DNA of 64,000 nt from Herbidospora galbida (GTDB taxonomy: Bacteria; Actinomycetota; Actinomycetes; Streptosporangiales; Streptosporangiaceae), in assembly GCF_005233835.1 (NCBI RefSeq), contig NZ_SZQA01000027.1, positions 1 to 64,000 on the forward strand. The letters run 5' to 3'. This document shows positions 1 through 64,000 of the stretch, in pieces; positions within the stretch are counted from its first letter, which is position 1, and every line of letters starts with the position of its first letter. The translations under genes were made by a program, and so were the position numbers. The notes under the pieces are model-generated. The model had not been told where the DNA came from. It made no database searches and saw only the letters and a list, made by a program, of their open reading frames with translations.

Positions 1-1
1 A

Positions 2-163
2 GAGCCGGCGCGGCCGGCCGATCGGCCCGCCCGCTCCTCCGACGCGCCGCCGCTGTGGCTGCCGGGCCGCTCCGACAGCGGTCGCGGCGGCGGGGGCGGC
101 GGTAGCGGCAGTGGTGGTGACAGCGCCGCGCCGTTCTGGCTGCGGCCCCGCGACAAGGACTGA
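2..163 (+). CDS. C-terminal fragment of an unidentified protein
   Basis: An open frame enters from the left edge and stops at TGA 161-163. The visible 53 residues are rich in Gly, Ser and Arg and end in PFWLRPRDKD. Third positions are strongly G/C, as in the neighbours, and the next gene starts 2 bases later, so this is probably the last part of the preceding gene of one operon. Such a tail is common on actinomycete conjugation-type membrane proteins, but no domain is visible and the function cannot be read from this fragment. Confidence 0.55.
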   Translation, partial: EPARPADRPARSSDAPPLWLPGRSDSGRGGGGGGSGSGGDSAAPFWLRPRDKD

Positions 164-165
164 TC

Positions 166-798
166 ATGAACGACGGCCGGAGGAAGGGCCTGTTCGTCGC
201 CGCCGTCGTCGTACTGGCCGCGCTCGGGATCTATTTAACGACCCTGGACGACGGCGGCGGCGAGGTCGGGACGGCAGGCCCCGTTGGGCCGGAATCCACG
301 CGCACGGTCACCGCTCCGCCGGTGGCCGTGCCGAGCCAGGTGGCGACCACGCCGTCGGCCGAGTTCGACGTCTACTCCTACCTGCCGCTGTCGCGTGACC
401 AGCTCGGCGCGGCGGCCGACCTGGCCCGGCGGTTCACCGCCGCCTACGGCACCTACAGCTACGACGACCCGGTGGGCCGGGCTGGCCGGCTCAAGGCGTT
501 CACCACGGTCGAGTTCGGCGACGACCTGACCCGTACGGTCACCTCCCCGGCCGCCGTCGAGCACGACTCGGCCGACCAGATCGTGTCGAAGGGGTCGGCG
601 CGGCTGAAGTCGATCCGCGACATGTCGGCCAACTCGGTCGTCGTGGTCGTCGAGGGCACCGCCGAGATCACCGCGGTGAGCGGGGCCAGGAACCAGGTGG
701 AGGACTACGCGGTCACCGTCGTCCAGGCCGGCGCCGACTGGCGGGTCTACGACCTGCAGCTGGCCGGCAGCGGCCAGGACGGGGACGTCACCCCGTGA
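166..798 (+). CDS. Membrane-anchored VirB8/TcpC-like protein (putative)
   Basis: The 210-residue protein starts with a short basic N-terminus and one membrane segment (about residues 8-26). A Pro/Thr linker follows, and then a compact domain of about 125 residues with alternating helices and strands that could take an NTF2-like fold. I see no catalytic motif. An AAGGA ribosome site precedes ATG 166. The stop overlaps the start of the next gene (GTGA), so the two are translationally coupled. In conjugative systems of Gram-positive bacteria a TcpC/VirB8-like bitopic protein typically lies next to a VirB1-like murein hydrolase, which is the arrangement here. The family assignment rests mainly on topology and context. 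Confidence 0.6.
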   Translation: MNDGRRKGLFVAAVVVLAALGIYLTTLDDGGGEVGTAGPVGPESTRTVTAPPVAVPSQVATTPSAEFDVYSYLPLSRDQLGAAADLARRFTAAYGTYSYDDPVGRAGRLKAFTTVEFGDDLTRTVTSPAAVEHDSADQIVSKGSARLKSIRDMSANSVVVVVEGTAEITAVSGARNQVEDYAVTVVQAGADWRVYDLQLAGSGQDGDVTP

Positions 799-1871
799 CC
801 ACGACCCGGCTCGCGAAGTGGAAGTGGCTGGCCGGGCTGCTGGCGGTCGTGGTCCCCCTGACCATGTTCGGCGCGATCGTGCTGATGACGCCGCTGCCCA
901 ACATCATGATGGGCGGCGGCTCGGCGGCCTGCGAGGTCGACACCTCCGACCTGTCGGAGACCGCGCAGGAGGACATCCCGCCGGAGATGCTGGAGCTCTA
1001 CAAGCGGCACGGCGAGACCGTCGGCGTGCAGTGGAACGTGCTGGCCGCCGTCGGCAAACGCGAGACCGACCACGGCCGGTCCGAACTGCCGGGCGTGCAG
1101 AGCGGCACCAACTACGCGGGCGCGGCCGGGCCGATGCAGTTCCTCATCAGCACGTGGGGCGGCAAGGCGCGGATCCCGATCCCGTCGGAGTTCAACGGCT
1201 ACGCCTCCGACGGCGACGACGACGGCGTCGCCGACGTCTACAACCCCGCCGACGCGATCCTGGGCGCGGCCAAGATGCTCAAACGCAACGGCGCCCCCGA
1301 CGACCTGCGCAAGGCCCTGTTCGTCTACAACCGCGCCAACTGGTACGTCGACCAGGTGCTGGAGATCGCCGCCAAGTACGCCCAGTCGGGCTCGGTCGAC
1401 GTGCCGCCCGAGGCCAACCCGGCCTGCGAGGTCGCCTACGACGCGCCCAACGCGGTGGTCGACCGGATCCTCGACTACGCCCTCGCGCAGCGCGGCAAGC
1501 CCTATGTCTGGGGCGGCACCGGGCCCGACGGCTACGACTGCTCGGGGATCATCTACATGGCGTACCGGAACGCGGGGTTGAACATCCCCCGCACCACGTT
1601 CGGGCAGTGGCCGTTCGGGGTGCGCATCGACGCCGGCGAAGAGCAGGCCGGCGATCTGGTGTTCTTCAACTCCGGCCCCGGGACCTCGGCCGACAACCCC
1701 GGCCACGTGGGGATGGTCGTCTCGCCGGGCAAGATGGTCGAGGCGCGCTGCACGCTCTGCGGCCCCATCAAGGTGACCACCTACCGCGACCGCGGCGCCA
1801 TCGTCGGCTTCACGCGGCCGCTGCAGAATCCCGATGTGCTGGAGCAGCTCAAGCGTCAGGCCCTAACCTAG
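795..1871 (+). CDS. Bifunctional lytic transglycosylase / NlpC-P60 endopeptidase
   Basis: The 358-residue membrane-anchored murein hydrolase has an N-terminal membrane segment at about residues 12-32. A lytic-transglycosylase-like domain (about 65-195) follows, with candidate catalytic Glu90 in KRETDHG and the typical AGPMQFLISTWG stretch. A C-terminal NlpC/P60 domain (about 220-350) has Cys249 in YDCSG and His304 in NPGHVGMV. Two-headed enzymes of this design are the VirB1-like components of conjugative type IV systems (Tn916 Orf14 type) and locally open peptidoglycan by cleaving glycan strands and stem peptides. The GTG start overlaps the previous stop by 3 bases. Whether the locus belongs to a mobile element cannot be judged because its upstream part is outside the window. 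Confidence 0.88.
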   Translation: MTTTRLAKWKWLAGLLAVVVPLTMFGAIVLMTPLPNIMMGGGSAACEVDTSDLSETAQEDIPPEMLELYKRHGETVGVQWNVLAAVGKRETDHGRSELPGVQSGTNYAGAAGPMQFLISTWGGKARIPIPSEFNGYASDGDDDGVADVYNPADAILGAAKMLKRNGAPDDLRKALFVYNRANWYVDQVLEIAAKYAQSGSVDVPPEANPACEVAYDAPNAVVDRILDYALAQRGKPYVWGGTGPDGYDCSGIIYMAYRNAGLNIPRTTFGQWPFGVRIDAGEEQAGDLVFFNSGPGTSADNPGHVGMVVSPGKMVEARCTLCGPIKVTTYRDRGAIVGFTRPLQNPDVLEQLKRQALT

Positions 1872-1877
1872 GCAGGC

Positions 1878-2270
1878 ATGACACAGGTCGTCGTAGGGGC
1901 CGCGATCATCGCGGACGGCCGTCTGCTGAGCGCTCAGCGGGCCGAACCGCCGGAACTTCGCGGCGGATGGGAGTTTCCCGGCGGGAAGGTCGACCCGGGA
2001 GAGAGCGACCTCGACGCGCTCATACGCGAGTGCGAGGAGGAGCTCGGGGTCACGGTCGAACCGGGCAAGAAGGTGGGCGGCGACTGGCCGCTCAGCAACG
2101 GCTACGTGCTGCGGATCTGGCTGTCGACCATCGTGTGCGGGCGTACGCCGGAGGCGCGCGAACACCTGGCCCTGCGGTGGCTCGAGCCGTTCGAGTTCGA
2201 ATCGGTGCCGTGGTTGCCCGCCGATCTCCCCATCGTCCGGGAGGTCCAAGATCTCCTCAAGGAGGGTTGA
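1878..2270 (+). CDS. Nudix hydrolase, MutT/NUDT1-like
   Basis: The 130-residue protein has a complete Nudix box at about residues 35-57 (GGKVDPGE, then REC and EEL, matching GX5EX7REUXEEXGU), whose glutamates bind the metal. The preceding GGWEFPGG is typical of the MutT branch that hydrolyses oxidised or non-canonical nucleoside triphosphates. It starts 6 bases after the transglycosylase stop with AGGCAGG as ribosome site, so it is probably co-transcribed. Its nucleotide-sanitising activity has no obvious link to the upstream murein hydrolase. The exact substrate cannot be predicted. Confidence 0.88.
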   Translation: MTQVVVGAAIIADGRLLSAQRAEPPELRGGWEFPGGKVDPGESDLDALIRECEEELGVTVEPGKKVGGDWPLSNGYVLRIWLSTIVCGRTPEAREHLALRWLEPFEFESVPWLPADLPIVREVQDLLKEG

Positions 2271-2324
2271 GTCGCCCCTCTCCGGCCATAACGATTACTG
2301 AGTGTAATCGGGGAGGGGATTCTG

Positions 2325-3875
2325 GTGGTCGCAGGACGTGTGGTGTCCCTAGTCGGGGCCGGAATCCTGGCGCTGTCGGCCGCACCGGCCATGGCCTCGG
2401 AGGATCCCGGCCGGTGGATGAGAACCGGCGACGTCTGGCGGTTCCGCCTGGCGCTCCCCTGTGATCACGCGGCGTGCTCGGGGCCAGATGAGGCGACCGC
2501 GCCGGGCTGGCGCTGCCCCGTCCAGACGAGTCCCGACCAGCCCGACCAGCCCGCCCAGACGATGACGGGCCCGGGGCTGTTCGTCGAGGCGCCGGCCGCG
2601 ATGCGCCTGAACCTCGACACGGCCGAGCTGGCCCGCCGGGTGGCCGTCGTGTGCGCCCGCCTCAGCTCGCTGCCGCCCGGGAAGCTGAGCGCGCTCGCGG
2701 CGACGGGCGAGCTGGCCGACGGCGTGACCCAGTCGGCCGAGTCGGCCTCGGTGGCCGACGCGGAGGCCCGCGCCCTCGCCGGCCAGTTCGCCGAGGAGGC
2801 CGCCCGGGTGACCTCCCACGCCCCGGCGCAGGCGGGCGACTCCCAGGGCCACCCGCTGGTGTACGCCGCCGACAGCCAGGTCGTGCAGCAGATGGCCGAA
2901 GCGCAGGACCACAGCATGGTCGCGCCGCCGATGCAGCCCTTCGATAGCCAGGCCCAGCCGCCGGTCTACGCTCCGGCCGACCCCTCGACCCAGGAGATCA
3001 TGTCGCGGCCCCGGACCCGGCACGCCGAGGGCCGGAACCGCCCGAGGGTCCGGGGGGCCGAGGAGCAGGGCCGCCCGAGGGCGCGTGGCGAGAAGCAACG
3101 CCGGCCCCGGGTGCACAAGGGCGAAATGCGAGACCGGCCCCGGATCACCGAGGCCGAGATGCCGAACTGGCCCGAGCTCCAGGGCGGGCCGGAGCAGGGC
3201 CCGCCGCAGGGCCCGCCGCAGGGCCCGCCGCAGCTTCCCGGTGGGGGAGAGCAGGGAGGGCCCAAGGGTCCCCAGCTCGTCGAGCCCATGGCTCAGCCGC
3301 AGGCCATGCCCGGCATCCCGGTGCCCGAGATGCCGGCCAATGTCAACCCTGGTCAGAGCCCGCTCGTCGACGGTGCGCCCGGCAAGCAACCGGATCTGCC
3401 CCCGGCGCCTCAGCCCGGCCAGGAGCCCCAGGTCGCCCCTGGTCAGATGGCGATCGGGGAGCCCGCCGGTCCGGGCGGGAACATGCCGCAGGGACCGCAG
3501 GGGGTGCCGCACCCGATGCCGAACGCGGCCCCCGCGCCCATGCCGGGCGAGCTGATGCAGGAGCCGTTGTCAGGAGCGTTGTCGAATCTGCCGCCGCTCC
3601 CGCAGTTGCCGCCGGGCGCGCCGCTGCCGCCCGGGATGGTCGAGGGCGGCACGCCGCCCGAGCTGCTGATGCCGATGGCGACGCCCACGCCGAGCGGTCC
3701 GCCGCTGACCCGGTCGCTGAACAACACACAGGCGATCGCGCAGGAGGATTCGGGTCTGGACCTCGTCAAGGGCTGGCCGGGCGTGGTGGCCGCGATCGCG
3801 GCCCTGATCGCCGTGCTGGCGCTGCAGATGCGGCTCGGACGGCGCAAGGTCGTTTCCGACCCGCAACCAAAGTGA
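2325..3875 (+). CDS. Secreted proline-rich protein with C-terminal membrane anchor
   Basis: The 516-residue protein starts at GTG 2325 behind GGGGAGGGG. A Sec-type signal peptide covers about residues 1-25 (cleavage near AMASE). The body has no recognisable enzyme domain. It contains an Arg-rich stretch (about 225-285), then long low-complexity runs rich in Pro, Gly, Gln and Met, and includes three exact 12-base repeats. A hydrophobic helix near residues 482-500 is followed by a short basic tail, so the predicted topology is an extracellular body with a C-terminal anchor. No LPXTG sorting motif is present. It resembles envelope proteins of mycelial actinomycetes, but I do not recognise a family. 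Confidence 0.75.
   Translation: MVAGRVVSLVGAGILALSAAPAMASEDPGRWMRTGDVWRFRLALPCDHAACSGPDEATAPGWRCPVQTSPDQPDQPAQTMTGPGLFVEAPAAMRLNLDTAELARRVAVVCARLSSLPPGKLSALAATGELADGVTQSAESASVADAEARALAGQFAEEAARVTSHAPAQAGDSQGHPLVYAADSQVVQQMAEAQDHSMVAPPMQPFDSQAQPPVYAPADPSTQEIMSRPRTRHAEGRNRPRVRGAEEQGRPRARGEKQRRPRVHKGEMRDRPRITEAEMPNWPELQGGPEQGPPQGPPQGPPQLPGGGEQGGPKGPQLVEPMAQPQAMPGIPVPEMPANVNPGQSPLVDGAPGKQPDLPPAPQPGQEPQVAPGQMAIGEPAGPGGNMPQGPQGVPHPMPNAAPAPMPGELMQEPLSGALSNLPPLPQLPPGAPLPPGMVEGGTPPELLMPMATPTPSGPPLTRSLNNTQAIAQEDSGLDLVKGWPGVVAAIAALIAVLALQMRLGRRKVVSDPQPK
3195..3230 (+). repeat. Three tandem 12-bp repeats inside a coding region
   Basis: The unit CAGGGCCCGCCG occurs three times in exact tandem and encodes a Gln-Gly-Pro-Pro repeat in the preceding envelope protein. 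The in-frame unit length means copy-number changes by slippage would keep the reading frame. Confidence 0.85.
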
Positions 3876-3947
3876 GGTTTGCCGTTACTTTGCCGGACTA
3901 GTATTTGTTTGACGTACGGAGTCAGGCAAAAGCGGCGGAGGAACCCG

Positions 3948-4943
3948 GTGGTCGGTCGAGCACCCAGGAGAGCCGCGGCGGTGCTGGCCGCGGTGGTCGG
4001 TTCGCTCGGCGTGGCCGTGATGGTGGCGGCCGGCGCGAGCGCCGCCAACCCGGTCGATCCATGTGACGTGAACCAGTCCTGCGACACGGTGACCACGACG
4101 GTCACCATGACGCCGTCGCCGACCCCGTCGGAGGCCGTGGTCACCGTCACCCAGACGGTCACCCCGTCGCCGACGAAGAAGCCGACGACCCCTCAGGCGC
4201 AGCCGACGCAGGACGAGGAACCGACGCAGGAGCAGCCGATCCCGACGGTGACGCAGGAGCAGCCGGTCGCGCCGCCCACGAACGACGTCGCGCCGCCGCC
4301 CGCCGAGACGGTGCCGAGCGAGCCGGCCGAGTCGGAGCCCGGCGTCAGCCTGGCCCCGGCCGAACCGCCCGCCGGCACCCAGCCGTCCCAGGGCATGAAC
4401 GAGCCGGTGCCCGAGACGGCCCAGGTGGAGATCCGCAACGCGACGCCCTACTTCGACGAGGTCACGCTCAGCCGCAAGCTGGCCGTCCCGGCCGCCGTGC
4501 TGGTGCTGCTGGCGCTGCTCGCCTGGCTGATCTTCGAGGGCCGGCTGCGCCGCCTGGCCCACGCGGCGGCGGTCCGCAAGGCGGGCCCGCAGCTGCCGCC
4601 GAACATGGCGATGATGCCCTACCCGGGCTACCCGATGCAGCCCTACGGCCCGCAGGCCTACGCGCACCCCTACGGCCCGCAGCCGTACGCGCAGCCCTAT
4701 CCGCAGCAGCCGCCGCAGCAGGTCGTGAACTACGTCCCGGTGCCCTACCCGATGCCGTTCCCGACCCCGGCCGCCCCGCCGGCGCAGGACTACACGCAGC
4801 CCTACGTCTACCAGCAGCAGCCGCCGACGCCTCCGCCGGCACCCACGCCGCCGTCGCCGACCTATGCCAAGGGTTACGTCCTCGAAAGCTCCAACCATCC
4901 GCCCGACGACGACGAGACGCAGCAGGGCCGCCGCCCCTACTGA
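3948..4943 (+). CDS. Membrane protein with extracellular Pro/Thr stalk and Pro/Tyr-rich tail
   Basis: The start was placed at GTG 3948 because GGAGGA lies 5 bases upstream and the peptide then begins with a proper signal sequence (MVGRAPRRAA, hydrophobic to about residue 32). An in-frame ATG at 3879 lacks both features. The 331-residue product has a stalk of Pro/Thr/Glu repeats, one membrane helix (about residues 183-205) followed by an RLRR stop-transfer, and a tail dominated by Pro, Tyr and Gln (PYGPQ/PYAQPY repeats), typical of disordered cytoplasmic tails. A TAGTAT hexamer at 3899-3904 may be its -10 element. Function is unknown. Like its neighbour it looks like a structural or scaffolding envelope protein. 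Confidence 0.72.
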   Translation: MVGRAPRRAAAVLAAVVGSLGVAVMVAAGASAANPVDPCDVNQSCDTVTTTVTMTPSPTPSEAVVTVTQTVTPSPTKKPTTPQAQPTQDEEPTQEQPIPTVTQEQPVAPPTNDVAPPPAETVPSEPAESEPGVSLAPAEPPAGTQPSQGMNEPVPETAQVEIRNATPYFDEVTLSRKLAVPAAVLVLLALLAWLIFEGRLRRLAHAAAVRKAGPQLPPNMAMMPYPGYPMQPYGPQAYAHPYGPQPYAQPYPQQPPQQVVNYVPVPYPMPFPTPAAPPAQDYTQPYVYQQQPPTPPPAPTPPSPTYAKGYVLESSNHPPDDDETQQGRRPY

Positions 4944-4955
4944 TCAGACCCTGTG

Positions 4956-4988
4956 ACAGCCCTCCTGACCGGAGGGCTGTTTCTTTTT
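4956..4988 (+). terminator. Rho-independent terminator
   Basis: A 10-bp stem ACAGCCCTCC / GGAGGGCTGT with a 5-base loop is followed by TTCTTTTT. It lies 13 bases after the preceding stop codon and closes the 2.3-4.9 kb unit. Confidence 0.92.
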
Positions 4989-5167
4989 GTGCACATGACG
5001 TCCGACCTGGTCGTGCGTTGCGTTCGCGCGCAACACGCGACTTCAAAGCGCGCAAGAAAGCGAGAGCGTTACGAAACTATTTCGCAGGACTCTTGTGGAG
5101 CGGGGCACGGGCGACCTACTGTCACCTCACCCTCAGGTGTTCACCCCCCGACAGAAACGAGCACGAG

Positions 5168-7189
5168 ATGTCACGAAGAGTGGCGTTGGCGGCGGTCACG
5201 GCCACCGCCGTGGGCTTGGGCCTGGTGGTGGCCGGCCCGGCGGCGGCTCATCAGACGGCTCATCAGACGGCGACCCCGACCGCGGTGACGCGGGCCGCAC
5301 TTGACCCGTCGCTGGTGGCGGGCCGCGGCGCGAACGTCCCGTTCGTCGAGCAGGAGGCCGAGAACGCGGCCACCAACGGCGTCGTGATCGGCCCCGACAG
5401 GAACGCGTACACGCTCCCGGCCGAGGCCTCGGGCCGCAAGGCGGTCAAGCTGGCCCCCGGGCAGTGGGTGGAGTTCACCCTGCCGAAGGCCGCCAACGCC
5501 GTCACCGTTCGCTACAGCGTCCCCGACGCCCCGAACGGCGGCGGCATCACCGCTCCGCTGAACCTGACCGTCAACGGCGGCAACAAGAAGACCCTGACGC
5601 TGACCAGCCAGTTCGCGTGGCTCTACAACCAGTATCCGTTCACCAACGACCCGAACGCCGGGCTGCTGCACCCCGACTGGTGGATCACCGAGTGCCAGTG
5701 CGTGCCGGCCGCGACGAGCCCCACGCCCGAGATCACCAAGCCGTTCCGGCCGATGCACTTCTACGACGAGCAGCGGCTCCTGCTCGGCAAGACGTACAAG
5801 GCCGGTGACAAGGTCCGGCTGACCGCCCCGGCGAACACCAACGCCGCCTGGACGGTCATCGACCTGCTCGACTCCGAGGTCGTCGGCGCCCCCCACGTGC
5901 GGGTGCTGGCCGCCAACGTGCTGCTGTTCGGCGCCGACCCGACCGGCCGCAAGGACTCGGCCCCGGCCATCGAGAAGGCCATCGCGTTCGCCAAGCGGAG
6001 CAACCTGAAGGTCTACATCCCGCCGGGCACCTACCAGGTCAACCGGCACATCATCGTCGACGACGTGACGATCGAGGGCGCCGGGTCCTGGTACACGATC
6101 ATCAAGGGCAAGGAGGTCGCGCTGCCGACCCCGGCCCCCGACGGCTCGGTGCACACCGGCGTCGGCTTCTACGGCAAGGACGCCGCCGACGGCGGCAGCC
6201 GCAACGTGCACCTGTCGGGCTTCACCATCGAGGGCGACGTACGGGAACGGATCGACACCGACCAGGTCAACGGCATCGGCGGCGCGATGAGCGACTCGAC
6301 GATCAAGGGCCTGTACATCCGGCACACCAAGGTCGGGCTCTGGTTCGACGGCCCGATGGACAACATCAAGGTGACCGACAACATCATCGTCGACCAGATC
6401 GCCGACGCCCTGAACTTCCACGGCGGCGTGACCAACTCGGTGGTGGCCAACAACTTCATCCGCAACACGGGTGACGACGGCCTGGCCATGTGGTCGGAGA
6501 AGAACCCCAACGTCGGCAACGTCTTCGACCGCAACACCGTGCAGACCCCGACGCTCGCCAACGGCATCGCGATCTACGGCGGCAAGGACAACGTCGTCTC
6601 GAACAACCTGGTGGCCGACCCGCTGCGTGAGGGCTCCGGCCTGCACGCCGGGTCCCGCTTCGGCGCCGAGCCCTTCACCGGCACCCTGAAGTTCACCGAC
6701 AACACCACGGTCCGGGCCGGCACCTTCGACCTGAACTGGCGGCTGGGCCTCGGCTCGATCTGGTTCTACGCGCTCGACCGCTCGATCGAGAACGACATCC
6801 AGGTCACCGGCGACCACTACCTCGACAGCACCTACAACGCGATCATGATGGTGAGCGAGTGGGGCGTGAAGGACCTCTACTCGATCACCGGCGTGAAGTT
6901 CAAGAACGTCAGAATCGACGGCACCGGCACGTCGGTCCTGAGCGCCCGCGTCAAGGGCGGCGCGTCGTTCGAGAACGTCGACGCCCGCAACGTCGGGGCC
7001 GTCGGCATCAACAACTGCGGCTCGTTCAACTTCCCGCCGACCGGCTCGGAGTTCTCCGTGACCGACCTCGGCGGCAACGACGGCGGCGGCACCACCGGCC
7101 CGTGGGCCGGCGCCTGGCAGCTGCCCAACACCATCACGTGCGACGACCGCCCGCCGGTCGTGGCGCCCCCGGCCCCGTCCCCCTGGTAG
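5168..7189 (+). CDS. Secreted GH87-type alpha-1,3-glucanase (mutanase-like)
   Basis: ATG 5168 gives a clean signal peptide (MSRRVALAAV, cleavage near residue 30); upstream in-frame starts do not. The 673-residue product has an N-terminal carbohydrate-binding-like beta-sandwich (about residues 45-215, EQEAENA start) and a right-handed beta-helix catalytic region from about residue 230 (FGADPTGRKDSAPAIEKAI, the usual pectate-lyase-3 entry motif). Asp413 in ADALNFHGG and the pair Asp436/Asp437 in TGDDGLAMW are separated by 23 and 24 residues. As I recall, that is the spacing of the three essential aspartates of GH87 alpha-1,3-glucanases (for example D1045/D1068/D1069). The enzyme would hydrolyse fungal wall or bacterial alpha-1,3-glucan outside the cell. 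It is monocistronic between two terminators. Another beta-helix glycosidase family is the alternative. Confidence 0.8.
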   Translation: MSRRVALAAVTATAVGLGLVVAGPAAAHQTAHQTATPTAVTRAALDPSLVAGRGANVPFVEQEAENAATNGVVIGPDRNAYTLPAEASGRKAVKLAPGQWVEFTLPKAANAVTVRYSVPDAPNGGGITAPLNLTVNGGNKKTLTLTSQFAWLYNQYPFTNDPNAGLLHPDWWITECQCVPAATSPTPEITKPFRPMHFYDEQRLLLGKTYKAGDKVRLTAPANTNAAWTVIDLLDSEVVGAPHVRVLAANVLLFGADPTGRKDSAPAIEKAIAFAKRSNLKVYIPPGTYQVNRHIIVDDVTIEGAGSWYTIIKGKEVALPTPAPDGSVHTGVGFYGKDAADGGSRNVHLSGFTIEGDVRERIDTDQVNGIGGAMSDSTIKGLYIRHTKVGLWFDGPMDNIKVTDNIIVDQIADALNFHGGVTNSVVANNFIRNTGDDGLAMWSEKNPNVGNVFDRNTVQTPTLANGIAIYGGKDNVVSNNLVADPLREGSGLHAGSRFGAEPFTGTLKFTDNTTVRAGTFDLNWRLGLGSIWFYALDRSIENDIQVTGDHYLDSTYNAIMMVSEWGVKDLYSITGVKFKNVRIDGTGTSVLSARVKGGASFENVDARNVGAVGINNCGSFNFPPTGSEFSVTDLGGNDGGGTTGPWAGAWQLPNTITCDDRPPVVAPPAPSPW

Positions 7190-7202
7190 TCCCCTGAGCG
7201 AA

Positions 7203-7236
7203 GGCCGGCCCTGCTCCCGGGCCGGTCTTCCTTCTT
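7203..7236 (+). terminator. Rho-independent terminator after the glucanase gene
   Basis: A stem of about 9 bp, GGCCGGCCC / GGGCCGGTC with one G-U pair, is followed by TTCCTTCTTT. It starts 14 bases after the stop codon. Confidence 0.85.
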
Positions 7237-7239
7237 TGC

Positions 7240-7261
7240 TCCGTTACGGCTCCGCCCACCC
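7240..7261 (-). repeat. 22-bp intergenic repeat, copy 1
   Basis: This stretch is the exact reverse complement of 51320-51341. Both copies lie in non-coding spacers between convergent genes, shortly beyond a transcription terminator. No third copy was seen in the window. Confidence 0.8.
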
Positions 7262-7356
7262 CGGCCCCGACCGCCGTCTCCGCCGCCCGCCGCATCCGGC
7301 GCCGGCCCCCGCTCCCGACCCGGCCGCGACGAGAACCGTCCGGCGGGAAGAACGAG

Positions 7357-7388
7357 AAAGCCGGCCTGGAGAACCAGGCCGGCCTTTT
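7357..7388 (-). terminator. Bidirectional terminator for the sdh1 operon
   Basis: A perfect 10-bp stem GCCGGCCTGG / CCAGGCCGGC with an AGAA loop is flanked by A-rich sequence on the left and CTTTT on the right. It can serve transcripts from both sides. It lies 12 bases beyond the end of sdhB1. Confidence 0.88.
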
Positions 7389-7399
7389 CACGGGTGGGG

Positions 7400-8146
7400 T
7401 CAGCGGCGGAAGATCTTGTTGCCGAGCCACACCAGCGGGTCGTACTTCCGGTCGACCACGCGCTCCTTCATCGGGATCAGCGCGTTGTCGGTGATCTTGA
7501 TGTGCTCGGGGCACACCTCCGTACAGCACTTGGTGATGTTGCAGTAGCCCAGGCCGTGGTCCTCCTGCGCGGAGTCCTTGCGGTCGGCCACGTCGTAGGG
7601 GTGCATGTCGAGCTCGGCGATCCGCATGAGGAAACGCGGCCCCGCGAAGTGGGTCTTGTTCTCCTCGTGGTCACGGATCACGTGGCAGACGTTGTTGCAC
7701 ATGAAGCACTCGATGCACTTGCGGAACTCCTGCGAGCGCTCCACGTCGATCTGCTGCATGCGGTATTCGCCCGGCTTCACGTCCTTCGGCGGCGTGAACG
7801 ACGGGATCTCGCGGGCCTTCTGGTAGTTGTACGACACGTCGGTGACCAGGTCTTTGATGACCGGGAAGGTGCGCATCGGGGTGACCGTGATGGTCTCGTC
7901 CTCGGTGAAGGTCGACATGCGGGTCATGCAGCCCAGGCGCGGCTTGCCGTTGATCTCCATCGAGCACGAGCCGCACTTGCCGGCCTTGCAGTTCCAGCGC
8001 ACCGCGAGGTCGGGCGCCTGGGTGGCCTGCAGCCGGTGGATGACGTCGAGGACGACCTCGCCCTCGTTGACCTCGACCGTGAAGTCCTCCAGGCGGCCTT
8101 CTCCGCCTTCGCCGCGCCAGACGCGGAACTTGCCCTTGTAACTCAT
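7400..8146 (-). CDS. sdhB: Succinate dehydrogenase 1 iron-sulfur subunit
   Basis: The 248-residue protein has an N-terminal plant-type ferredoxin fold with the [2Fe-2S] ligands CKAGKCGSCS and a distal Cys in PRLGC. The C-terminal helical domain has CIECFMCNNVCH for [4Fe-4S] and CNITKCCTEVCP for the last cluster. It passes electrons from SdhA to the membrane anchor on the inner face of the membrane. Sequence style and the partner anchor place it in the Sdh1 group known from mycobacteria (Rv0247c-Rv0249c type). It is the last gene of the minus-strand operon, overlaps sdhA by 4 bases (ATGA) and is followed by a strong terminator. Confidence 0.93.
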   Translation of the reverse strand: MSYKGKFRVWRGEGGEGRLEDFTVEVNEGEVVLDVIHRLQATQAPDLAVRWNCKAGKCGSCSMEINGKPRLGCMTRMSTFTEDETITVTPMRTFPVIKDLVTDVSYNYQKAREIPSFTPPKDVKPGEYRMQQIDVERSQEFRKCIECFMCNNVCHVIRDHEENKTHFAGPRFLMRIAELDMHPYDVADRKDSAQEDHGLGYCNITKCCTEVCPEHIKITDNALIPMKERVVDRKYDPLVWLGNKIFRR

Positions 8147-10035
8147 GACAACTCCTTGGCCGCGGCGTCGTACTCCGCGAGTTCATCCTCGGTGAGGTAC
8201 TTCGAGAGCTCGGCCCGGTCGAACAGGGTGATCAGGTCGCCGCGCATGGACACCTGGGTCTTCTCGACGACCTGGACGTCGGAGCCGTCGGGCTTGGCCG
8301 AGCAGACCAGCAGCTTGCGGCGCCACTCCGGCTCCATCGCCGGGTAGTCGTCGCGGGTGTGGCCGCCCCGGCTCTCCTGCCGCAGCAGCGCGGCCTTGGC
8401 GACGCACTCGCTGACCAGCAGCATGTTGCGCAGGTCGATGGCGAGGTGCCAGCCGGGGTTGTAGATCTTGCCGCCGGGGGCGGTCGTGTTGGTCGCGCGC
8501 TCCTTGAGCTTCTCGACCACCTGCAGGGCCTCGGCGACCTCGTTCTCCTTGCGGATGATGCCGACCAGGTCGTTCATCGTGCGCTGGAGCTCGTGGTGGA
8601 CCTCGTAGGGGTTCTCGCCGCCCTGGCGCTCCAGCGGGGCCAGCGCCTCGGCGTGGGCCTCCTCGACGCCGGTCACCTGCGGGCGCTTGGCGCCCAGCGA
8701 GTCGACGTACGCCGCCGCGCCCGCGCCCGCCCGGCGGCCGAAGACCAGCAGGTCGGACAGGGAGTTGCCGCCCAGGCGGTTGGAGCCGTGCATGCCGCCC
8801 GACACCTCGCCGGCCGCGAACAGGCCGGGCACCGAGGCCGCGCCGGTGTCGGCGTCGACCTCGACGCCACCCATGACGTAGTGGCAGGTCGGGCCGACCT
8901 GCATCGGCTCGGCGGTGATGTCGACGTCGGCCAGCTCCTTGAACTGGTGGTGCATCGACGGCAGCCGCTTGATGATCTCGGCGGCCGGGAGCCGCGAGGA
9001 CACGTCCAGGAAGACCCCGCCCTGGGGTGAGCCACGGCCGGCCTTGACCTCGGCGTTGATCGCGCGGGCGACCTCGTCACGCGGCAGCAGCTCCGGAGGG
9101 CGGCGGTTGTTGGCCTGGTCGGTGTACCAGCGGTCGCCCTCCTCCTCGGTGGTGGCGTACTTGTCCTTGAAGACGTCCGGGATGTAGTCGAACATGAACC
9201 GGCGGCCCTCGGAGTTCGTCAGCACGCCGCCGTCGCCGCGGACCGACTCGGTCACCAGGATGCCCCGGACCGACGGCGGCCAGACCATGCCGGTCGGGTG
9301 GAACTGGATGAACTCCATGTTGATCAGGTTCGCGCCCGCGAGCAGGGCCAGCGCGTGGCCGTCGCCCGTGTACTCCCAGGAGTTCGAGGTGACCACGAAC
9401 GACTTGCCGATGCCGCCGGTGGCCAGGACCACGGCCGGGGCGTCGAAGACGATGAACTTGCCGGTCTCGCGCCAGTAGGCGAAGGCGCCGGAGATCGCGT
9501 CGCCGTCCTTCAGAAGACGGGTGACGGTGCACTCGGCGAAGACCTTGATGTAGGCCTCGTAGTCGCCGTGGACCTCGAAGTCCTCCTGCTGCAGGGCCAC
9601 CACGCGCTGCTGGAGGGTGCGGATCATCTCCAGGCCGGTGCGGTCGCCGACGTGGGCCAGGCGCGGGTATTCGTGCCCGCCGAAGTTGCGCTGGCTGATC
9701 TTGCCGTCTTTGGTGCGGTCGAACAGCGCGCCCCACGCCTCCAGCTCCCAGACCCGGTCGGGAGCCTCCTTCGCGTGCAGCTCGGCCATCCGCCAGTTGT
9801 TCAGGAACTTGCCGCCCCGCATGGTGTCGCGGAAGTGGACCATCCAGTTGTCGTCGGAGTTGACGTTGCCCATCGCCGCCGCCGCGCCGCCCTCGGCCAT
9901 GACGGTGTGCGCCTTGCCGAACAGCGACTTGCAGATGATCGCGGTGCGCTTGCCCTGCTGACGTGCCTCGATCGCCGCCCGGAGGCCGGCTCCGCCGGCT
10001 CCGATGACGACGACGTCGTATTCGTGACGTTCCAC
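8143..10035 (-). CDS. sdhA: Succinate dehydrogenase 1 flavoprotein subunit
   Basis: The 630-residue protein opens with the FAD dinucleotide motif GAGGAGLRAA near residue 13. It contains AHTVMAEGGAAAAMGN, whose His is the expected site of covalent FAD attachment, the substrate motif FIQFHPTG and the HYVMGG active-site segment. It oxidises succinate to fumarate and delivers electrons to SdhB. Length and motifs are normal for the family. It lies between sdhC1 (12-base gap) and sdhB1 (4-base overlap). This flavoprotein belongs to a different subfamily from the one encoded at 16029-17954, so the two operons are not recent duplicates. Confidence 0.93.
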   Translation of the reverse strand: MERHEYDVVVIGAGGAGLRAAIEARQQGKRTAIICKSLFGKAHTVMAEGGAAAAMGNVNSDDNWMVHFRDTMRGGKFLNNWRMAELHAKEAPDRVWELEAWGALFDRTKDGKISQRNFGGHEYPRLAHVGDRTGLEMIRTLQQRVVALQQEDFEVHGDYEAYIKVFAECTVTRLLKDGDAISGAFAYWRETGKFIVFDAPAVVLATGGIGKSFVVTSNSWEYTGDGHALALLAGANLINMEFIQFHPTGMVWPPSVRGILVTESVRGDGGVLTNSEGRRFMFDYIPDVFKDKYATTEEEGDRWYTDQANNRRPPELLPRDEVARAINAEVKAGRGSPQGGVFLDVSSRLPAAEIIKRLPSMHHQFKELADVDITAEPMQVGPTCHYVMGGVEVDADTGAASVPGLFAAGEVSGGMHGSNRLGGNSLSDLLVFGRRAGAGAAAYVDSLGAKRPQVTGVEEAHAEALAPLERQGGENPYEVHHELQRTMNDLVGIIRKENEVAEALQVVEKLKERATNTTAPGGKIYNPGWHLAIDLRNMLLVSECVAKAALLRQESRGGHTRDDYPAMEPEWRRKLLVCSAKPDGSDVQVVEKTQVSMRGDLITLFDRAELSKYLTEDELAEYDAAAKELS

Positions 10036-10047
10036 GGTGAACAGTCC

Positions 10048-10833
10048 TTACGCGAACGGGAAGGTGATGACGCCCTTGGCCACCATGCGGACGTAGAAGT
10101 CGGCGATCATCACCGAGAACAGCGACGCCCACGCCAGCTGCATGTGCTTGGCGTTGAGCTTGGAGACGAAGGTCCAGGCCCGGTAGCGCAGCGGGTGCTT
10201 GGAGAAGTGGTTCAGCCGCCCGGCGGTGATGTGCCGGCACGAGTGGCACGACAGCGTGTACAGCACGATCAGGGCCGCGTTGATGAGCAGGATCCAGGTG
10301 CCCAGCCCCGCCGGCTTGTGGATCAGTGCGAGGATCGCGTCATAGCTCAGGATGGCGCCGATCAGGATCGCACCGTAGAAGAAGTAGCGGTGGACGTTCT
10401 GGATGACCAGCGGGAGGCGGGTCTCGCCGGTGTACTTCTTGTGCGGCTCACCGACGGCGCAGGCGGGCGGGCTCAGCCAGAACGACCGGTAGTACGACTT
10501 CCGATAGTAGTAACACGTGAACCGGAAGCCGGCCGGCAGGCCGAGGATGATCAGGCCGGGCGGCAACGCGAACCAGTCGCCGATCGGGGCCCAGCCGAAC
10601 AGCCGGGCGCCCTCCGGGCACGCCGTCGTCAGACACGGCGACGAGAAGGGCGCGATATAGGGCTCGACGAAGTAACTCTTGTCGAAGATCGCCCAGAAAC
10701 CGTAGATCAAGAAGAAGGTGAGACCGGCGAACGTGAGCGCCGGGGCGAGCCACCATCGGTCGGTGCGGAGCGTACGCACCTTGAGCTGAGCGCGTTGTTT
10801 TCTGGCCGGGCTCTCGGCCGTCTGCTGGGTCAT
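10048..10833 (-). CDS. sdhC: Sdh1 membrane anchor with CHxCxH motif (Rieske-like cluster site)
   Basis: ATG 10833 is chosen because GGAAGG lies 6 bases upstream; a further in-frame start 24 codons earlier has no ribosome site. The 261-residue protein has about five hydrophobic helices and a large non-cytoplasmic loop after the first. Residues 196-201 read CHSCRH at the end of a membrane helix. Sdh1 of Mycobacterium smegmatis was reported to hold a Rieske-type [2Fe-2S] cluster in its membrane subunit. Cys196, His197, Cys199 and His201 are therefore candidate ligands here; the match is my inference. The anchor would reduce menaquinone. It is the first gene of the sdh1 operon. Confidence 0.85.
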   Translation of the reverse strand: MTQQTAESPARKQRAQLKVRTLRTDRWWLAPALTFAGLTFFLIYGFWAIFDKSYFVEPYIAPFSSPCLTTACPEGARLFGWAPIGDWFALPPGLIILGLPAGFRFTCYYYRKSYYRSFWLSPPACAVGEPHKKYTGETRLPLVIQNVHRYFFYGAILIGAILSYDAILALIHKPAGLGTWILLINAALIVLYTLSCHSCRHITAGRLNHFSKHPLRYRAWTFVSKLNAKHMQLAWASLFSVMIADFYVRMVAKGVITFPFA

Positions 10834-10948
10834 CGGAGACCTTCCACCGGAACTGACCGCGTGACGCCGTGTTGGGCGGCTCGCGCCGAACCGCCGCGTC
10901 GCCACGCCGTATTGGTGGGGGCTACGTTACGACCATGTCATAGATACG

Positions 10949-10991
10949 TGTGAGGAGGGTCACTGACTTCTGGCCTGTGATTCCTGTCACG
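10949..10991 (-). promoter_or_regulatory. Tandem CRP-like sites upstream of sdh1
   Basis: Two sites fit TGTGA-N6-TCACR/T: 10949-10964 (TGTGA, TCACT) and 10976-10991 (TGTGA, TCACG), centres 27 bp apart. They lie 116-158 bases before the sdhC1 start codon, in the only non-coding space of the region. The consensus is that of CRP/FNR-family regulators, including mycobacterial Crp. Binding is not demonstrated. Confidence 0.5.
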
Positions 10992-10999
10992 TTTCTTGA

Positions 11000-11452
11000 T
11001 CATGACCCCCTGTGGGAATTGCCCGGGAGCTTCACGACAGTCACGAAGAAATCATCGATCTGTCGTACTACCCGGATGAACTGGTCGAAATCCACCGGCT
11101 TGGAGACGTACGCGTTGGCGTGCAGCTTGTAGCTCCGCACGATGTCCTCCTCGGCCTCCGACGTGGTCAGCACCACCACGGGGATCGAGCGCAGCTCCGG
11201 GTCGGCCTTGATCTCCTCCAGCACCTCCCGGCCGTCCTTACGCGGCAGGTTGAGGTCGAGCAGGATCAGGTCGGGACGGGGTGAACCGTCGTATTCGTCC
11301 TCGTGGCGGAGGAACCGCAACGCCTGCTCGCCGTCGTTGACGATGTGCAGCTTGTTGCGGACCTTGTTCAGTTCGAAGGCCTCCTGTGTGAGCAGCACGT
11401 CACCCGGGTCGTCTTCGACCAGCAGGACGTCGATCCAGCGCAGCTCATTCAT
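11000..11452 (-). CDS. Single-domain response regulator (Rcp1-like)
   Basis: The 150-residue protein is a stand-alone receiver domain. It has the acidic pair in VEDDPGD, phospho-acceptor Asp in [13 protein letters not shown], Thr/Ser in VVLTTS and Lys in VSKPVD. There is no output domain, which is typical of partners of phytochrome-type or hybrid sensor kinases. ATG 11452 was chosen because it gives a family-typical start ([15 protein letters not shown]) and overlaps the kinase stop by 8 bases. It is the last gene of a phosphatase-kinase-receiver operon. It probably relays phosphate from the adjacent kinase to another protein, perhaps the upstream PP2C regulator. Confidence 0.9.
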
Positions 11453-13004
11453 CAGTGGCCTCCAGAGTCCAGCGGAACGTGGTGCCCTTGTGATCGGGGC
11501 TCTCTTCGAGCCAGATCCGGCCACCGTGATATTCGACGATCTTCCGGCACAGCGCCAGCCCGATGCCGGTGCCGGGATAGACGTCCCGGGGGTGCAGGCG
11601 CTGGAAGATCAGGAAGATGCGGTCGGCGTACTTCGCGTCCACACCGATGCCGTTGTCGGAACAGGCGAACTCCCACATTCCGTCTTTACGCTCGGCGGTG
11701 ACGACGATCTTCGGGGGCTCTTCGGACCGGAACTTGATCGCGTTGCCGATCAGGTTCTGGAAGAGCTGGGTGAGCAGCAGCTTGTTGCCGCTGACCACCG
11801 GCAGGTCGTCGTGGACGACCGTGGCGCCGGTGTCCTCGATGCGGGCGCCCAGGTTGTCGAGCGCGGTCTGCAGCGCCTCGGTCGTCGAGGTGGGCACCCG
11901 GTCGCCGGTGACCCGGCCGACCCGGCTGAAGTCGAGCAGGTCGTTGATCAGCAGCTGCATGCGCTTGGCGCCGTCGACGGCGAACTTGATGTACTGCTTG
12001 GCCCGGTCGTCGAGCTGGTCGCCGTAGCGCTGTTCGAGCATCTGGCTGAAGCTGGAGACCTTGCGCAGGGGCTCCTGGAGGTCGTGGCTGGCGACGTAGG
12101 CGAACTGCTCCAGCTCGCTGTTCGAGCGCTTGAGCTCGGCGGCCTGGTCGGCCAGGGCCTGCTGCGCCCGCTGGGTCTCCCGCCACTCGCGCAGCACCCG
12201 GCGGCGCATCGCGTCGACGTGGCCCGACAGTTCGGCCATCTCGGCCGGGCGGGTCACGTTGAGCCGGGTGTCGAAGTCGCCCGCGGCGACCTGGCGTACC
12301 TGGGCCTGGAGGGCCGCGACGGGCCGTAGGACGACGTAGCGGACCAGGAGCGTGAAGGCGATCGCGGCCAGCAGCAGGACGGCGGCGAGGGTGGCGAGCG
12401 CGCCGTAGAAGACGTCCCAGCCCCGCTCCAGGCGGCTCGCGGCGTCGCCGTGGAGGAGGGTCAGGTGGCTCTGCTGGGCGGCCAGGGCGGCGCGGACGGC
12501 GCCGAACGCCTCGGTGTTCACCGGCGCCAGGTTGGAGGCCGTGTCCTTGCCGGTCTCGGGCACCTGCCGGACGATCTCCTGGGCGTAGACCCTTCGCCAG
12601 TTGTCGGTCGCGGCGAACAGGCGGTCGGCCTCGTCCCGCAGCTCGGGCACACGCGGCAGCAGGGCCTCGATCTTGGCTTTGGCGGTCGCCGACGCCTTCT
12701 CGGCGATGTCGTAGTCCTGCAGGTAGAAGGCCTCGTTGGTGCGGCCGTAGCCGCGCATGGTGCTCTCTTCGTTGGAGATCGACGTCGACATCTCCAGGGT
12801 GTGGAGCACGAGCGGGTCGATCACCTCGATGAGCGTCGCCCGGGCCTCGCGGGTGTCGTTCATCGTCTTGAGGGTGAACGCGATCGACGCCGCGAACAGC
12901 AACGTCACGATCGCGCCGACCAGGAGGAACCAGCGGCCCGCGGGGAGCCTGCCCAGCCCGCGCGGCGGCTTGGGCGGGGCGAGCGGACTGAGGGTCCTGC
13001 TCAT
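11445..13004 (-). CDS. Sensor histidine kinase with CHASE3-HAMP domains
   Basis: The 519-residue kinase has membrane helices at about residues 25-47 and 205-227, enclosing an external CHASE3-like helical sensor ([12 protein letters not shown] is the family signature). A HAMP linker and coiled segment lead to the HisKA H-box [13 protein letters not shown] and an HATPase domain with N-box [13 protein letters not shown] and G-boxes DNGIGV and GTGIGLALC. It autophosphorylates on the H-box His in response to an unknown envelope signal. One base separates the phosphatase stop from its ATG, and it overlaps the receiver gene by 8 bases, so the three are co-translated. The phytochrome-like H-box matches a single-domain receiver partner. 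Confidence 0.92.
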
Positions 13005-13005
13005 G

Positions 13006-14160
13006 TCACCTCCGGGAGAGCGCGACGGCCGCGAGATCGTCGGTCAGCGCGTCGGCGTGCATGGTCTTGACCTCTTCGATCAACTGGTCGAGGAAGATAC
13101 CGCCCTGCTCGCGGACCAAACGGATCAGCCCCTCGGTGCCCAGCAGGTCGCGGCCGTCGCCCACGGTGGCCTCGATGAGCCCGTCGGTGTAGAAGAGGAG
13201 CGACCAGGGCCCGCCCAGGGTGATGTCGACCGGAATCCACTCCATGTCGGGGAAGATCCCGAGCGGTGGACCCGACGGGATCTCGGTGACCACCTCGACG
13301 TCGTCACCGAGGATAACCACGGGCGGCGGGTGCCCGACCACGTAGAGCCGGGCCGAGTCGAGGCCGGGGGCGATCGTCGCGGTGACGAGCGTGGTGAAGA
13401 TCTCCGGTGAGCCGCGCTCCAGCCGCAGCACCGAGTCCATCGTCCGGAGCACCCCGTTGCCGTCGAGCCCGGCCAGGGTGAGGGTCCGCCACGCGATGCG
13501 CAGGGCCGCGCCCAGCGCGGCCTCGTCGGGCCCGTGCCCGCAGACGTCGCCGACCAGGACGTGGATCGCCCCGTTGCCGGTCTGGATGGTGTCCCAGAAG
13601 TCGCCCGCGAGCAGCCCCGCCTCGCGGCCGGGCAGGTAGGTCGACTGGTGGACCAGGGCGTCGGTGTGCAGGATCGGCGTCGGCAGCAGCCCGTGTTCGA
13701 GCCGGGCGGTCTCCTCGCGGATCAGGCGCTGGGCCACCAGCTCGCGTTCGGCGATGTCGCCGCGCTTGCGCTCCATGGCGTAGCGGATCGCGCGGGCCAG
13801 CAGCTTGCCGTCGACGTCCTGCTTGATCAGGTAGTCTTCGGCGCCGGCCGCGACCGCGTCGATGGCGATCTGCACGTCGTTGAGGCCAGTCAGCACGACC
13901 ACGGCCGTGTCGGGCGCCATGGCGGTCACCTGGCGGACGGCGTCGAGACCCATCGCGTCGGGCAGCGACAGGTCGACCAGGACACAGCTCACTTCGGCGG
14001 TGAACCGGTCGCGTCCCTCGGCGAGGCTGCGGGCCCAGATGATCTTCGGCGGCTTCTGCGCCTCGGCCAGCAGCTCCTCGACAAGGAAAGCGTCCTCGGC
14101 GTCGTCCTCGATCAGGAGGAGGGTGACGAGGTCGGGCAGACCATGGGAGAGAGCGGGCAC
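13006..14160 (-). CDS. Receiver-PP2C (SpoIIE/RsbU-type) phosphatase
   Basis: The 384-residue fusion has a receiver domain at residues 10-130 (IEDDAED acidic pocket, Asp in CVLVDLSLPDAMG, VVLTG, LIKQD). A coiled linker leads to a PP2C-type Ser/Thr phosphatase domain (about 170-384) with metal-binding motifs AGDFWD, VGDVCGHG and DDLAAVAL. Such proteins dephosphorylate anti-anti-sigma factors when the receiver is phosphorylated. No anti-sigma or STAS gene is adjacent, so the target is elsewhere. GTG 14160 has AGAGG upstream. It is the first gene of the kinase operon, and an inverted repeat lies over its likely -10 region. Confidence 0.9.
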   Translation of the reverse strand: MPALSHGLPDLVTLLLIEDDAEDAFLVEELLAEAQKPPKIIWARSLAEGRDRFTAEVSCVLVDLSLPDAMGLDAVRQVTAMAPDTAVVVLTGLNDVQIAIDAVAAGAEDYLIKQDVDGKLLARAIRYAMERKRGDIAERELVAQRLIREETARLEHGLLPTPILHTDALVHQSTYLPGREAGLLAGDFWDTIQTGNGAIHVLVGDVCGHGPDEAALGAALRIAWRTLTLAGLDGNGVLRTMDSVLRLERGSPEIFTTLVTATIAPGLDSARLYVVGHPPPVVILGDDVEVVTEIPSGPPLGIFPDMEWIPVDITLGGPWSLLFYTDGLIEATVGDGRDLLGTEGLIRLVREQGGIFLDQLIEEVKTMHADALTDDLAAVALSRR

Positions 14161-14192
14161 GAAGGCCTCTTTCCAGAGGAGGGCACCCCAAA

Positions 14193-14211
14193 TAGTAGCG
14201 ACAGGCTACTA
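14193..14211 (-). promoter_or_regulatory. Inverted repeat over the phosphatase promoter
   Basis: TAGTAGC-GACAG-GCTACTA is a perfect 7-bp inverted repeat located 33-51 bases before the phosphatase start. On the minus strand TACTAT (14197-14192) within it could be the -10 hexamer. It also contains the stop codon of the LysR gene. It may be an operator. Confidence 0.5.
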
Positions 14212-15141
14212 GTGCTGGGGGAGCGCTTCGACGCCTTCTGGGAGGGTGCCCTCGCGGGTCGCTTCGTCGAGGAAGCCCAGCAGAACGGCCCTGAAAGCCT
14301 GTGCCGCACGGGTCGGCTCAACATCCTTGCGGTGCGCCAGCGCAACGGTTCTGCGCAGCCCCGGCAGCAGGGGGGCGCCGACCAGGCCGGGCCGTCCGTC
14401 GAGCACCATCGAGGGCACCACGGCCACGCCGAGTCCGGCTTCGACGAAGCGGAGGACGGCGTCCATCTCGCCGCCCTCCACGGCGAACCGGGGTTCGAAC
14501 CCCGCCTGCCGGCACGCGTTCAGGGTGGCCTCGCGCAGGTCGTACCCGCGCCGGAACATCACCAGCGGACGGCGCCGCAGCTCGTCGATGCGCACATGGG
14601 ACCGGCGGGGGGCGGCCAGATGGGCGGGGGTGGCCACGACGAGGTGCTCCCGGAGGATCTCCTCGGTGACCAGCGACGGGTCGTCGCTCTGCAGCGGCAG
14701 GATGATCAGCGACAGGTCGAGCTGCCCCCGGGCCAGCGCCCGCACGAGGTCGCGCGAGCCGCCCTCCTCGACCTGGATCTCCACCCCCGGATAGTCGTGG
14801 TGGAACCGGGCGAGCGCGTCGGCCAGCAGCCCCGCGCACAGCGACGGCGTGGCCCCGAGCCTGACCCGGCCGCGCCGCAGCCCGGCGAGTTCGGCGACCT
14901 CGCGCCGGGCCGTCTCGGCGTCGGCCAGCATGCGCCGCGCCAGCGGCAGCAGGGCCTCCCCGGCGGGGGTGAGCGTGACGTTGCCGCGCGCCCGGCTGAA
15001 CAGGGGCGCGCCGAGGTCGGTCTCCAGGGTCTTGATCTGCTTGCTCAACGACGGCTGGGCCACCCGCATCCGCTCGGCCGCGTGGGTGAAGTGACGCGTC
15101 TCCGCCACCGCCACGAAGTAGGCGAGCTGCTGCAACTGCAC
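14209..15141 (-). CDS. LysR-family regulator, divergent from sdh2
   Basis: The 310-residue protein has an N-terminal winged HTH (HFTHAAERMRVAQPSLSKQI, residues 18-37) and a two-lobed periplasmic-binding-like effector domain from about residue 90. The GTG start is preceded by TAAGGT 8 bases upstream, so the message is probably leaderless. It is transcribed away from the sdh2 operon across a 153-base spacer that contains a perfect T-N11-A palindrome. LysR regulators typically control the divergent operon, so regulation of sdhCAB2 in response to a small metabolite is likely. The effector is unknown. Confidence 0.9.
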   Translation of the reverse strand: MQLQQLAYFVAVAETRHFTHAAERMRVAQPSLSKQIKTLETDLGAPLFSRARGNVTLTPAGEALLPLARRMLADAETARREVAELAGLRRGRVRLGATPSLCAGLLADALARFHHDYPGVEIQVEEGGSRDLVRALARGQLDLSLIILPLQSDDPSLVTEEILREHLVVATPAHLAAPRRSHVRIDELRRRPLVMFRRGYDLREATLNACRQAGFEPRFAVEGGEMDAVLRFVEAGLGVAVVPSMVLDGRPGLVGAPLLPGLRRTVALAHRKDVEPTRAAQAFRAVLLGFLDEATREGTLPEGVEALPQH

Positions 15142-15159
15142 AGTTCATCACCTTACGGC

Positions 15160-15175
15160 TGTGACTTTCGTCGCA
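15160..15175 (+). promoter_or_regulatory. CRP-like site upstream of sdh2
   Basis: TGTGA-CTTTCG-TCGCA differs from the CRP consensus TGTGAN6TCACA by one base. It overlaps the 10-bp palindrome TCGCATGCGA at 15171-15180. It lies in the LysR/sdh2 spacer. Confidence 0.35.
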
Positions 15176-15220
15176 TGCGATCACCCTGGCCGGAAGGGCT
15201 TCCGCGCCAGGCCAGAGCAC

Positions 15221-15235
15221 ATAGCCACCGGCTAT
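15221..15235 (+). promoter_or_regulatory. LysR-type operator (T-N11-A)
   Basis: ATAGCC-ACC-GGCTAT is a perfect inverted repeat with the T-N11-A signature of LysR-type recognition sites. Its centre is about 65 bases before the predicted sdh2 transcription start (near 15293), the usual place for such a site. Confidence 0.7.
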
Positions 15236-15256
15236 CGAAACGAGAACCTCGATGAC

Positions 15257-15286
15257 TTGGACGTCGATTGTGCAGGTACTTAGCGT
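15257..15286 (+). promoter_or_regulatory. Predicted sdh2 promoter
   Basis: TTGGAC (15257-15262), an 18-base spacer and TAGCGT (15281-15286) form a housekeeping-type promoter. GTG 15295 follows 8 bases after the -10 element, and no ribosome site is present, so the transcript is probably leaderless. Confidence 0.65.
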
Positions 15287-15294
15287 CCTGTTAC

Positions 15295-16028
15295 GTGACT
15301 GCCACTATCGACCGGGGCAAGGCCACCGAACCGGTCACCCAGATACCCACCAGGCCCCGGCGATCCCGGCGCCGGGTCTCGTCGAACTCTCTCAAGGCCG
15401 TCATGGCCGTGTCGGGCGCGGTCCTGGTCTTCTTCCTGGTCGCCCACATGGCCGGCAACCTGAAGATCTTCGCCGGCGCCGAGTCGTTCAACGGCTACGC
15501 CGCCTGGCTGCGCGAGGTCGGCTACCCGCTGCTGCCGCACCGGGGCCTGCTGACCCTTCTCGAGGCGGGCCTGGTCGTCGCGATCGCGGCCCACATGTAC
15601 TCGGCGATCGTGCTGGCCCGCCGGGCGGCGCACGCCCGCCCGGTCAAGTACGCCGCCCGCGTGAAATCCCGCGCCAACGGCTACGCGACCCGCACCATGC
15701 GCTGGGGCGGCGTGATCATCTTCTTCTTCGTGATCTACCACCTGCTCGACATGACCTTCGGCGTGGCCAACCCCGAGGGCCACGAGGCCACCCCGTTCGC
15801 CCGGATGGTGGCCGGGTTCGAGCCGGCCCGGTGGTACATCACGGTGTTCTACGTGATCTCGGTGGTCATGGTGGGCCTGCACCTGCGGCACGGCCTGTGG
15901 AGCGCCCTGCAGACCCTCGGCCTGGCCCGGCGCTACCCGGTTCTCACATTGAGCGCGGCGGCGCTGAGCGGCCTGCTGACGATCGGCTTCCTGGTCGTCC
16001 CGCTGGCGATCACGTTCGGAGTGGTGAA

Positions 16029-16032
<4 letters not shown>
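15295..16032 (+). CDS. sdhC: Succinate dehydrogenase 2 cytochrome b558 subunit
   Basis: The 245-residue protein has five predicted membrane helices with family histidines in [22 protein letters not shown] and GLHLRHGLW. These are candidate axial ligands of two b hemes, as in the b558-type quinone oxidoreductases of Bacillus and Wolinella. It anchors SdhA and SdhB and transfers electrons to menaquinone. GTG 15295 is preferred to an in-frame ATG at 15268 because it sits at leaderless distance from a good -10 element. The stop overlaps sdhA2 (ATGA). It is the first gene of a three-gene operon controlled from the LysR-divergent spacer. Confidence 0.9.
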
Positions 16033-17950
<1,918 letters not shown>

Positions 17951-17954
<4 letters not shown>

Positions 17955-18697
17955 ACCTCACCCTGAAGGTCTGGCGGCAGAGCGGCCCCGACGACGACGG
18001 GAGGCTGGTCCGCTACCAGATCGAGGACGTCTCCCCGGACATGTCGTTCCTGGAGATGCTCGACGTGCTCAACGAGCGGCTCATCCTGGCGGGCGACGAC
18101 CCGATCGCCTTCGACCACGACTGCCGCGAGGGCATCTGCGGCATGTGCTCGATGATGATCGACGGCGTCGCGCACGGCCCGCAGAAGAACACCACCACGT
18201 GCCAGCTGCACATGCGCCACTACAACGACGGCGACACCATCGTCATCGAGCCCTGGCGGGCCCGCCCGTTCCCGGTGGTGAAGGACCTGGTCGTCGACCG
18301 GTCGGCGTTCGACCGCATCATCCAGGCGGGCGGCTTCATCTCCGTCCCGGCCGGATCGGCGCCAGACGCCCACGCCACCCCGGTGCCGAAGCTCGACGCC
18401 GACTCGGCGTTCGACGCGGCGACCTGCATCGGGTGCGGCGCGTGCGTGGCGGCCTGCCCGAACGGCTCGGCCTCGCTGTTCACCGCCGCCAAGATCACCC
18501 ACCTGGGCCTGCTCCCGCAGGGTCAGCCCGAGCGCGGCTCCCGGGCCCGCGCCATGGTCGAGCAGATGGACGAGGAGGGCTTCGGCGGCTGCACCAACAC
18601 CGGCGAATGCACCGCGGTATGCCCTAAGGGCATTCCTCTCGACACGATCGCTCGCATGAACGCCGACTACCTGAGAGCATCCCGCAAGTCTGGGTAG
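17951..18697 (+). CDS. sdhB: Succinate dehydrogenase 2 iron-sulfur subunit
   Basis: The 248-residue protein has [2Fe-2S] ligands in [10 protein letters not shown] and a later TTCQLH, and the second domain has [14 protein letters not shown] and [14 protein letters not shown] for the [4Fe-4S] and terminal clusters. It links SdhA2 to the b558 anchor. GTG 17951 overlaps the sdhA2 stop (GTGA). It is the last gene of the operon, followed after 13 bases by a 15-bp terminator stem. The cluster motifs differ throughout from sdhB of the first operon, in line with separate ancestry. Confidence 0.92.
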
Positions 18698-18710
18698 GGA
18701 CAGGGACGCT

Positions 18711-18762
18711 CGATCCCCCGCCAAGGTCCAAATGGCCGGTCTTGGCGGGGGATCGTGCTTTT
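18711..18762 (+). terminator. Strong terminator between sdh2 and the Clp-N gene
   Basis: A perfect 15-bp stem (18711-18725 with 18741-18755, starting CGATCCCCCG) encloses a 15-base loop and is followed by TGCTTTTTC. It ends at the stop codon of the convergent Clp-N gene and may serve both. Confidence 0.93.
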
Positions 18763-19344
18763 TCAGCGCCGGCCGCTGGCCGGAGAGCCGAGTTCCTCGA
18801 CGAGCGCCTCGCGGACCCGCGCCGGGGAGATGCCGGCCTCGACGATGATCTGCATGGCCAGGCCCTCGCCCTCGCGGAGCACACCCAGCAGGACGTGCCC
18901 GTCGGTGATGGCCTTGTGCTTGAGCGCGATGGCCTCGCGCAGCGACAGCTCCAGCGTCTTCTTCGCGCGCGGGCCGAAGGGGATGTGCTTTCCGCTGCGC
19001 AGGTGGCCCCGGTGGTCGCGGACCGGTTCGCGGTCGAGGGCGCCGGGCCCGAAGGCCTCCTCGACCTTCTCCCTGATGGCGTCGAGGTCGATGCCGATGG
19101 TGCTGAGCAGTTCGGCGTCGAGGTCGGGCCCGCGCCCGCCGGGCTGGTTGAGGATGTCGCGCAGCCGGGCCTCGGCGCCTCCGTGGTCGAGGCCCGTGAG
19201 GACGCGGGCGGCCAGCGACTCCGGGTCCCGGAGCATGCCCAGCAGGAGGTGTTCGGTGCCGATGCGCGGATGGTTCAGGCGCCGGGCCTCCACCTGGGCG
19301 GCGGAGACGACCCGGCGGGCGTCGTCGGTGAATCGTTCGAACAT
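18763..19344 (-). CDS. Stand-alone Clp N-terminal (double-repeat) protein
   Basis: ATG 19344 has GGGGA upstream and gives the canonical start MFERFTDDARRVV of ClpC N-domains. The 193-residue product contains two Clp-N repeats (LNHPRIGTEHLLLGML at about 25-40 and KHKAITDGHVLLGVLREG at about 145-162) but no AAA+ modules. Such orphan Clp-N proteins may bind clients or adaptors of ClpC. It lies 2 bases after a small HTH gene and shares its promoter, which suggests stress-related, autoregulated expression. A Clp-like ATPase fragment is unlikely because the protein ends cleanly before a terminator. Confidence 0.85.
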   Translation of the reverse strand: MFERFTDDARRVVSAAQVEARRLNHPRIGTEHLLLGMLRDPESLAARVLTGLDHGGAEARLRDILNQPGGRGPDLDAELLSTIGIDLDAIREKVEEAFGPGALDREPVRDHRGHLRSGKHIPFGPRAKKTLELSLREAIALKHKAITDGHVLLGVLREGEGLAMQIIVEAGISPARVREALVEELGSPASGRR

Positions 19345-19346
19345 CG

Positions 19347-19580
19347 TCAGTCTCCCCGTCTGAGCAGGCCGCGCCCGCCCGCGTACTTCTTGTGGACGGC
19401 CTGTCTGGTGACGTCGAGGTGGACGGCGATGTCCTGCCACGACCAACCCTGCTCACGGGCGTTCTCGACCTGGAGGGCCTCCAGGCGGTCGACGAGGATC
19501 CGTAGCGCCCTCACGGCCCGCAGACCGATCGAGGGATCACGGCTGCTCGCGTCGGAGGCGAGCTGCGCTGTCTCGTTCAT
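19347..19580 (-). CDS. Small HTH DNA-binding protein (operon repressor candidate)
   Basis: The 77-residue protein (MNETAQLASDAS start) ends in a helix-turn-helix, GWSWQDIAVHLDVTRQAVHK, at about residues 45-64. This is the DNA-binding type found beside Clp-N proteins in actinobacteria. An earlier in-frame start 8 codons upstream was rejected because a near-perfect promoter places transcription start at ATG 19580, making the message leaderless. Two identical-style palindromes overlap that promoter, so the protein is a plausible autorepressor. It has no sensor domain; the Clp-N partner could regulate its stability or activity, which is inference. Confidence 0.8.
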   Translation of the reverse strand: MNETAQLASDASSRDPSIGLRAVRALRILVDRLEALQVENAREQGWSWQDIAVHLDVTRQAVHKKYAGGRGLLRRGD

Positions 19581-19582
19581 GG

Positions 19583-19628
19583 TGTCAATGTAGGTTGACG
19601 TCACCCTTCATGTCAACCCGCGTTGACG
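19583..19628 (-). promoter_or_regulatory. Promoter with two TGTCAA-N6-TTGACG operators
   Basis: Read on the minus strand, TTGACA (19616-19611), an 18-base spacer and TACATT (19592-19587) are followed by 6 bases and ATG 19580. Two inverted-repeat sites, 19583-19600 and 19611-19628, both TGTCAA-N6-TTGACG with centres 28 bp apart, cover the -10 and -35 elements respectively. Confidence 0.8.
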
Positions 19629-19672
19629 TAAATGGCTGGACGGCCGTTCAGCGAGGTTGCCACGCTGGAAGG

Positions 19673-21355
19673 ATGCGCGCTCTTCCGGCCGGCGATCCCG
19701 GCGAACCAGACACGCGCGGGCCCGGCAGATACCTCTGGTGGATGGCTCGCGAACAGGGCCTGCCCCTCTGGCTGGGCATCACCTATGCCCTCGCCTGGTG
19801 GGTCGCCCAGGCACTCATCCCGGCCGCCCTCGGCAGCGGTGTCGACGCGATGATCGACAAGGACGTCCGCGGGCTCGCGCAGTGGTCGGCGGTGGTCTTC
19901 GCGCTCGGGGTGGTGCAGGCCGTCACCGGCATCCTGCGGCACCGCTGCGCCGTCTACACCTGGCTCAACGCCGCCTACAAGACCGTCCAGCTCACCAGCC
20001 GCCAGGCCACCCGCCTCGGCGCGACCCTGCCCAAGCGCCTGTCGACCGGTGAGGTGGTGAGCGTCGGCAACTCCGACATCGCCCACATCGGCAACGCGAT
20101 GGACATCATCCTGCGCGGGTCCGGCGCGGTCGTCGCGGTCGCCGTGGTCACCGTCATCATGCTGTCGGCCTCGCTGCCGCTCGGCCTGCTCGTGCTGATC
20201 GGGGTGCCGGTGATGGCGCTGGCGATCACGCCGCTGCTCAAGCCGCTGCACCGCCGCCAGCACGCCCAGCGCGACCTCCAGGGCGACCTCGCCACCCGGG
20301 CCGGCGACATCGTCGCGGGACTGCGGGTGCTGCGCGGCATCGGCGGCGAGCAGGTCTTCGCCGACCGCTACCGCGTCGAGTCGCAGCGCACCCGGGGCGC
20401 GGGAGTGCGGGTCGCGTCGGTCGAGTCGCTGCTCGAAGGAGCGCAGGTGCTGCTGCCCGGCCTGCTGGTCGCGGCGGTGACGTGGCTGGGCGCGCGGTTC
20501 GCGCTCGCGGGCGAGCTGTCGGCGGGCGAGCTCGTCTCCTTCTACGGGTACGCCGTCTTCCTCATCGCCCCGTTGCGCACGCTGACCGAGGCGGCCGACC
20601 GGCTGACCAAGGGCGCCGTGGCCGCGAAGCGGGTCGTCCGCATCCTGTCGCTGGAGCCCGAGATCACCGGCGGGGCCGCCCAGCTCCGCCACGGCGACCT
20701 GCGCGACGAGGAGTCGGGCGTCGTCGTCCGCGAGGGCGTGGTCACCGCGCTCGCCGCGGCCATCCCGGAAGAGGCCATCGCCATCGCCGACCGGCTGGGC
20801 CGCTATTCGGACGGCCGGGTGACGCTCGGCGGCGTGCCGACGGAGGACCTGCCCAAAGCGGCCCTCAGGGCGCACGTCGTGGTCGCCGACAACGCCGCCG
20901 CGCTGTTCGCCGGGACCCTCCGCGACGAACTCGACGTCAGGGGGAACGGCGACGTCGAGGCGGCCGTCCACGCGGCCTGCGCGGAGGACATCGTCGACGC
21001 GCTGCCCGACGGCCTGGACACCCACGTGGCCGAGGCCGGACGGGAGTTCTCCGGCGGCCAGCAGCAGCGGCTGCGGCTGGCCAGGGCGCTGACCGCCGAC
21101 CCGGAGATCCTCATCCTGGTCGAGCCGACCAGCGCGGTCGACGCCCACACCGAGGCCCGGATCGCCGAACGCCTCGCCAAGGCCCGCGCCGGGCGGGCCA
21201 CCCTGGTCGTCACCACGAGCCCGCTCGTGCTCGACCGGGCCGACCACGTCTACTACGTGGAGCACGAGAAAGCGGTGGCCGAGGGCACCCACCGCGAGCT
21301 GCTGACCGCCAGCACCGCATACCGTTCCACCGTCACCCGGGGGGAGGACCGATGA
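19673..21355 (+). CDS. ABC exporter half-transporter A (degenerate nucleotide-binding domain)
   Basis: The 560-residue protein has an N-terminal exporter membrane domain with six helices (about residues 25-300) and a C-terminal ATPase-like domain. The signature FSGGQQQRLRLARAL is intact. The Walker A lysine motif is absent (ALAAAIPEEAIAIA where GxxGxGKS is expected), the Walker B aspartate is replaced (ILILVEPTSAVD) and the switch histidine is replaced (VVTTSPLV). It therefore supplies only a signature motif to its partner, with which it overlaps by 4 bases. ATG 19673 is the most likely start, but GGAAGG directly abuts it, so the start is uncertain. Substrate unknown. Confidence 0.85.
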   Translation: MRALPAGDPGEPDTRGPGRYLWWMAREQGLPLWLGITYALAWWVAQALIPAALGSGVDAMIDKDVRGLAQWSAVVFALGVVQAVTGILRHRCAVYTWLNAAYKTVQLTSRQATRLGATLPKRLSTGEVVSVGNSDIAHIGNAMDIILRGSGAVVAVAVVTVIMLSASLPLGLLVLIGVPVMALAITPLLKPLHRRQHAQRDLQGDLATRAGDIVAGLRVLRGIGGEQVFADRYRVESQRTRGAGVRVASVESLLEGAQVLLPGLLVAAVTWLGARFALAGELSAGELVSFYGYAVFLIAPLRTLTEAADRLTKGAVAAKRVVRILSLEPEITGGAAQLRHGDLRDEESGVVVREGVVTALAAAIPEEAIAIADRLGRYSDGRVTLGGVPTEDLPKAALRAHVVVADNAAALFAGTLRDELDVRGNGDVEAAVHAACAEDIVDALPDGLDTHVAEAGREFSGGQQQRLRLARALTADPEILILVEPTSAVDAHTEARIAERLAKARAGRATLVVTTSPLVLDRADHVYYVEHEKAVAEGTHRELLTASTAYRSTVTRGEDR

Positions 21356-23088
21356 GCCGAGAGATCCTGCCGGTCGCCGACAAGGCGCAGGTACGCGCCT
21401 ACGCCCGGCGCCTGATGGTCAAGTATCCGAGGCGGCTGTCGGCCGCGCTGGCCCTCCACGGGCTGGCCGCGCTCTCCGGCCTGGCCGGCCCGGCGCTGCT
21501 GGGCGGCCTCGTCCAGGACGTCGCCGACGGCGCCAGGGACGTGAACGTCAGCGTGATCGCGCTGGCCATCGCCGGTTTCGTCGCCGCCCAGGCGGTGCTG
21601 ACCCGGTTCGCGGTCTTCGCGTCCTCGCGCCTGGGCGAGAGGGTGCTCGCCGAGCTGCGCGAGGAGTTCGTCGACCGGGTCCTCGCGCTGCCGCTGTCGA
21701 CGGTCGAGCGGGCCGGTTCGGGCGACCTGATCACCCGGACCTCCCGCGACGTCGACGCGCTGTCGCGGACCGTCCGCCACGCCGTGCCGGAGATCCTGAT
21801 CGCGCTGGTCACCGGCGTGTTCATGGTCGGCGCGCTGTTCGTGGTCGGCGGACCGCTCATGGCGGTGCCGTCGCTGCTGGCGGTGCCGCTGATCTGGATC
21901 TCCACCCGGTGGTACCTGAACCGGTCGGGGCCCGCCTATCTGCGTGAGGGCGCGGCGTACGCCACCCTCACCGAGGGACTCGCGCAGACCGTCGAGGGCG
22001 CCCGCACGGTCGAGGCCCTGGGCCTGGAGGATCGCCGCCGCGACCGGACCGACGAGGACATCCGGGGCTCCTACGCGGCCGAGCGCTACTCGCTGAGCCT
22101 GCGGACCGTCTGGTTCCCGGCGGTCGAGATGGGCTACGTCATCCCGGTCGTCGCCACGCTGTTCATCGGCGGCCTGTTCTACACGCAGGACTGGGTCACG
22201 GTGTACCAGGTGACCGCGGGCACGCTCTACATCCAGCAGCTCGTCGACCCGCTCGACCGGCTGCTGTCGTGGATCGACGAGCTCCAGGTCGGCAGCGCCT
22301 CGATGGCCCGCCTCCTGGGCGTCGCCAACGTGCCCGACGACCGGGCCCCGTCCGGGGCGACCCCCGACGGCGACGCGATCAAGGCCGAGGACGTGCGGTA
22401 CGCGTACCGGGAGGGACACGACGTCCTGCACGGCATCGACCTCGACGTCAGGCCGGGTGAGCGCCTGGCCATGGTGGGCCCGTCGGGGGCCGGCAAGTCG
22501 ACCCTCGGGCGGCTGCTGGCCGGCATCCACGGGCCCCGGACCGGCACGGTCACCGTCGGCGGCGCCTCGCTGGTCGAGCTGCCGCTCGGCGAGCTGCGCG
22601 GCCAGGTCGCCCTGGTCACCCAGGAGCACCACGTGTTCAAGGGGACGCTGCGCGACAACGTCCTCATCGGCCGTCCCGAGGCCGATGACGACGCCGTGAG
22701 GCAGGCCCTGGAAGCGGTCGACGCCTGGGAGTGGGCCGAGAAGCTGGGCCTGGACGCCGAGGTCGGGTCGGGCGGGGTGAGCGTCTCGCCCGCGCAGGCG
22801 CAGCAGCTCGCGCTGGCGCGGCTGGTGCTGGCCGACCCGCACACGCTGGTGCTGGACGAGGCGACCTCGCTGATCGACCCCCGCCAGGCCCGCCACCTGG
22901 AGCGGTCGCTGGCGGCGGTCCTCGACGGGCGCACCGTGATCGCCATCGCGCACCGTCTCTACACGGCCCACGACGCCGACCGGGTGGCCGTCGTCGAGGA
23001 CGGCCGGATCAGCGAACTCGGCTCCCACGAGGAACTGGTCGAGGCCGGCGGCCCCTACGCCGCCCTGTGGGACAGCTGGCGACGTTAA
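21352..23088 (+). CDS. ABC exporter half-transporter B (catalytic nucleotide-binding domain)
   Basis: The 578-residue partner has six membrane helices and an ATPase domain with intact Walker A GPSGAGKST, Q-loop VTQEH, Walker B TLVLDEATS and switch IAIAHRL. Its signature is degenerate (VSVSPAQAQQLALARL). Together with subunit A the heterodimer has one complete ATP site (Walker A of B, signature of A) and one dead site, the asymmetric arrangement of TmrAB- or TM287/288-type exporters. ATG 21352 has GGGGAGGA upstream. Its stop shares the TTAA palindrome with the stop of the convergent peptidase gene. Export of a lipid or drug-like compound is a guess from the family only. Confidence 0.9.
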   Translation: MSREILPVADKAQVRAYARRLMVKYPRRLSAALALHGLAALSGLAGPALLGGLVQDVADGARDVNVSVIALAIAGFVAAQAVLTRFAVFASSRLGERVLAELREEFVDRVLALPLSTVERAGSGDLITRTSRDVDALSRTVRHAVPEILIALVTGVFMVGALFVVGGPLMAVPSLLAVPLIWISTRWYLNRSGPAYLREGAAYATLTEGLAQTVEGARTVEALGLEDRRRDRTDEDIRGSYAAERYSLSLRTVWFPAVEMGYVIPVVATLFIGGLFYTQDWVTVYQVTAGTLYIQQLVDPLDRLLSWIDELQVGSASMARLLGVANVPDDRAPSGATPDGDAIKAEDVRYAYREGHDVLHGIDLDVRPGERLAMVGPSGAGKSTLGRLLAGIHGPRTGTVTVGGASLVELPLGELRGQVALVTQEHHVFKGTLRDNVLIGRPEADDDAVRQALEAVDAWEWAEKLGLDAEVGSGGVSVSPAQAQQLALARLVLADPHTLVLDEATSLIDPRQARHLERSLAAVLDGRTVIAIAHRLYTAHDADRVAVVEDGRISELGSHEELVEAGGPYAALWDSWRR

Positions 23089-25115
23089 CCGAGGGCACGG
23101 CGCAGGAACTCGACCTGGAGCAGCAGGAGGTTCTCGGCCACGACCTCCTGCGGCGTCATGTGGGTGACGCCCGACAGCGGCAGCACGGTGTGCGGCCGCC
23201 CGGCGGCCAGCAGCGCCGACGACAACCGCAGTGTGTGGGCGGCCACCACGTTGTCGTCGGCCAGGCCGTGGATCAGCATCAGCGGGCGCTCCAGCTTCTC
23301 CGCGTCCGCGAGGAGCGAGGAGTGCTCGTAGTGGCCCTCCGACGGGTGGCCCAGGTAGCGCTCGGTGTACGCCGTGTCGTAGAGCCGCCAGTCGGTCACG
23401 GGGGCGCCCGCGATGGCGGCGTGGAACACGTCGGGCCGCCGCAGCACCGCCAGGGCCGCCAGGTAGCCGCCGAACGACCAGCCCCGGATCGCGACCTTGG
23501 TCAGGTCGAGGTCGGGGTGGGGCATCGACTGGAGCACCTCGACCTGGTCGTCGAGGGTGATCGTGAAGTCGTGGTGGACCTCGCGCTCGAAGGCCGGGCC
23601 GCGTCCGGGCGTGCCGCGCCCGTCGGAGACGATCACCGCGAAGCCCTGCTCGGCCCACCACTGCGGCTCCAGGAACATCCGGTGCGAGTGGAGCACCCGC
23701 TGGGCGTGCGGCCCGCCGTAGGGGTCCATCAGGACGGGCAGCTTGGCCGACCCCTCGACGTGCCACGACGGCAGCAGGACGGCCGTGGAGAGCTCACGGG
23801 AGCCGGCCCGCGACAGGGAGATCCGCAGGTCGAGACCGGGCCGCTCGGCCACGCTCGCGATCGGCGCCGAGCTCCCGTCGAGCCGGATCACCCGCACCGA
23901 CACGCCCTCGTGGTCGAGCGACTGGGCCACCACGACGGTCACGCCGCCGCTGCGGCGTCCGGTGAACACGCCCGCGTCGGTCGAGAGGGGGCTGAGGGTC
24001 CCCTGGGCGTACGCCCACAGCTGCACCTGTGCCGGGTCACCGCCGCTCGCGGTGAACAGCACGACGTTGTCGTCGACGTCGACCACGCTGCGGACCTGCA
24101 GCGACGGCGGCGTCACCGGGTCGGCGCCGACGAACAGCCGCCGCCCGCCGTCGGCGTCGGCGACCCAGACCACGGCGCCGTCGGCGGTGTGCGCCGGGAC
24201 GCCCGGAGCCGCCTCGACCCACGCTTCGTCGACGTCTTCCCTGATCAGGGTGGTGCCGCCGGTCGTCGGGTCGACCGAGAGCAGCCGTAGCGACCTCTGG
24301 TCGCGGGCCAGCGTCACGATGAGCGGCCCGAACGCGTCCCAGGAGGCGGTGACGAGGTATTCGTGCTCGAACGGCACCTCGGTGCGGATCCCGTCGAGCC
24401 CCACGATGTAGAGGTTGACCCGCGCATTGGCGGTGCCGGCCGCCGGATAGGCGACCGAGACCGGGTCGCTGCCCGGGTTGGCCGGGTCGGCGATGTGCCA
24501 GATCTGCACCGGCGAGTCGTCGACCCGGGCGACCAGCAGCGCCGAGGCGTCGGGCGACCACCAGTAGCCGCGCATCCGGTCGAGCTCCTCGGAGGCGATG
24601 AACTCGGCCAGGCCCCAGGTCGCGCCGTCTTCCCCGGCCACCTCGAAGTCGGAGCCGGTCTCCAGGTCCTGCACCCGCAGGCGCCCGCCGCTGACGTAGG
24701 CGACCTTGCCGCCGTCGGGGGACAGGCGAGGGTCGATCACCCCGCCCGGGGTCTTCAGCCACCGGATCTCGCCGGCCTCCCAGACGTACAGGGCGCCGGA
24801 GAGGGTGAAGACGATCCGGTGCCCCGCGTAGGAGAACCCGACCACGCCGCCGGCCGACTCGCGGGCGCGCTCACGCCGGGCCCGCTCCTCCGGTGGCAGC
24901 TCCTCCTCGGCCGCGCCGAGGATCAGCGGGTCGACGAGCAGCCGCTCCTCGCCCGAGGCGACGTCGAGTTCCCACAGGCAGGTCACGGGGTCGGTGCCCG
25001 ACTTGGTCCGCTGGAAGATCACCTTGTCACCGGAGGGGGTGAGGGTGAATCCGCGCGGCACCCCGAGCGTGAACCGGCGGGTCCGGGCATGCAGGCGAGG
25101 GAAGCTCTCAGTCAT
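23085..25115 (-). CDS. Prolyl oligopeptidase family peptidase (DPP-IV-like)
   Basis: The 676-residue protein has an N-terminal beta-propeller-like region (about 1-420) with the EE motif of dipeptidyl peptidase IV ([18 protein letters not shown]), which binds the substrate N-terminus. The C-terminal alpha/beta hydrolase has nucleophile Ser in GWSFGGY, Asp in HGLADDNV and His in GVTHMT. It probably removes X-Pro dipeptides from short peptides. There is no signal peptide, so it is likely cytosolic. Its start is only 19 bases from divergent mshB, with AGGGG just before the ATG. The 3' end overlaps the ABC gene by 4 bases. Confidence 0.9.
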
Positions 25116-25134
25116 AGCCCCTTATAGTGCCAGC
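25116..25134 (+). promoter_or_regulatory. Divergent 19-base spacer with leaderless mshB promoter
   Basis: TATAGT (25123-25128) lies 6 bases before ATG of mshB, which predicts a leaderless start. The opposite gene starts at the other end of the same 19 bases, so its own promoter must overlap the mshB coding region or this element. Confidence 0.6.
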
Positions 25135-25923
25135 ATGCTCGACCGACGCCTCCTCCTCGTCCACGCCCATCCCGACGACGAGACGATCGGCACCGGTGCC
25201 ACGATGGCCCGCTACGCCGCCGAGGGCGCCCACGTGACCCTGGTCACCTGCACCCGCGGCGAAGAGGGCGAGATCATCCCCTCGACCCTGTCCCACCTGG
25301 GCCCCGACGACCTGGGCGCCTACCGCGAGCGGGAGCTGGCGGCCGCCTGCCGGGCGCTCGGCGTCGACGACCACCGCTTCCTGGGCTACCGCGACAGCGG
25401 CATGATGGGCGCGGCCTCCAACGACGACCCCCGCTGCTTCTGGCGGGCGCCGGTCGACGAGGCGGCCGAGCGGCTCCTCCAGATCATCGACGAGGTGCGC
25501 CCCCAGGTGATCGTCACCTACGACGAGAACGGCCTCTACGGCCATCCCGACCACATCCAGGCCCACCGGGTGGCCTGGCGCGCGTTCGAGCAGGCCGGCA
25601 CGGTCGCGAAGTTCTACCAGACCGCCCAGCTCCGCTCCGAGATGCTGGAGGCGGCGGCCCGCATGGAGATCTTCCGGCCCGAAGACGTCGACGCCCTCGG
25701 CTACGGCCGCGAGACGGTGACCACCTCGATCGACGCCCGCGCCTACCTCGACGCCAAGCTCAACGCCCTGCGCGCCCACGGCACCCAGATCACCGTCGAC
25801 GCCCCCCGCTTCGCCCTGTCGAACGGCGTCGGCCAGGAGGCCCGCGGCGTCGAACACTTCGTACGCAAAGCGGGACCCTCCGTGACGGGGTGCGAGGACG
25901 ATCTGTTCGCCGGCATCGGCTAG
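25135..25923 (+). CDS. mshB: Mycothiol deacetylase
   Basis: The 262-residue GlcNAc-PI deacetylase family protein has the zinc/catalytic motif HAHPDDE at residues 10-16 and the distal GHPDHIQAH. It removes the acetyl group from GlcNAc-inositol, the second committed step of mycothiol synthesis, in the cytosol. The length equals that of characterised MshB proteins, and mycothiol is found only in actinobacteria. The ATG follows TATAGT by 6 bases. A small membrane protein gene follows after 9 bases. The other mycothiol genes are not in this window. Confidence 0.9.
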
Positions 25924-25932
25924 CCTCGCCCC

Positions 25933-26376
25933 ATGATGGTGAACGCCGCTCCCGAGACCGCCGAACACGACGACGGTCCGAGCGGCGCCGAGCCCGCGGT
26001 CACCGGCGCCGCCTACGGCGTGCTCTTCATGCTCGGCCTGGTCGTGGGCGTCGTCGGCGCCTTCGAGCACGAGTGGTATCTGTTCGGCACCCTGCCCGTC
26101 GGGGGCGTGCTGGCGGTGCTGGTGCTGTTCGCGGTCCCCTATGCGATGGGCCGGCTGATGGGCACCCGCCTGGCCGCCATGGCGGTGGCCGTCGGCTGGG
26201 TGATCCCGTCGATGATCCTGGCGGGCCCGCGCCCGGAGGGCGACCTGGCCATCGCCGCGACGCTGGGCGGATACATCTACCTTTACGGCGGTCTGGTGGC
26301 CGTCGCCCTGGCCGTCGTCCTCGCCCCGTCAACGGGAGGGTCCTGGCTGCTCAGGCAGAACGTCCGCATAAGGTAA
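25933..26376 (+). CDS. Four-helix membrane protein next to mshB (DUF6113-like)
   Basis: The 147-residue protein has a polar N-terminus of about 24 residues followed by four hydrophobic helices and a basic C-terminus. No catalytic motif is visible. A similar small membrane protein accompanies mshB in many actinobacteria (I recall it as DUF6113; Rv1171 may be the mycobacterial counterpart). The TAGCCT hexamer lies 6 bases before the start, which suggests an internal leaderless promoter overlapping the mshB stop. Function is unknown; conserved linkage hints at a mycothiol or envelope role. Confidence 0.7.
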   Translation: MMVNAAPETAEHDDGPSGAEPAVTGAAYGVLFMLGLVVGVVGAFEHEWYLFGTLPVGGVLAVLVLFAVPYAMGRLMGTRLAAMAVAVGWVIPSMILAGPRPEGDLAIAATLGGYIYLYGGLVAVALAVVLAPSTGGSWLLRQNVRIR

Positions 26377-26381
26377 GGTGC

Positions 26382-26870
26382 GTGCTCGCCGACAGGGATC
26401 TTTACCGGAAGGTGGCCGGCCGTTTCGCGACCGGGATCGTCATCGTCACGACGGTCGACCCGTCGGGGACCGACCACGCGATGACGGTCAACTCCTTCGC
26501 CTCGGTGTCGCTCGATCCCCTGCTGGCCCTGTTCTGCGCCGAGAAGATCGCCCGCTTCCACGACACGGTGATCAGCGCGGGCGTGTGGGGCGTCTCGGTC
26601 CTCGGTGAGGACGACGAGGAGGTCTCCCGCTACCTCGCCAAACGCGGCCGGCCGCTGGAGGGCCAGCTGACCGGGTTCCCGCACCACCGCGGCGCGCTGG
26701 GCGTCGCGCTGCTCGACAGCGCCATCGCCACCCTGGAGTGCCGGACCGTCGCCGTCCACGAGGCGGGCGACCACTCGATCGTCGTCGGCGGTGTGGAGAC
26801 CGTGGCCACCCCGCGTGACGCCGCGCCGCTCATCTACCACCGGGGTCACTACTCGTTCCTGGCCGAGTGA
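26382..26870 (+). CDS. Flavin reductase-like split-barrel protein
   Basis: The 162-residue protein contains the flavin-binding pattern of the flavin reductase/HpaC family: FATGIVIVTT, MTVNSFASVSLDPLLALFC, then RGHY near the C-terminus. Such enzymes use NAD(P)H to reduce FMN or FAD for a partner monooxygenase. No oxygenase is adjacent. GTG 26382 is preceded by TAAGGT at 7 bases, so it is probably leaderless even though the previous gene ends 5 bases away. The length is normal for the family. Substrate flavin and partner are unknown. Confidence 0.85.
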   Translation: MLADRDLYRKVAGRFATGIVIVTTVDPSGTDHAMTVNSFASVSLDPLLALFCAEKIARFHDTVISAGVWGVSVLGEDDEEVSRYLAKRGRPLEGQLTGFPHHRGALGVALLDSAIATLECRTVAVHEAGDHSIVVGGVETVATPRDAAPLIYHRGHYSFLAE

Positions 26871-26885
26871 GCGCATGATGTGCTG

Positions 26886-27320
26886 ATGGGGCCGTACTTC
26901 CGCTTCCGCCGCGCCGTCAACTGGATCAACCTCTCGACCCCGCTGGGCCTGCTGATCGCCCGCATCGGCGGGGCGACCCTGCACAAGGGCGAACTCGGTC
27001 TCGTGTACGCCCACGGCTACCGCCTCTCGTTCCCCATCGCCGGGGCCTTCACCGTCGGGAACGTCGTGCTCACCAAGCACCCCCACGGCTACCTGAGCGG
27101 ACGGCTCCTCCTGCACGAATCCCGCCACGCCAGCCAGTACGCCGCCTGCGTCGGCCTGCCGATGCTCCCGCTCTACGTCCTGTCGGTGCTGGTGTCGGTG
27201 CTGACGTGCGGGAACCCGGCGACGTACAACCCGTTCGAGCGCATGGCCGACCTCGACGACGGCGGCTACGCGCGGGTGCCCCCGTGGTGGCGGCGCGGCC
27301 GATCGCGCGGCGACGCATAA
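26886..27320 (+). CDS. Small HExxH-containing protein of unknown function
   Basis: The 144-residue protein (ATG 26886; GTG 26880 is an alternative) has moderately hydrophobic segments at about residues 15-30, 48-62 and 92-110 and a conserved-looking LLLHESRHASQYA at about 76-88. HESRH fits the zinc-metalloprotease pattern HExxH, and the following Gln-Tyr recalls the HExxHxxQ of DUF4157-type domains. A third zinc ligand is not obvious. It may be a membrane-associated metalloprotease-like protein or an unrelated family with a chance motif. The start lies 15 bases after the flavin reductase stop and the gene may share its transcript. Confidence 0.7.
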   Translation: MGPYFRFRRAVNWINLSTPLGLLIARIGGATLHKGELGLVYAHGYRLSFPIAGAFTVGNVVLTKHPHGYLSGRLLLHESRHASQYAACVGLPMLPLYVLSVLVSVLTCGNPATYNPFERMADLDDGGYARVPPWWRRGRSRGDA

Positions 27321-27348
27321 TTCCCGTGTCAGGGGGATCTTCAAGAGG

Positions 27349-28299
27349 GTGACCCAGACGCACATTCCCCTCGAAGCACCGCGCTGGAGCGGGGGTTTCG
27401 CCGACCGGCTGCTCTCCCCGCTCGCCTCGTTCAAGGAACTGGCCTCGGTCGTCGGGTACGGCGAACTGCGCACCGACATCGGCGACGCCGACCAGATCCC
27501 CGTCCACCGCGACGGCCTGCCCTTGGCCACCGGCACCGACGCCCTGGTCACCTGGGTCGGCCACGCGACCTACGTCGTCCAGATCGGCGGCCTGACCGTG
27601 CTGACCGACCCGGTGTGGTCGCGCAAGATCCCCGGAGTCCGCCAGCGCCTCACCCCGCCCGGCGTCGCCTGGTCCGACCTGCCGCCGGTCGACGCGGTCG
27701 TCATCAGCCACAACCACTACGACCACCTCGACGCCCCGACGATCCGGCGCCTGCCCAGAGACACCGCCGTGCTGGTCCCGGCGAACCTGGCCGCGTGGTT
27801 CACCCGGCGCGGCTTCACCAACGTGGTCGAGCTCGACTGGTGGGAGTCGGCCCACGTGGGGGACGTCCGCTTCGACTTCGTCCCGGCCCGCCACTGGTCC
27901 CGCCGGGGGCTGTTCGACACCTGCCGGACGTTATGGGGCGGCTGGCTGCTGTCGTGGCACGACCAGAAGATCCTTTTCGCCGGCGACACCGGCTACGGCG
28001 ACCACTTCGCCGAGATCGGCCGCCGCCACCCGGGCATCGACGTGGCCCTGATGCCGGTCGGCGCCTACGAGCCCCGCTGGTTCATGAAGAGCTTCCACGT
28101 CGACCCCGCCCAAGCGGTCGAGGCCACCCTCGACACCGGAGCCCGCCGCATGGCCACCATGCACTGGGGCACCTTCGTGCTGTCGGGCGAGCCGCTGCTG
28201 GAACCCGTCCAGGAGGCCCGCCGCGAGTGGACCCGGCGCGGGCTCCCGCCCGCCGACCTGTGGGACCTGGCCGTGGGGGAGACCCGCGCGATCAGCTGA
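27349..28299 (+). CDS. Metallo-beta-lactamase fold hydrolase (UlaG/NAPE-PLD-like)
   Basis: The 316-residue protein has the metal site SHNHYDHLD (HxHxDH) at about residues 121-129, an upstream GHATYVVQIGG and TDPVWS typical of the NAPE-PLD/UlaG group, GDTGYG as the bridging Asp motif and a terminal HWGTF. Members hydrolyse phosphodiesters or lactones, and the substrate cannot be inferred. GTG 27349 has AAGAGG 1-6 bases upstream. CATAAT at 27315-27320 may be a -10 element. The 3' end overlaps the convergent gene by 8 bases. Confidence 0.85.
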   Translation: MTQTHIPLEAPRWSGGFADRLLSPLASFKELASVVGYGELRTDIGDADQIPVHRDGLPLATGTDALVTWVGHATYVVQIGGLTVLTDPVWSRKIPGVRQRLTPPGVAWSDLPPVDAVVISHNHYDHLDAPTIRRLPRDTAVLVPANLAAWFTRRGFTNVVELDWWESAHVGDVRFDFVPARHWSRRGLFDTCRTLWGGWLLSWHDQKILFAGDTGYGDHFAEIGRRHPGIDVALMPVGAYEPRWFMKSFHVDPAQAVEATLDTGARRMATMHWGTFVLSGEPLLEPVQEARREWTRRGLPPADLWDLAVGETRAIS

Positions 28300-29002
28300 G
28301 CGCGGGCGGGCGGCCGATGTCGATCGAGAGGTCGAGGGCCAGGATGTGGTCGGCGTGCAGGAAGGTCTCGAACTTCGACCCCGGGGGGACCTCGCGGTCG
28401 TCCTCCAGTTCGCGGAGGACGCGCAGCGCCCTCGGTGTGTCGAGGTCGTCGTCGAAGGCCTCGGTCAGCGCGGCGGCGCGGTCGGCGGCGATCGGGGAGC
28501 TGGGCAGCTCGGCCCACTCGGCCACCCTCCGGCGCCACCGGCGGATGGTGTCGCCGGCGTCGCGGAGGGCGTCGGGCGCGAGGGTGGTCTCGTCGCGGTA
28601 GTGGTGCTCCATGAGCGCGAGGCGGACCGACAGGGGGTCGAGGCCGTCGGGAACCGGCCCGTCGAGGGTGGCGGCGCTCCTGACCCGGTGCCGGACGGCC
28701 GCGTCGTCCACCGCCTCGTCGGTGTCGCTGAGGTAGAGGTCGACGCGGCCGCCCAGGAGGCGCAGCGCCCCCGCCATCCCGTCGGGGACGTGCTCGGCCG
28801 GGCGCACGTTCAGTGGCGTCAGGTCGCCGTCGAGGCTCCGGCAGGCGACCACCCGTACGCTCGACCGTTCGAGCACCCGCCGGATCAGGTCGGCGTACAC
28901 CTGCCCCGGCAGATCGGCGGAGGCGTACGCGCGCAGCCCGCGCGTGCCGGGAGGCAGGAGCGGCTCCACGAGCCGGTGACGGGTGTCATAGAGCCGCAAC
29001 AT
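28292..29002 (-). CDS. Truncated cysteinyl-tRNA synthetase/MshC-like protein without active site
   Basis: The 236-residue protein follows the CysRS/MshC pattern in outline. It starts MLRLYDTRHR and has a short Rossmann-like section in which the HIGH region is replaced by SADLPGQVYADLIRRVL and the NFTDIDDK region by RSLDGDL. It then passes directly to a DALR-like helical domain (DPLSVRLALMEHHYRD, FDDDLDTPRALRVLRELEDD). The CP domain, zinc cysteines and KMSKS loop are missing; normal CysRS has about 460 residues. It cannot form the adenylate by the known mechanism. It may bind tRNA-Cys or a thiol-related ligand. ATG 29002 follows TAATGT by 7 bases, and the reading frame is intact, so it is unlikely to be a pseudogene. 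Confidence 0.75.
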   Translation of the reverse strand: MLRLYDTRHRLVEPLLPPGTRGLRAYASADLPGQVYADLIRRVLERSSVRVVACRSLDGDLTPLNVRPAEHVPDGMAGALRLLGGRVDLYLSDTDEAVDDAAVRHRVRSAATLDGPVPDGLDPLSVRLALMEHHYRDETTLAPDALRDAGDTIRRWRRRVAEWAELPSSPIAADRAAALTEAFDDDLDTPRALRVLRELEDDREVPPGSKFETFLHADHILALDLSIDIGRPPALS

Positions 29003-29012
29003 GCTTCCGACA

Positions 29013-29975
29013 TTACTTGAGGGTCACCTTTATCGACCCGACGAGGAAGTTGATGCCGACCGGCTTCGAGCCCCTCGGCCTCGTCGAGAACTTCAGCGTG
29101 ACGCTCCGGCCGGGGGCCAGGCTGTTGATCGCGCACTTGACGGTGGTCGCGGTGCGCTTGCACGCCTTCGGCGCGTAGGTGAGGCGGTTGTTCCCGAACG
29201 TCTTGCCCGAGATGTTGATCTTCGTGGCCTGCTTGGCGCCGGTGTTGGTGATCTTGAGGGCGTACTGCGACCGGCTCTTCGCGCCCCCGGAGATCAGCAG
29301 CCGGACCGGCGGGTCGGCCAGCGCGTGGAGCTGCGACAGCGAGCCGTTGAAGGCGTCGGAACCGCCGGCGTGGTCGGCCTTCTCGGCCTTCTGCCAGAAC
29401 GTCCACTTCTGCCAGGCCGACGGCAGTTCACCCGGGTCGGCGCCCCAGCGGGCGATCCAGAGGGGGTTTTTGGCGAACTTCTTGGTGTCGCCGGTGCAGG
29501 TCTTCCACCAGGAGGTGGTCGTGTAGATGATCGCGTCGCGCTTGGTCCACGCCTTGTATCGGGACAGCCAGTCGCCGATCCACTTGACCATCTCGTCCTG
29601 GTCGAGGCCGTAGCAGCTGTTCAGGCCGTTGCGGTTGTTGTAGGGGTTGTCCTCGACGTCGAGCACCCCCGGCAGCGTCCGCCCCTCCTTGGTCCAGTTG
29701 CCGCCGTTGCGGACGAAGAAGTCGGCCTGGTCCTTGCCGCTCGACTCGTGCGGCTGGGCGAAGTGGTAGGCGCCCCGGTACATCCCCTCGGTCAGGGCGC
29801 CGGAGAACTGGGCGCCGAATCTCGGGCTCTTGTAGTCGACACCTTCGGTGGCGTGGACGAAGACGAACTCCGCGCCCTTGCCCTTCACGTCGGTCCAGTT
29901 GACGTCACCGGTCCAGTTGCTGACGTCGGCCCCCATGACGGTCGTCGACGCGACCAGTAACAAAGCGGCGTACAT
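29013..29975 (-). CDS. Secreted GH25 lysozyme (muramidase)
   Basis: The 320-residue protein has a short signal-like N-terminus (MYAALLLVASTTVMG). A GH25 domain (about residues 15-210) starts with ADVSNW and contains LDVED, the DxE catalytic pair of the family. A C-terminal domain of about 100 residues (SRSQYALKITNTG onward) looks like an immunoglobulin-type beta-sandwich. The enzyme would cleave the N-acetylmuramic acid/N-acetylglucosamine bond of peptidoglycan outside the cell. GGGGAAGG lies 7 bases before ATG 29975. It is downstream of and parallel to the helicase cassette with 46 bases between, and could be read from it, although the functions look unrelated. Confidence 0.88.
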   Translation of the reverse strand: MYAALLLVASTTVMGADVSNWTGDVNWTDVKGKGAEFVFVHATEGVDYKSPRFGAQFSGALTEGMYRGAYHFAQPHESSGKDQADFFVRNGGNWTKEGRTLPGVLDVEDNPYNNRNGLNSCYGLDQDEMVKWIGDWLSRYKAWTKRDAIIYTTTSWWKTCTGDTKKFAKNPLWIARWGADPGELPSAWQKWTFWQKAEKADHAGGSDAFNGSLSQLHALADPPVRLLISGGAKSRSQYALKITNTGAKQATKINISGKTFGNNRLTYAPKACKRTATTVKCAINSLAPGRSVTLKFSTRPRGSKPVGINFLVGSIKVTLK

Positions 29976-30021
29976 TCATGATCCTTCCCCGTGCGGAGAA
30001 CGATCGTCCCACAAACGTTCT

Positions 30022-31851
30022 TTACAGATAGAGAAGAATGTCGCGATCCCCGCGTTCTCTCAGCCTTCCGAGGACGTCGTCCTTGCCCGCGCCGTCGGGC
30101 ATGCCGATGCGGGCGCCGATCAGCCGCAGGCCTTCGGCCTCGGAGGCGACGGGGGCGGTGTATCCGATGAGGTGGAGGGCCTTGTTGAGCGGCGGCAGCC
30201 CGGCCGCGCCCTGCGGCAGGAACCGGGTCAGCAGCTCGCCGCCGTCGGAGACGGTCAGGAAGACGTGGTCGCCCTCGCCGGCGTTGTATTCGGCCAGGAT
30301 CGGGCGGATCGAGCCCATCGTCGGCTGGTTGTGCCACGAGATCACCACCTCCCCCTGCGGGGTCGAGGCGGTGAGCTGGCCGCCGGGCGCCATGCCGAGG
30401 TGGGCCGCGAACCCGGTCGGCAGCGGGGAGCCCGAGCCACGCAGGTGCTCGGCGTTCACGTCGACCCGGTGCCACCAGCGGCCGTCGCGGCTGCGGAAGC
30501 AGCGGCGGGTCATCGACACGTCGCGGCGCGGCTGGTAGTCGGCCGGTTCGGCGCCCGCGACTCTGATCCAGCCGCGCTGGGTGCGCTCGAACCCGGGGCC
30601 GCCGGCGTAGGCGCGCACCGAGCTCTCGCTCACCTCGTAGCGGGAGGTCAGCGACGCCACGATCGTGTTGACCGAGGCCTCGCCGCCGGCCTTCTCGATC
30701 TCGCGGGCGATCATCTCGCGGATGCCGAGATACTCCTCGCCGCCCCAGCGGGCCAGGCCGTACTTGTTGCGGTCGAGCCGGAGGAAGCGGTCGTCGGCGG
30801 TCAGCTGGTTGCGGATGCCGACCAGGCTGTAGTCCTCGCCGATCCGGTTCTGGATCTCCTCGGGCGTGAGCGGGGTGCCGGCCACGGCCAGCACGGCCTC
30901 GGCCTTGTCGTTCACGCTCCTCGGCCACGGCACGACATGGCCTTCGAGCAGCCGCAGCTGCGGCACCGCCCCAAGCCAGCGCTCCCCGACGTCTTCGCGC
31001 ACCCCGAGCTGGGCGACCATGCCGACCGCCTCGCCCAGCGGCACGGGCCCGTCGGTGAACAGCTGCCGCGTCTTCTCCCGCAGCTCGTCGGCGCCCCCGG
31101 CCACCAGCCACCCGTCGACCTGGTCGTAGCCGGTCAGCAGCGTGCGGACGAACCGCCAGGCCGGGATGCCCAGCGTGGCCAGCTCGGTGCGGTGCCAGGG
31201 CACCGCCGCCATCAGGTCGTCGGCCGGCACCGCCGACCCGAGCCGGGTGCGCAGCCACGTGAGGTGGGCGGTGAGCGGGGTCGCCTCCTGGCCCCGCAGC
31301 CAGTTGTCGACGTGGTCGCGCAGGTCGCGCTCGATCTGCCGGATGCGCTCGCGGGTGACCGAGAACCGCTGCGCCAGTTCGTCGAGGGTGGCGCGGTGCT
31401 CGGCGTAGAGCCGGTCGCGGGCGATCGCGCGCTGGCGGTCGTCGAGCCGCTGGAACAGCTCGTCGATGATCTCGGGCAGCGGCCTTTCCGGAACGGCGGG
31501 CGGCACGCTGGCCAGCGGGTTGAGCGGCTCGGTGTCCATGAGCCGGTCGAGCACCCCGGCGAACAGCAGCCGGACGCTGTCGCGGCTGCCCGGCGTGCGC
31601 TGGCTCTCGGCCGGAGCGGTGAACCGCAGCAGCGGCATGATGTCGCCGAGGATCAGGTGTCCCCAGCAGGCGGACGTGAGATCGGCCAGTTTGGCCGCGA
31701 TCTGGGCCGGCCCGACCGTGGCGCAGGCGCGGTCGATCGGGAGCGCCTGCCACCACGAGTTCGGGAGGCCGGGATCGCTGGCGATCGGCTCCACCTGGCT
31801 GGGCGCGGTCCAGCGCAGGGGGGGCACGATGTCGCTCAGGCTCAAATTCAT
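30022..31851 (-). CDS. Helicase-cassette protein C with sigma region 4-like HTH
   Basis: The 609-residue protein starts MNLSLSDIVPPLRW. Residues 155-179 read LDELAQRFSVTRERIRQIER, a sigma-70 region 4 type helix-turn-helix. Residues about 323-430 look like paired winged-helix modules (TPEEIQNRIGE, VNTIVASLTSRYEVS). Residues 450-549 form a domain with DGRWW, RVDV, LPTGFA and FLTVSDGG, and the C-terminal tail ends RLRERGDRDILLYL. The N-terminus, middle, RWW domain and tail are paralogous to the protein at 33961-35667. It is transcribed last, 48 bases after the helicase. A DNA-binding role is likely from the HTH modules; no catalytic motif is visible. I do not recognise a named family. Confidence 0.8.
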   Translation of the reverse strand: MNLSLSDIVPPLRWTAPSQVEPIASDPGLPNSWWQALPIDRACATVGPAQIAAKLADLTSACWGHLILGDIMPLLRFTAPAESQRTPGSRDSVRLLFAGVLDRLMDTEPLNPLASVPPAVPERPLPEIIDELFQRLDDRQRAIARDRLYAEHRATLDELAQRFSVTRERIRQIERDLRDHVDNWLRGQEATPLTAHLTWLRTRLGSAVPADDLMAAVPWHRTELATLGIPAWRFVRTLLTGYDQVDGWLVAGGADELREKTRQLFTDGPVPLGEAVGMVAQLGVREDVGERWLGAVPQLRLLEGHVVPWPRSVNDKAEAVLAVAGTPLTPEEIQNRIGEDYSLVGIRNQLTADDRFLRLDRNKYGLARWGGEEYLGIREMIAREIEKAGGEASVNTIVASLTSRYEVSESSVRAYAGGPGFERTQRGWIRVAGAEPADYQPRRDVSMTRRCFRSRDGRWWHRVDVNAEHLRGSGSPLPTGFAAHLGMAPGGQLTASTPQGEVVISWHNQPTMGSIRPILAEYNAGEGDHVFLTVSDGGELLTRFLPQGAAGLPPLNKALHLIGYTAPVASEAEGLRLIGARIGMPDGAGKDDVLGRLRERGDRDILLYL

Positions 31852-31899
31852 GCAGGTCCAACCGGCAAGGGGAATATATCCGCAGTTCAGATTAGGGGA

Positions 31900-33954
31900 T
31901 CAGGCGGGAAGGAAGGGACTCGCGCGACCGGAGTAGGACACGTAGAGCAACTCGTTCGCCCGCGTGCACGCGACATAGAGCAACCCCCGTTCCCGCTGCA
32001 GGTCGTGCGCTCGTGCCATCGGATCCTCGGCGTGGGGCGTCAGCGCGTCGGGCGCCGGGATGATCCCCTCAGCGACACCTATCACGGCCACCCGCCGGAA
32101 CTCCAGCCCCTTCATACCGTGCAGCATCGTGACTTTCACCTCGATACCCGCGTCGCGCAGGGCGGCGCGGGCCATCCGGACGATCTCGACCGTGCGGGCG
32201 GTGACGGCGATCTCCTCGGGGGCCACGCCGTCGGCCAGCCAGTCGCTCACATGGGCGACCAGGCCGCCGATCTCGGCCTCCTGGGAGACGTACTCGCGCA
32301 CCAGCGGGCGCGGGCCGTGGACGGTGGAGCGGTAGCCGTACATCTCGGCCGCGCCCTCGACCAGGCCGTCGACGGGGCCGCCGCCCCGGAGCCGGACGCC
32401 GAACGAGAGGATCTCGTGCGGCAGCCGGTAGGAGATCTTCAGGTGGAACCGGCGGACCGGGATGCCCATGCCGGCCAGCGCCGCGCGGGTGTCGAACATG
32501 CGCTGGTGGGGGTCGCCCACGATGAACATGTCGTTGGGACCGGGCGGCACCGCCGCCCGGAGCAGCCGCCACTGCGCAGGGTGCAGGTCCTGAGCCTCGT
32601 CGATCACCACGTGCTTGTACGGCTCCCGCCGCGGCGCGTCGCTCTCGAGCACGTCGGTCGTACGCCCGAGCAGCTCGGCGCCCTCGGAGGCCAGCTGGAG
32701 CAGGGTGCGCCGCCCCGACTCGCGCAGGCGGCCCTCGACGTGCTCCACCGCCCGCCACACGCTGGTGCGGATGTCGGAGTTCAGCTGGACGCCCCGGCCG
32801 GGCCGTTCGGCCGCCAGGTACTCCTCCAGCGTCCGCAGGTTCTGGGAGAGGATCACCTGCTCCCACTCGCGCAGCAGGAACGCCGCGCCGAAGCGGCTCC
32901 CGGCCGCCTCCTCCCACAGCTTGGTCACGTCGCCGACCAGCGTGGGGGCCTTGCCCTCGTGGGCCGCGACGATGCGGTGGGCCAGCCGGTCGACGTTGGT
33001 GACCTCGACCCGCTTGCGCACGATCTCGTCGTCGATGATCAGGTCGAGCTTGGCCGACAGCTCGTTGGCGAGCACCTGCGAGAAGGTGGTCAGCAGGATC
33101 GGCCCGCTGTTCTCCTTGGCCAGGTAGGCCGCGCGGTGCAGCGAGATCACCGTCTTGCCGGTCCCGGCGCCGCCGGTGACCAGGACGGGCCGGTCGTAGA
33201 CCGGCCAGTTGGCGTAGGTGTACTGCGGCGCGTAGAGGAACGTGCACCAGTGGGGCTTGGTCAGCACCCGGTCGAGCTCGACCCGGTCGGCGGCGAAGGC
33301 GGCCTGGCCGGGGGAGCGGTGGAGCGCGGCCTCGAGGTCGTCGAGGTCGAGGTTCTCGGCGGTGGTGACCCGGCAGCCGTCGAGTTCGCGCCAGGCCTCG
33401 GCCAGTGATCCGCCCCGGGCGAGGACGGCGAGGGGGGCGTACTGGCTCTCGGGGAGCAGGGGTTCCACGGCGGCCAGGTGGGCGTCGGTGGCCATCATCC
33501 GGACCATCGGCAGCAGCAGTTCCTGGTCGATGCCGATGTCGATCAGGTCGGTCTCGCAGATGTGGCCGTAGAGGCGCTTGCTCGATCCGGCCGCCGACCG
33601 GCGGAGGGCGGGCTCGACGCGGGCCAGAGCCTCGGCGTCCCAGACCTCGATGACGCCGATCGCGGAGTTCACGGTGAAGCGGTGCCGTTGCGCGTAGGTG
33701 TAGGCCTCGGCGTCGGGCAGTACCGTGACGAGCCAGTAGACGTCGCGCTGGCGTACGGCCACCGCCCGGTGCCGGTCGGCCAGGCGTAACGTCGTCACGC
33801 GGGGGTCGCGCGCGTTCCGCACCCGCTCGGGCACGGGGCCGGCGGGCGAGTTGTGCAGAAACCGTCTGACGGACACCACGGCGTCCCGCCGCACCGGGCG
33901 GGCCAGTGCGGCGAGTTCCTGAGTGAAGTCCAGGGAGACGGCGAGGCGGGGCAT
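31900..33954 (-). CDS. SF1 (UvrD-like) helicase with RelE-like N-terminal domain
   Basis: The 684-residue protein begins with about 90 residues resembling a RelE/ParE-type toxin fold (KVR-like VPERVRNARDPRVTTLRLAD, VAVRQRDVYWLVTVLPDAEA). The helicase core has Walker A GGAGTGKT at 261-268, Walker B VVIDEAQD at 449-456, motif III GDPHQRMF, motif IV SYRLPHEI, motif V LHGMKGLEF and motif VI LYVACTRAN. It should translocate on single-stranded DNA using ATP. No nuclease domain is visible. It lies 6 bases after one paralogous partner and 48 before the other, with little or no ribosome site, which indicates coupled expression. DNA repair or phage defence are both possible. Confidence 0.88.
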   Translation of the reverse strand: MPRLAVSLDFTQELAALARPVRRDAVVSVRRFLHNSPAGPVPERVRNARDPRVTTLRLADRHRAVAVRQRDVYWLVTVLPDAEAYTYAQRHRFTVNSAIGVIEVWDAEALARVEPALRRSAAGSSKRLYGHICETDLIDIGIDQELLLPMVRMMATDAHLAAVEPLLPESQYAPLAVLARGGSLAEAWRELDGCRVTTAENLDLDDLEAALHRSPGQAAFAADRVELDRVLTKPHWCTFLYAPQYTYANWPVYDRPVLVTGGAGTGKTVISLHRAAYLAKENSGPILLTTFSQVLANELSAKLDLIIDDEIVRKRVEVTNVDRLAHRIVAAHEGKAPTLVGDVTKLWEEAAGSRFGAAFLLREWEQVILSQNLRTLEEYLAAERPGRGVQLNSDIRTSVWRAVEHVEGRLRESGRRTLLQLASEGAELLGRTTDVLESDAPRREPYKHVVIDEAQDLHPAQWRLLRAAVPPGPNDMFIVGDPHQRMFDTRAALAGMGIPVRRFHLKISYRLPHEILSFGVRLRGGGPVDGLVEGAAEMYGYRSTVHGPRPLVREYVSQEAEIGGLVAHVSDWLADGVAPEEIAVTARTVEIVRMARAALRDAGIEVKVTMLHGMKGLEFRRVAVIGVAEGIIPAPDALTPHAEDPMARAHDLQRERGLLYVACTRANELLYVSYSGRASPFLPA

Positions 33955-33960
33955 GGGGGC

Positions 33961-35667
33961 CTAACCCAGCAGGGACAGCAGGTCTCTGTCCCCACGTTCT
34001 CGGAGGCGGGCCCGCAGTTCGTCGGGCGGGGTCGGGCCGGTCAGGCCGATGCGCGTGGCGATCACGCGGTCGGCCTGGTCGGAGTTTCCGCCGGGGGCCG
34101 TGTAACCGACCAGGCGCAGCGCCCGCGCGATCGTGTCGCCGGAGTTGGCGGCGGGGAGATGGCGGACCCTGAGCATGCCCTCGTCGGAGAGGGTGAGAAA
34201 GATATGGCTGCCCTCCTTGGCCGCGACCTCGCTGAGGATGCGGCCGAGCGAGTCGATGGCGGGGGACTCCCGCCAGGTCATCGTGACGTCTCCGGCGGCG
34301 CTGCGCACCGTTCTTTCGCCACCCGGCGACAACCCCAGGTAGAGGGCGAAGCCCTCCGGGAGGCCGACCGACGTGCCCGCCAGATGACCGGCGTCGACGT
34401 CGACCCGCAGCCACCATCGCCCGTCGGGCTGACGGAAGCAGCGCTGCGTCTGCGACACGTCCGACGGCCGGGGCGGAGCGGGTGGAGCCGGTGGAGCCGC
34501 CGGAGCGGGCGCCGCGCCGTTGGGACTCTGTATCCGCAACTGCGGGACGTTCTCCAGCCACTCCTTGGCGACCTCGGGGTGGATGCCGAGGGAGGAGACG
34601 AGTTCGAGGGCCCGGGACACGGTCGGCGGGCGTTCGGCGTTCACGATCAGGCCGCGGGTGCGTTCGTGCAGCTCGGCCAGGTCGCCCTGGACGACCCAGT
34701 CGCCGGAGACCTGGTAGCCGGGCAGCGTGGCCAGCACGAACTGCCAGGCGAGGACGTCGAGGGAGGCCAGCTCGCGGGTGTGCCACTCGGCGGCGTTGAC
34801 CAGCCGCGACTTGGGCGCGGCCACGCCGAGGAGGTCGGTCAGGTTGAGCAGGTAGCCGCGGTAGCGGGCGGCGGGCGGCGAGGCGAGCCATTCCTTGAGC
34901 CGGGCGCGCAGCGTGTTCTCGGTCACCTCGATGAGGCTCGCGGGCACGCCGAGCAGCTTGGAGAGGGACTCGGGCGAGGTGGGGGAGTCGGTGAAGACCC
35001 GGTTCTGCGCGACCATCCAGCTGTGGTCGTCGAGCGAGGCGAAGACCCGGTCGATCACGTCGGGGAAGTCGGGGTCGTCGTCCTCCCCCGTGAGCCGGGG
35101 CTGCGGGACCACCGGCGGCTGGGTGGCGTCGTCTTCGGGCTCCTCGGCCCGCGCCTTGGTCTCGAAGGGCGCTCTGAAGGGGGTCTTGAGCGCGGCCCTG
35201 GTCTCGTAGGGTTCCTCGGGCTCGGGATCCTCGGGCTCGGGTTCCACCGGCGTCCTGGACGGCACCTCGGTGGCCGCCAGCTTCGACAGCACCGCCGAGT
35301 AGAGCGCCGCGAGTAACGGCCGGGCCTTCACGAACGGCTGCTCGGTCAGCTCACGGCCGGTCAGCGCCAGCAGGCCGGGCCACGACCCCGCCCGGTCGAG
35401 CGCGATCCCCACCTGGGGGTCGTCGGCGTCGTCGGGGTCGAGCACGTGCAGCGCGGGCAGCACGTCGCCCACCGCCGCGGCCGGCCACTGTTCCAGGGTC
35501 AGGTCGGTCAGCAGCTCGGACAGGGCGTCGACCCCGAAGGCGGGCAGCACCCGGCCCATCGGGAGCGAGCGCCACCACGCGTCGGGTAATCCGGCCCGAC
35601 CAGCCAGGATGGTGGCAGCGTCACTCCAGCGCAGCGGTGGCACGAGGTCACTCAGGCAGAAGTTCAT
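33961..35667 (-). CDS. Helicase-cassette protein A, paralogue of protein C
   Basis: ATG 35667 is chosen because it aligns with the paralogue start (MNFCLSDLVPPLRW against MNLSLSDIVPPLRW) and has GGGGA upstream. The 568-residue protein shares the N-terminus, the middle segment (HTRELASLDVLAWQFV ... NVPQLR, about 296-378), the RWW domain (about 408-505) and the tail RLRERGDRDLLSLLG. At the position of the HTH in protein C it has a diverged segment (PESLSKLLGVPASLIEVTE). The winged-helix region is replaced by a Pro/Ala linker, and an acidic Pro/Glu stretch occupies about 136-200. It is first in the helicase operon. It may be a non-DNA-binding partner subunit. Confidence 0.8.
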   Translation of the reverse strand: MNFCLSDLVPPLRWSDAATILAGRAGLPDAWWRSLPMGRVLPAFGVDALSELLTDLTLEQWPAAAVGDVLPALHVLDPDDADDPQVGIALDRAGSWPGLLALTGRELTEQPFVKARPLLAALYSAVLSKLAATEVPSRTPVEPEPEDPEPEEPYETRAALKTPFRAPFETKARAEEPEDDATQPPVVPQPRLTGEDDDPDFPDVIDRVFASLDDHSWMVAQNRVFTDSPTSPESLSKLLGVPASLIEVTENTLRARLKEWLASPPAARYRGYLLNLTDLLGVAAPKSRLVNAAEWHTRELASLDVLAWQFVLATLPGYQVSGDWVVQGDLAELHERTRGLIVNAERPPTVSRALELVSSLGIHPEVAKEWLENVPQLRIQSPNGAAPAPAAPPAPPAPPRPSDVSQTQRCFRQPDGRWWLRVDVDAGHLAGTSVGLPEGFALYLGLSPGGERTVRSAAGDVTMTWRESPAIDSLGRILSEVAAKEGSHIFLTLSDEGMLRVRHLPAANSGDTIARALRLVGYTAPGGNSDQADRVIATRIGLTGPTPPDELRARLRERGDRDLLSLLG

Positions 35668-35692
35668 CGCTATCCCCATCACTTCCGTAAGA

Positions 35693-35708
35693 CCAGACCA
35701 TAGTCTGG
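35693..35708 (-). promoter_or_regulatory. Inverted repeat upstream of the helicase cassette
   Basis: CCAGAC-CATA-GTCTGG forms a 6-bp inverted repeat 25 bases before the start of protein A. On the minus strand TATGGT lies within it and could be a -10 hexamer, so bound protein would block transcription. Confidence 0.5.
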
Positions 35709-35772
35709 CAAATCCCCTGCCGTGGCGGGAGTTTCATCCGTGACGAACAGCCACAAACGATGGTGTCACCCT

Positions 35773-36525
35773 TCAGTGGCGCACCGCTGCGAAACGGAGT
35801 CTCACGTAGTCGGCCATCCAGCCGGCGTCGTTGCGGAGGGCGGGGGCGGCGAGTTCGTTCACCCGCCGGAGCAGCGGCTCGACCGTCGCCGGGGGCACGC
35901 CGTCGAGCAGCGACCCGGCGAACATCCGCACCCAGTCGGCGGCGCCGTTGGGGCACTCGTCGAGCGGCGTCGGCCGGTCGAAGTGCTCCAGGATGCGCAG
36001 GGTGAACCCGGCGCGTTCCAAACGGACGGCGTACTCGGCCGGGCTGGGGAAGAACCAGGGGAGTTCGGGCTCGCGCAGGCCGTGCTCGCGCCAGGCGGTC
36101 AGCATGGCCGAGGTGAGGGCGGCGCAGTTGCCGGCCCCGCCGAGCTCGGCCACGAACCGGCCGCCCGGCCGCAGCGCGTCGCGGACGGAGTCGATGACCG
36201 CGTCGGGGTCGCGGCTCATCCAGTGGAGGGCCGCGTTGGAGAACACCGCGTCGAACGGCTGGGCGACGGTGAAGTCGTGGCCGTCGCCCACGGCGAAGTC
36301 GAGCCGGGGGAACTGGGCGATGGCCGTCTCGATCATCGCCTGTGAGCCGTCGATCCCCAGCACGTAGGCCCCGCGGACGGCGATCTCGCCGCTCAGCACG
36401 CCCGTACCGCAGCCGAGGTCGAGCACGCGCTCACCCGGCTGCGGGTCGAGCAGCTCCACGAGGGGAGCGCCCTGCGCCGAGACATAGCCGAAGGAGCTGT
36501 CGTAGGCGCGAGCGTTCCACCTCAT
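35773..36525 (-). CDS. Class I SAM-dependent methyltransferase
   Basis: The 250-residue protein has motif I VLDLGCGTGVLSGEI (about residues 34-48), the acidic GIDGS, and FSNAALHWM typical of the trans-aconitate/UbiE-like small-molecule methyltransferases. The start MRWNARAYDSSF at ATG 36525 fits the family, although no clear ribosome site is visible. It is parallel to and 105 bases upstream of the helicase cassette, but an inverted repeat and likely promoter lie between them. There is no DNA methylase motif such as DPPY or NPPY, so it is not evidently a modification partner. Substrate unknown. Confidence 0.85.
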   Translation of the reverse strand: MRWNARAYDSSFGYVSAQGAPLVELLDPQPGERVLDLGCGTGVLSGEIAVRGAYVLGIDGSQAMIETAIAQFPRLDFAVGDGHDFTVAQPFDAVFSNAALHWMSRDPDAVIDSVRDALRPGGRFVAELGGAGNCAALTSAMLTAWREHGLREPELPWFFPSPAEYAVRLERAGFTLRILEHFDRPTPLDECPNGAADWVRMFAGSLLDGVPPATVEPLLRRVNELAAPALRNDAGWMADYVRLRFAAVRH

Positions 36526-36608
36526 GAGCGTAGGTGTGTCATATCGCAAGATCGGCTCACTTCCACGGTTGTCCGCATAGAGTACGCCAGCCGTGGAATC
36601 AATGTTTT

Positions 36609-37700
36609 TCAGCTCATTTGCTGAGACCAGTGTTTCTGGAGATACATCTTGGCCGCGTCCTGCTGCGGGATGGTCATGAACACCGGCGTCCCGTTCGCCT
36701 TCGGCAGCTTCCCTGCCGCCTCGTTGTCGAGGGTGCTCTTCATCTGCATGGCCTCCATCCGCGAGGGCCGCGCGTAGCCCCTGAGCAGGATGTTCTGGCC
36801 CTCGTCGGAGAACAGGAACTCGGTCCAGAGCCGGGCCGCCGCCGGGTGGGGCGCGCTCGCGCTGATGGCCTGCACGTAGGGCGAGGCCAGGATCGCGCCC
36901 GCCGGGATGGTCACCTGCCAGGTGGCCGCGTTGGCGGCCGACCGGGCCGCGTTCAGGTAGTCCCAGTCGAGCACCGCGGCGGCCTGCTCGGGCGCGGCGG
37001 CGACCGCCCCGGCCTTCTTCAGCGCCGCGAAGGCCTGCACGCCCTTGCGGGCGTCGAACTTGCCGCCCTGCGCCGAGGACTGCATCGAGGCCGCCATCAC
37101 GCCGTTGAAGCCGCTCGCGTTCTTCAGCGGGTCGCCCGCGAGCGCGACCGTGGTCCCGGCCGGGCGGCCGGCGGGCTTGAGCAGTTCGGCGTACGACGCC
37201 GGCGCCTTCATCTTGCGCGGGTCGTAGCCGATCGACATGTAGCCGCCGTAACCGGCGTACCAGGTGCCGTTGGCGGCCTTGACCTCGTCGGGGATGTCGG
37301 TCCAGCCGGTCACCTGGTAGGGGGCGAACTTGGCGGCGTTGGCCAGGGCCACGTCGATGCTGAGGTCGAAGACGTCGGGCTTCTGGGCCGTGGCGACGGC
37401 GTCGATCTGCTGCTGGCTGTTGGCCGCCGGGTTGAGCGACTCGATCTGGATGCCGTACTTGTCGGCGAAGACGTCCATCAGCTCGCCGTGGTTGACCCAT
37501 TCGCGGGGCAGCCCGACGACGGTGAGCTTGCCCTCCTTCTGGGCGGCCTCGACCAGCCGGTCGAAGTTGCCGAAGCCCGCCTGGAGGCTGGCGCCCTTCA
37601 CGTTGACCGGCGGGAGGGCCTTGGTCTCGCCGCCCTGGGACGAACAGGCCGCGAGGGCCAGCAGGGCCGCCAGCGCGGGAGTGGTCACGAGTCTGGTCAC
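36609..37700 (-). CDS. Extracellular solute-binding lipoprotein (orphan ABC component)
   Basis: The 363-residue protein has a lipoprotein signal peptide with lipobox ALAAC near residue 19 and a type II periplasmic-binding fold of the iron/spermidine/thiamine family (LTVVGLPREWVNHGELMDVFADKYGI, then FLFSDEGQNILLRGYARPS near the C-terminus). It would capture a substrate at the outer membrane face for an ABC importer. No permease or ATPase gene is adjacent, so its transporter is elsewhere or lost. GTG 37700 is the start. An 83-base spacer separates it from the methyltransferase. Confidence 0.85.
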   Translation of the reverse strand: MTRLVTTPALAALLALAACSSQGGETKALPPVNVKGASLQAGFGNFDRLVEAAQKEGKLTVVGLPREWVNHGELMDVFADKYGIQIESLNPAANSQQQIDAVATAQKPDVFDLSIDVALANAAKFAPYQVTGWTDIPDEVKAANGTWYAGYGGYMSIGYDPRKMKAPASYAELLKPAGRPAGTTVALAGDPLKNASGFNGVMAASMQSSAQGGKFDARKGVQAFAALKKAGAVAAAPEQAAAVLDWDYLNAARSAANAATWQVTIPAGAILASPYVQAISASAPHPAAARLWTEFLFSDEGQNILLRGYARPSRMEAMQMKSTLDNEAAGKLPKANGTPVFMTIPQQDAAKMYLQKHWSQQMS

Positions 37701-37746
37701 GGATCGAATGCTTGGGGCCGGGTCGCGCCGCGTCGAGACGGCACGC

Positions 37747-37953
37747 TCAGCCAGGGACGACCTTTGCCGCCGCCATGACCCTTTCTGGGAACTCCACGAG
37801 GGTGCCGTCGCGCTTGCGTACCGAGAGCACGCCGTTCTCCCAGGCCTCCAGCACGCCGACGACGTCGCGGAAGCCCTCGGGCAGCGCCCTGCGGACGGTG
37901 ACGCGCCTGCCGACGTCGGCCGGCGTGATGGTCACCTTGAGCTGGAAGGCCAT
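37747..37953 (-). CDS. Stand-alone SH3-like domain (GNAT N-domain type)
   Basis: The 68-residue protein starts at ATG 37953 with GGAGGGG 8 bases upstream. Its sequence (VGRRVTVRRALPEG, DVVGVLEAWENGVLSVRKRDG, VMAAAKVVPG) resembles the small beta-barrel that precedes the GNAT acetyltransferase domain in an actinobacterial family usually encoded next to fdxA. Here the acetyltransferase part is absent: the frame ends in a normal stop, and downstream sequence belongs to the lipoprotein. It is divergent from fdxA across 97 bases. Possible roles are RNA or protein binding; none is established. Confidence 0.7.
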   Translation of the reverse strand: MAFQLKVTITPADVGRRVTVRRALPEGFRDVVGVLEAWENGVLSVRKRDGTLVEFPERVMAAAKVVPG

Positions 37954-38050
37954 GACATTGGCCCCTCCTGTTCCGGCCACCTGACAGTCACCGCAATACT
38001 AGGACGGAGCAACCTGCGGCCCATGTCGTGCCGGAAAGAAGGAGCTAGAG

Positions 38051-38377
38051 GTGACCTACGTCATCGCGCAGCCTTGCGTGGATGTCCTGGACAAGGCGTG
38101 CATCGAAGAGTGCCCTGTCGACTGCATCTACGAGGGCGAGCGCATGCTCTACATCCACCCCGACGAGTGCGTCGACTGTGGGGCGTGCGAGCCGGTCTGC
38201 CCGGTGGAGGCCATCTTCTACGAAGACGACCTGCCCGAGCAGTGGAAGGACTTCTACAAGGCCAATGTTGACTTCTTCGAGGACCTGGGCTCGCCCGGCG
38301 GCGCCTCGAAGGTTGGCAAGATCGAGAAGGACCATCCGACCGTGGCCGCGCTCCCGCCGCAGGCGGAAGACCACTGA
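38051..38377 (+). CDS. fdxA: Seven-iron ferredoxin
   Basis: The 108-residue protein has the seven-iron pattern: C9, C17 and C21 ([17 protein letters not shown]) for the [3Fe-4S] cluster and [17 protein letters not shown] for the [4Fe-4S] cluster. The C-terminal extension of about 45 residues is typical of the mycobacterial FdxA/FdxC group. It carries electrons to cytochrome P450s or other oxidoreductases in the cytosol. GTG 38051 has GGAG at 9 bases. It lies 25 bases before dapC and is probably co-transcribed, an arrangement seen in many actinobacteria. Confidence 0.92.
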
Positions 38378-38402
38378 CGCCCAGCACTGGAGAGAGTCCT
38401 TC

Positions 38403-39488
38403 GTGATCGCCCTGCCCGACTTCCCGTGGGACAGCCTGGCCTCGTACAAGACGACCGCCGAGGCTCATCCCGACGGCATCGCCGACCTGTCGGTCGGCAC
38501 CCCCGTCGATCCGGTTCCCGAAGTCGTGCGCAGGGCGCTCGCCGAGGCCGCCGACAGCCCGGGTTATCCGCTCACCTACGGCACCGCCCGGTTGCGTGAG
38601 GCCGCGGCGGGCTGGCTGGCCCGCCGCCACGGCGTGACGGCCGACCCGGCCGGCGTGCTGCCCACCATCGGTTCCAAGGAACTGGTCGCCTGGCTGCCGA
38701 CCCTGCTCGGTGTCGGCCCCGGCGACAAGGTGATCTTCCCGGCGCTGGCCTATCCGACCTACGACGTGGGCGCCCGGCTGGCCGGGGCCGAGCCCTTCCC
38801 GACCGACGGCCTGCTCTCGCTCGGCCCCGAGCGGGTGCCCCTGGTCTGGGTCAACTCGCCGAGCAACCCCACAGGCAAGGTGCTGCCGGCCGAACACCTG
38901 GCCAAGGTGGTCGCCTGGGCGCGCGAGCGCGGCGCGGTCGTCGCCTCCGACGAGTGCTACATCGAGCTCGGCTGGGAGAAGCGGCCCGTCTCGATCCTGC
39001 ACCCCGACGTGTCGGGCGGCTCCCACGAGGGGCTGCTGGCCGTCCACTCGCTCTCCAAGCGCTCCAACCTGGCGGGCTACCGCGCCGCTTTCGTGGCCGG
39101 TGACCCGGTCCTGGTGAAGCGCCTGCTCGAGGTGCGCAAGCACGCCGGCATGATCGTGCCGGAGCCCGTCCAGGCCGCCATGACGGCCGCCCTCGACGAC
39201 GACGCGCACGCCGACGAGCAGCGCGAGCGCTACTCGGCCCGGCGCACCGCCCTGCGGGCCGCGCTCGAATCGGCCGGCTGGCGGGTCGACCACTCGGAGG
39301 CCGGCCTCTACCTGTGGGCCACCGACGGCACCGGCTGCTGGGACCAGGTCGCCCGGCTGGCCAAGCTCGGCATCCTGGTGGCGCCGGGCAGCTTCTACGG
39401 CACCGCCGGAGAGAGCCACATCCGGGTCGCGATCACCGCCACAGACGAAAGAATCGCCGCAGCGGTCGCACGACTCACAGTCGCATAG
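38403..39488 (+). CDS. dapC: Succinyldiaminopimelate transaminase
   Basis: The 361-residue class I/II aminotransferase has the PLP lysine in HSLSKRSNLAGYR (about residue 219), the Asn/Pro motif WVNSPSNPTGK and the Arg near the C-terminus in HIRVAIT. Length and adjacency to fdxA match actinobacterial DapC, which converts N-succinyl-2-amino-6-oxopimelate to N-succinyl-LL-diaminopimelate for lysine and peptidoglycan. The desuccinylase dapE lies 1.5 kb downstream on the same strand. GTG 38403 has GGAGAG upstream. Confidence 0.9.
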   Translation: MIALPDFPWDSLASYKTTAEAHPDGIADLSVGTPVDPVPEVVRRALAEAADSPGYPLTYGTARLREAAAGWLARRHGVTADPAGVLPTIGSKELVAWLPTLLGVGPGDKVIFPALAYPTYDVGARLAGAEPFPTDGLLSLGPERVPLVWVNSPSNPTGKVLPAEHLAKVVAWARERGAVVASDECYIELGWEKRPVSILHPDVSGGSHEGLLAVHSLSKRSNLAGYRAAFVAGDPVLVKRLLEVRKHAGMIVPEPVQAAMTAALDDDAHADEQRERYSARRTALRAALESAGWRVDHSEAGLYLWATDGTGCWDQVARLAKLGILVAPGSFYGTAGESHIRVAITATDERIAAAVARLTVA

Positions 39489-39544
39489 CGAGCCGCCCTC
39501 ATACGGGCGGATATGGCGCGTTTGTGTTGATAGGATCGCGCGCC

Positions 39545-40156
39545 ATGACGACAGCGGTGGTGCTCGGTCTGTGCCTCGCGGCGGTGGTCGTCGTGCTGGT
39601 CGCCTACTTCGCCACCGCTCGCCGGGAGGGGCGTGGCCGGGCCCGTACGGCAGTCGAGGTCGAGGCCGACTTCTACGACGAATTCGCGGAGCTCGACTAT
39701 TTCGACCCCCGCACCATCCAGGTCGGCGACACCGCCACCGTGGAGGGATCCCGGTTCAAGGCCATCGGCGCCCTCCACCTGATGCGGCAGGGCGACGAGT
39801 GGACCGAGCACCTGCTCGACGACGGCAGCCGCCGCGTCCACTGGCTCTCGGTCCAGGAGCGGCCCGAGGGCCTTGAGGTCATGCTGTGGACGCCGGTCCA
39901 GGCGCAGGGCATGGTCCCGGCCAAGAGCATGCTCATCATGGAGGGCGTCGAGTTCTTCCCCGGCGACCGGGGCACCGTCGCCTACCGGGCCGAGGGCATG
40001 ACCGGCCTGCCCGAACGCGGCCTGCTCGACTTCGCCGACTACCGCGCCCACGACGGCCGCCTGCTGTCGTTCCAGCGCGTCCAGGGCGGCCAGTGGGTCG
40101 CGTCGTACGCCTCGCCGCTGACGCCGGGCTCGATCCAGGTCGACCGCAAGCCCTGA
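39545..40156 (+). CDS. DUF4178 protein with N-terminal membrane helix
   Basis: The 203-residue protein has one membrane segment (about residues 5-24) and then a DUF4178-type beta-rich domain (VGDTATVEGSRFKAIGALHL, WTEHLLDD, VHWLSVQE). In actinobacteria such proteins are often near polyamine or YjfL-type membrane genes, which are not seen here. ATG 39545 is 8 bases after TAGGAT, so it may be leaderless. Function unknown; the soluble part should face the cytoplasm. Confidence 0.75.
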   Translation: MTTAVVLGLCLAAVVVVLVAYFATARREGRGRARTAVEVEADFYDEFAELDYFDPRTIQVGDTATVEGSRFKAIGALHLMRQGDEWTEHLLDDGSRRVHWLSVQERPEGLEVMLWTPVQAQGMVPAKSMLIMEGVEFFPGDRGTVAYRAEGMTGLPERGLLDFADYRAHDGRLLSFQRVQGGQWVASYASPLTPGSIQVDRKP

Positions 40157-40162
40157 GAGGGC

Positions 40163-40933
40163 CTAGCCCTCCTTGACCGGCTGCCACCCGTCTTGACCGG
40201 CGGAGGCGCTCCACACGTAGCCGTCGTGGACGACCTGGCGCAGCCCGTAGACCGGGGCGTGGGTGACGAACCAGGTCGCCTTCAGCCAGTCTTCCCGGGA
40301 GGCGCCCCTGGCCCGGTTGAACTCCTTCTTCGCCGCGGCGTCCTGCGGGGGCGGCGGCGACTCCTTCGGCGGATACCAGCAGTGGACCGCCCGGGGCTGG
40401 TCGCCCCGGAAGGCGGTGGCCAGGATCTCGGCGCTGCGCCGGTGGTCGGCGTAGGCGCCGCCGTCGGCCGACCGCTGCACGGCCTGGGCGGCGTCGTGGA
40501 GGCTCATGTCGAGGTAGCCGTCGACCTTCTCCAGGGCGGCGAAGAAGCGGCGGGTGGAGTAGACCGGGTCCATGATCTGCTTGACCGTGCCCCAGCCCTG
40601 GGAGGGCCGCTGCTGGAAGATGCCCACCGAGTCGCGGTCGCCGAAGGAGATGTTGGTCATCTTCGACTCCTGGATCGCCGTGATGTAGGCGATCTCCAGC
40701 GCCTGCTTGGGCAGCTTGCGCCGGGCCGCGACGGCGGCGATGGTGGCCGCCACCTGCGACTGCTCCAGATCGAGGTCGAGCGTGCCCGCCGGGACGGTGA
40801 TCGTGCACCCCTCGCCCAGCACGAACGTGTCGGCCTTTTTCATCAGCTGGTAACCGGCGAAGAAGATCGCTCCCGCCAGAACGACCACGATGGCCACGAT
40901 GGTCAGTGCTGTTCTGGATGGACGCCGTGTCAC
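40163..40933 (-). CDS. Membrane-anchored lysozyme-fold-like protein
   Basis: The 256-residue protein has an N-terminal membrane helix (about residues 9-29) and a domain with AYITAIQESKMTNISFGD and SVGIFQQRPSQGWGT. This recalls transglycosylase/lysozyme folds with a candidate catalytic Glu in AIQES. The middle HDAAQAVQRSADGGAYADH may be a helical extension. Proteins of this type are widespread in streptomycetes with unclear annotation. GTG 40933 lies 8 bases after TAGGTT on the minus strand, leaderless and divergent from dapE. Murein cleavage is inferred from the motif, not certain. Confidence 0.7.
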   Translation of the reverse strand: MTRRPSRTALTIVAIVVVLAGAIFFAGYQLMKKADTFVLGEGCTITVPAGTLDLDLEQSQVAATIAAVAARRKLPKQALEIAYITAIQESKMTNISFGDRDSVGIFQQRPSQGWGTVKQIMDPVYSTRRFFAALEKVDGYLDMSLHDAAQAVQRSADGGAYADHRRSAEILATAFRGDQPRAVHCWYPPKESPPPPQDAAAKKEFNRARGASREDWLKATWFVTHAPVYGLRQVVHDGYVWSASAGQDGWQPVKEG

Positions 40934-40980
40934 AGCCCAAGAACCTACCTTCTCGCGGCCCTGCCGTAGGCTCGGCAGAC

Positions 40981-42027
40981 ATGCGACTTGATCAGGACGT
41001 GAGGACGTTGACCGCCGATCTGGTGGACGTCCGATCGGAGAGCGGTGACGAGCAGGTCCTGGCCGACGCGATCGACGAGGCGCTGCGGCGGCTGCCGCAC
41101 CTGACCGTCGACCGCCACGGCAACAACGTGGTGGCCCGCACCAACCTCGGCCGGGCCGAGCGGGTCGTCGTGGCGGGCCACCTCGACACGGTGCCGATCG
41201 CCGACAACGTGCCGAGCCGGGTCGAGGGGAACCGCCTGATCGGCTGCGGCGGCACCGACATGAAGGCCGGCGTGGCCGTACAGCTGAAACTGGCTCTGCT
41301 CAGCGCCCCCAACCGCGACCTGACCCTCGTCTTCTACGACCTCGAAGAGGTCGAGGCGGCCCGCAACGGCCTCGGCCTGCTGGTGCGCGAGCACCCCGAC
41401 TGGGTGCGCGGCGACTTCGCGGTGCTGATGGAGCCGACCGACGGCGTGATCGAGGGCGGCTGCCAGGGGACCATCCGGGCCGAGATCCTCTCCCGCGGCG
41501 TACGCGCCCACAGCGCCCGCAGCTGGCTCGGCTTCAACGCCATCCACGGGTCCGCCGAGATCCTGAACCGGCTCGCCGGCTACACGCCCCGCGAACCGGT
41601 CGTCGACGGCCTGGCCTACCACGAGGGGCTCAACGCGGTGCTGATCCGCGGCGGCCACGCCGGGAACGTCATCCCCGACGAGTGCGTGGTGACGGTCAAC
41701 TACCGCTTCGCCCCCGACCTCACCGAGGAACAGGCCCAGAACCACCTGCGCGAGGTCTTCGACGGCTTCGAGGTGACGATCACCGACTCGGCCCCCGGCG
41801 CGCGGCCCGGCCTGGAACACCCGGTCGCGGCGGCATTCACGAGAGTGGTCGGCGGCGAACCCCGCGCGAAGGTCGCATGGACCGATGTGGCCCGTTTCTC
41901 CGCACTTGGAGTTCCGGCGGTGAACTACGGTCCGGGCGATCCGGCGATGGCTCACAAAGTCGACGAATACGTCGAACTCGACAAGATCGTCGAGGCTGAG
42001 CGCGTCATGACCGCCTGGTTGACCTGA
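40981..42027 (+). CDS. dapE: Succinyl-diaminopimelate desuccinylase
   Basis: The 348-residue M20-family metalloenzyme has VVVAGHLDTVP (first metal His and catalytic Asp), GGTDMKAG (bridging Asp), YDLEEVEA (catalytic base Glu-Glu), and a C-terminal AMAHKVDEYV with the last metal His. It hydrolyses N-succinyl-LL-diaminopimelate to LL-diaminopimelate, the step after DapC. The first part, MRLDQDVRTLTADLVDV, matches the actinobacterial DapE subgroup. TAGGCT lies 8 bases before ATG 40981. A long hairpin follows the gene. Confidence 0.92.
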   Translation: MRLDQDVRTLTADLVDVRSESGDEQVLADAIDEALRRLPHLTVDRHGNNVVARTNLGRAERVVVAGHLDTVPIADNVPSRVEGNRLIGCGGTDMKAGVAVQLKLALLSAPNRDLTLVFYDLEEVEAARNGLGLLVREHPDWVRGDFAVLMEPTDGVIEGGCQGTIRAEILSRGVRAHSARSWLGFNAIHGSAEILNRLAGYTPREPVVDGLAYHEGLNAVLIRGGHAGNVIPDECVVTVNYRFAPDLTEEQAQNHLREVFDGFEVTITDSAPGARPGLEHPVAAAFTRVVGGEPRAKVAWTDVARFSALGVPAVNYGPGDPAMAHKVDEYVELDKIVEAERVMTAWLT

Positions 42028-42048
42028 GGAAACTGCCTGCAGAAAGAA

Positions 42049-42094
42049 GAAAGTGGCTTTCCTCGCCGGCCATTTGGCGGGGAAAGCCACTTTC
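42049..42094 (+). terminator. Long hairpin after dapE
   Basis: A perfect 14-bp stem (GAAAGTGGCTTTCC with GGAAAGCCACTTTC) encloses an 18-base loop that itself can pair (CGCC/GGCG). No T-tract follows, so it may act as a stabilising 3' structure or an atypical actinobacterial terminator. Confidence 0.65.
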
Positions 42095-42212
42095 CGTCCC
42101 GAGCAGCACCCTCGACTGTTAGACGCGGCCTGAACGAAATCCGGTTCCCCGGTTCCGTGTGGATTCTCAAGATTTTTTCCACGGCCATCCTGAGGGGCTA
42201 GCGTGGCGTCTC

Positions 42213-42983
42213 ATGAACACGATTCGCCGTGAACGTCGCCAGGGGCCGCAGCTGCTCCGGGGCGAGATGGTGCCCGACTCCACCCACGACCAGCGCCTGC
42301 TCGACCGGCGCGGACCGGCCGACTGGCTCCACATGGACCCGTGGCGGGTGCTGCGCATCCAGGCCGAGTTCGTCGAGGGCTTCGGCTCCCTGGCCGAGCT
42401 GCCGCCGTCGGTCACCGTCTTCGGCTCGGCCCGCACCAAGCCCGACTCGCCCGACTACGAGCTCGGCGTCCGCCTCGGGGCCGCGCTCGCCGACGCCGGC
42501 TACGGCGTCATCACCGGCGGCGGCCCCGGCTGCATGGAGGCCGCCAACAAGGGCGCGATGGAGGCCGGCGGCATCTCCGTGGGTCTCGGCATCGAGCTCC
42601 CGCACGAACAGTCGATGAACGAATACGTCAACCTGGGCGTCGAGTTCCGCTACTTCTTCGTCCGCAAGACCATGTTCGTCAAGTACTCCTGCGGCTTCGT
42701 CACCCTGCCGGGCGGCTTCGGCACTCTCGACGAGCTGTTCGAGGCGCTGACGCTCGTCCAGACCCGGAAGGTCACCTCGTTCCCGGTGATCCTCATGGGT
42801 TCCTCGTTCTGGGGCCCGATGGTCGACTGGATCAAGTCGTCGCTGCTGGGCGAGGGCAAGATCTCCCCCCAGGACGTCGACCTGATCAGGGTCACCGACG
42901 ACGTCGACGAGGCCGTGCGGATCATCGTGGAGGCCGACCGCCGCCGTGAGCAGGAGGCGAGCCTCGTGGGAGACGCCCAATAA
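42213..42983 (+). CDS. LOG-family (TIGR00730) protein, long form
   Basis: The 256-residue Rossmann-fold protein has the lysine decarboxylase-like LOG signature PGGFGTLDELFE and the upstream GGGPGCMEAANKGA. LOG enzymes are cytokinin-riboside-5'-monophosphate phosphoribohydrolases or related nucleotide hydrolases. The longer N-terminus (about 60 residues with WLHMDPWRVLRIQAEFV) is typical of the actinobacterial form next to dapE. TAGCGT 8 bases before ATG 42213 suggests a leaderless start. It overlaps the next LOG gene in TAATG. Confidence 0.88.
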   Translation: MNTIRRERRQGPQLLRGEMVPDSTHDQRLLDRRGPADWLHMDPWRVLRIQAEFVEGFGSLAELPPSVTVFGSARTKPDSPDYELGVRLGAALADAGYGVITGGGPGCMEAANKGAMEAGGISVGLGIELPHEQSMNEYVNLGVEFRYFFVRKTMFVKYSCGFVTLPGGFGTLDELFEALTLVQTRKVTSFPVILMGSSFWGPMVDWIKSSLLGEGKISPQDVDLIRVTDDVDEAVRIIVEADRRREQEASLVGDAQ

Positions 42984-43552
42984 TGTTCGTCTGCGTTTTC
43001 TGCGCCTCCTCCCAGAAGATCGACCCGAAGTACTTCCGGCTGGCCGCCGACGTCGGCGCCGAGCTCGCCCGGCGCGGCCACCACCTCGTCAGCGGGGGCG
43101 CGATCGTGTCGTGCATGGGCGAGGTCGCCCGCGCCGCCCGAGCCGGCGGCGCCCAGACCATCGGCGTGATGCCCCAGGTCCTGGTGGACATCGAGATCGC
43201 CGACACCGACTCGACCGAGCTGGTCGTCACGACCGGCATGCGCGAGCGCAAGAGCGTCATGGACGCCCGCTCCGACGCCTTCCTGGTCCTCCCGGGCGGC
43301 ATCGGGACGATGGAGGAACTCTTCGAGATCTGGACCGCCCGGGTCCTCGGCATCCACCAGCGCCCGCTGGTCCTGCTCGACCCGTGGGGCCTCTACACCC
43401 CTCTGAAAGACCTCGTCGAGGGCATGTACGACCAGGGCTTCACCCGCCCCGACGTCTTCGACGGCATCGCCTGGGCCACGACCGTCGAAGAGGCCTTCGA
43501 CCTGCTCGAACAGCCCACTCCCCGGATCACCCCCGGGGTCGACGAGGCCTAG
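42983..43552 (+). CDS. LOG-family protein, short form
   Basis: The 189-residue second LOG protein has the full active-site pair TGMRERKSVM and LPGGIGTMEELFE, with the catalytic Arg and Glu of phosphoribohydrolases. It is of the normal bacterial LOG length. Its start shares an A with the stop of the first LOG gene, so both are made from one message. The tandem of a long and a short form suggests heteromers or different nucleotide substrates; neither is shown. Confidence 0.88.
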   Translation: MFVCVFCASSQKIDPKYFRLAADVGAELARRGHHLVSGGAIVSCMGEVARAARAGGAQTIGVMPQVLVDIEIADTDSTELVVTTGMRERKSVMDARSDAFLVLPGGIGTMEELFEIWTARVLGIHQRPLVLLDPWGLYTPLKDLVEGMYDQGFTRPDVFDGIAWATTVEEAFDLLEQPTPRITPGVDEA

Positions 43553-43561
43553 CCGGCAGGC

Positions 43562-43759
43562 CTACGCGAGCCCGCGCCGGGCCAGGGCCGGTGGCCTGCG
43601 CCCGGCGATGGCCTCGGTCATGGCGACCGCCTGCCCGATCGCCTCGGCGTGAGCCGGGTCGGCCAGGCGGAACTCGGCCGGGCCGCGCCAAGCGGCGAGG
43701 GCGGCCACGGCGATGGCCTCGTCGAGGTCGGCCGGCAGCTCGATGATCTCAGTTGCCAC
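43562..43759 (-). CDS. Hypothetical 65-residue protein
   Basis: This minus-strand frame has strong G/C third positions and fills an otherwise empty gap between two plus-strand genes. The peptide is helical and Ala-rich (LPADLDEAIAVAALAAWRGPAE) with no motif. The GTG start at 43759 lacks a ribosome site, and the gene ends 9 bases from the LOG stop, tail to tail. Function unknown; it could be a chance frame. Confidence 0.5.
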   Translation of the reverse strand: MATEIIELPADLDEAIAVAALAAWRGPAEFRLADPAHAEAIGQAVAMTEAIAGRRPPALARRGLA

Positions 43760-43785
43760 GTGGTCGATGCTCTCACGCTCACCAC

Positions 43786-44139
43786 ATGTGGCACGATTCG
43801 TATGTGCTGGTCGTACTCGTTCTCGCCGCGCTCGCGGTCGTGGGCTGTGTGGTCTGGGTCTCCATGGGCCAGGGCGGGGCGATGGCGGAGTTCCCGCCCG
43901 ACGTGCCGCCGCTGGAGCTCCCCGACGCCGCCCAGGTGACCGCCGTCGACCTGGTGACCGTGCAGTTCCCGGTCGGCCTGGTCGGCTACCACACCGGTTC
44001 CGTCGACGAGACCCTCCAGCGGGCCGCGACCGCCATCCGCGACCGCGACACCCGCATCGCCGTCCTGGAGCAGAAGGTGGCCGAGCTCATGGCCGGCCGC
44101 CTCCAGGCCAAGTCACTCGATTCGGAAGAAGCATGGTAG
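43786..44139 (+). CDS. DivIVA-like membrane protein
   Basis: The 117-residue protein has an N-terminal membrane helix (about residues 4-24), a short linker, and a C-terminal segment FPVGLVGYHTGSVDETLQRA followed by a coiled coil (DRDTRIAVLEQKVAEL). This is the pattern of DivIVA-domain mini-proteins located before tag in actinobacteria (the Rv1209 position). DivIVA-like proteins mark curved membrane at poles and septa. The stop lies within the start of tag, so the two genes are coupled. Confidence 0.75.
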   Translation: MWHDSYVLVVLVLAALAVVGCVVWVSMGQGGAMAEFPPDVPPLELPDAAQVTAVDLVTVQFPVGLVGYHTGSVDETLQRAATAIRDRDTRIAVLEQKVAELMAGRLQAKSLDSEEAW

Positions 44140-44678
44140 AGATCGTCCGCTGCGCCTGGGCCACGAGCGATCAGCTCTACCTCGACTACCACGACCACGA
44201 GTGGGGCCGCCCGGTCCACGGCGACGACAAGGTCTACGAACGGGTCACCCTGGAGGCCTTCCAGTCGGGCCTGGCGTGGATCACGATCCTGCGCAAGCGC
44301 GAGAACTTCCGCCGGGCCTTCGACGGCTTCGCCATCGAGAAGGTCGCGGCCTACACCGAGAAAGACGTCGAACGCCTGATGGCCGACGCGGGCATCGTCC
44401 GCAACCGGGCCAAGATCGACGCCGCCGTCGCCAACGCCAGAGCGGCCCTGGAGCTCCCCGAGGGCCTGTCGGCCCTGGTCTGGAAGTACGCCGAGCCCGA
44501 CTCCCCGGTGCGCAAGACGATGGCCGACATCCCCTCGTCGACGCTGAACTCCCAGGCGCTGGCCAAGGAGCTCAAGAAGAAGGGCTTCCGGTTCGTCGGC
44601 CCCACCACCGCCTACGCCCTGATGCAGGCGATCGGCCTGGTCAACGACCACATCGAAGGCTGCGTGGCTAGGACGTGA
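44133..44678 (+). CDS. tag: DNA-3-methyladenine glycosylase I
   Basis: The 181-residue protein has the zinc snap of Tag: Cys in VRCAWA, His in DYHDHEWG and the C-terminal NDHIEGC. It also has the base-recognition segment FQSGLAWITILRKRE and an HhH-like core. It excises 3-methyladenine from alkylated DNA to start base excision repair. GGAAG lies before ATG 44133, which overlaps the previous stop by 7 bases. Its 3' end overlaps convergent paaX by 11 bases. Confidence 0.93.
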   Translation: MVEIVRCAWATSDQLYLDYHDHEWGRPVHGDDKVYERVTLEAFQSGLAWITILRKRENFRRAFDGFAIEKVAAYTEKDVERLMADAGIVRNRAKIDAAVANARAALELPEGLSALVWKYAEPDSPVRKTMADIPSSTLNSQALAKELKKKGFRFVGPTTAYALMQAIGLVNDHIEGCVART

Positions 44679-45435
44679 GGGTCCGCTCCACGAAGGCCGC
44701 CGCCTGCGGCATCAGCCGCGAGGCCTCCTGCTCGAAATAGGCCCGCGCCTTGTCGCCCGGCCACCCCGAGGGCAGCAGCGCCGCCGGGAGCCCCGGGTCG
44801 CGGAACAGGAAGTTCCGCCAGGTGTGCACCAGCCGCGACCTGACCGCGAAGACCTGGTCGTCGGGGGAGTCGTCGGGCAGCCCGTCGATCAAGGGCCGGG
44901 CCCCCGCGAGCCACTCCTCGTACGCCCGCCCGATCGCGTCGAGATCCCAGGCCCTGGCCAGCAGATCGACCGGATCGCCGTCGAGCACGGCCTCGAACCG
45001 GTCGGCGTGCAGATCGAGCTGGTCGAGCTCGGCCGAGGCCCGGGGGCCGATCCAGGTGGTCTCCGAGAGGGGGGCGTACCCGAGGAAGGACAGGTGGGCC
45101 CGCAGGCGCTCACGCCGGGTCCGGTCGCGGACGGGTTCGATCACCAGCAGGTGCCAGCGGCCCGGCCAGGTGATCGTGCCGCCCCGGTAGACCCGGGCGG
45201 CGGCCTCGTCGAGACGTCGCACGCATTTCGGCGTGGCCGCGTATCCGGGCCCCTGCGGCAACCTGACCGGATCGAGCCACCCCTGCCGGACCATCCGGGA
45301 GATCGCGGTCCGGACGGCGGGCGCGGCGATCTCGAGAGGGGCCAGCAGCCGGACCAGGGCGGCCACCGACGCCTGGCCTCCCCGGCTGCGCAGATGGTCG
45401 CCGTAGAGGTCGAAAAGCGCGGCTCGGGCGTTCAT
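44668..45435 (-). CDS. PaaX-family transcriptional regulator
   Basis: The 255-residue protein has an N-terminal winged HTH (LLAPLEIAAPAVRTAISRMVRQGWL), a central linker and the C-terminal PaaX domain (WRNFLFRDPGLPAALLP is a family hallmark). PaaX proteins repress aromatic degradation genes and respond to acyl-CoA effectors. No paa catabolic genes are in the window, so its targets are elsewhere. ATG 45435 gives the usual start MNARAALFDLYGDHL; an upstream alternative adds 12 unrelated residues. Confidence 0.88.
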   Translation of the reverse strand: MNARAALFDLYGDHLRSRGGQASVAALVRLLAPLEIAAPAVRTAISRMVRQGWLDPVRLPQGPGYAATPKCVRRLDEAAARVYRGGTITWPGRWHLLVIEPVRDRTRRERLRAHLSFLGYAPLSETTWIGPRASAELDQLDLHADRFEAVLDGDPVDLLARAWDLDAIGRAYEEWLAGARPLIDGLPDDSPDDQVFAVRSRLVHTWRNFLFRDPGLPAALLPSGWPGDKARAYFEQEASRLMPQAAAFVERTLTS

Positions 45436-45538
45436 CCCACCCAGTGTGGAGTCAGGAACTTGCTCCGACAATCCATAGGCGAACCGCTTTGATCCTCAAC
45501 CGAGTCCTCTCCCGTTACCTTTTTGAACCCGGAGGCGG

Positions 45539-45544
45539 GATAAT
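45539..45544 (+). promoter_or_regulatory. Possible -10 element of the DUF3117 gene
   Basis: GATAAT fits a -10 hexamer. TTACCT at 18 bases upstream is a weak -35. It lies 75 bases before the start codon in a 183-base spacer that otherwise shows only a ribosome site near its end. Confidence 0.4.
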
Positions 45545-45618
45545 AGGACATCACAGAAGACGTGAATGCGCCGGCCACCCTTCATTGGACGGCCGACAAC
45601 GCGGGAAGGGATACACGC

Positions 45619-45786
45619 ATGGCGGCGATGAAGCCGCGGACTGGTGACGGTCCGCTGGAAGTCACCAAGGAAGGCCGGGGCATCGTCATGCGGGTCCCGC
45701 TCGAAGGTGGCGGCCGGCTTGTCGTCGAGCTATCGGCGGATGAGGCCAGCGCCCTCGGTGACGCGCTGAAGAACGTGGTCGGCTGA
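45619..45786 (+). CDS. DUF3117 micro-protein
   Basis: The 55-residue protein begins MAAMKPRTGDGPLEVTKEG and ends ALGDALKNVVG. It is nearly invariant among actinobacteria (DUF3117; the Rv1211 position next to tag). GGAAGGG lies 10 bases before ATG 45619. Predicted structure is a small beta sheet with one helix. No biochemical function is known. A strong terminator follows, so it is monocistronic. Confidence 0.92.
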   Translation: MAAMKPRTGDGPLEVTKEGRGIVMRVPLEGGGRLVVELSADEASALGDALKNVVG

Positions 45787-45808
45787 CTACAGCCGGATAT
45801 CGAGCGAC

Positions 45809-45852
45809 GTCGGCCCCGCCGCGGACTTCCGCGCCGGGGCCGAATTCCTTTG
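45809..45852 (+). terminator. Terminator after DUF3117
   Basis: Stem TCGGCCCCG / CGGGGCCGA encloses an inner short stem (GCGGA/TCCGC) and is followed by ATTCCTTT. Confidence 0.88.
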
Positions 45853-45914
45853 GGGCAGATTCCCAGCACGAGCCACGGCCGGCCGCGGCTCGTGTCCTCA
45901 GGGCAGATTCCCAG
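45853..45914 (+). repeat. Direct repeats flanking a 28-bp palindrome
   Basis: GGGCAGATTCCCAG occurs at 45853-45866 and again at 45901-45914. Between them, 45867-45894 is a 28-bp imperfect palindrome (CACGAGCC ... GGCTCGTG). The core GGGGCAGATTCC recurs inverted at 49334-49345 beside another long hairpin. Confidence 0.75.
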
Positions 45915-45937
45915 ACATTCCCCGACGTGGAGAGACC

Positions 45938-47317
45938 GTGCCCATAGAGACCACCGTGACCACCGTGGCCCGTGCGGACGGTGACGCCGAGTTCCTCGCC
46001 GTCCCGTTCGGCCCTGACCTGGCCCCCGACGTCGAGCTGCCGGTCTCCGCGCCGGCCCTGCTCGCGCACTACGAGGCCAAGGGCGAGCCCGGAGAGGTCG
46101 TCGAGATACCCGTCGCCGCCGCCGACGGCGTGCGCCGCGTCCTCCTGTACGGCACCGGCCCGGCCCCGGCCGATCTCCGCAAGGCGGGCGCCGCCCTGGC
46201 CGGCCGCGTCAACGGCCGCGAGCGCCTGACCATCGTCGCCCCGACCGAGGGCGACGTGGCCGAGCTGGTCGCCGGAGCGCTGCTGGGCACCTACACCTTC
46301 AAGCTGGGCGAGCCGAAGACCACGCCGGTCCACGAGATCGTGCTGTCGGGCGCCGACGACGCCGCGGTCGCCCGGGGCAAGGCGGTGGCCAAGGCCACCA
46401 GCGACGCCCGCGACCTGACCAACACCCCCGCCTCGATCAAGTCACCGGCCTGGCTGGCCGAGCAGGCGATCGCGCTGGCGGGCGAGGGCGTCGAGGTGAC
46501 CGTCGACACCGAGCTGGTCGGCTTCGGCGGCATCCGCGCCGTCGGCCAGGGGTCGGTCAACCCGCCCTGCCTGATCAAGATGACCTACGCTCCCGAGGGC
46601 GCCACCCGCCACGTCGTGCTGGTCGGCAAGGGCATCACCTTCGACAGCGGCGGCCTGTCGCTGAAGCCGTCGGCGTCCATGAAGGACATGAAGACCGACA
46701 TGGCCGGCGGCGCCGCCGTGATCGCCGTCCTGTCGGCGCTGCGGGCCTTCGACGTGCCGGTCAAGGTCACCGGCCTGATCGCCTGCGCCGAGAACTCCAT
46801 CGGCGGCAACGCCCAGCGCCCCAGCGACGTGATCACCCAGTACGGCGGCCGGACCGTCGAGGTGCTGAACACCGACGCCGAAGGCCGCCTGGTGATGGCC
46901 GACGCGATGGCCTACGCCGACCGCCACCTCGACCCCGACGTGCTGATCGACATCGCGACGCTCACCGGCGCCGCCAAGGTCGCCCTCGGCACCGGTTTCG
47001 GCGCCCTCTACGCCACCGACGACGCCCTGGCCGCCGGCCTGCTGGCCTCGGCCGCCCGCAGCGGCGACCGGCTCTGGCGGATGCCGCTGATCGACGACTA
47101 CCGGACCGCCCTCGACTCCGACGTCGCCGACCTCGCCAACGTCGACAAGAAGGGTGGCCTGGGAGCCGGGTCGGTCCAGGCCGCCCTGTTCCTCCAGGAG
47201 TTCACCGGCGGACGCCGCTGGGCCCACCTCGACATCGCCGGCCCGGCTCGCAACGAGAAGGGCGGCACGGGCTTCGGCGTCAGGCTGCTGCTCGACTGGC
47301 TCAGTTCGTCAGCTTGA
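45938..47317 (+). CDS. pepA: Leucyl aminopeptidase
   Basis: The 459-residue M17 peptidase has VGKGITFDSGGLSLKP (metal and catalytic Lys), DMAGGAAVI, and the family signature NTDAEGRLVMADAMAY with three metal ligands and the catalytic Arg. The N-terminal 150 residues form the usual regulatory domain. It removes N-terminal amino acids from peptides, as a cytosolic hexamer in the family. GTG 45938 has GGAGAG at 3-8 bases upstream. The 3' end overlaps the convergent methyltransferase by 17 bases. Confidence 0.93.
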   Translation: MPIETTVTTVARADGDAEFLAVPFGPDLAPDVELPVSAPALLAHYEAKGEPGEVVEIPVAAADGVRRVLLYGTGPAPADLRKAGAALAGRVNGRERLTIVAPTEGDVAELVAGALLGTYTFKLGEPKTTPVHEIVLSGADDAAVARGKAVAKATSDARDLTNTPASIKSPAWLAEQAIALAGEGVEVTVDTELVGFGGIRAVGQGSVNPPCLIKMTYAPEGATRHVVLVGKGITFDSGGLSLKPSASMKDMKTDMAGGAAVIAVLSALRAFDVPVKVTGLIACAENSIGGNAQRPSDVITQYGGRTVEVLNTDAEGRLVMADAMAYADRHLDPDVLIDIATLTGAAKVALGTGFGALYATDDALAAGLLASAARSGDRLWRMPLIDDYRTALDSDVADLANVDKKGGLGAGSVQAALFLQEFTGGRRWAHLDIAGPARNEKGGTGFGVRLLLDWLSSSA

Positions 47318-47930
47318 CGGCGGCGAGCAGGCCGTCGCCCAGCGGCAGCATCAGCGGGCGCAGCCGCTCGTCGTTCCTGACCACGCGGCCGACCTCGCGG
47401 ACCGCGACCGATTCGGGGTCGCGCTGCGTGGGGTCGGCCACCCGGTCGTGCCACAGGGCGTTGTCGAAGGCCACGATCCCGCCGGGCCGCAGCAGCCGCA
47501 GCGCCTCGCCCAGGTAGTCGCCGTATTCCTGCTTGGCGGCGTCGCAGAAGACCAGGTCGTAGCCGCCGTCGGCCAGCCGCGGCAGCACGTCGAGGGCCCG
47601 CCCCACGATGAGCCGGGTGCGCCCGCTGGCGAACCCCGCCTCGGCGAAGGTCTGGCGGGCCAGCCGCTGGTGCTCCGGCTCGACGTCGACGCTGGTCAGC
47701 GTGCCGTCAGAGCGCATTCCCCGCAGCAGCCACAGGCCCGAGACACCACAACCGGTGCCGATCTCGACCACCGACCGCGCGTTGACCGCGGTCGCCAGGA
47801 AGCAGAGCGCGGCGCCCCCGCCGGGCAGGATGGGCGTGGCGCCCACCTCCTCGCCGCGCTGTCGCGCGTTGCGCAGGACGTCGTCCTCCGGGACGAAGTC
47901 CTCCGCATGGGCCAGGCTCGCCGTGTTCAT
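47301..47930 (-). CDS. O-methyltransferase (Rv1220c-like)
   Basis: The 209-residue class I methyltransferase has [19 protein letters not shown] as motif [11 protein letters not shown] as the ribose-binding acidic motif and [16 protein letters not shown] with the metal-binding Asp of catechol-type O-methyltransferases. Start [19 protein letters not shown] at ATG 47930 fits the family. It is divergent from sigE, as Rv1220c is in mycobacteria. Its substrate is unknown. Confidence 0.9.
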
Positions 47931-47963
47931 GGTTGGCAAGCGTAGGGGAGTACGCCCCGATCG

Positions 47964-48020
47964 GGAACTCACGCCGCAACGGGGACGTTGCAGCTTTGAA
48001 CGGTCTTTGTTTAGTCCGTT
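47964..48020 (+). promoter_or_regulatory. Two candidate ECF-type promoters for sigE
   Basis: GGAAC (47964-47968) and GTT (47987-47989) are separated by 18 bases. A second pair, TGAAC (47997-48001) and CGTT (48017-48020), is separated by 15 bases. Both fit SigE/SigH/SigR-type consensus and point toward sigE, which suggests positive autoregulation or control by another ECF factor. Confidence 0.55.
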
Positions 48021-48093
48021 CGCCGCTGGTACGCAGGAAGGGGCGAAACCAGGCACTATGGCTGTAGCAACGGTCCTGGAGAGAGGATTGCCG

Positions 48094-48687
48094 GTGGACG
48101 ATCACGACCACCAGGCGGGTGCTGAGGCGTCCACCTGGACACCTCCCACCTGGGAGGAGGTCGTCAGAAACCACTCGGCACGGGTATATCGGCTCGCCTA
48201 CCGGCTGACCGGCAACGTCCACGACGCCGAAGACCTGACTCAAGAGGTCTTCGTCCGGGTGTTCCGCTCTTTGTCCAGCTACCAGCCGGGCACGTTCGAG
48301 GGCTGGTTGCACCGCATCACCACCAACCTGTTCCTCGACGGCGCCCGCCGCAAGCAGCGGATCAGGTTCGAGGGGCTGGCCGACGACGCCGCCGAGCGCA
48401 TGCACGGCCGCGAGCCGTCCCCCGAGCGGGCCTACGACGACAACCACCTCGACGCCGACATCCAGGCCGCGCTCGACGCGCTCGCGCCTGAGTTCCGGGC
48501 CGCCGTGGTGCTCTGCGACATCGAGGGCCTCTCCTATGAGGAGATCGCGGCGACGCTGGGCGTCAAGCTCGGCACCGTCCGCAGCCGCATCCACAGGGCG
48601 CGCGCGCAACTGCGTGACGCGCTCGATCACCGCGCGCCGCGCGGTGACCAGCTTCCCCCTTCATCGTTCACCCGGGAGGGAGCATGA
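48094..48687 (+). CDS. sigE: ECF RNA polymerase sigma factor SigE
   Basis: The 197-residue ECF sigma factor has region 2 ([28 protein letters not shown], split here by family conservation) and region 4 ([20 protein letters not shown]). GTG 48094 is preferred because GAGAGGA lies 6 bases upstream; an in-frame ATG at 48058 has no ribosome site. The order O-methyltransferase, sigE, anti-sigma, htrA, tatB equals that of mycobacteria, where SigE governs the envelope stress response. It overlaps the anti-sigma gene by 4 bases. Confidence 0.92.
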
Positions 48688-49217
48688 CGCATCTTGGTGA
48701 GCGCGTTTCCGCGCTGATCGACGGCGAGCTCGCGCACCACGAGCGCGAGCGCGCCCTCGCCCATCTCACGTTCTGCGCCGACTGCCGCGACGAGGTCGAC
48801 GGGATGCGGGCGCTGAAGAGCCGCCTGCGCTCCCTCGACCCGCCCGCGATGCCGGCCGACCTGACGATGTCGCTGCTGCGGTTGGGAGACATGGGCCCTC
48901 CGGCCCGCCCGCTATCGGGTCAGCTGCCCCGGCAGCTGCCCGGCCCCTACAGCATCGCCCCCGCCGACACCCGCCCGGCCCGCCGTCCTTTTGGCGCGAC
49001 CGGCCCCGGCCGTAGCCCCCGCCGCCGCGCGGCCGGTTACGTCGCGGTCGGGGTGGCCTCGGCGGCGGTCGCCCTCGGGTCGCTCTTTCTGGTCAACGGC
49101 GAGCCTCGCCCTGCCCCCGCGCCCGAGATGATGTTCCCCCCGCAGGTCACCGCGTCACCCCACAGCCGGCTGCCGGGTTCTCCGTCGCCCGGTCCCTCGC
49201 CCAAGCTTGTTCCTTGA
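48684..49217 (+). CDS. rseA: Zinc-containing anti-sigma factor (RseA-like)
   Basis: The 177-residue protein has an N-terminal ZAS domain with His and CxxC ligands ([11 protein letters not shown]), an Arg-rich linker, one membrane helix (about residues 115-137) and a short Pro-rich extracellular tail. It should hold SigE at the membrane until a signal or redox event releases it. Mycobacterial RseA lacks a clear membrane helix, so this version may sense from outside. Translation is coupled to sigE by ATGA. A 184-base structured spacer follows. Confidence 0.88.
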
Positions 49218-49252
49218 CGCGACTAACCGGCACCACGTCTGGGCAGTGAGAC

Positions 49253-49345
49253 GGCATACGATCTGGCGTGAGAACACGGGTCGTATGCCTGGAGCGAGAC
49301 GCTGACGGCCGAAGGCCGGCTGCGTCTCGCGTCGGAATCTGCCCC
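49253..49345 (+). other. Tandem hairpins between rseA and htrA
   Basis: Hairpin 1 pairs GGCATACGA (49253-49261) with TCGTATGCC (49281-49289), loop 19 bases. Hairpin 2 pairs GCGAGACGC (49294-49302) with GCGTCTCGC (49322-49330) and has an inner CGGCC/GGCCG stem. GGAATCTGCCCC (49334-49345) follows, the inverse of the repeat at 45852. No T-tract is present, so this may be a structured leader, a small RNA or a REP-like element. Confidence 0.65.
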
Positions 49346-49401
49346 GAAGAAGCTGAGACTGGGTGGCGGCCCCGCCACAACCGCTGGGAGTGACTGCACC
49401 G

Positions 49402-50784
49402 ATGACCGACGACACGCGTGACGACGACGCGTACGGGCGGCCTGAGTTCTATCCGGCGGGCGAGTGGGGCGAGGAAGACCACGCCCCCCGCCAGCCCCAG
49501 CAGCCGGGCGCGGCCCACCCGCCGCCCCCGCTTCCCGGCGGAGAGCCGACCCAGACCTATTTCCCGCCACCCCCGCCGCCCAACGCCTACGGCATGGGGC
49601 AGGGGTGGGCGCCGCCGCCCGGCGCGACCGCCGAACTGCCGCGGCGGGAGCGCCGCGCCGGTCCCCGGACCGGCACTCTGGCCGCGCTCGGCCTCGTGGT
49701 CGCGCTGGTGGCCGGAGGCGCGGCCTCCTGCGGCACCTATCTGCTGACCCGCCCGACCGCCGGCATCGACCCCGGCTACGCGATCCCGACCCCGGCCGCC
49801 GCGCCGACCGGGCGGGCGCCCGAGTCGGTCGCCGGGGTGGCCGCCAAGGTGCTGCCCAGCGTCGTCTCGCTCGAAGTGCAGGGCAGCGGGCAGGCGGGCA
49901 CCGGCTCCGGGTTCCTGATCCGGGGCGGTTACATCGTCACCAACAACCACGTCGTGGCCGCCGCGGCGCGGTCGGGCGGGGCGATCCGCATCCGGTTCGC
50001 CAACCGCCAGTCGACCACCGCGCAGATCGTGGGGCGCGACCCCAACTCCGACATCGCCGTGGTCAAGCCCGACGAGACGTTCGGCTCGCCCGAGGTGGCG
50101 CTGGGCAACTCCGACTCGATGGTGGTCGGCGACCCGGTCATCGCGATCGGCTCGCCCCTCGGCCTGAGCGGCACGGTCACCACCGGCATCGTCAGCTCGC
50201 TCAACCGGCCCGTCGAGGCCGGCGGTGAGAGCGGGCGCGACTCGGCGCTGATCAACGCCATCCAGACCGACGCGGCGATCAACCCCGGCAACTCGGGCGG
50301 CCCGCTGGTCAACGGCCGAGGCGAGGTCATCGGCGTCAACTCGGCCATCGCCACGATAGGGGCCGGCCAGCAGCTGGGCGGCCAGCAGTCGGGCAGCATC
50401 GGGCTCGGCTTCGCCATCCCGGTCAACCAGGTCCGCCGGATCGCCGAGGAGCTCATCTCGACCGGCTCGGCCCGCACGTCCCGGATCGGGATCACGATCG
50501 ACCAGAGCTACCAGGGTCAGGGCGTCCGCATCGCCGACGCCCCCGACCGGGGGGTGCCGCCGATCACGCCGCAGGGGCCCGCCGACAAGGCCGGGCTCCG
50601 GGCCGGCGACGTGATCCTCGAGGTCGACGGGCAGCCGATCAGCGACAGCCGTGAGCTGATCGTCACGATCCGCAGCAAGACGCCGGGCGACCGGGTCCCG
50701 TTCAAATACAGCCGGGCGGGCGCCGAGCGAACAGTTGATGTCGTGATCGGGGCGGCGCCCGCTCCGTCGGCCCAGCCCTCGTAG
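49402..50784 (+). CDS. htrA: Membrane-anchored HtrA/DegP-like serine protease
   Basis: The 460-residue protein has a Pro-rich cytoplasmic N-terminus (about 1-90), one membrane helix (about 92-112) and a trypsin-like domain with catalytic His in VTNNHVV, Asp in DPNSDIAVV and Ser in NPGNSGGPL. A PDZ domain (about 355-450, IADAPDRGVPPITPQGPADKAGL) follows. It degrades or refolds damaged proteins outside the membrane. Position after sigE-rseA implies control by or feedback on SigE, as for Rv1223. ATG 49402 has GGGAG upstream. Confidence 0.92.
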   Translation: MTDDTRDDDAYGRPEFYPAGEWGEEDHAPRQPQQPGAAHPPPPLPGGEPTQTYFPPPPPPNAYGMGQGWAPPPGATAELPRRERRAGPRTGTLAALGLVVALVAGGAASCGTYLLTRPTAGIDPGYAIPTPAAAPTGRAPESVAGVAAKVLPSVVSLEVQGSGQAGTGSGFLIRGGYIVTNNHVVAAAARSGGAIRIRFANRQSTTAQIVGRDPNSDIAVVKPDETFGSPEVALGNSDSMVVGDPVIAIGSPLGLSGTVTTGIVSSLNRPVEAGGESGRDSALINAIQTDAAINPGNSGGPLVNGRGEVIGVNSAIATIGAGQQLGGQQSGSIGLGFAIPVNQVRRIAEELISTGSARTSRIGITIDQSYQGQGVRIADAPDRGVPPITPQGPADKAGLRAGDVILEVDGQPISDSRELIVTIRSKTPGDRVPFKYSRAGAERTVDVVIGAAPAPSAQPS

Positions 50785-50859
50785 CACGCCTGTCCGGGCA
50801 GTAGTGTGATGGCCAACGTCTGATTCACGACGGTTCGGGCAGGGCAAGGGAGATCTACG

Positions 50860-51216
50860 GTGTTCGGACTCGGCTGGGCGGAGATCCTGGCGCTCGTGGT
50901 GATCGCGCTGCTCGTGTTCGGGCCGGAGAAGCTGCCGGGAGTCGCCTCGCAGGCGGGCCGGACGCTCCGGCAGATCCGGCAGATGGCCAACAACGCCCGC
51001 ACCGACCTCGAGGCCAACCTGGGGCCGGAGTTCAAGAACTTCGACCCGACCGACCTCAACCCCAAGAACTTCGTCCGCAAGCACCTGCTCGACGACGTCG
51101 AGAAGGACTGGAACGCCACTCCGGAGGAGACGGCCGCGGCCGACCCGCCGCCCCCTCCGGTGACCGTCGAACTGACGGCGGGCGAGATCCCGCCCTACGA
51201 CAACGAGGCGACCTGA
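50860..51216 (+). CDS. tatB: Sec-independent translocase subunit TatB
   Basis: The 118-residue protein has the TatA/B N-terminus MFGLGWAEILALVVIALLVFGPEKLP, an amphipathic helix (SQAGRTLRQIRQMANN) and an acidic Pro-rich tail. The Gly/Glu-rich start and long helix favour TatB over TatA. It receives twin-arginine preproteins with TatC. GTG 50860 has AAGGGAG upstream. It follows htrA as in mycobacteria (Rv1224) and ends in a strong terminator. Confidence 0.9.
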   Translation: MFGLGWAEILALVVIALLVFGPEKLPGVASQAGRTLRQIRQMANNARTDLEANLGPEFKNFDPTDLNPKNFVRKHLLDDVEKDWNATPEETAAADPPPPPVTVELTAGEIPPYDNEAT

Positions 51217-51224
51217 GCCGAACG

Positions 51225-51255
51225 AAAAGGCCCGCTCCCTAGGAGCGGGCCTTTT
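51225..51255 (+). terminator. Bidirectional terminator between tatB and mrp
   Basis: A perfect 14-bp stem AAAAGGCCCGCTCC / GGAGCGGGCCTTTT with a 3-base loop. It serves tatB, and the A-rich left arm lets it also serve the convergent mrp gene. Confidence 0.93.
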
Positions 51256-51319
51256 GCTTGGGCGGGCGCGGCCGGTTGGCGCCGGTTGCGGCGCCGCCCG
51301 GACGCGACGGGCGGTGTCA

Positions 51320-51341
51320 GGGTGGGCGGAGCCGTAACGGA
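51320..51341 (+). repeat. 22-bp intergenic repeat, copy 2
   Basis: Exact reverse complement of 7240-7261. It lies in the 133-base spacer between tatB and mrp, 65 bases beyond the terminator; the remaining spacer is GC-rich with no gene. Confidence 0.8.
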
Positions 51342-51349
51342 AGAAGCTT

Positions 51350-52489
51350 TTAACGGCCGGCCGGGCTGATGTCGAGCTTCATGCCCTTGAGGCCGCCCCT
51401 CTTCTTGCTGAGGCCCGCGGCGATGCGGCGGAGTTCGGCGGCGGCCGGGGCGTCGGGGTCGGTGAGGACGAGGGGCTTGCCCTCGTCGCCGCCCTCGCGG
51501 AGGCGCATGTCGATCGGGATCTGGCCCAGCAGCGGGACCCGGGAGCCCAGAGTGCGGGTGAGCGCGTCGGCGACGGTCTGGCCGCCGCCCTCGCCGAACA
51601 CCGAGATGCGCTCGTCGCAGTGGGGGCAGGGCAGCCAGGACATGTTCTCGATCACGCCGGCGATCTGCTGGTGGGTCTGCGCGGCGATCGACCCGGCCCG
51701 CTCGGCCACCTCGGCGGCGGCCTGCTGGGGCGTGGTCACCACGAGGATCTCGGCCGACGGCATGCGCTGCGCGACCGAGATCGCGATGTCGCCGGTGCCC
51801 GGCGGCAGGTCCATCAGCAGGACGTCGAGGTCGCCCCAGAACACGTCGGCGAGGAACTGGTGGAGCGCCCGGTCGAGCATCGGGCCGCGCCACACCACCG
51901 CGCTGTTGCCCTCGGGCTTGAACATGCCGACCGAGATGACCTTGATGTCGTGGGCCACCGGCGGCATGATCATGTCTTCGACCTTGGTCGGCCGCTCGCC
52001 GACGCCCAGCATGCGGGGCACGCTGTGGCCGTAGATGTCGGCGTCGACGACGCCGACCTTGAGGCCGGAGGAGGCCATCGCGGCGGCCAGGTTGACCGTC
52101 ACCGACGACTTGCCGACGCCGCCCTTGCCGCTGGCGACCGCGAAGACGCGGGTCAGCGAGCCGGGCTGGGCGAACGGGATCTCCTTCTCGGGGCCCCGGT
52201 TGCCGCGCAGTTTGGTCTGCAGAGTTTTACGTTGTTCGGCGCTCATCACGTCCATCTCCACGGAGACGCGCGTGACGCCCTCGATCTTGGAGACGGCGGC
52301 GGTGATGTCGCGGGTGATGGTGTCTTTCATCGGACACCCGGAGACCGTGAGGTAGACGCCTACGCGCACCAGCCCGTCAGGGGCGATGTCGATGCTCTTG
52401 ACCATGTCGAGCTCGGTGATCGGCCGGCGGATCTCGGGGTCGTTGACCGTCGCCAGAGCCGCGGTCACCACTTCTGGGGTCGGTGCCAT
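51350..52489 (-). CDS. mrp: Mrp/ApbC-type iron-sulfur carrier ATPase
   Basis: The 379-residue protein has an N-terminal MIP18/DUF59 domain (about 1-95), then a deviant P-loop ASGKGGVGKSSVTVNLA (about 115-131), switch DADIYGHSVPRMLG, and CPHC at about residues 265-268 for the bridging Fe-S cluster. It assembles or transfers clusters to target apoproteins. It lies at the Rv1229c position of the mycobacterial order. TAGCAT lies 6 bases before ATG 52489, which suggests leaderless transcription. Confidence 0.92.
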   Translation of the reverse strand: MAPTPEVVTAALATVNDPEIRRPITELDMVKSIDIAPDGLVRVGVYLTVSGCPMKDTITRDITAAVSKIEGVTRVSVEMDVMSAEQRKTLQTKLRGNRGPEKEIPFAQPGSLTRVFAVASGKGGVGKSSVTVNLAAAMASSGLKVGVVDADIYGHSVPRMLGVGERPTKVEDMIMPPVAHDIKVISVGMFKPEGNSAVVWRGPMLDRALHQFLADVFWGDLDVLLMDLPPGTGDIAISVAQRMPSAEILVVTTPQQAAAEVAERAGSIAAQTHQQIAGVIENMSWLPCPHCDERISVFGEGGGQTVADALTRTLGSRVPLLGQIPIDMRLREGGDEGKPLVLTDPDAPAAAELRRIAAGLSKKRGGLKGMKLDISPAGR

Positions 52490-52553
52490 GTAGTCATGCT
52501 ACGAACTGGCGACCTGTCATACGAATCGAGGTCGCGCCTCTAGGATTGCGCGC

Positions 52554-53003
52554 GTGAGTCCGACAAGTCCGCCTGTCCTGTCGGCGGAACAAATCGAGGT
52601 CTGGCGCACCATGCAGCGTGCCCAGATGCGGATCACCCGGAGCATCGAATCCGACCTCCTGGAGTCCCACGATCTGGCGATGGCCTCGTACGACGTGCTT
52701 CTCCAACTGTCCGAGGCGCCCTACAAGCGGCTGCGGATGAACGACCTCGCCGGCCGGGTGCTGCTGTCGCGCAGCGGGCTGACCCGGCTGATCGACCGGC
52801 TGCAACGCGACGGCCTGGTCGAACGGCAGGCCTGCCCCAGCGATGCGCGCGGCCTCTACGCCGTGCTCACCGACAAGGGCACGGCCCTGCTCGACGAGGC
52901 CACCCCGACCTACCTGCGCGGCGTGCGGGCCCAGTTCGTCGACCGGCTGAGCGGGGCCGAGCTAGGGCAGTGTGCCGCGCTTGCCGTCAAGCTGATCGAC
53001 TAG
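52554..53003 (+). CDS. MarR-family regulator
   Basis: The 149-residue winged-HTH dimer-type protein has MNDLAGRVLLSRSGLTRLIDRLQRDGLVER as its recognition region and wing (family pattern; quoted in part by domain, residues 61-90). It probably represses its own and nearby genes and responds to a phenolic or hydrophobic ligand. TAGGAT lies 7 bases before GTG 52554. The 3' end overlaps the convergent DUF1003 gene by 42 bases, the longest overlap in the window. Confidence 0.88.
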   Translation: MSPTSPPVLSAEQIEVWRTMQRAQMRITRSIESDLLESHDLAMASYDVLLQLSEAPYKRLRMNDLAGRVLLSRSGLTRLIDRLQRDGLVERQACPSDARGLYAVLTDKGTALLDEATPTYLRGVRAQFVDRLSGAELGQCAALAVKLID

Positions 53004-53435
53004 CCACTCGGCCTCGGCCTTGATGAAGTCGCGCGTGGCGACCTCGCCCAGGGCGATGCGCAGCGAGGCGATCTCCCGGGTCAGATATTCGAGCTCGGCC
53101 CGGTTCTGCTCCGCCGCGTGGCGGTCCTGCTCGCCCTGAACCCGGTCGCGGTCGTCCTGGCGGTTCTGCGCGAGCAGGATCAGCGGGGCGGCGTACGACG
53201 CCTGGAGCGAGAGCATCAGGGTCAGGAAGATGAACGGGTAGGGGTCGAACCTCATCGGGCCCAGAGTGTTCCAGGCGACCCAGACGATCACGAATGCGGT
53301 CATGTAGACGAGGAACCTGGCCGTGCCCAGGAAGCGGGCGAACTTCTCCGACCATTTGCCGAACGCCTCGGGGTCGTACCGGATGGGCAGTTGCCTGCGC
53401 AGTTCGCGGGGCTGGTCGAGCCGGCTCTCAGTCAT
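52962..53435 (-). CDS. DUF1003 membrane protein
   Basis: The 157-residue protein has two membrane helices (about residues 38-58 and 66-88) and the DUF1003 signature ILLAQNRQDDRDR followed by a coiled coil. DUF1003 proteins are often encoded beside an MgtE-N/CBS protein, as here, with which it overlaps by 8 bases. A joint role in divalent-ion transport or sensing is possible but unproven. Confidence 0.88.
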   Translation of the reverse strand: MTESRLDQPRELRRQLPIRYDPEAFGKWSEKFARFLGTARFLVYMTAFVIVWVAWNTLGPMRFDPYPFIFLTLMLSLQASYAAPLILLAQNRQDDRDRVQGEQDRHAAEQNRAELEYLTREIASLRIALGEVATRDFIKAEAEWLVDQLDGKRGTLP

Positions 53436-54636
53436 GTCGCTCCCGCCAGTCTTCGGGCAGCAGGTGGTCCAGAACGTCGTCGACGGTGACCGCGCCGATC
53501 AGGCGGCCGTCCTCGTCGATCACCGGGGCCGCCACCAGGTTGTAGGTGGCCAGGTAGGAGGCCACCTCGGGGAGATAGAACTCGGGCCTGATCGGGTCGA
53601 CGCTGCCGTCGACGAGTGAGCCGATCAGGGCGAAGCTGGGCTCGCGGAGCAGCCGCTGGATGTGGGCGATGCCGAGGTAGCGGCCGGTGGGGGTCTCGGT
53701 CGGGGGGCGGGCCACGAAGACCTGGGCGGCGATCGAGGGCGGCTGCTCGCGGTTGCGCAGCCGGGCCAGCGCCTCGGCGACGGTGGCGTTCGGGGGCAGG
53801 ATGACGGGCTCGGTGGTCATCATGCCGCCGGCGGTGTCTTCGGCGTAGCCGAGGAGGCGGCGTACCGGATCGGCCTCTTCGGGGATCATCAGGGCCAGCA
53901 GGCTCTCGGCCTGGTCGGGTGGGAGCTCCTGGAGCAGGTCGGCGGCGTCGTCGGGGCCCATGTGCTCCAGCACGTCGGCGGCCCGTTCGTCGTCGAGGTT
54001 GCTCAGGACCGTGACCTGGTCGCGTTCGGGGAGCTCCTCCAGCACGTCGGCCAGCCGGTCGTCGTCGAGCGCGGCGGCGATCTCGGCCATCCGCTTGCCG
54101 GGGAGTTCCTGGAGCACTCCGGCCAGGTCGGCGGGGCGCATCGCGTCGAAGGCGGCCAGCAGGCTCTGGGCGCCCTGGTCCTTCTGCGCCACCTCGAAGC
54201 CGCTGACCTGGCCCCAGTCGACGACCGTGGTCTCGCCCCGGCGGCGGGTGCCGCGCCGGAAGGCGACCTTGGTGATCAGCCAGTCGGGCGGGTCGGGCTG
54301 CTCCATGGCCAGGTCGAGGACGGTGCCGGGCTCCTCGCCGACGGTGATCTTCAGGTCGAGGAGCTCGCCGATGGCCAGGGTCTCGGACTCGCGCTGCTCG
54401 AAGCGGCGCAGGTTGAGGCGTCCGGTGAAGATGACCGCCCCGGCCTCCACCGAGATCACCCGGGTGACCGGCAGGAACACCCGGCGGCGCGGCTGGACCT
54501 CCACCACGTAGCCGTGGACGCGCGGGGGCAGCGGGCCGCGCAGTGCGACGACCACGTCCCGGATCCGGCCGATCTTGTCACCGGCGGGATCGAACACCGC
54601 GAGCCCGGCCAGCCGGGCCACGAAGATCCGCTCCAC
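53428..54636 (-). CDS. PRC-barrel/MgtE-N/CBS protein without transporter domain
   Basis: The 402-residue soluble protein has an N-terminal PRC-barrel (FVARLAGLAVFDPAGDKIG), an MgtE intracellular N-domain with super-helical repeats (LADVLEELPERDQVTVL, ADLLQELPPDQAESLL) and two CBS motifs at the C-terminus. The MgtE membrane channel is absent; the protein ends after the second CBS. It could sense magnesium or nucleotides and act with the DUF1003 membrane protein. It corresponds to the Rv1232c position. TAACCT lies 6 bases before GTG 54636. Confidence 0.88.
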   Translation of the reverse strand: MERIFVARLAGLAVFDPAGDKIGRIRDVVVALRGPLPPRVHGYVVEVQPRRRVFLPVTRVISVEAGAVIFTGRLNLRRFEQRESETLAIGELLDLKITVGEEPGTVLDLAMEQPDPPDWLITKVAFRRGTRRRGETTVVDWGQVSGFEVAQKDQGAQSLLAAFDAMRPADLAGVLQELPGKRMAEIAAALDDDRLADVLEELPERDQVTVLSNLDDERAADVLEHMGPDDAADLLQELPPDQAESLLALMIPEEADPVRRLLGYAEDTAGGMMTTEPVILPPNATVAEALARLRNREQPPSIAAQVFVARPPTETPTGRYLGIAHIQRLLREPSFALIGSLVDGSVDPIRPEFYLPEVASYLATYNLVAAPVIDEDGRLIGAVTVDDVLDHLLPEDWRERHD

Positions 54637-54717
54637 CTTGGCAGGTTATGGGGATGCCCCGGTCCGGACGGATATGACAGGATCAAAGTAGGTCAACGGT
54701 AGTTACAGGGAAGAGTC

Positions 54718-55665
54718 ATGATCCGGTCAGTCAGCCTTGGAATCGCGGCCGTGTCCGCCGTGTGCTTCGGGTTCTCCGGACCCATGGCGAAGTATCTGAA
54801 CGCAGCCGGGCTCGCCCCGCTGGAGTCGGTGTGGGTGCGGATGGCCGGGGCCGGGCTGCTGCTCCTCGCCGCGCTGGCGCTGCTGCGGCCCGCCGCGCTG
54901 CGCATCCCCCGTTCCCAGTGGCTCTTCTTCGGGGTGTACGCCCTGGTCGCCGTCGCCGGAGTGCAGGCCCTGTACTTCCTGGCCATCCAGCGGCTGCCCG
55001 TCGGCGTGACGCTGCTGATCGAGTACACCTCGCCCGTCCTGGTCGTGCTCTGGGTGCGGTTCGTCCGCCGGATCAGGCTGCCGAAGGCGGCCTACATCGG
55101 CGCGGTGATCGCGGTGGCCGGGCTGGCGGTCGTGGTCGAGGTCTGGGACGGGCTGCGGCTCGACGCCCTCGGCCTGGTGCTGGCCCTGCTGGCGGCGGCG
55201 TGCTGCGCGGGATACTTCCTGATGAGCGACAACCTGCACGTCGACCCGCTCGGCCTGGTGGCCTGGGGCATGATCGGCGCGGCGGTCGTGCTGCTGCCGT
55301 TCGCGCGGCCCTGGTCGATCGAGTGGGCGGTCTTCGGCGACGTCGTGACCGTGGCGGGCAACACCCTGCCCGTCGCCGGGGCGGCCGGCTGGCTGATCCT
55401 GGTGGCGACGGTGGTGGCGTACATCGCGGGCGTGACCGCGGTGCGGCGGCTGTCGGCGGCGGTGGGGGCGACGGTGGCCTCGCTGGAGGTCATCACCGGC
55501 GCGCTGATCGCCTACTTCCTGCTGGGGGAGGCGCTGGGCGCCTACCAGATCATCGGTGGTGCGGTCGTGCTGCTCGGCGCGCTGCTGGCCCAGACGGCGA
55601 CCGTACGGCGGGCTCCCGCTGAGGCGCCCGCCGCGCGCGAGCCCGTGCTCAACCCGTCGGCCTGA
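54718..55665 (+). CDS. EamA-family (DMT) transporter
   Basis: The 315-residue protein has ten hydrophobic helices in two EamA repeats (start SLGIAAVSAVCFGFSGPMAKY; repeat 2 from about residue 145). RhtA-like members export amino acids or metabolites, or import small compounds. Substrate cannot be inferred. AGGGAAGAG lies before ATG 54718. The gene overlaps the convergent small gene by 17 bases. Confidence 0.88.
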   Translation: MIRSVSLGIAAVSAVCFGFSGPMAKYLNAAGLAPLESVWVRMAGAGLLLLAALALLRPAALRIPRSQWLFFGVYALVAVAGVQALYFLAIQRLPVGVTLLIEYTSPVLVVLWVRFVRRIRLPKAAYIGAVIAVAGLAVVVEVWDGLRLDALGLVLALLAAACCAGYFLMSDNLHVDPLGLVAWGMIGAAVVLLPFARPWSIEWAVFGDVVTVAGNTLPVAGAAGWLILVATVVAYIAGVTAVRRLSAAVGATVASLEVITGALIAYFLLGEALGAYQIIGGAVVLLGALLAQTATVRRAPAEAPAAREPVLNPSA

Positions 55666-56014
55666 GCCGGACCACCGAGGAGCGCCTGGCCCACCGGGCG
55701 GGCAGCCCGGCCGCGTCGGGGGCGTTCAGCCGCTCCTTGGCGAGGGCGGCCACCACCTCGGGGCTGGTCTTCTGGTCGACGACCTCGACCGCCGCGGGGA
55801 AGCGGACGAGCTGGGCGCCGTTGTCCTTGCTCCGGAGCACGACCTCGATCTCGTGCTGGGCGGTGAGGCCGGGGAGGTTCTGCTCCCCGCCCCCGACCAC
55901 CATGTAGATGGCGTCGTCATGCCAGACGTGCCAGGCCAGGCGGGTGCCCTCGGGCAGCACCACCCACAGCACGCTCGACCGCTTCGCGGCGTCTTCGATC
56001 AACGCGAGGCTCAT
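55649..56014 (-). CDS. Small predicted split-barrel protein
   Basis: The 121-residue protein (MSLALIEDAAKRSSVLWV start) is beta-rich with WHVWHDDAIYMVVGGGEQNLPGL. This resembles PNPOx-like split barrels, though no flavin-binding Arg/Lys pattern is clear. It is 32 bases after bioY on the same strand with a weak terminator between. Function unknown. Longer in-frame starts overlap bioY and its hairpin. Confidence 0.6.
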   Translation of the reverse strand: MSLALIEDAAKRSSVLWVVLPEGTRLAWHVWHDDAIYMVVGGGEQNLPGLTAQHEIEVVLRSKDNGAQLVRFPAAVEVVDQKTSPEVVAALAKERLNAPDAAGLPARWARRSSVVRLRPTG

Positions 56015-56036
56015 GACGGCCAGTTTTCCATAGGTC

Positions 56037-56060
56037 AAAACGCCTGTCAGGAGGCGATTT
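56037..56060 (-). terminator. Weak hairpin at the bioY end
   Basis: Minus-strand CGCCT/AGGCG stem with 6-base loop followed by TTTT overlaps the bioY stop codon. Confidence 0.5.
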
Positions 56061-56607
56061 TCCATGCTGCGGGAAGCAGTCCCGCGGCGATGAGGACCTT
56101 CAGCCCGTCGCCGATCAGGAAGGGCACGACGCCCTTCTCGATCGCGGTCGCCAGGCTCATGTCGGCGGCCACCGCCAGCCACGGCACGCCGACGAGGTAG
56201 ATCAGCACGGTGCCGACGATCATCGTCACGACGGTCTTCCCGACGGTGCGGTCGCCGCCCCGCCCGGCCAGCGCGCCGACGACCGACGCGGCCAGGAAGA
56301 AGCCGACCACGTAGCCGAGCGTGGCGTCGCCGGCGGCGGTGAACCACGGCACGCCCGCGAGGCCCGCGAGCAGGTAGAGGGCCATGCCGGCGGCGGCCCT
56401 GTAGAGGCCCAGGGTGGCTCCGGAGAGCAGGACGGCGAAGGTCTGCAGGGTCACCGGCACGGGGCTGCCCGGCACCGGGAACGCCACCTGGGCGGCCAGG
56501 CCGGTCAGCGCGGCGGCGCCGACGACGAGCGCGACGTCGCGGACGATCGTGCCGGGGATGAGGTCGGACAGAACCGCGGGACGGCTCGCGGCGACGGCTC
56601 GGGACAT
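56047..56607 (-). CDS. bioY: Biotin transporter substrate-binding subunit BioY
   Basis: The 186-residue membrane protein has about six helices and the BioY hallmarks VPVTLQTFAVLLSGATLG and GLAGVPWFTAAGDATLGYVVGF. As an ECF S-component it binds biotin and either works alone or with a shared energising module (no bioM/bioN here). ATG 56607 has AGGGAG 8 bases upstream; an ATG at 56634 has GGAGG too close. The upstream 115 bases contain its promoter and that of the divergent lyase; no biotin-repressor palindrome was seen. Confidence 0.92.
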   Translation of the reverse strand: MSRAVAASRPAVLSDLIPGTIVRDVALVVGAAALTGLAAQVAFPVPGSPVPVTLQTFAVLLSGATLGLYRAAAGMALYLLAGLAGVPWFTAAGDATLGYVVGFFLAASVVGALAGRGGDRTVGKTVVTMIVGTVLIYLVGVPWLAVAADMSLATAIEKGVVPFLIGDGLKVLIAAGLLPAAWKIAS

Positions 56608-56722
56608 TGTCTGGCTCCCTGATGGAAGAGGCATTACCTCCTTATTAATCACATAGATCACCCGGGATCCCCGTATGCGCCCTGGCACAACGTCCACTGC
56701 CCGGCTTTGTAGGGTTGGGCGC

Positions 56723-57658
56723 ATGCGCGCGCGACGTACGTGTCTGGCGGTACCCGGGAGCAACCCCCGATTCCTGGAGAAGGCCCAGGGGCTGCCCGCC
56801 GACGAGGTGTTCCTCGATCTGGAGGACTCGGTGGCCCCGCTGGCCAAGGAGCCGGCGCGGGGGAACATCGTCGCCGCGCTGAAAGAGGGCGACTGGGGCG
56901 GCAAGACCGTCGTCGTGCGGGTGAACGACCTGTCGACCTCGTGGACCTACCGCGACGTCATCGAGGTGGTCGAGGGCGCGGGCGACCGGCTGCACTGCCT
57001 GATGCTGCCCAAGGTCGAGGACGCGTCCCACGTCCGGTGGCTCGACGTGCTGCTGACGCAGGTCGAGAAGGCCGTCGGGCTGCCCGTCGGCGCCATCGGG
57101 ATCGAGGCGCAGATCGAGAGCGCCCGGGGGCTCGTGAACGTCGACGAGATCGCCCAGGCCTCGCCCCGGGTCGAGACGCTGGTGTTCGGGCCGGCCGACT
57201 TCATGGCGTCGATCGGGATGCGCACGCTCGTGGTGGGGGAGCAGCCGCCCGGCTACCCCGAGGGCGACGCCTACCACTACATCCTGATGCGCATCCTCAT
57301 GGCGGCCAGGGCCCACGGCCTCCAGGCGATCGACGGGCCCTACCTGCAGATCAAGGACGTCGACGGGTTCCGCCGGGTCGCGGCGCGCGCGGCGGCGCTG
57401 GGGTTCGACGGCAAGTGGGTGCTGCACCCCGGGCAGATCGACGCCGGGAACGAGGTCTTCTCGCCCGCGCAGGACGACTACGACCACGCCGAGCTCATCC
57501 TCGACGCCTACGACTACTACACGACGGTCGAGAGGCGCGGCGCGGTGATGCTCGGCGACGAGATGATCGACGAGGCGTCGCGCAAGATGGCGCTGGTGGT
57601 GGCGGCCAAGGGCCGCGCCGCAGGGCTCGCCCGAACTCGCCGGTTCGAGCGGCCCTGA
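56723..57658 (+). CDS. CitE-like CoA-ester lyase (HpcH/HpaI family)
   Basis: The 311-residue TIM-barrel protein has LFVPG-like CLAVPGSNPRFLEKA, the metal Glu/Asp in FLDLEDSVAP, IEAQIESARGLVN and GKWVLHPGQI. CitE-like enzymes cleave malyl-, citramalyl- or methylmalyl-CoA. The substrate is not decidable here. TAGGGT 7 bases before ATG 56723 indicates a leaderless start. Confidence 0.88.
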   Translation: MRARRTCLAVPGSNPRFLEKAQGLPADEVFLDLEDSVAPLAKEPARGNIVAALKEGDWGGKTVVVRVNDLSTSWTYRDVIEVVEGAGDRLHCLMLPKVEDASHVRWLDVLLTQVEKAVGLPVGAIGIEAQIESARGLVNVDEIAQASPRVETLVFGPADFMASIGMRTLVVGEQPPGYPEGDAYHYILMRILMAARAHGLQAIDGPYLQIKDVDGFRRVAARAAALGFDGKWVLHPGQIDAGNEVFSPAQDDYDHAELILDAYDYYTTVERRGAVMLGDEMIDEASRKMALVVAAKGRAAGLARTRRFERP

Positions 57659-57677
57659 AGCGAGCCGGCCTGCTCTC

Positions 57678-58235
57678 TCAGAACTGGACGCCGATCGTGG
57701 TGAAGAACCAGAACGACGAGGTCAGCCAGAGGCCGATCAGCAGGGTGAACAGCAGGCCGCCGACGACCGGCAGCGTCCAGCCGGGCAGGCCGCGCTTGGG
57801 CAGCGACAGCATCTTGGTGACGAACACGCCGTAGAAGACGCAGCCGAAGATCGAGTGGAACATGACGCGCGGGTCGTCGTAGCGCGCGCCCACCGAGTAG
57901 AGGCAGTGGAAGGCGACCGGCACGGTGGCCAGGAACGCCAGGCGTCCCGACCAGCGGTGCACCACTCCGGGCCACGAGCCCCGCACGGGGATCTTGCCCC
58001 AGATGGCGAACGCCGAGAACACCTGCACGATCGCCAGGAGCGCGGCGAGCGTGGTCAGCCAGACCTTCATGGCCAGCGGGCCGGAGAAGCCGGCCAGGCC
58101 GTAGGCGAAACCGGTCGGGGGGTGCAGTTCGCCGTACACGCCGAGGGCGGCGGCGACCAGGCCGCCCGCGAGCACGGGGATGACGAGGGCGGCGACGGCG
58201 CCACGGTTCTGTGGGGCGACTTGGGTGTGAGACAT
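57678..58235 (-). CDS. Four- to five-helix membrane protein (DUF6529-like, b561-type His)
   Basis: The 185-residue protein has helices at about residues 12-35, 50-75, 95-113, 122-140 and 152-175. Conserved-looking histidines VHRWSGR, AFHCLYS and MFHSIFG lie at membrane boundaries, recalling cytochrome b561-type heme ligation. I recall such proteins as DUF6529. It follows a secreted protein gene by 33 bases on the same strand, which hints at joint function, perhaps electron transfer at the membrane. Confidence 0.72.
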   Translation of the reverse strand: MSHTQVAPQNRGAVAALVIPVLAGGLVAAALGVYGELHPPTGFAYGLAGFSGPLAMKVWLTTLAALLAIVQVFSAFAIWGKIPVRGSWPGVVHRWSGRLAFLATVPVAFHCLYSVGARYDDPRVMFHSIFGCVFYGVFVTKMLSLPKRGLPGWTLPVVGGLLFTLLIGLWLTSSFWFFTTIGVQF

Positions 58236-58268
58236 CTCAGGCTCTCAAGCGTTCGGGGGCGTCGGGGT

Positions 58269-58991
58269 TCAGGAGGCCGGGGCAGCCGGGGACAGGAAGG
58301 AGTCGATGAACTGGTCGGGGTCCTGCGGGGTGAGGGGGATGCCGTACCACTCCTGGACGCCGCCGTCGAAGGCCGCCGCGGCCTCGCCGGAGTTCTCGCC
58401 GAGCATGATGCGGCCGACCGACTGGCCGTTGGGGAGCTTGATCCAGCCGCCGACGACACGAGCGCCGCGGACCTGGGCGGTGGCGCGGTAGAGGCCCGAG
58501 GGCTTCTTCACGGTGGCGGCCGAGAAGCGCCAGCTCTTGTTCTTGTACTCGATGCGGCCCTGCGCCTTGCCACCGCGCAGGGCGGCGGTGACCAGGGTGT
58601 CCTTGCCTTCGAGGGTGACCGTGTTGTCGGCGGCGGTGCCCCTCAGCCACGCCTCGATCTTGCCGTCGCAGAAGTAGCCGACGACCTTGCCCTTCCTGAT
58701 CGAGATGGCGATCAGGCCGCCGTTCTGGTCGACGACGCCCGCGTAGTCGGCCTTCTTGGGGGTGGGATCCTCCTCCTGCTCGGGAGCGGCCACCTCTTCG
58801 GGTTCCTGGGTCGCGTCGGGGGTGGCCTCCTCGGTCGCCTCGGGCGTGGCCAGCGGGTCGGCCCCCCCGGCCGCCGCCGGGACGGCCGCGGTCTCCTGGA
58901 TCTGGGGGGAGGCGGTCGCGCTGGCCACCGTCAGGCCCGCGGTCATCACCACTCCCACGGCCAATGTGTAAATGGGTCCTAGCCGGCTCAT
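58269..58991 (-). CDS. Secreted protein with charged linker
   Basis: ATG 58991 has AGGAGAG at 7-13 bases upstream and starts a signal peptide (MSRLGPIYTLAVGVVMTAGL). The 240-residue product then has a Thr/Glu/Pro linker (about 45-80) and a beta-rich domain (GLIAISIRKGKVVGYFCDGKI, quoted in part). No enzyme motif is seen. It is upstream of and probably co-transcribed with the membrane protein gene. Function unknown. Confidence 0.75.
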   Translation of the reverse strand: MSRLGPIYTLAVGVVMTAGLTVASATASPQIQETAAVPAAAGGADPLATPEATEEATPDATQEPEEVAAPEQEEDPTPKKADYAGVVDQNGGLIAISIRKGKVVGYFCDGKIEAWLRGTAADNTVTLEGKDTLVTAALRGGKAQGRIEYKNKSWRFSAATVKKPSGLYRATAQVRGARVVGGWIKLPNGQSVGRIMLGENSGEAAAAFDGGVQEWYGIPLTPQDPDQFIDSFLSPAAPAS

Positions 58992-59092
58992 GTTCCGTCT
59001 CTCCTGAGTTTGTTTCCTGTCCCAGAGTGAATCGCGGCGGGCCGCGTCTGTCTGTGGACTAATGCGCACTCGTCTGTGATGAGAATGGGGAC

Positions 59093-60022
59093 GTGATCCA
59101 GCAGCCATCGCTCACGTCGTGGATCGTCCCGCCGCCTCCGGGTCTGCGGTACGACCAGCTCGCGCGCACTCCCGTGCACCGCTGGTGGCGGCCCCTGCTC
59201 GGGACCGTGCTGGTCGTGGTCGTCTACGTCGCGCTGACGGCGGCGCTCGGCCTGGTCGCGATCCTCCTCATGGCCGTGTCCGGGGCCACGCCGATGGCGC
59301 TGTCCCCGGGGCGGATCCTCTTCGAGGATCCGGTGCTCGACCTCGCGTTCCAGCTCGTGTCGATCGCGATCCTGATCCCCCTCTTGCTGGGGGCGGCCTG
59401 GCTGGTGCAGCGGCGCCCTCCCGGAACTCTGTCGTCGGTCGCGGGACGGGTCCGGTGGCGGTGGCTCCTGCGGTGCGTTCCATTGGCGGTCCTCGCGGTG
59501 GTGCTGGGGGAGGTCGCCCAGAGCCTGGTCCTGCTGGCGACGGGGGTTTCTCCGGGATACGGCTGGGCGGGCTGGTCGAATCTGCTGGTGCCGTTGCTGG
59601 TGATCCTTTTCCTCGTGCCCATGCAGGCGGCTGCAGAGGAGTACGCGTTCCGGGGCTGGGTGGTTCAGGCTTTCGGCGCTTATTTGCGCAATCCCTGGTG
59701 GGGGATCATCATTTCGTCGGCCGTGTTCGCGGCCTTCCACGGCTACACCGACTTCGGAATCGCCTACACGTTCGGGTTCGGCGTGCTGATGGGATGGCTG
59801 TCGGTCCGCACCGGCGGGCTAGAGGCGGCCATCGCGCTGCACGCGGTCAACAACGTGGGGGCGTTCGGGGTCGCGGCGGTGGCGGGGGAGCTCGGCTCGG
59901 CGCTGCAGCAGGGTTCGCTGCCCTGGCAGAGCCTGGTGGGAACGATCGTGCAATTTGGTGTTTTTGGGGTTGGTGTCGTGGTTTTGGCTCGTAAGTCGGG
60001 AATTTCAGTGGAGGGCGGATAA
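59093..60022 (+). CDS. CPBP-family intramembrane metalloprotease
   Basis: The 309-residue protein has about eight helices and the CPBP (Abi) motifs: motif 1 AAEEYAFRGW with EExxxR, motif 2 FAAFHGYTD and motif 3 LHAVNN. Relatives include Rce1 prenyl-protein proteases and bacteriocin-immunity proteins. GTG 59093 has ATGGGGA upstream. Substrate unknown. Confidence 0.88.
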   Translation: MIQQPSLTSWIVPPPPGLRYDQLARTPVHRWWRPLLGTVLVVVVYVALTAALGLVAILLMAVSGATPMALSPGRILFEDPVLDLAFQLVSIAILIPLLLGAAWLVQRRPPGTLSSVAGRVRWRWLLRCVPLAVLAVVLGEVAQSLVLLATGVSPGYGWAGWSNLLVPLLVILFLVPMQAAAEEYAFRGWVVQAFGAYLRNPWWGIIISSAVFAAFHGYTDFGIAYTFGFGVLMGWLSVRTGGLEAAIALHAVNNVGAFGVAAVAGELGSALQQGSLPWQSLVGTIVQFGVFGVGVVVLARKSGISVEGG

Positions 60023-60045
60023 ATCTCACTAGAGAGGAGGTGATC

Positions 60046-60207
60046 GTGGGTTGCGGGAGGGGTATCAGAGGGATTGCGTCCCTCCCAGACATATGTGGAA
60101 CGGTCCTGATAGAGGAGGTAAGTGGCCGTGCCCCCCGAAGACGAGGAGCAGCCGGATGTGCCCCCGAAGCTCCACCACTCGCCACCGGGCCCTGCCACGA
60201 CCCCTGA
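60046..60207 (+). CDS. Possible small upstream ORF with perfect ribosome site
   Basis: GTG 60046 follows AGGAGGTGATC, an 11-base match to the complement of the 16S rRNA 3' end, at normal distance. The frame encodes 53 residues (start MGCGRGIRGIASLPDICG) and overlaps the next gene by 80 bases. It may be a translated leader that controls the downstream gene; coding quality falls in the overlap. A GGGAGGG/CCCTCCC hairpin lies within it. Confidence 0.4.
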   Translation: MGCGRGIRGIASLPDICGTVLIEEVSGRAPRRRGAAGCAPEAPPLATGPCHDP

Positions 60208-63200
60208 GGAGAGTTCCCGCCCGCGCACCTCACCCTGGGCCCTGCCCCCCTTCGCCGCCCCGACTCCGGAAGACCCTCCGGTACGCGGCCGCCGGCCCTA
60301 CGACGCCGCGGCCGAACTCGACGACCCGGAGCCCCGTCCGGGCGACCTGGAGACGACCCAGCCCCGGCGCGCGATCGGCTCGTTACCCTTCGAGGCTCTG
60401 GGCGAGCGCCGCCATGGGCCGATCGGGCCGCGCCCGGGCGAACCTCAGGACCAGGTGATCTGGCCTCTGGGCAAATCTCCGTTACCCCCGCCGCCTGCGC
60501 CCTCGGGCGAGGGCGAACCTGCCAGAGCGGAGGCTTCAGACCCGCTGGGCTTGCCCGAGCGGGCGGGCGAGGGTCTCGGTGGCGCACGTGGCGCTGATTC
60601 CTATGAGGATGCCGGTCGTCCTGTGGGCGCGGTGGAGGGCCTTGGCGGTTCGCGGGGCGCTGATCCGTATGGCGAGGTCGACAGGTCGCGAGGTGCTGAG
60701 CCGTATGGCGAGCCCGGTCGGCCCATAGGCGCGGTCGCCGGGCTCGGTGGGGCGGGCGACGATGATCTGGGTCGATCGCGTGATCCCCTCGGAAGCCCGC
60801 ATACGGACGTGGGGTCTCCCAGTGATGTGGCGCGTTCAGGGGGCGGAGTCGCTCGGGAGGGCGGACTGCCGCCCGGCGTCGAGCCCATGTATCCCCTCGA
60901 CCCCGCCGTGCGCGGTGAAGAGGCGACGCCTGAGGGGATCTATCCGCCCGACCCCGGGTTGCGGCAGAGTCGGCCGTCTGATTTTCCGCCTCGGCATCAC
61001 CGTCCCTACTCCACTCCGCAGCGGCCCGATGACGACGAGCGGCCCGGGCGCAGAGAGTATCCGGACAAGCTGGTCGCATCCGGGCCGCCGCGTGAGCATG
61101 GGATCCGGGTCCGGCCGGCCATCGCCGCGGAGCCCGAGTTCGTTCCGGAGCCCGAGTTCGGGCCGGGGCGGCGGGAGAAGGACGTACCGGCGGCGGTTCC
61201 GGCTGTTCGGAAGGGGCCGCCCGAGCGGATCGGGAAGCCGCCTGGTGGGCGGCCGTTGCGGCCCGACGTGCTGGCCACGCTGGGGCCGCCGCGTGGCGGG
61301 AAGCACGGGCGGCGAGGCGTGCGGGCGCAGCGGCGGCGGCCGAGGATCGGGTTGCCGTTGCTGGTCATCGTGGCGGTCATCACGGCCGCGGCGTTCGGGC
61401 TGTTCGTGGTGCGGTGGGCGACGGCGCCGGCGACGTCCGGGATCCGGCTCGCCGTCGGCGACGGGCAGTCGGGGGACTCGGCGTTCCAGGCCCCGGGGCT
61501 GCCGGGCAACGGCTCGCGGCAGGTGCTGACCTCGGTCGCCTCGTCGGGGTCGACGATCGTGGCGGTCGGCACCGACACCACCAGCGCCATCGCGCGGCCC
61601 CTGTTCATCGTCTCGGTCAACGACGGCAAGGACTGGACCCTCGGCGAGGTCAACGGGCCGCCCGGCTACGAGGCCGCGCCGGGATCGCCCGGCCGGGTCG
61701 TCGGGAGCGGCGGGAAGTGGCTCGCGGTCAGCACCGACCCCGCCGGGCCCGAAGGCAGAGGCATGTGGACGTCGGCCGACGGCCAGTCGTGGGCGGCGGT
61801 TGACCCGGCCCGGCTCGGGATGTTCCTCGAATCTGACCGGGTGACCGATCTGGCCCGGACCGCCACCGGGTTCGTCGCCGTCGGCAGCACCATGCAGGCC
61901 GACGGCACCCCGGGCGCGGTCGCCTGGACCTCCGCCGACGGGCAGGCGTGGACGCGGGTGGAGACCCCGAGGATCGGCACCCCGGACATGATCCGCACCG
62001 TCAAGGCGGTCGTGGCCAAGGGAGACAAGGTCGTCGCCCTGGCCGAACCGGGCGCCGGCACCGCGACCGTGATCCTGCGATCGGACGACGGGGGGCGGAC
62101 GTGGCTGCGTACGGCGACGGCCCTGCCCGACATCAGGCCCGAGACGGGCGCTCTGGCGGCGTCGGGTGACGGCTTCGTGCTGGTGCCGACCGGGCAGCGG
62201 TTCTCAGGTCCGGGTGTACGGGTCCACTGCTCGCCCGAAGGCCAGAACTGGACCGCCTGCGGGACCATCGGCCCGCTCAGCCCGGCCGGGAGCGGCGTGC
62301 GCGGGCTGGCCGCCTCGGGGGCGGGCCTGGCCGCCGTGGTGGAGTCGGCGTGGGAGGAGTACGCCCTCTTCACCAGCGACGACGGCCGCGACTGGCGCAA
62401 ACGGGCCGACCTCGGCCTCATCCCGGGGACCCTGCGCGGGCTGACCATCACCGACAGCGGACGCCTGGTCGCCGGTGGCGACAAGCGCGGCGCGGGTGAC
62501 GTGGAGAACCTGCCCGTCCTGATGACGGCGGAGAAGGGCAAGGCCGCCAGGGCAGTGCCGCTGGAGAGCGTGCCGGGCCTGAACCGGCTGGCCCGCAACA
62601 CCTCCGGCGTGCTGGCGGCCGGGGGCGCGTTCGTCGCGGTCGGCTCGGCCAACGGCGACGCCGGCATCTGGACCAGCGGCAACAACGGCGCCAACTGGCG
62701 GGCGATCAACTCCCAGTGGCTCGGCGGCTCGGGCCGGCAGGCGCTCTCGGACGTCGCCTACGGCCCCAAGGGCTGGCTCGCGGTCGGCAGCACGATGGCC
62801 GACCTGCTGGTGACCAAACCGCTGCTGGTGGTGTCGTCCGACGGCAAGGGCTGGCGGCCGGGGCCGGAGATGTCCGCGCCCGAGGGCCACTACTACCTGG
62901 CCCCCCAGACGGTCGCCGCCGGCCCCAAGGGCTACGTGCTGGCCGGGGAAGACCAGACCGGCGCCGGGATCGGCCCCGCGCTCTGGTTCACCGGCGACCT
63001 GAAGAAGTTCACCCGGGTGGGCGAACTGCCCGCCGGGGCGGCCGAGGTGCGCATCCACGACGTGGCCGCGACCGACGACGGCTTCGTGGCCATCGGCGGA
63101 ACCGGCCGCTCCGAACGGGAGAACGGGGTCGTCTGGGTGTCCGGTGACGGGCTGAAGTGGGAGGCCAAGAACCGCGTCCTGCCCGACGACGCCCAGTCGG

Positions 63201-63625
63201 CCGGCCTGCGCCACATCGTCGCCCGCGACGGAAAGCTGATCGCGACCGGCACCGCCCTGACCGACGACGGCACCCGGCCCTTCTCGGCCGTGAGCGGCGA
63301 CGGCGGCGACAGCTGGGAGTTCGCCTGGCTGCCCGCCGAAGCGCCGGCCGTGGTCCTCGACCTGACGGCCAGCGAGCGCGGCATCGTCGCCGTGGGCGCC
63401 CACGGGACGGGCAGCGAGGTCGACAGCTCGGTATGGGCGTCGGAAGACGGTCTGGTGTGGGTCCGGCACGGGCTCGTGGAAGACGGGCTCGGCGGGGTGG
63501 GCGCGCAGTGGCTGGAGGCGGTGACGATCTCGGGCCAGCGGGTGATCGCGGTGGGCCGCTCGACGACGAGCAAGACCGACAACATCACCATCTGGCGCAG
63601 CACCCTGTCCTCGGGGGACGCCTAA
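60128..63625 (+). CDS. Large membrane-anchored protein with extracellular BNR/propeller repeats
   Basis: GTG 60128 is chosen because AGGAGGTA lies 8 bases upstream. The 1165-residue protein has a Pro/Gly-rich cytoplasmic part of about 400 residues with RGADPYGE-type repeats. One membrane helix (about 413-433, GLPLLVIVAVITAAAFGLFV) and about 730 extracellular residues follow. The outer part repeats a BNR-like motif (MWTSADGQSW, AWTSADGQAW, IWTSGNNGANW, VWASEDGLVW) as in sialidase-type propellers, enough for two domains. No sialidase catalytic residues were recognised. A sensor, adhesion or scaffold role is possible. Confidence 0.8.
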   Translation: MPPEDEEQPDVPPKLHHSPPGPATTPEESSRPRTSPWALPPFAAPTPEDPPVRGRRPYDAAAELDDPEPRPGDLETTQPRRAIGSLPFEALGERRHGPIGPRPGEPQDQVIWPLGKSPLPPPPAPSGEGEPARAEASDPLGLPERAGEGLGGARGADSYEDAGRPVGAVEGLGGSRGADPYGEVDRSRGAEPYGEPGRPIGAVAGLGGAGDDDLGRSRDPLGSPHTDVGSPSDVARSGGGVAREGGLPPGVEPMYPLDPAVRGEEATPEGIYPPDPGLRQSRPSDFPPRHHRPYSTPQRPDDDERPGRREYPDKLVASGPPREHGIRVRPAIAAEPEFVPEPEFGPGRREKDVPAAVPAVRKGPPERIGKPPGGRPLRPDVLATLGPPRGGKHGRRGVRAQRRRPRIGLPLLVIVAVITAAAFGLFVVRWATAPATSGIRLAVGDGQSGDSAFQAPGLPGNGSRQVLTSVASSGSTIVAVGTDTTSAIARPLFIVSVNDGKDWTLGEVNGPPGYEAAPGSPGRVVGSGGKWLAVSTDPAGPEGRGMWTSADGQSWAAVDPARLGMFLESDRVTDLARTATGFVAVGSTMQADGTPGAVAWTSADGQAWTRVETPRIGTPDMIRTVKAVVAKGDKVVALAEPGAGTATVILRSDDGGRTWLRTATALPDIRPETGALAASGDGFVLVPTGQRFSGPGVRVHCSPEGQNWTACGTIGPLSPAGSGVRGLAASGAGLAAVVESAWEEYALFTSDDGRDWRKRADLGLIPGTLRGLTITDSGRLVAGGDKRGAGDVENLPVLMTAEKGKAARAVPLESVPGLNRLARNTSGVLAAGGAFVAVGSANGDAGIWTSGNNGANWRAINSQWLGGSGRQALSDVAYGPKGWLAVGSTMADLLVTKPLLVVSSDGKGWRPGPEMSAPEGHYYLAPQTVAAGPKGYVLAGEDQTGAGIGPALWFTGDLKKFTRVGELPAGAAEVRIHDVAATDDGFVAIGGTGRSERENGVVWVSGDGLKWEAKNRVLPDDAQSAGLRHIVARDGKLIATGTALTDDGTRPFSAVSGDGGDSWEFAWLPAEAPAVVLDLTASERGIVAVGAHGTGSEVDSSVWASEDGLVWVRHGLVEDGLGGVGAQWLEAVTISGQRVIAVGRSTTSKTDNITIWRSTLSSGDA

Positions 63626-63987
63626 CGGGGGAGGTCGTTCAGGAAGTCGAGGAGGCCCTTCGTCAGCGGGAGTCGTACAAGATCATCGGTGGTGGCCCAT
63701 GTGGCCGCCGCCGCGTCGTCGCCCGGTCTGAGGTCGCCGCCGGTCACGTGGGCGTGGTAGTCGAAGATCTCATAGAAGCCGATCACGATCGTTCCGGCCA
63801 GAGCGCCCACCTGGATTTCCAGGCCGGTCTCCTCGCGGATCTCGCGGCGCAGGGCGTCGTCGTCGGTTTCGCCCTCTTCGACGCGGCCGCCGGGCAGGGA
63901 CCACAGGCCCTCCGACGGCGGGTGACCGCGCTGGATGAGCAGGAGGCGACCCTCGGTGTCGCGGATGATGGCCCCCACACAGCGCAT
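63622..63987 (-). CDS. Nudix hydrolase
   Basis: The 121-residue protein has a full Nudix box, GGRVEEGETDDDALRREI then REETGL, at about residues 33-55. The compact size and WSLPGG fit MutT/ADP-ribose pyrophosphatase-like enzymes; the substrate is open. TAATCT at the window edge lies 7 bases before ATG 63987. It overlaps the convergent large gene by 4 bases. Confidence 0.9.
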   Translation of the reverse strand: MRCVGAIIRDTEGRLLLIQRGHPPSEGLWSLPGGRVEEGETDDDALRREIREETGLEIQVGALAGTIVIGFYEIFDYHAHVTGGDLRPGDDAAAATWATTDDLVRLPLTKGLLDFLNDLPR

Positions 63988-64000
63988 AACGCCAAGATTA

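Follow-up and report, generated by a model that had tools for sequence, protein, structure and literature searches.

A linked three-gene operon with a UvrD-type helicase and a sigma region 4-like protein in Herbidospora galbida and related genomes

Three adjacent genes of Herbidospora galbida, here called A, B and C, form a tightly linked and strongly constrained operon with a conserved control element. As the earlier note on this DNA had suspected, the conserved unit corresponds to nothing named in Pfam, NCBIfam or PADLOC; nor was a description of an A-B-C operon found in the literature among the matches listed. The trio resembles an as yet undescribed device for transcription or genome maintenance more than it does an anti-phage system. 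Our best explanation, held tentatively and with less than even confidence, is that of a core operon in which the SF1 helicase B is the motor, recruited by C to promoter DNA or RNA polymerase.

Linkage, synteny and operator of the A-B-C locus

Open reading frames in the window (the whole stretch of 64,000 nucleotides that was analysed) confirmed three minus-strand genes in the order A-B-C with gaps of 6 and 48 bases, the layout that the earlier note had described (Table 1). In a sample of 150 genomes of the order, C was present in at least 65 among the matches listed, where position and size decided which rows counted as C, two odd genomes (G450 and G414) being checked by hand; B lay no more than 1.2 kb from the C match in 64 of these 65. 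In the remaining genome, G450, A is gone and B is reduced to a remnant, with C intact. Fifteen genera of the sample carry the trio. Gene A itself was read in the window, at 15 trio loci and at a further three, and its start alone in three exceptions; elsewhere we infer its presence from the space between the operator and B.

The neighbours that flank the trio on both sides in the window were also found in 13 of the 15 other trio genomes read, where the trio occupies a fixed housekeeping locus. Across nine loci of other genera, the identity of C was 79.0%, compared with 80.2% for DapC, 66.6% for B and 60.8% for MshB; by this measure C evolves at about the slow pace of DapC.

The operator-like repeat reported to precede the cassette is real and takes the form of a palindrome upstream of A. 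When one mismatch was allowed, the 19-bp element at this site was found in 61 of the 64 trio genomes and in none of the 86 others, and a search of the H. galbida genome with up to two mismatches gave no site besides that at the operon. The operator has its first bases in common with the PafBC-type consensus. A DNA-damage (PafBC-type) promoter was considered for the element and rejected, as the distance to the -10 is unsuitable and the genome contains no further site.

Table 1. Positions in the window of the three genes, their domains and the upstream element
Feature	Position	Strand	Remark
Gene A, 568 aa	33961..35667	minus	C paralogue without HARE pair, degenerate HTH
19-bp element TTTGCCAGACTATGGTCTG	35694-35712	minus	26 bp before start of A
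Palindrome CCAGAC-TATG-GTCTGG	35693-35708		about 26 bases before start of A
Gene B, 684 aa	31900..33954	minus	UvrD-type SF1 helicase with N-terminal extension
B residues 1-115, N-terminal extension	33610..33954	minus	RelE-like according to the earlier note
B Walker A GGAGTGKT, residues 261-268	33151..33174	minus	
B residues about 343-414	32713..32928	minus	absent from four g4 proteins read
Gene C, 609 aa	30022..31851	minus	sigma region-4 HTH, tandem winged helices, RWW domain
C residues 125-186	31294..31479	minus	sigma-70 region 4-like domain
C residues 312-369	30745..30918	minus	HARE-HTH-like winged helix
C residues 374-431	30559..30732	minus	another predicted winged helix
C residues 445-545	30217..30519	minus	beta-rich RWW domain common to A

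Domain content of C, A and B

The sigma-70 region 4 of C scores 34.9 bits against a Pfam cut-off of 24.1. Its recognition helix, VTRERIRQIE, is the same in 10/10 C rows and in SigA, and is lost in 10/10 A, 7/7 D and 9/9 S rows (D and S being further paralogues of the family); C alone has a region 4 with the -35 recognition helix. No sigma region 2 was matched in C in Pfam at E up to 1. A structure model of C aligned with the sigma region-4 structure 6onu (probability 1.00, TMt 0.74, E 0.1) and with the RpoE-RpoC model 9a6y (probability 0.98 but E 0.43). The full-length model has a mean pLDDT of 67.9, and its sole Foldseek matches at E up to 0.001 were two chains of a UFL1-DDRGK1 chimera. The model also predicts the winged helices, of which the HARE-like one reaches 20.5 bits, below the Pfam cut-off of 25.9; the N-terminal domain of the RNA polymerase delta subunit is a HARE domain. 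The earlier description of C as a DNA-binding-type partner with a sigma region 4-like HTH and winged helices was right, as judged by sequence and by the model. For the RWW domain, sequence and structure searches gave no fold match. Its sequence pattern suggested a B3-like DNA-binding pseudobarrel, which we retain as a lead, although no B3 appeared in Pfam, among PDB sequences or in the top 50 Foldseek rows (model pLDDT 70.2).

A and C had been proposed to be paralogues, and indeed share 39-40% identity over the segments common to both: the N-terminal LSD(L/I)VPPLRW motif, an HTH-containing middle, VPQLR, the RWW domain and the RLRERGDRD tail. The linker of A varies in length among its relatives. 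An A-like protein occurs alone, without B, in G031; the D and S paralogues sit in other neighbourhoods; and no B-like stretch accompanies the family members at 28 of 29 non-trio loci, which together with the intact C of G450 indicates that the family can work without B (the family tree was a quick one, midpoint-rooted and without bootstrap). The claim that the two paralogues were kept around the helicase holds in 64 genomes, whereas in G450 and G031, and in the case of D and S, paralogues stand with no full helicase beside them. Such helicase-free homologues, which the earlier note had set against its own proposal, do occur, but for the C orthologue in only one of the 65 genomes counted.

That B is an SF1 helicase was borne out: both UvrD domains exceed their Pfam cut-offs (UvrD-helicase, 6.4e-21, 75.7 versus 23 bits; UvrD_C, 6.2e-12, 46 versus 25.6) and UvrD-type helicase motifs are present. 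The Walker A, Walker B, DPHQR, motif V and motif VI patterns were matched by B in 14 of 15 trio loci, with the YR motif matched too in 12 of those 14, so helicase function looks kept outside one genus, g4. In g4, B is shortened (17 genomes); about 71 residues are absent from the four proteins read directly, a stretch that presumably corresponds to the 1B subdomain of UvrD. Motif V is altered in g4 B, and the four proteins read retain Walker A, Walker B and motif VI.

A possible role at RNA polymerase and its alternatives

According to the explanation that we tentatively prefer, the trio would belong to the core genes of one bacterial family, passed on vertically as an operon. C, made up of a sigma region-4 module, tandem winged helices (including a HARE-like one) and a beta-rich C-terminus, would bind DNA and/or RNA polymerase and would bring B, the SF1 ATPase, to polymerase that is stalled or close to the promoter; B would then spend ATP to remodel or remove the polymerase complex, a function comparable to that of HelD with delta in Firmicutes. 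A, with a long linker and neither the -35-reading helix nor the HARE pair, could act as an adaptor or a competitor of C, and the 19-bp operator would serve to control the operon, with C or A as the probable regulator.

The precedent of HelD plus delta concerns RNA polymerase recycling in Bacillus (PMC7749165). The likeness would lie in the pairing of a UvrD-like SF1 ATPase with a protein of HARE-HTH type. There are differences, however. B falls short of the curated cut-offs for HelD_BACSU (51.6 against 419), HelR (55.1 against 750) and HelD_MYCSM (38.9 against 1051); C is larger and multi-domain, with a sigma-4; and the trio has a third paralogue, A, with all three linked in one operon. On sequence grounds B is not a HelD and resembles PcrA/UvrD more, and the three long HelD-type matches in the H. 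galbida genome lie elsewhere.

The proposed mechanism draws on the fixed place of the trio, the C-B linkage, the constraint on C, the retained helix, the sigma region-4 and RpoE-RpoC matches of the C model, the stand-alone proteins of sigma-4 plus HARE, the operator and the HelD-delta precedent. Against it count that B is no HelD, the sub-cut-off HARE, the lack of a region 2 match, the pLDDT of the C model and its UFL1-DDRGK1 matches, and a family workable without B; further, the shortened g4 B with its altered motif V, the defence-associated paralogues of B, and the occurrence of HARE and sigma-type HTH modules in defence proteins.

A more specific form of this mechanism, doubtful as a whole, is an accessory complex of RNA polymerase specific to this lineage: the sigma-4/HARE protein would read -35-type DNA or displace sigma region 4 and deliver the SF1 motor to the polymerase, under an operator confined to its own operon. 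A g4 motor that lacks the part corresponding to 1B in a complex that is nevertheless kept would point to a UvrD-type ATPase that acts in transcription without unwinding. If C does bind RNA polymerase, HelD would be one of two helicase-based means by which these bacteria handle the polymerase, and the shortened g4 B and the C-only G450 would be natural separation-of-function variants.

The alternative that survives best, itself somewhat doubtful, is a DNA-repair or replication-transcription-conflict complex, in which B would unwind or translocate on DNA and C and A would place it at sites of damage or stalling, with no contact to RNA polymerase. The best NCBIfam matches of B (PcrA, DNA helicase II/UvrD and helicase IV) favour such a role, and the run of DNA-binding-type domains in C, the core synteny and the strong constraint would fit it. 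The specific retention of the sigma-4 recognition helix in C counts against a generic loader, which would have no need of such a helix; the g4 B is shortened yet retained, and the single operator site gives no damage regulon.

A set of local transcriptional regulators, with C and A on promoters and the ATPase of B as a switch or chaperone, is an unlikely reading. The conserved operator at this operon only, the sigma-4 helix of C, the D and S paralogues with no B-like gene nearby and the ATPase motifs that survive in the four g4 proteins all agree with it, but the H. galbida genome offers no second operator site to regulate, and the helicase motifs of B are matched in 14 of 15 trio loci.

Defence-related similarities and relatives elsewhere

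In view of the fixed locus, the constraint and the lack of defence neighbours, the anti-phage reading of the earlier note was demoted from first choice and is kept as a rival that we regard as quite unlikely. Of the two associations raised in that note, co-occurrence was found, C and B standing together in 64 of 65 genomes, but proximity to defence genes, sought among ten neighbours, was not. In PADLOC (E up to 1e-5), only one of the ten neighbouring proteins was matched, a methyltransferase (mad2, 6.4e-26) that Pfam assigns to general methyltransferase families. A had no match in PADLOC and C a weak one to MzaA, and a scan of viral contigs with the C alignment found no relatives of C, which itself is conserved about as well as DapC at its one core locus.

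Several similarities speak for defence. B matches GajB profiles (2.5e-26), but the trio differs from Gabija in its DNA-binding-type paralogue partners and core synteny, and GajA was matched in neither A, C nor the ten neighbours. With MZA, C has in common only the sigma-4 segment, a weak MzaA match (NCBIfam 2.2e-9, 36.7 bits against a cut-off of 800), and no other MZA components were matched in the operon or the ten neighbours. All seven B paralogues read (L114-L120, UvrD-type helicases of GmrSD/DISARM surroundings with 40-46% identity to B and the same N-terminal extension) lie within 10 kb of a GmrSD-domain or DrmA/DrmB gene, whereas neither was found near the trio (ten neighbours in PADLOC, eight in Pfam); this suggests that a helicase with defence-locus paralogues can become fixed as a core gene. 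PMC12839542 and PMC10853773 describe sigma-type HTH and HARE modules in defence proteins, with the reading of modified DNA as their proposed role; systems related to BREX and Dnd contain sigma-type HTH domains as well as fusions of HARE with an REase.

Most improbable is a toxin-antitoxin-like unit with a RelE-type ribonuclease at the N-terminus of B, a domain favoured by the motif reading of the earlier note and not supported by three tests: no RelE/ParE match was found in Pfam for eight homologous B N-termini (E up to 10) or in the PDB (E up to 1), and a profile comparison of the N-terminus with nine ParE-family proteins gave a probability of 1.1%.

Proteins combining sigma-4 with HARE also occur alone, in candidate-phylum MAGs. 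A contig scan with the C alignment, in which the sigma-4 helix was one of two patterns used, gave at least 63 loci; of nine read, four resembled sigma-4 plus HARE proteins and five ordinary sigma factors. Unlike C, the stand-alone proteins (L142 and L124 and, by similarity, L121 and L122) have no VPPLRW, no RWW and no B-like stretch nearby. They carry region 4 followed by HARE, an order that C parallels with its HARE-like winged helix, and L142 and L124 pass the Pfam HARE cut-off.

Organization of the operon and domains of protein C

The three minus-strand genes with 6- and 48-base gaps that the earlier note described were recovered as open reading frames of the window, and its operator-like repeat corresponds to a palindrome upstream of A. 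The likeness that it reported between A and C also held, as the two can be aligned over an N-terminal segment, an HTH-containing middle and the C-terminal, beta-rich RWW domain; the latter had no fold match in a PDB sequence search or among the best 50 rows from Foldseek. Two winged helices (residues 312–431), one of them HARE-like, are present in C and not in A. B is recognizable as a UvrD-type helicase by both its domains and its motifs.

Coordinates of the operon and of other features in the window
Feature	Coordinates	Strand
Gene A	35667-33961	minus
Gene B	33954-31900	minus
Gene C	31851-30022	minus
Operator palindrome	35693-35708	
First gene set	7400-10833	minus
Second gene set	15403-18697	plus

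Sigma region 4 of C scored above the Pfam cut-off and retrieved SigA chains in a PDB sequence search. Sigma factors read the -35 element with the residues VTRERIRQIE; this recognition helix was identical in 10/10 C rows and SigA, and was lost from all rows of A (10/10) and of the further paralogue groups D (7/7) and S (9/9). The structure predicted for C (six-row alignment, mean pLDDT 67.9) has a sigma-4 domain followed by a series of winged helices. Two of 371 Foldseek matches to this model reached E 0.001, both being chains of a UFL1-DDRGK1 chimera with tandem winged helices; next in line were structures of sigma-4 (prob as high as 1.00 at E about 0.1), then SelB and a model of RpoE-RpoC (prob 0.98 at E 0.43).

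Conservation of the locus and its operator

The A/C family was found in at least 125 of 150 genomes of an order-level sample and C orthologues in 65, among the matches listed. Also among these, a B orthologue (59–100% identity) adjoined C in 64 of the 65 genomes, from 15 genera, and all 64 B matches in this identity range adjoined a C. The 65th genome, G450, is a natural C-only state: C is intact (77.6% identity) at the same locus as the trio, A is absent, and a B remnant matching residues 584–684 with 76% identity lies directly upstream of C (L207:8899-9201). G031 has an A-like protein at the trio locus and no B-like stretch there (tblastn, E up to 1e-5). In a phylum-level sample, family members were present in 4/295 genomes (E up to 1e-10, own genome excluded).

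Surrounding genes were shared across the 15 other trio genomes read, with a methyltransferase gene upstream of the trio in all 15, followed further out by those for ferredoxin and DapC in 14; the opposite side held at least one window neighbour in 13, and MshB itself in 10. When nine loci from other genera were compared, their C was 79.0% identical to the window's C (range 75.9–85.6), against 80.2% for DapC (n=8), 80.5% for the methyltransferase (n=9), 94.3% for ferredoxin (n=8), 60.8% for MshB (n=4) and 56.0% for the solute-binding protein (n=8), and C is therefore under housekeeping-like constraint. The values for B and A were 66.6% (n=9) and 60.2% over 63% of length (n=9). The A open reading frame varied from 562 to 1580 aa in L087-L095 via Pro/Ala-rich linkers; C length was constant. 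Elsewhere, the window carries two gene sets within about 11 kb, which by sequence appear to encode succinate dehydrogenase / fumarate reductase.

At up to four mismatches, the 19-mer TTTGCCAGACTATGGTCTG preceded A in the window, in 15/15 other trio loci (14/15 with at most one mismatch) and in three more, and was absent from all non-trio loci searched. It lies 24–116 bases from the A start (16 loci measured), and the bases flanking it are barely alignable between genera. Searched as the pattern TTTGYCRGACTATGGTCTG in the 150-genome sample, it was present at no more than one mismatch in 61 of 64 trio genomes. In 60 of these it precedes the operon on the same contig, 44 having an exact copy and 16 a single mismatch; G453 has it on the contig bearing the A start. 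The remaining three (G396, G375 and G018, locus L090) have decayed forms. At this threshold there were no matches in the 86 genomes lacking the trio, two of which had two-mismatch matches, and the reversed pattern, as a control, matched in four genomes of the sample. In the own genome (8.3 Mb, 116 contigs, probably actinobacterial judging by its gene content) the 16-base core occurred once at up to two mismatches, and the reversed control seven times. Given its restriction to this operon, the simplest expectation is that the operator would be recognized by one of the operon's own products.

Paralogues and helicase-free relatives

In a tree of 42 family members (quick build, midpoint root, no bootstrap), C, A and D were each set apart by a supported branch (SH-aLRT 97–100); the suf-linked S group lay close to D, and four distant relatives (L194-L197) lay outside. 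No B-like stretch was detected by tblastn (E up to 1e-5) in D, S, distant or candidate-phylum loci, one distant relative's contig being 3.6 kb; such stretches were absent from 28 of 29 non-trio loci, the exception being G450, and both positive controls were recovered. The helicase-free paralogues comprise S at L101-L109, beside what is presumably a suf operon, and D at L098-L100 and L110-L113, the neighbours in L098 presumably being pseudouridine-catabolism genes.

Sigma-4 scored above the Pfam cut-off in L194 and L197 and below it in L195 and L196; HARE was below it in all four distant relatives, whose sequences extend through C's HARE region, and above it in the stand-alone proteins L142 and L124. 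We infer that C keeps the ancestral layout and that A is a derived form. Stand-alone sigma-4 + HARE-type proteins of about 365 aa were seen in L121, L122, L124 and L142 (Peregrinibacteria, Buchananbacteria and one further MAG), possibly in two copies in L121 (5505-6596 and 9947-11038). The N-termini of L195 and L196 appear to carry segments of a helix-hairpin-helix-like kind, similar to the C-terminal domain of RNA polymerase alpha and present more than once in L196; Pfam gave no match for them.

Comparison with HelD and possible roles of the trio

Bacillus HelD and delta are reported to dislodge nucleic acids jointly from RNA polymerase (PMC7749165). This pair unites an SF1 ATPase with a HARE-type protein, a pairing that B and C, with its HARE-like winged helix, call to mind; B falls below the curated HelD cut-offs, and likeness of function is therefore proposed rather than membership. 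The own genome has three long HelD-type matches elsewhere (G000:C30, C106 and C12), none above the curated cut-off, and two split ones. By this analogy the trio may function like HelD and delta, a tentative reading to which we give somewhat less than an even chance: C would be the partner reading DNA or polymerase, B the motor and A a derived adaptor, with the operator providing self-control of the operon. Against it stand the many helicase-free A/C family members, the low confidence of C's HARE match and the reported occurrence of HARE modules, and of HTH modules of sigma type, in defence proteins (PMC12839542 and PMC10853773).

A DNA-repair complex is a less likely reading of the trio, and a purely regulatory set for transcription is less likely again. 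A defence (anti-phage) system is unlikely.

Returning to B as the putative motor of a HelD- and delta-like trio, the listed match ended at about residue 341–349 in all 17 trio genomes of one genus (g4), in open frames of 605–642 aa. Four of these proteins, read directly, are without about 71 residues (window residues about 343–414), which we take from UvrD structures to be the 1B subdomain; in them motif V is altered, and Walker A, Walker B and motif VI are kept. Seven B paralogues (40–46% identity; L114-L120, with L119 in the own genome at G000:C35) share the N-terminal extension of B. GmrSD-domain genes adjoin the paralogue in L114, L115 and L116, and in L117-L120 a DrmA and/or DrmB gene is found no more than 10 kb from it. 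All 7/7 loci are thus near such genes; helicases of this kind may be widespread accessory components of defence loci. L116 also contains genes that, by sequence, resemble type III CRISPR.
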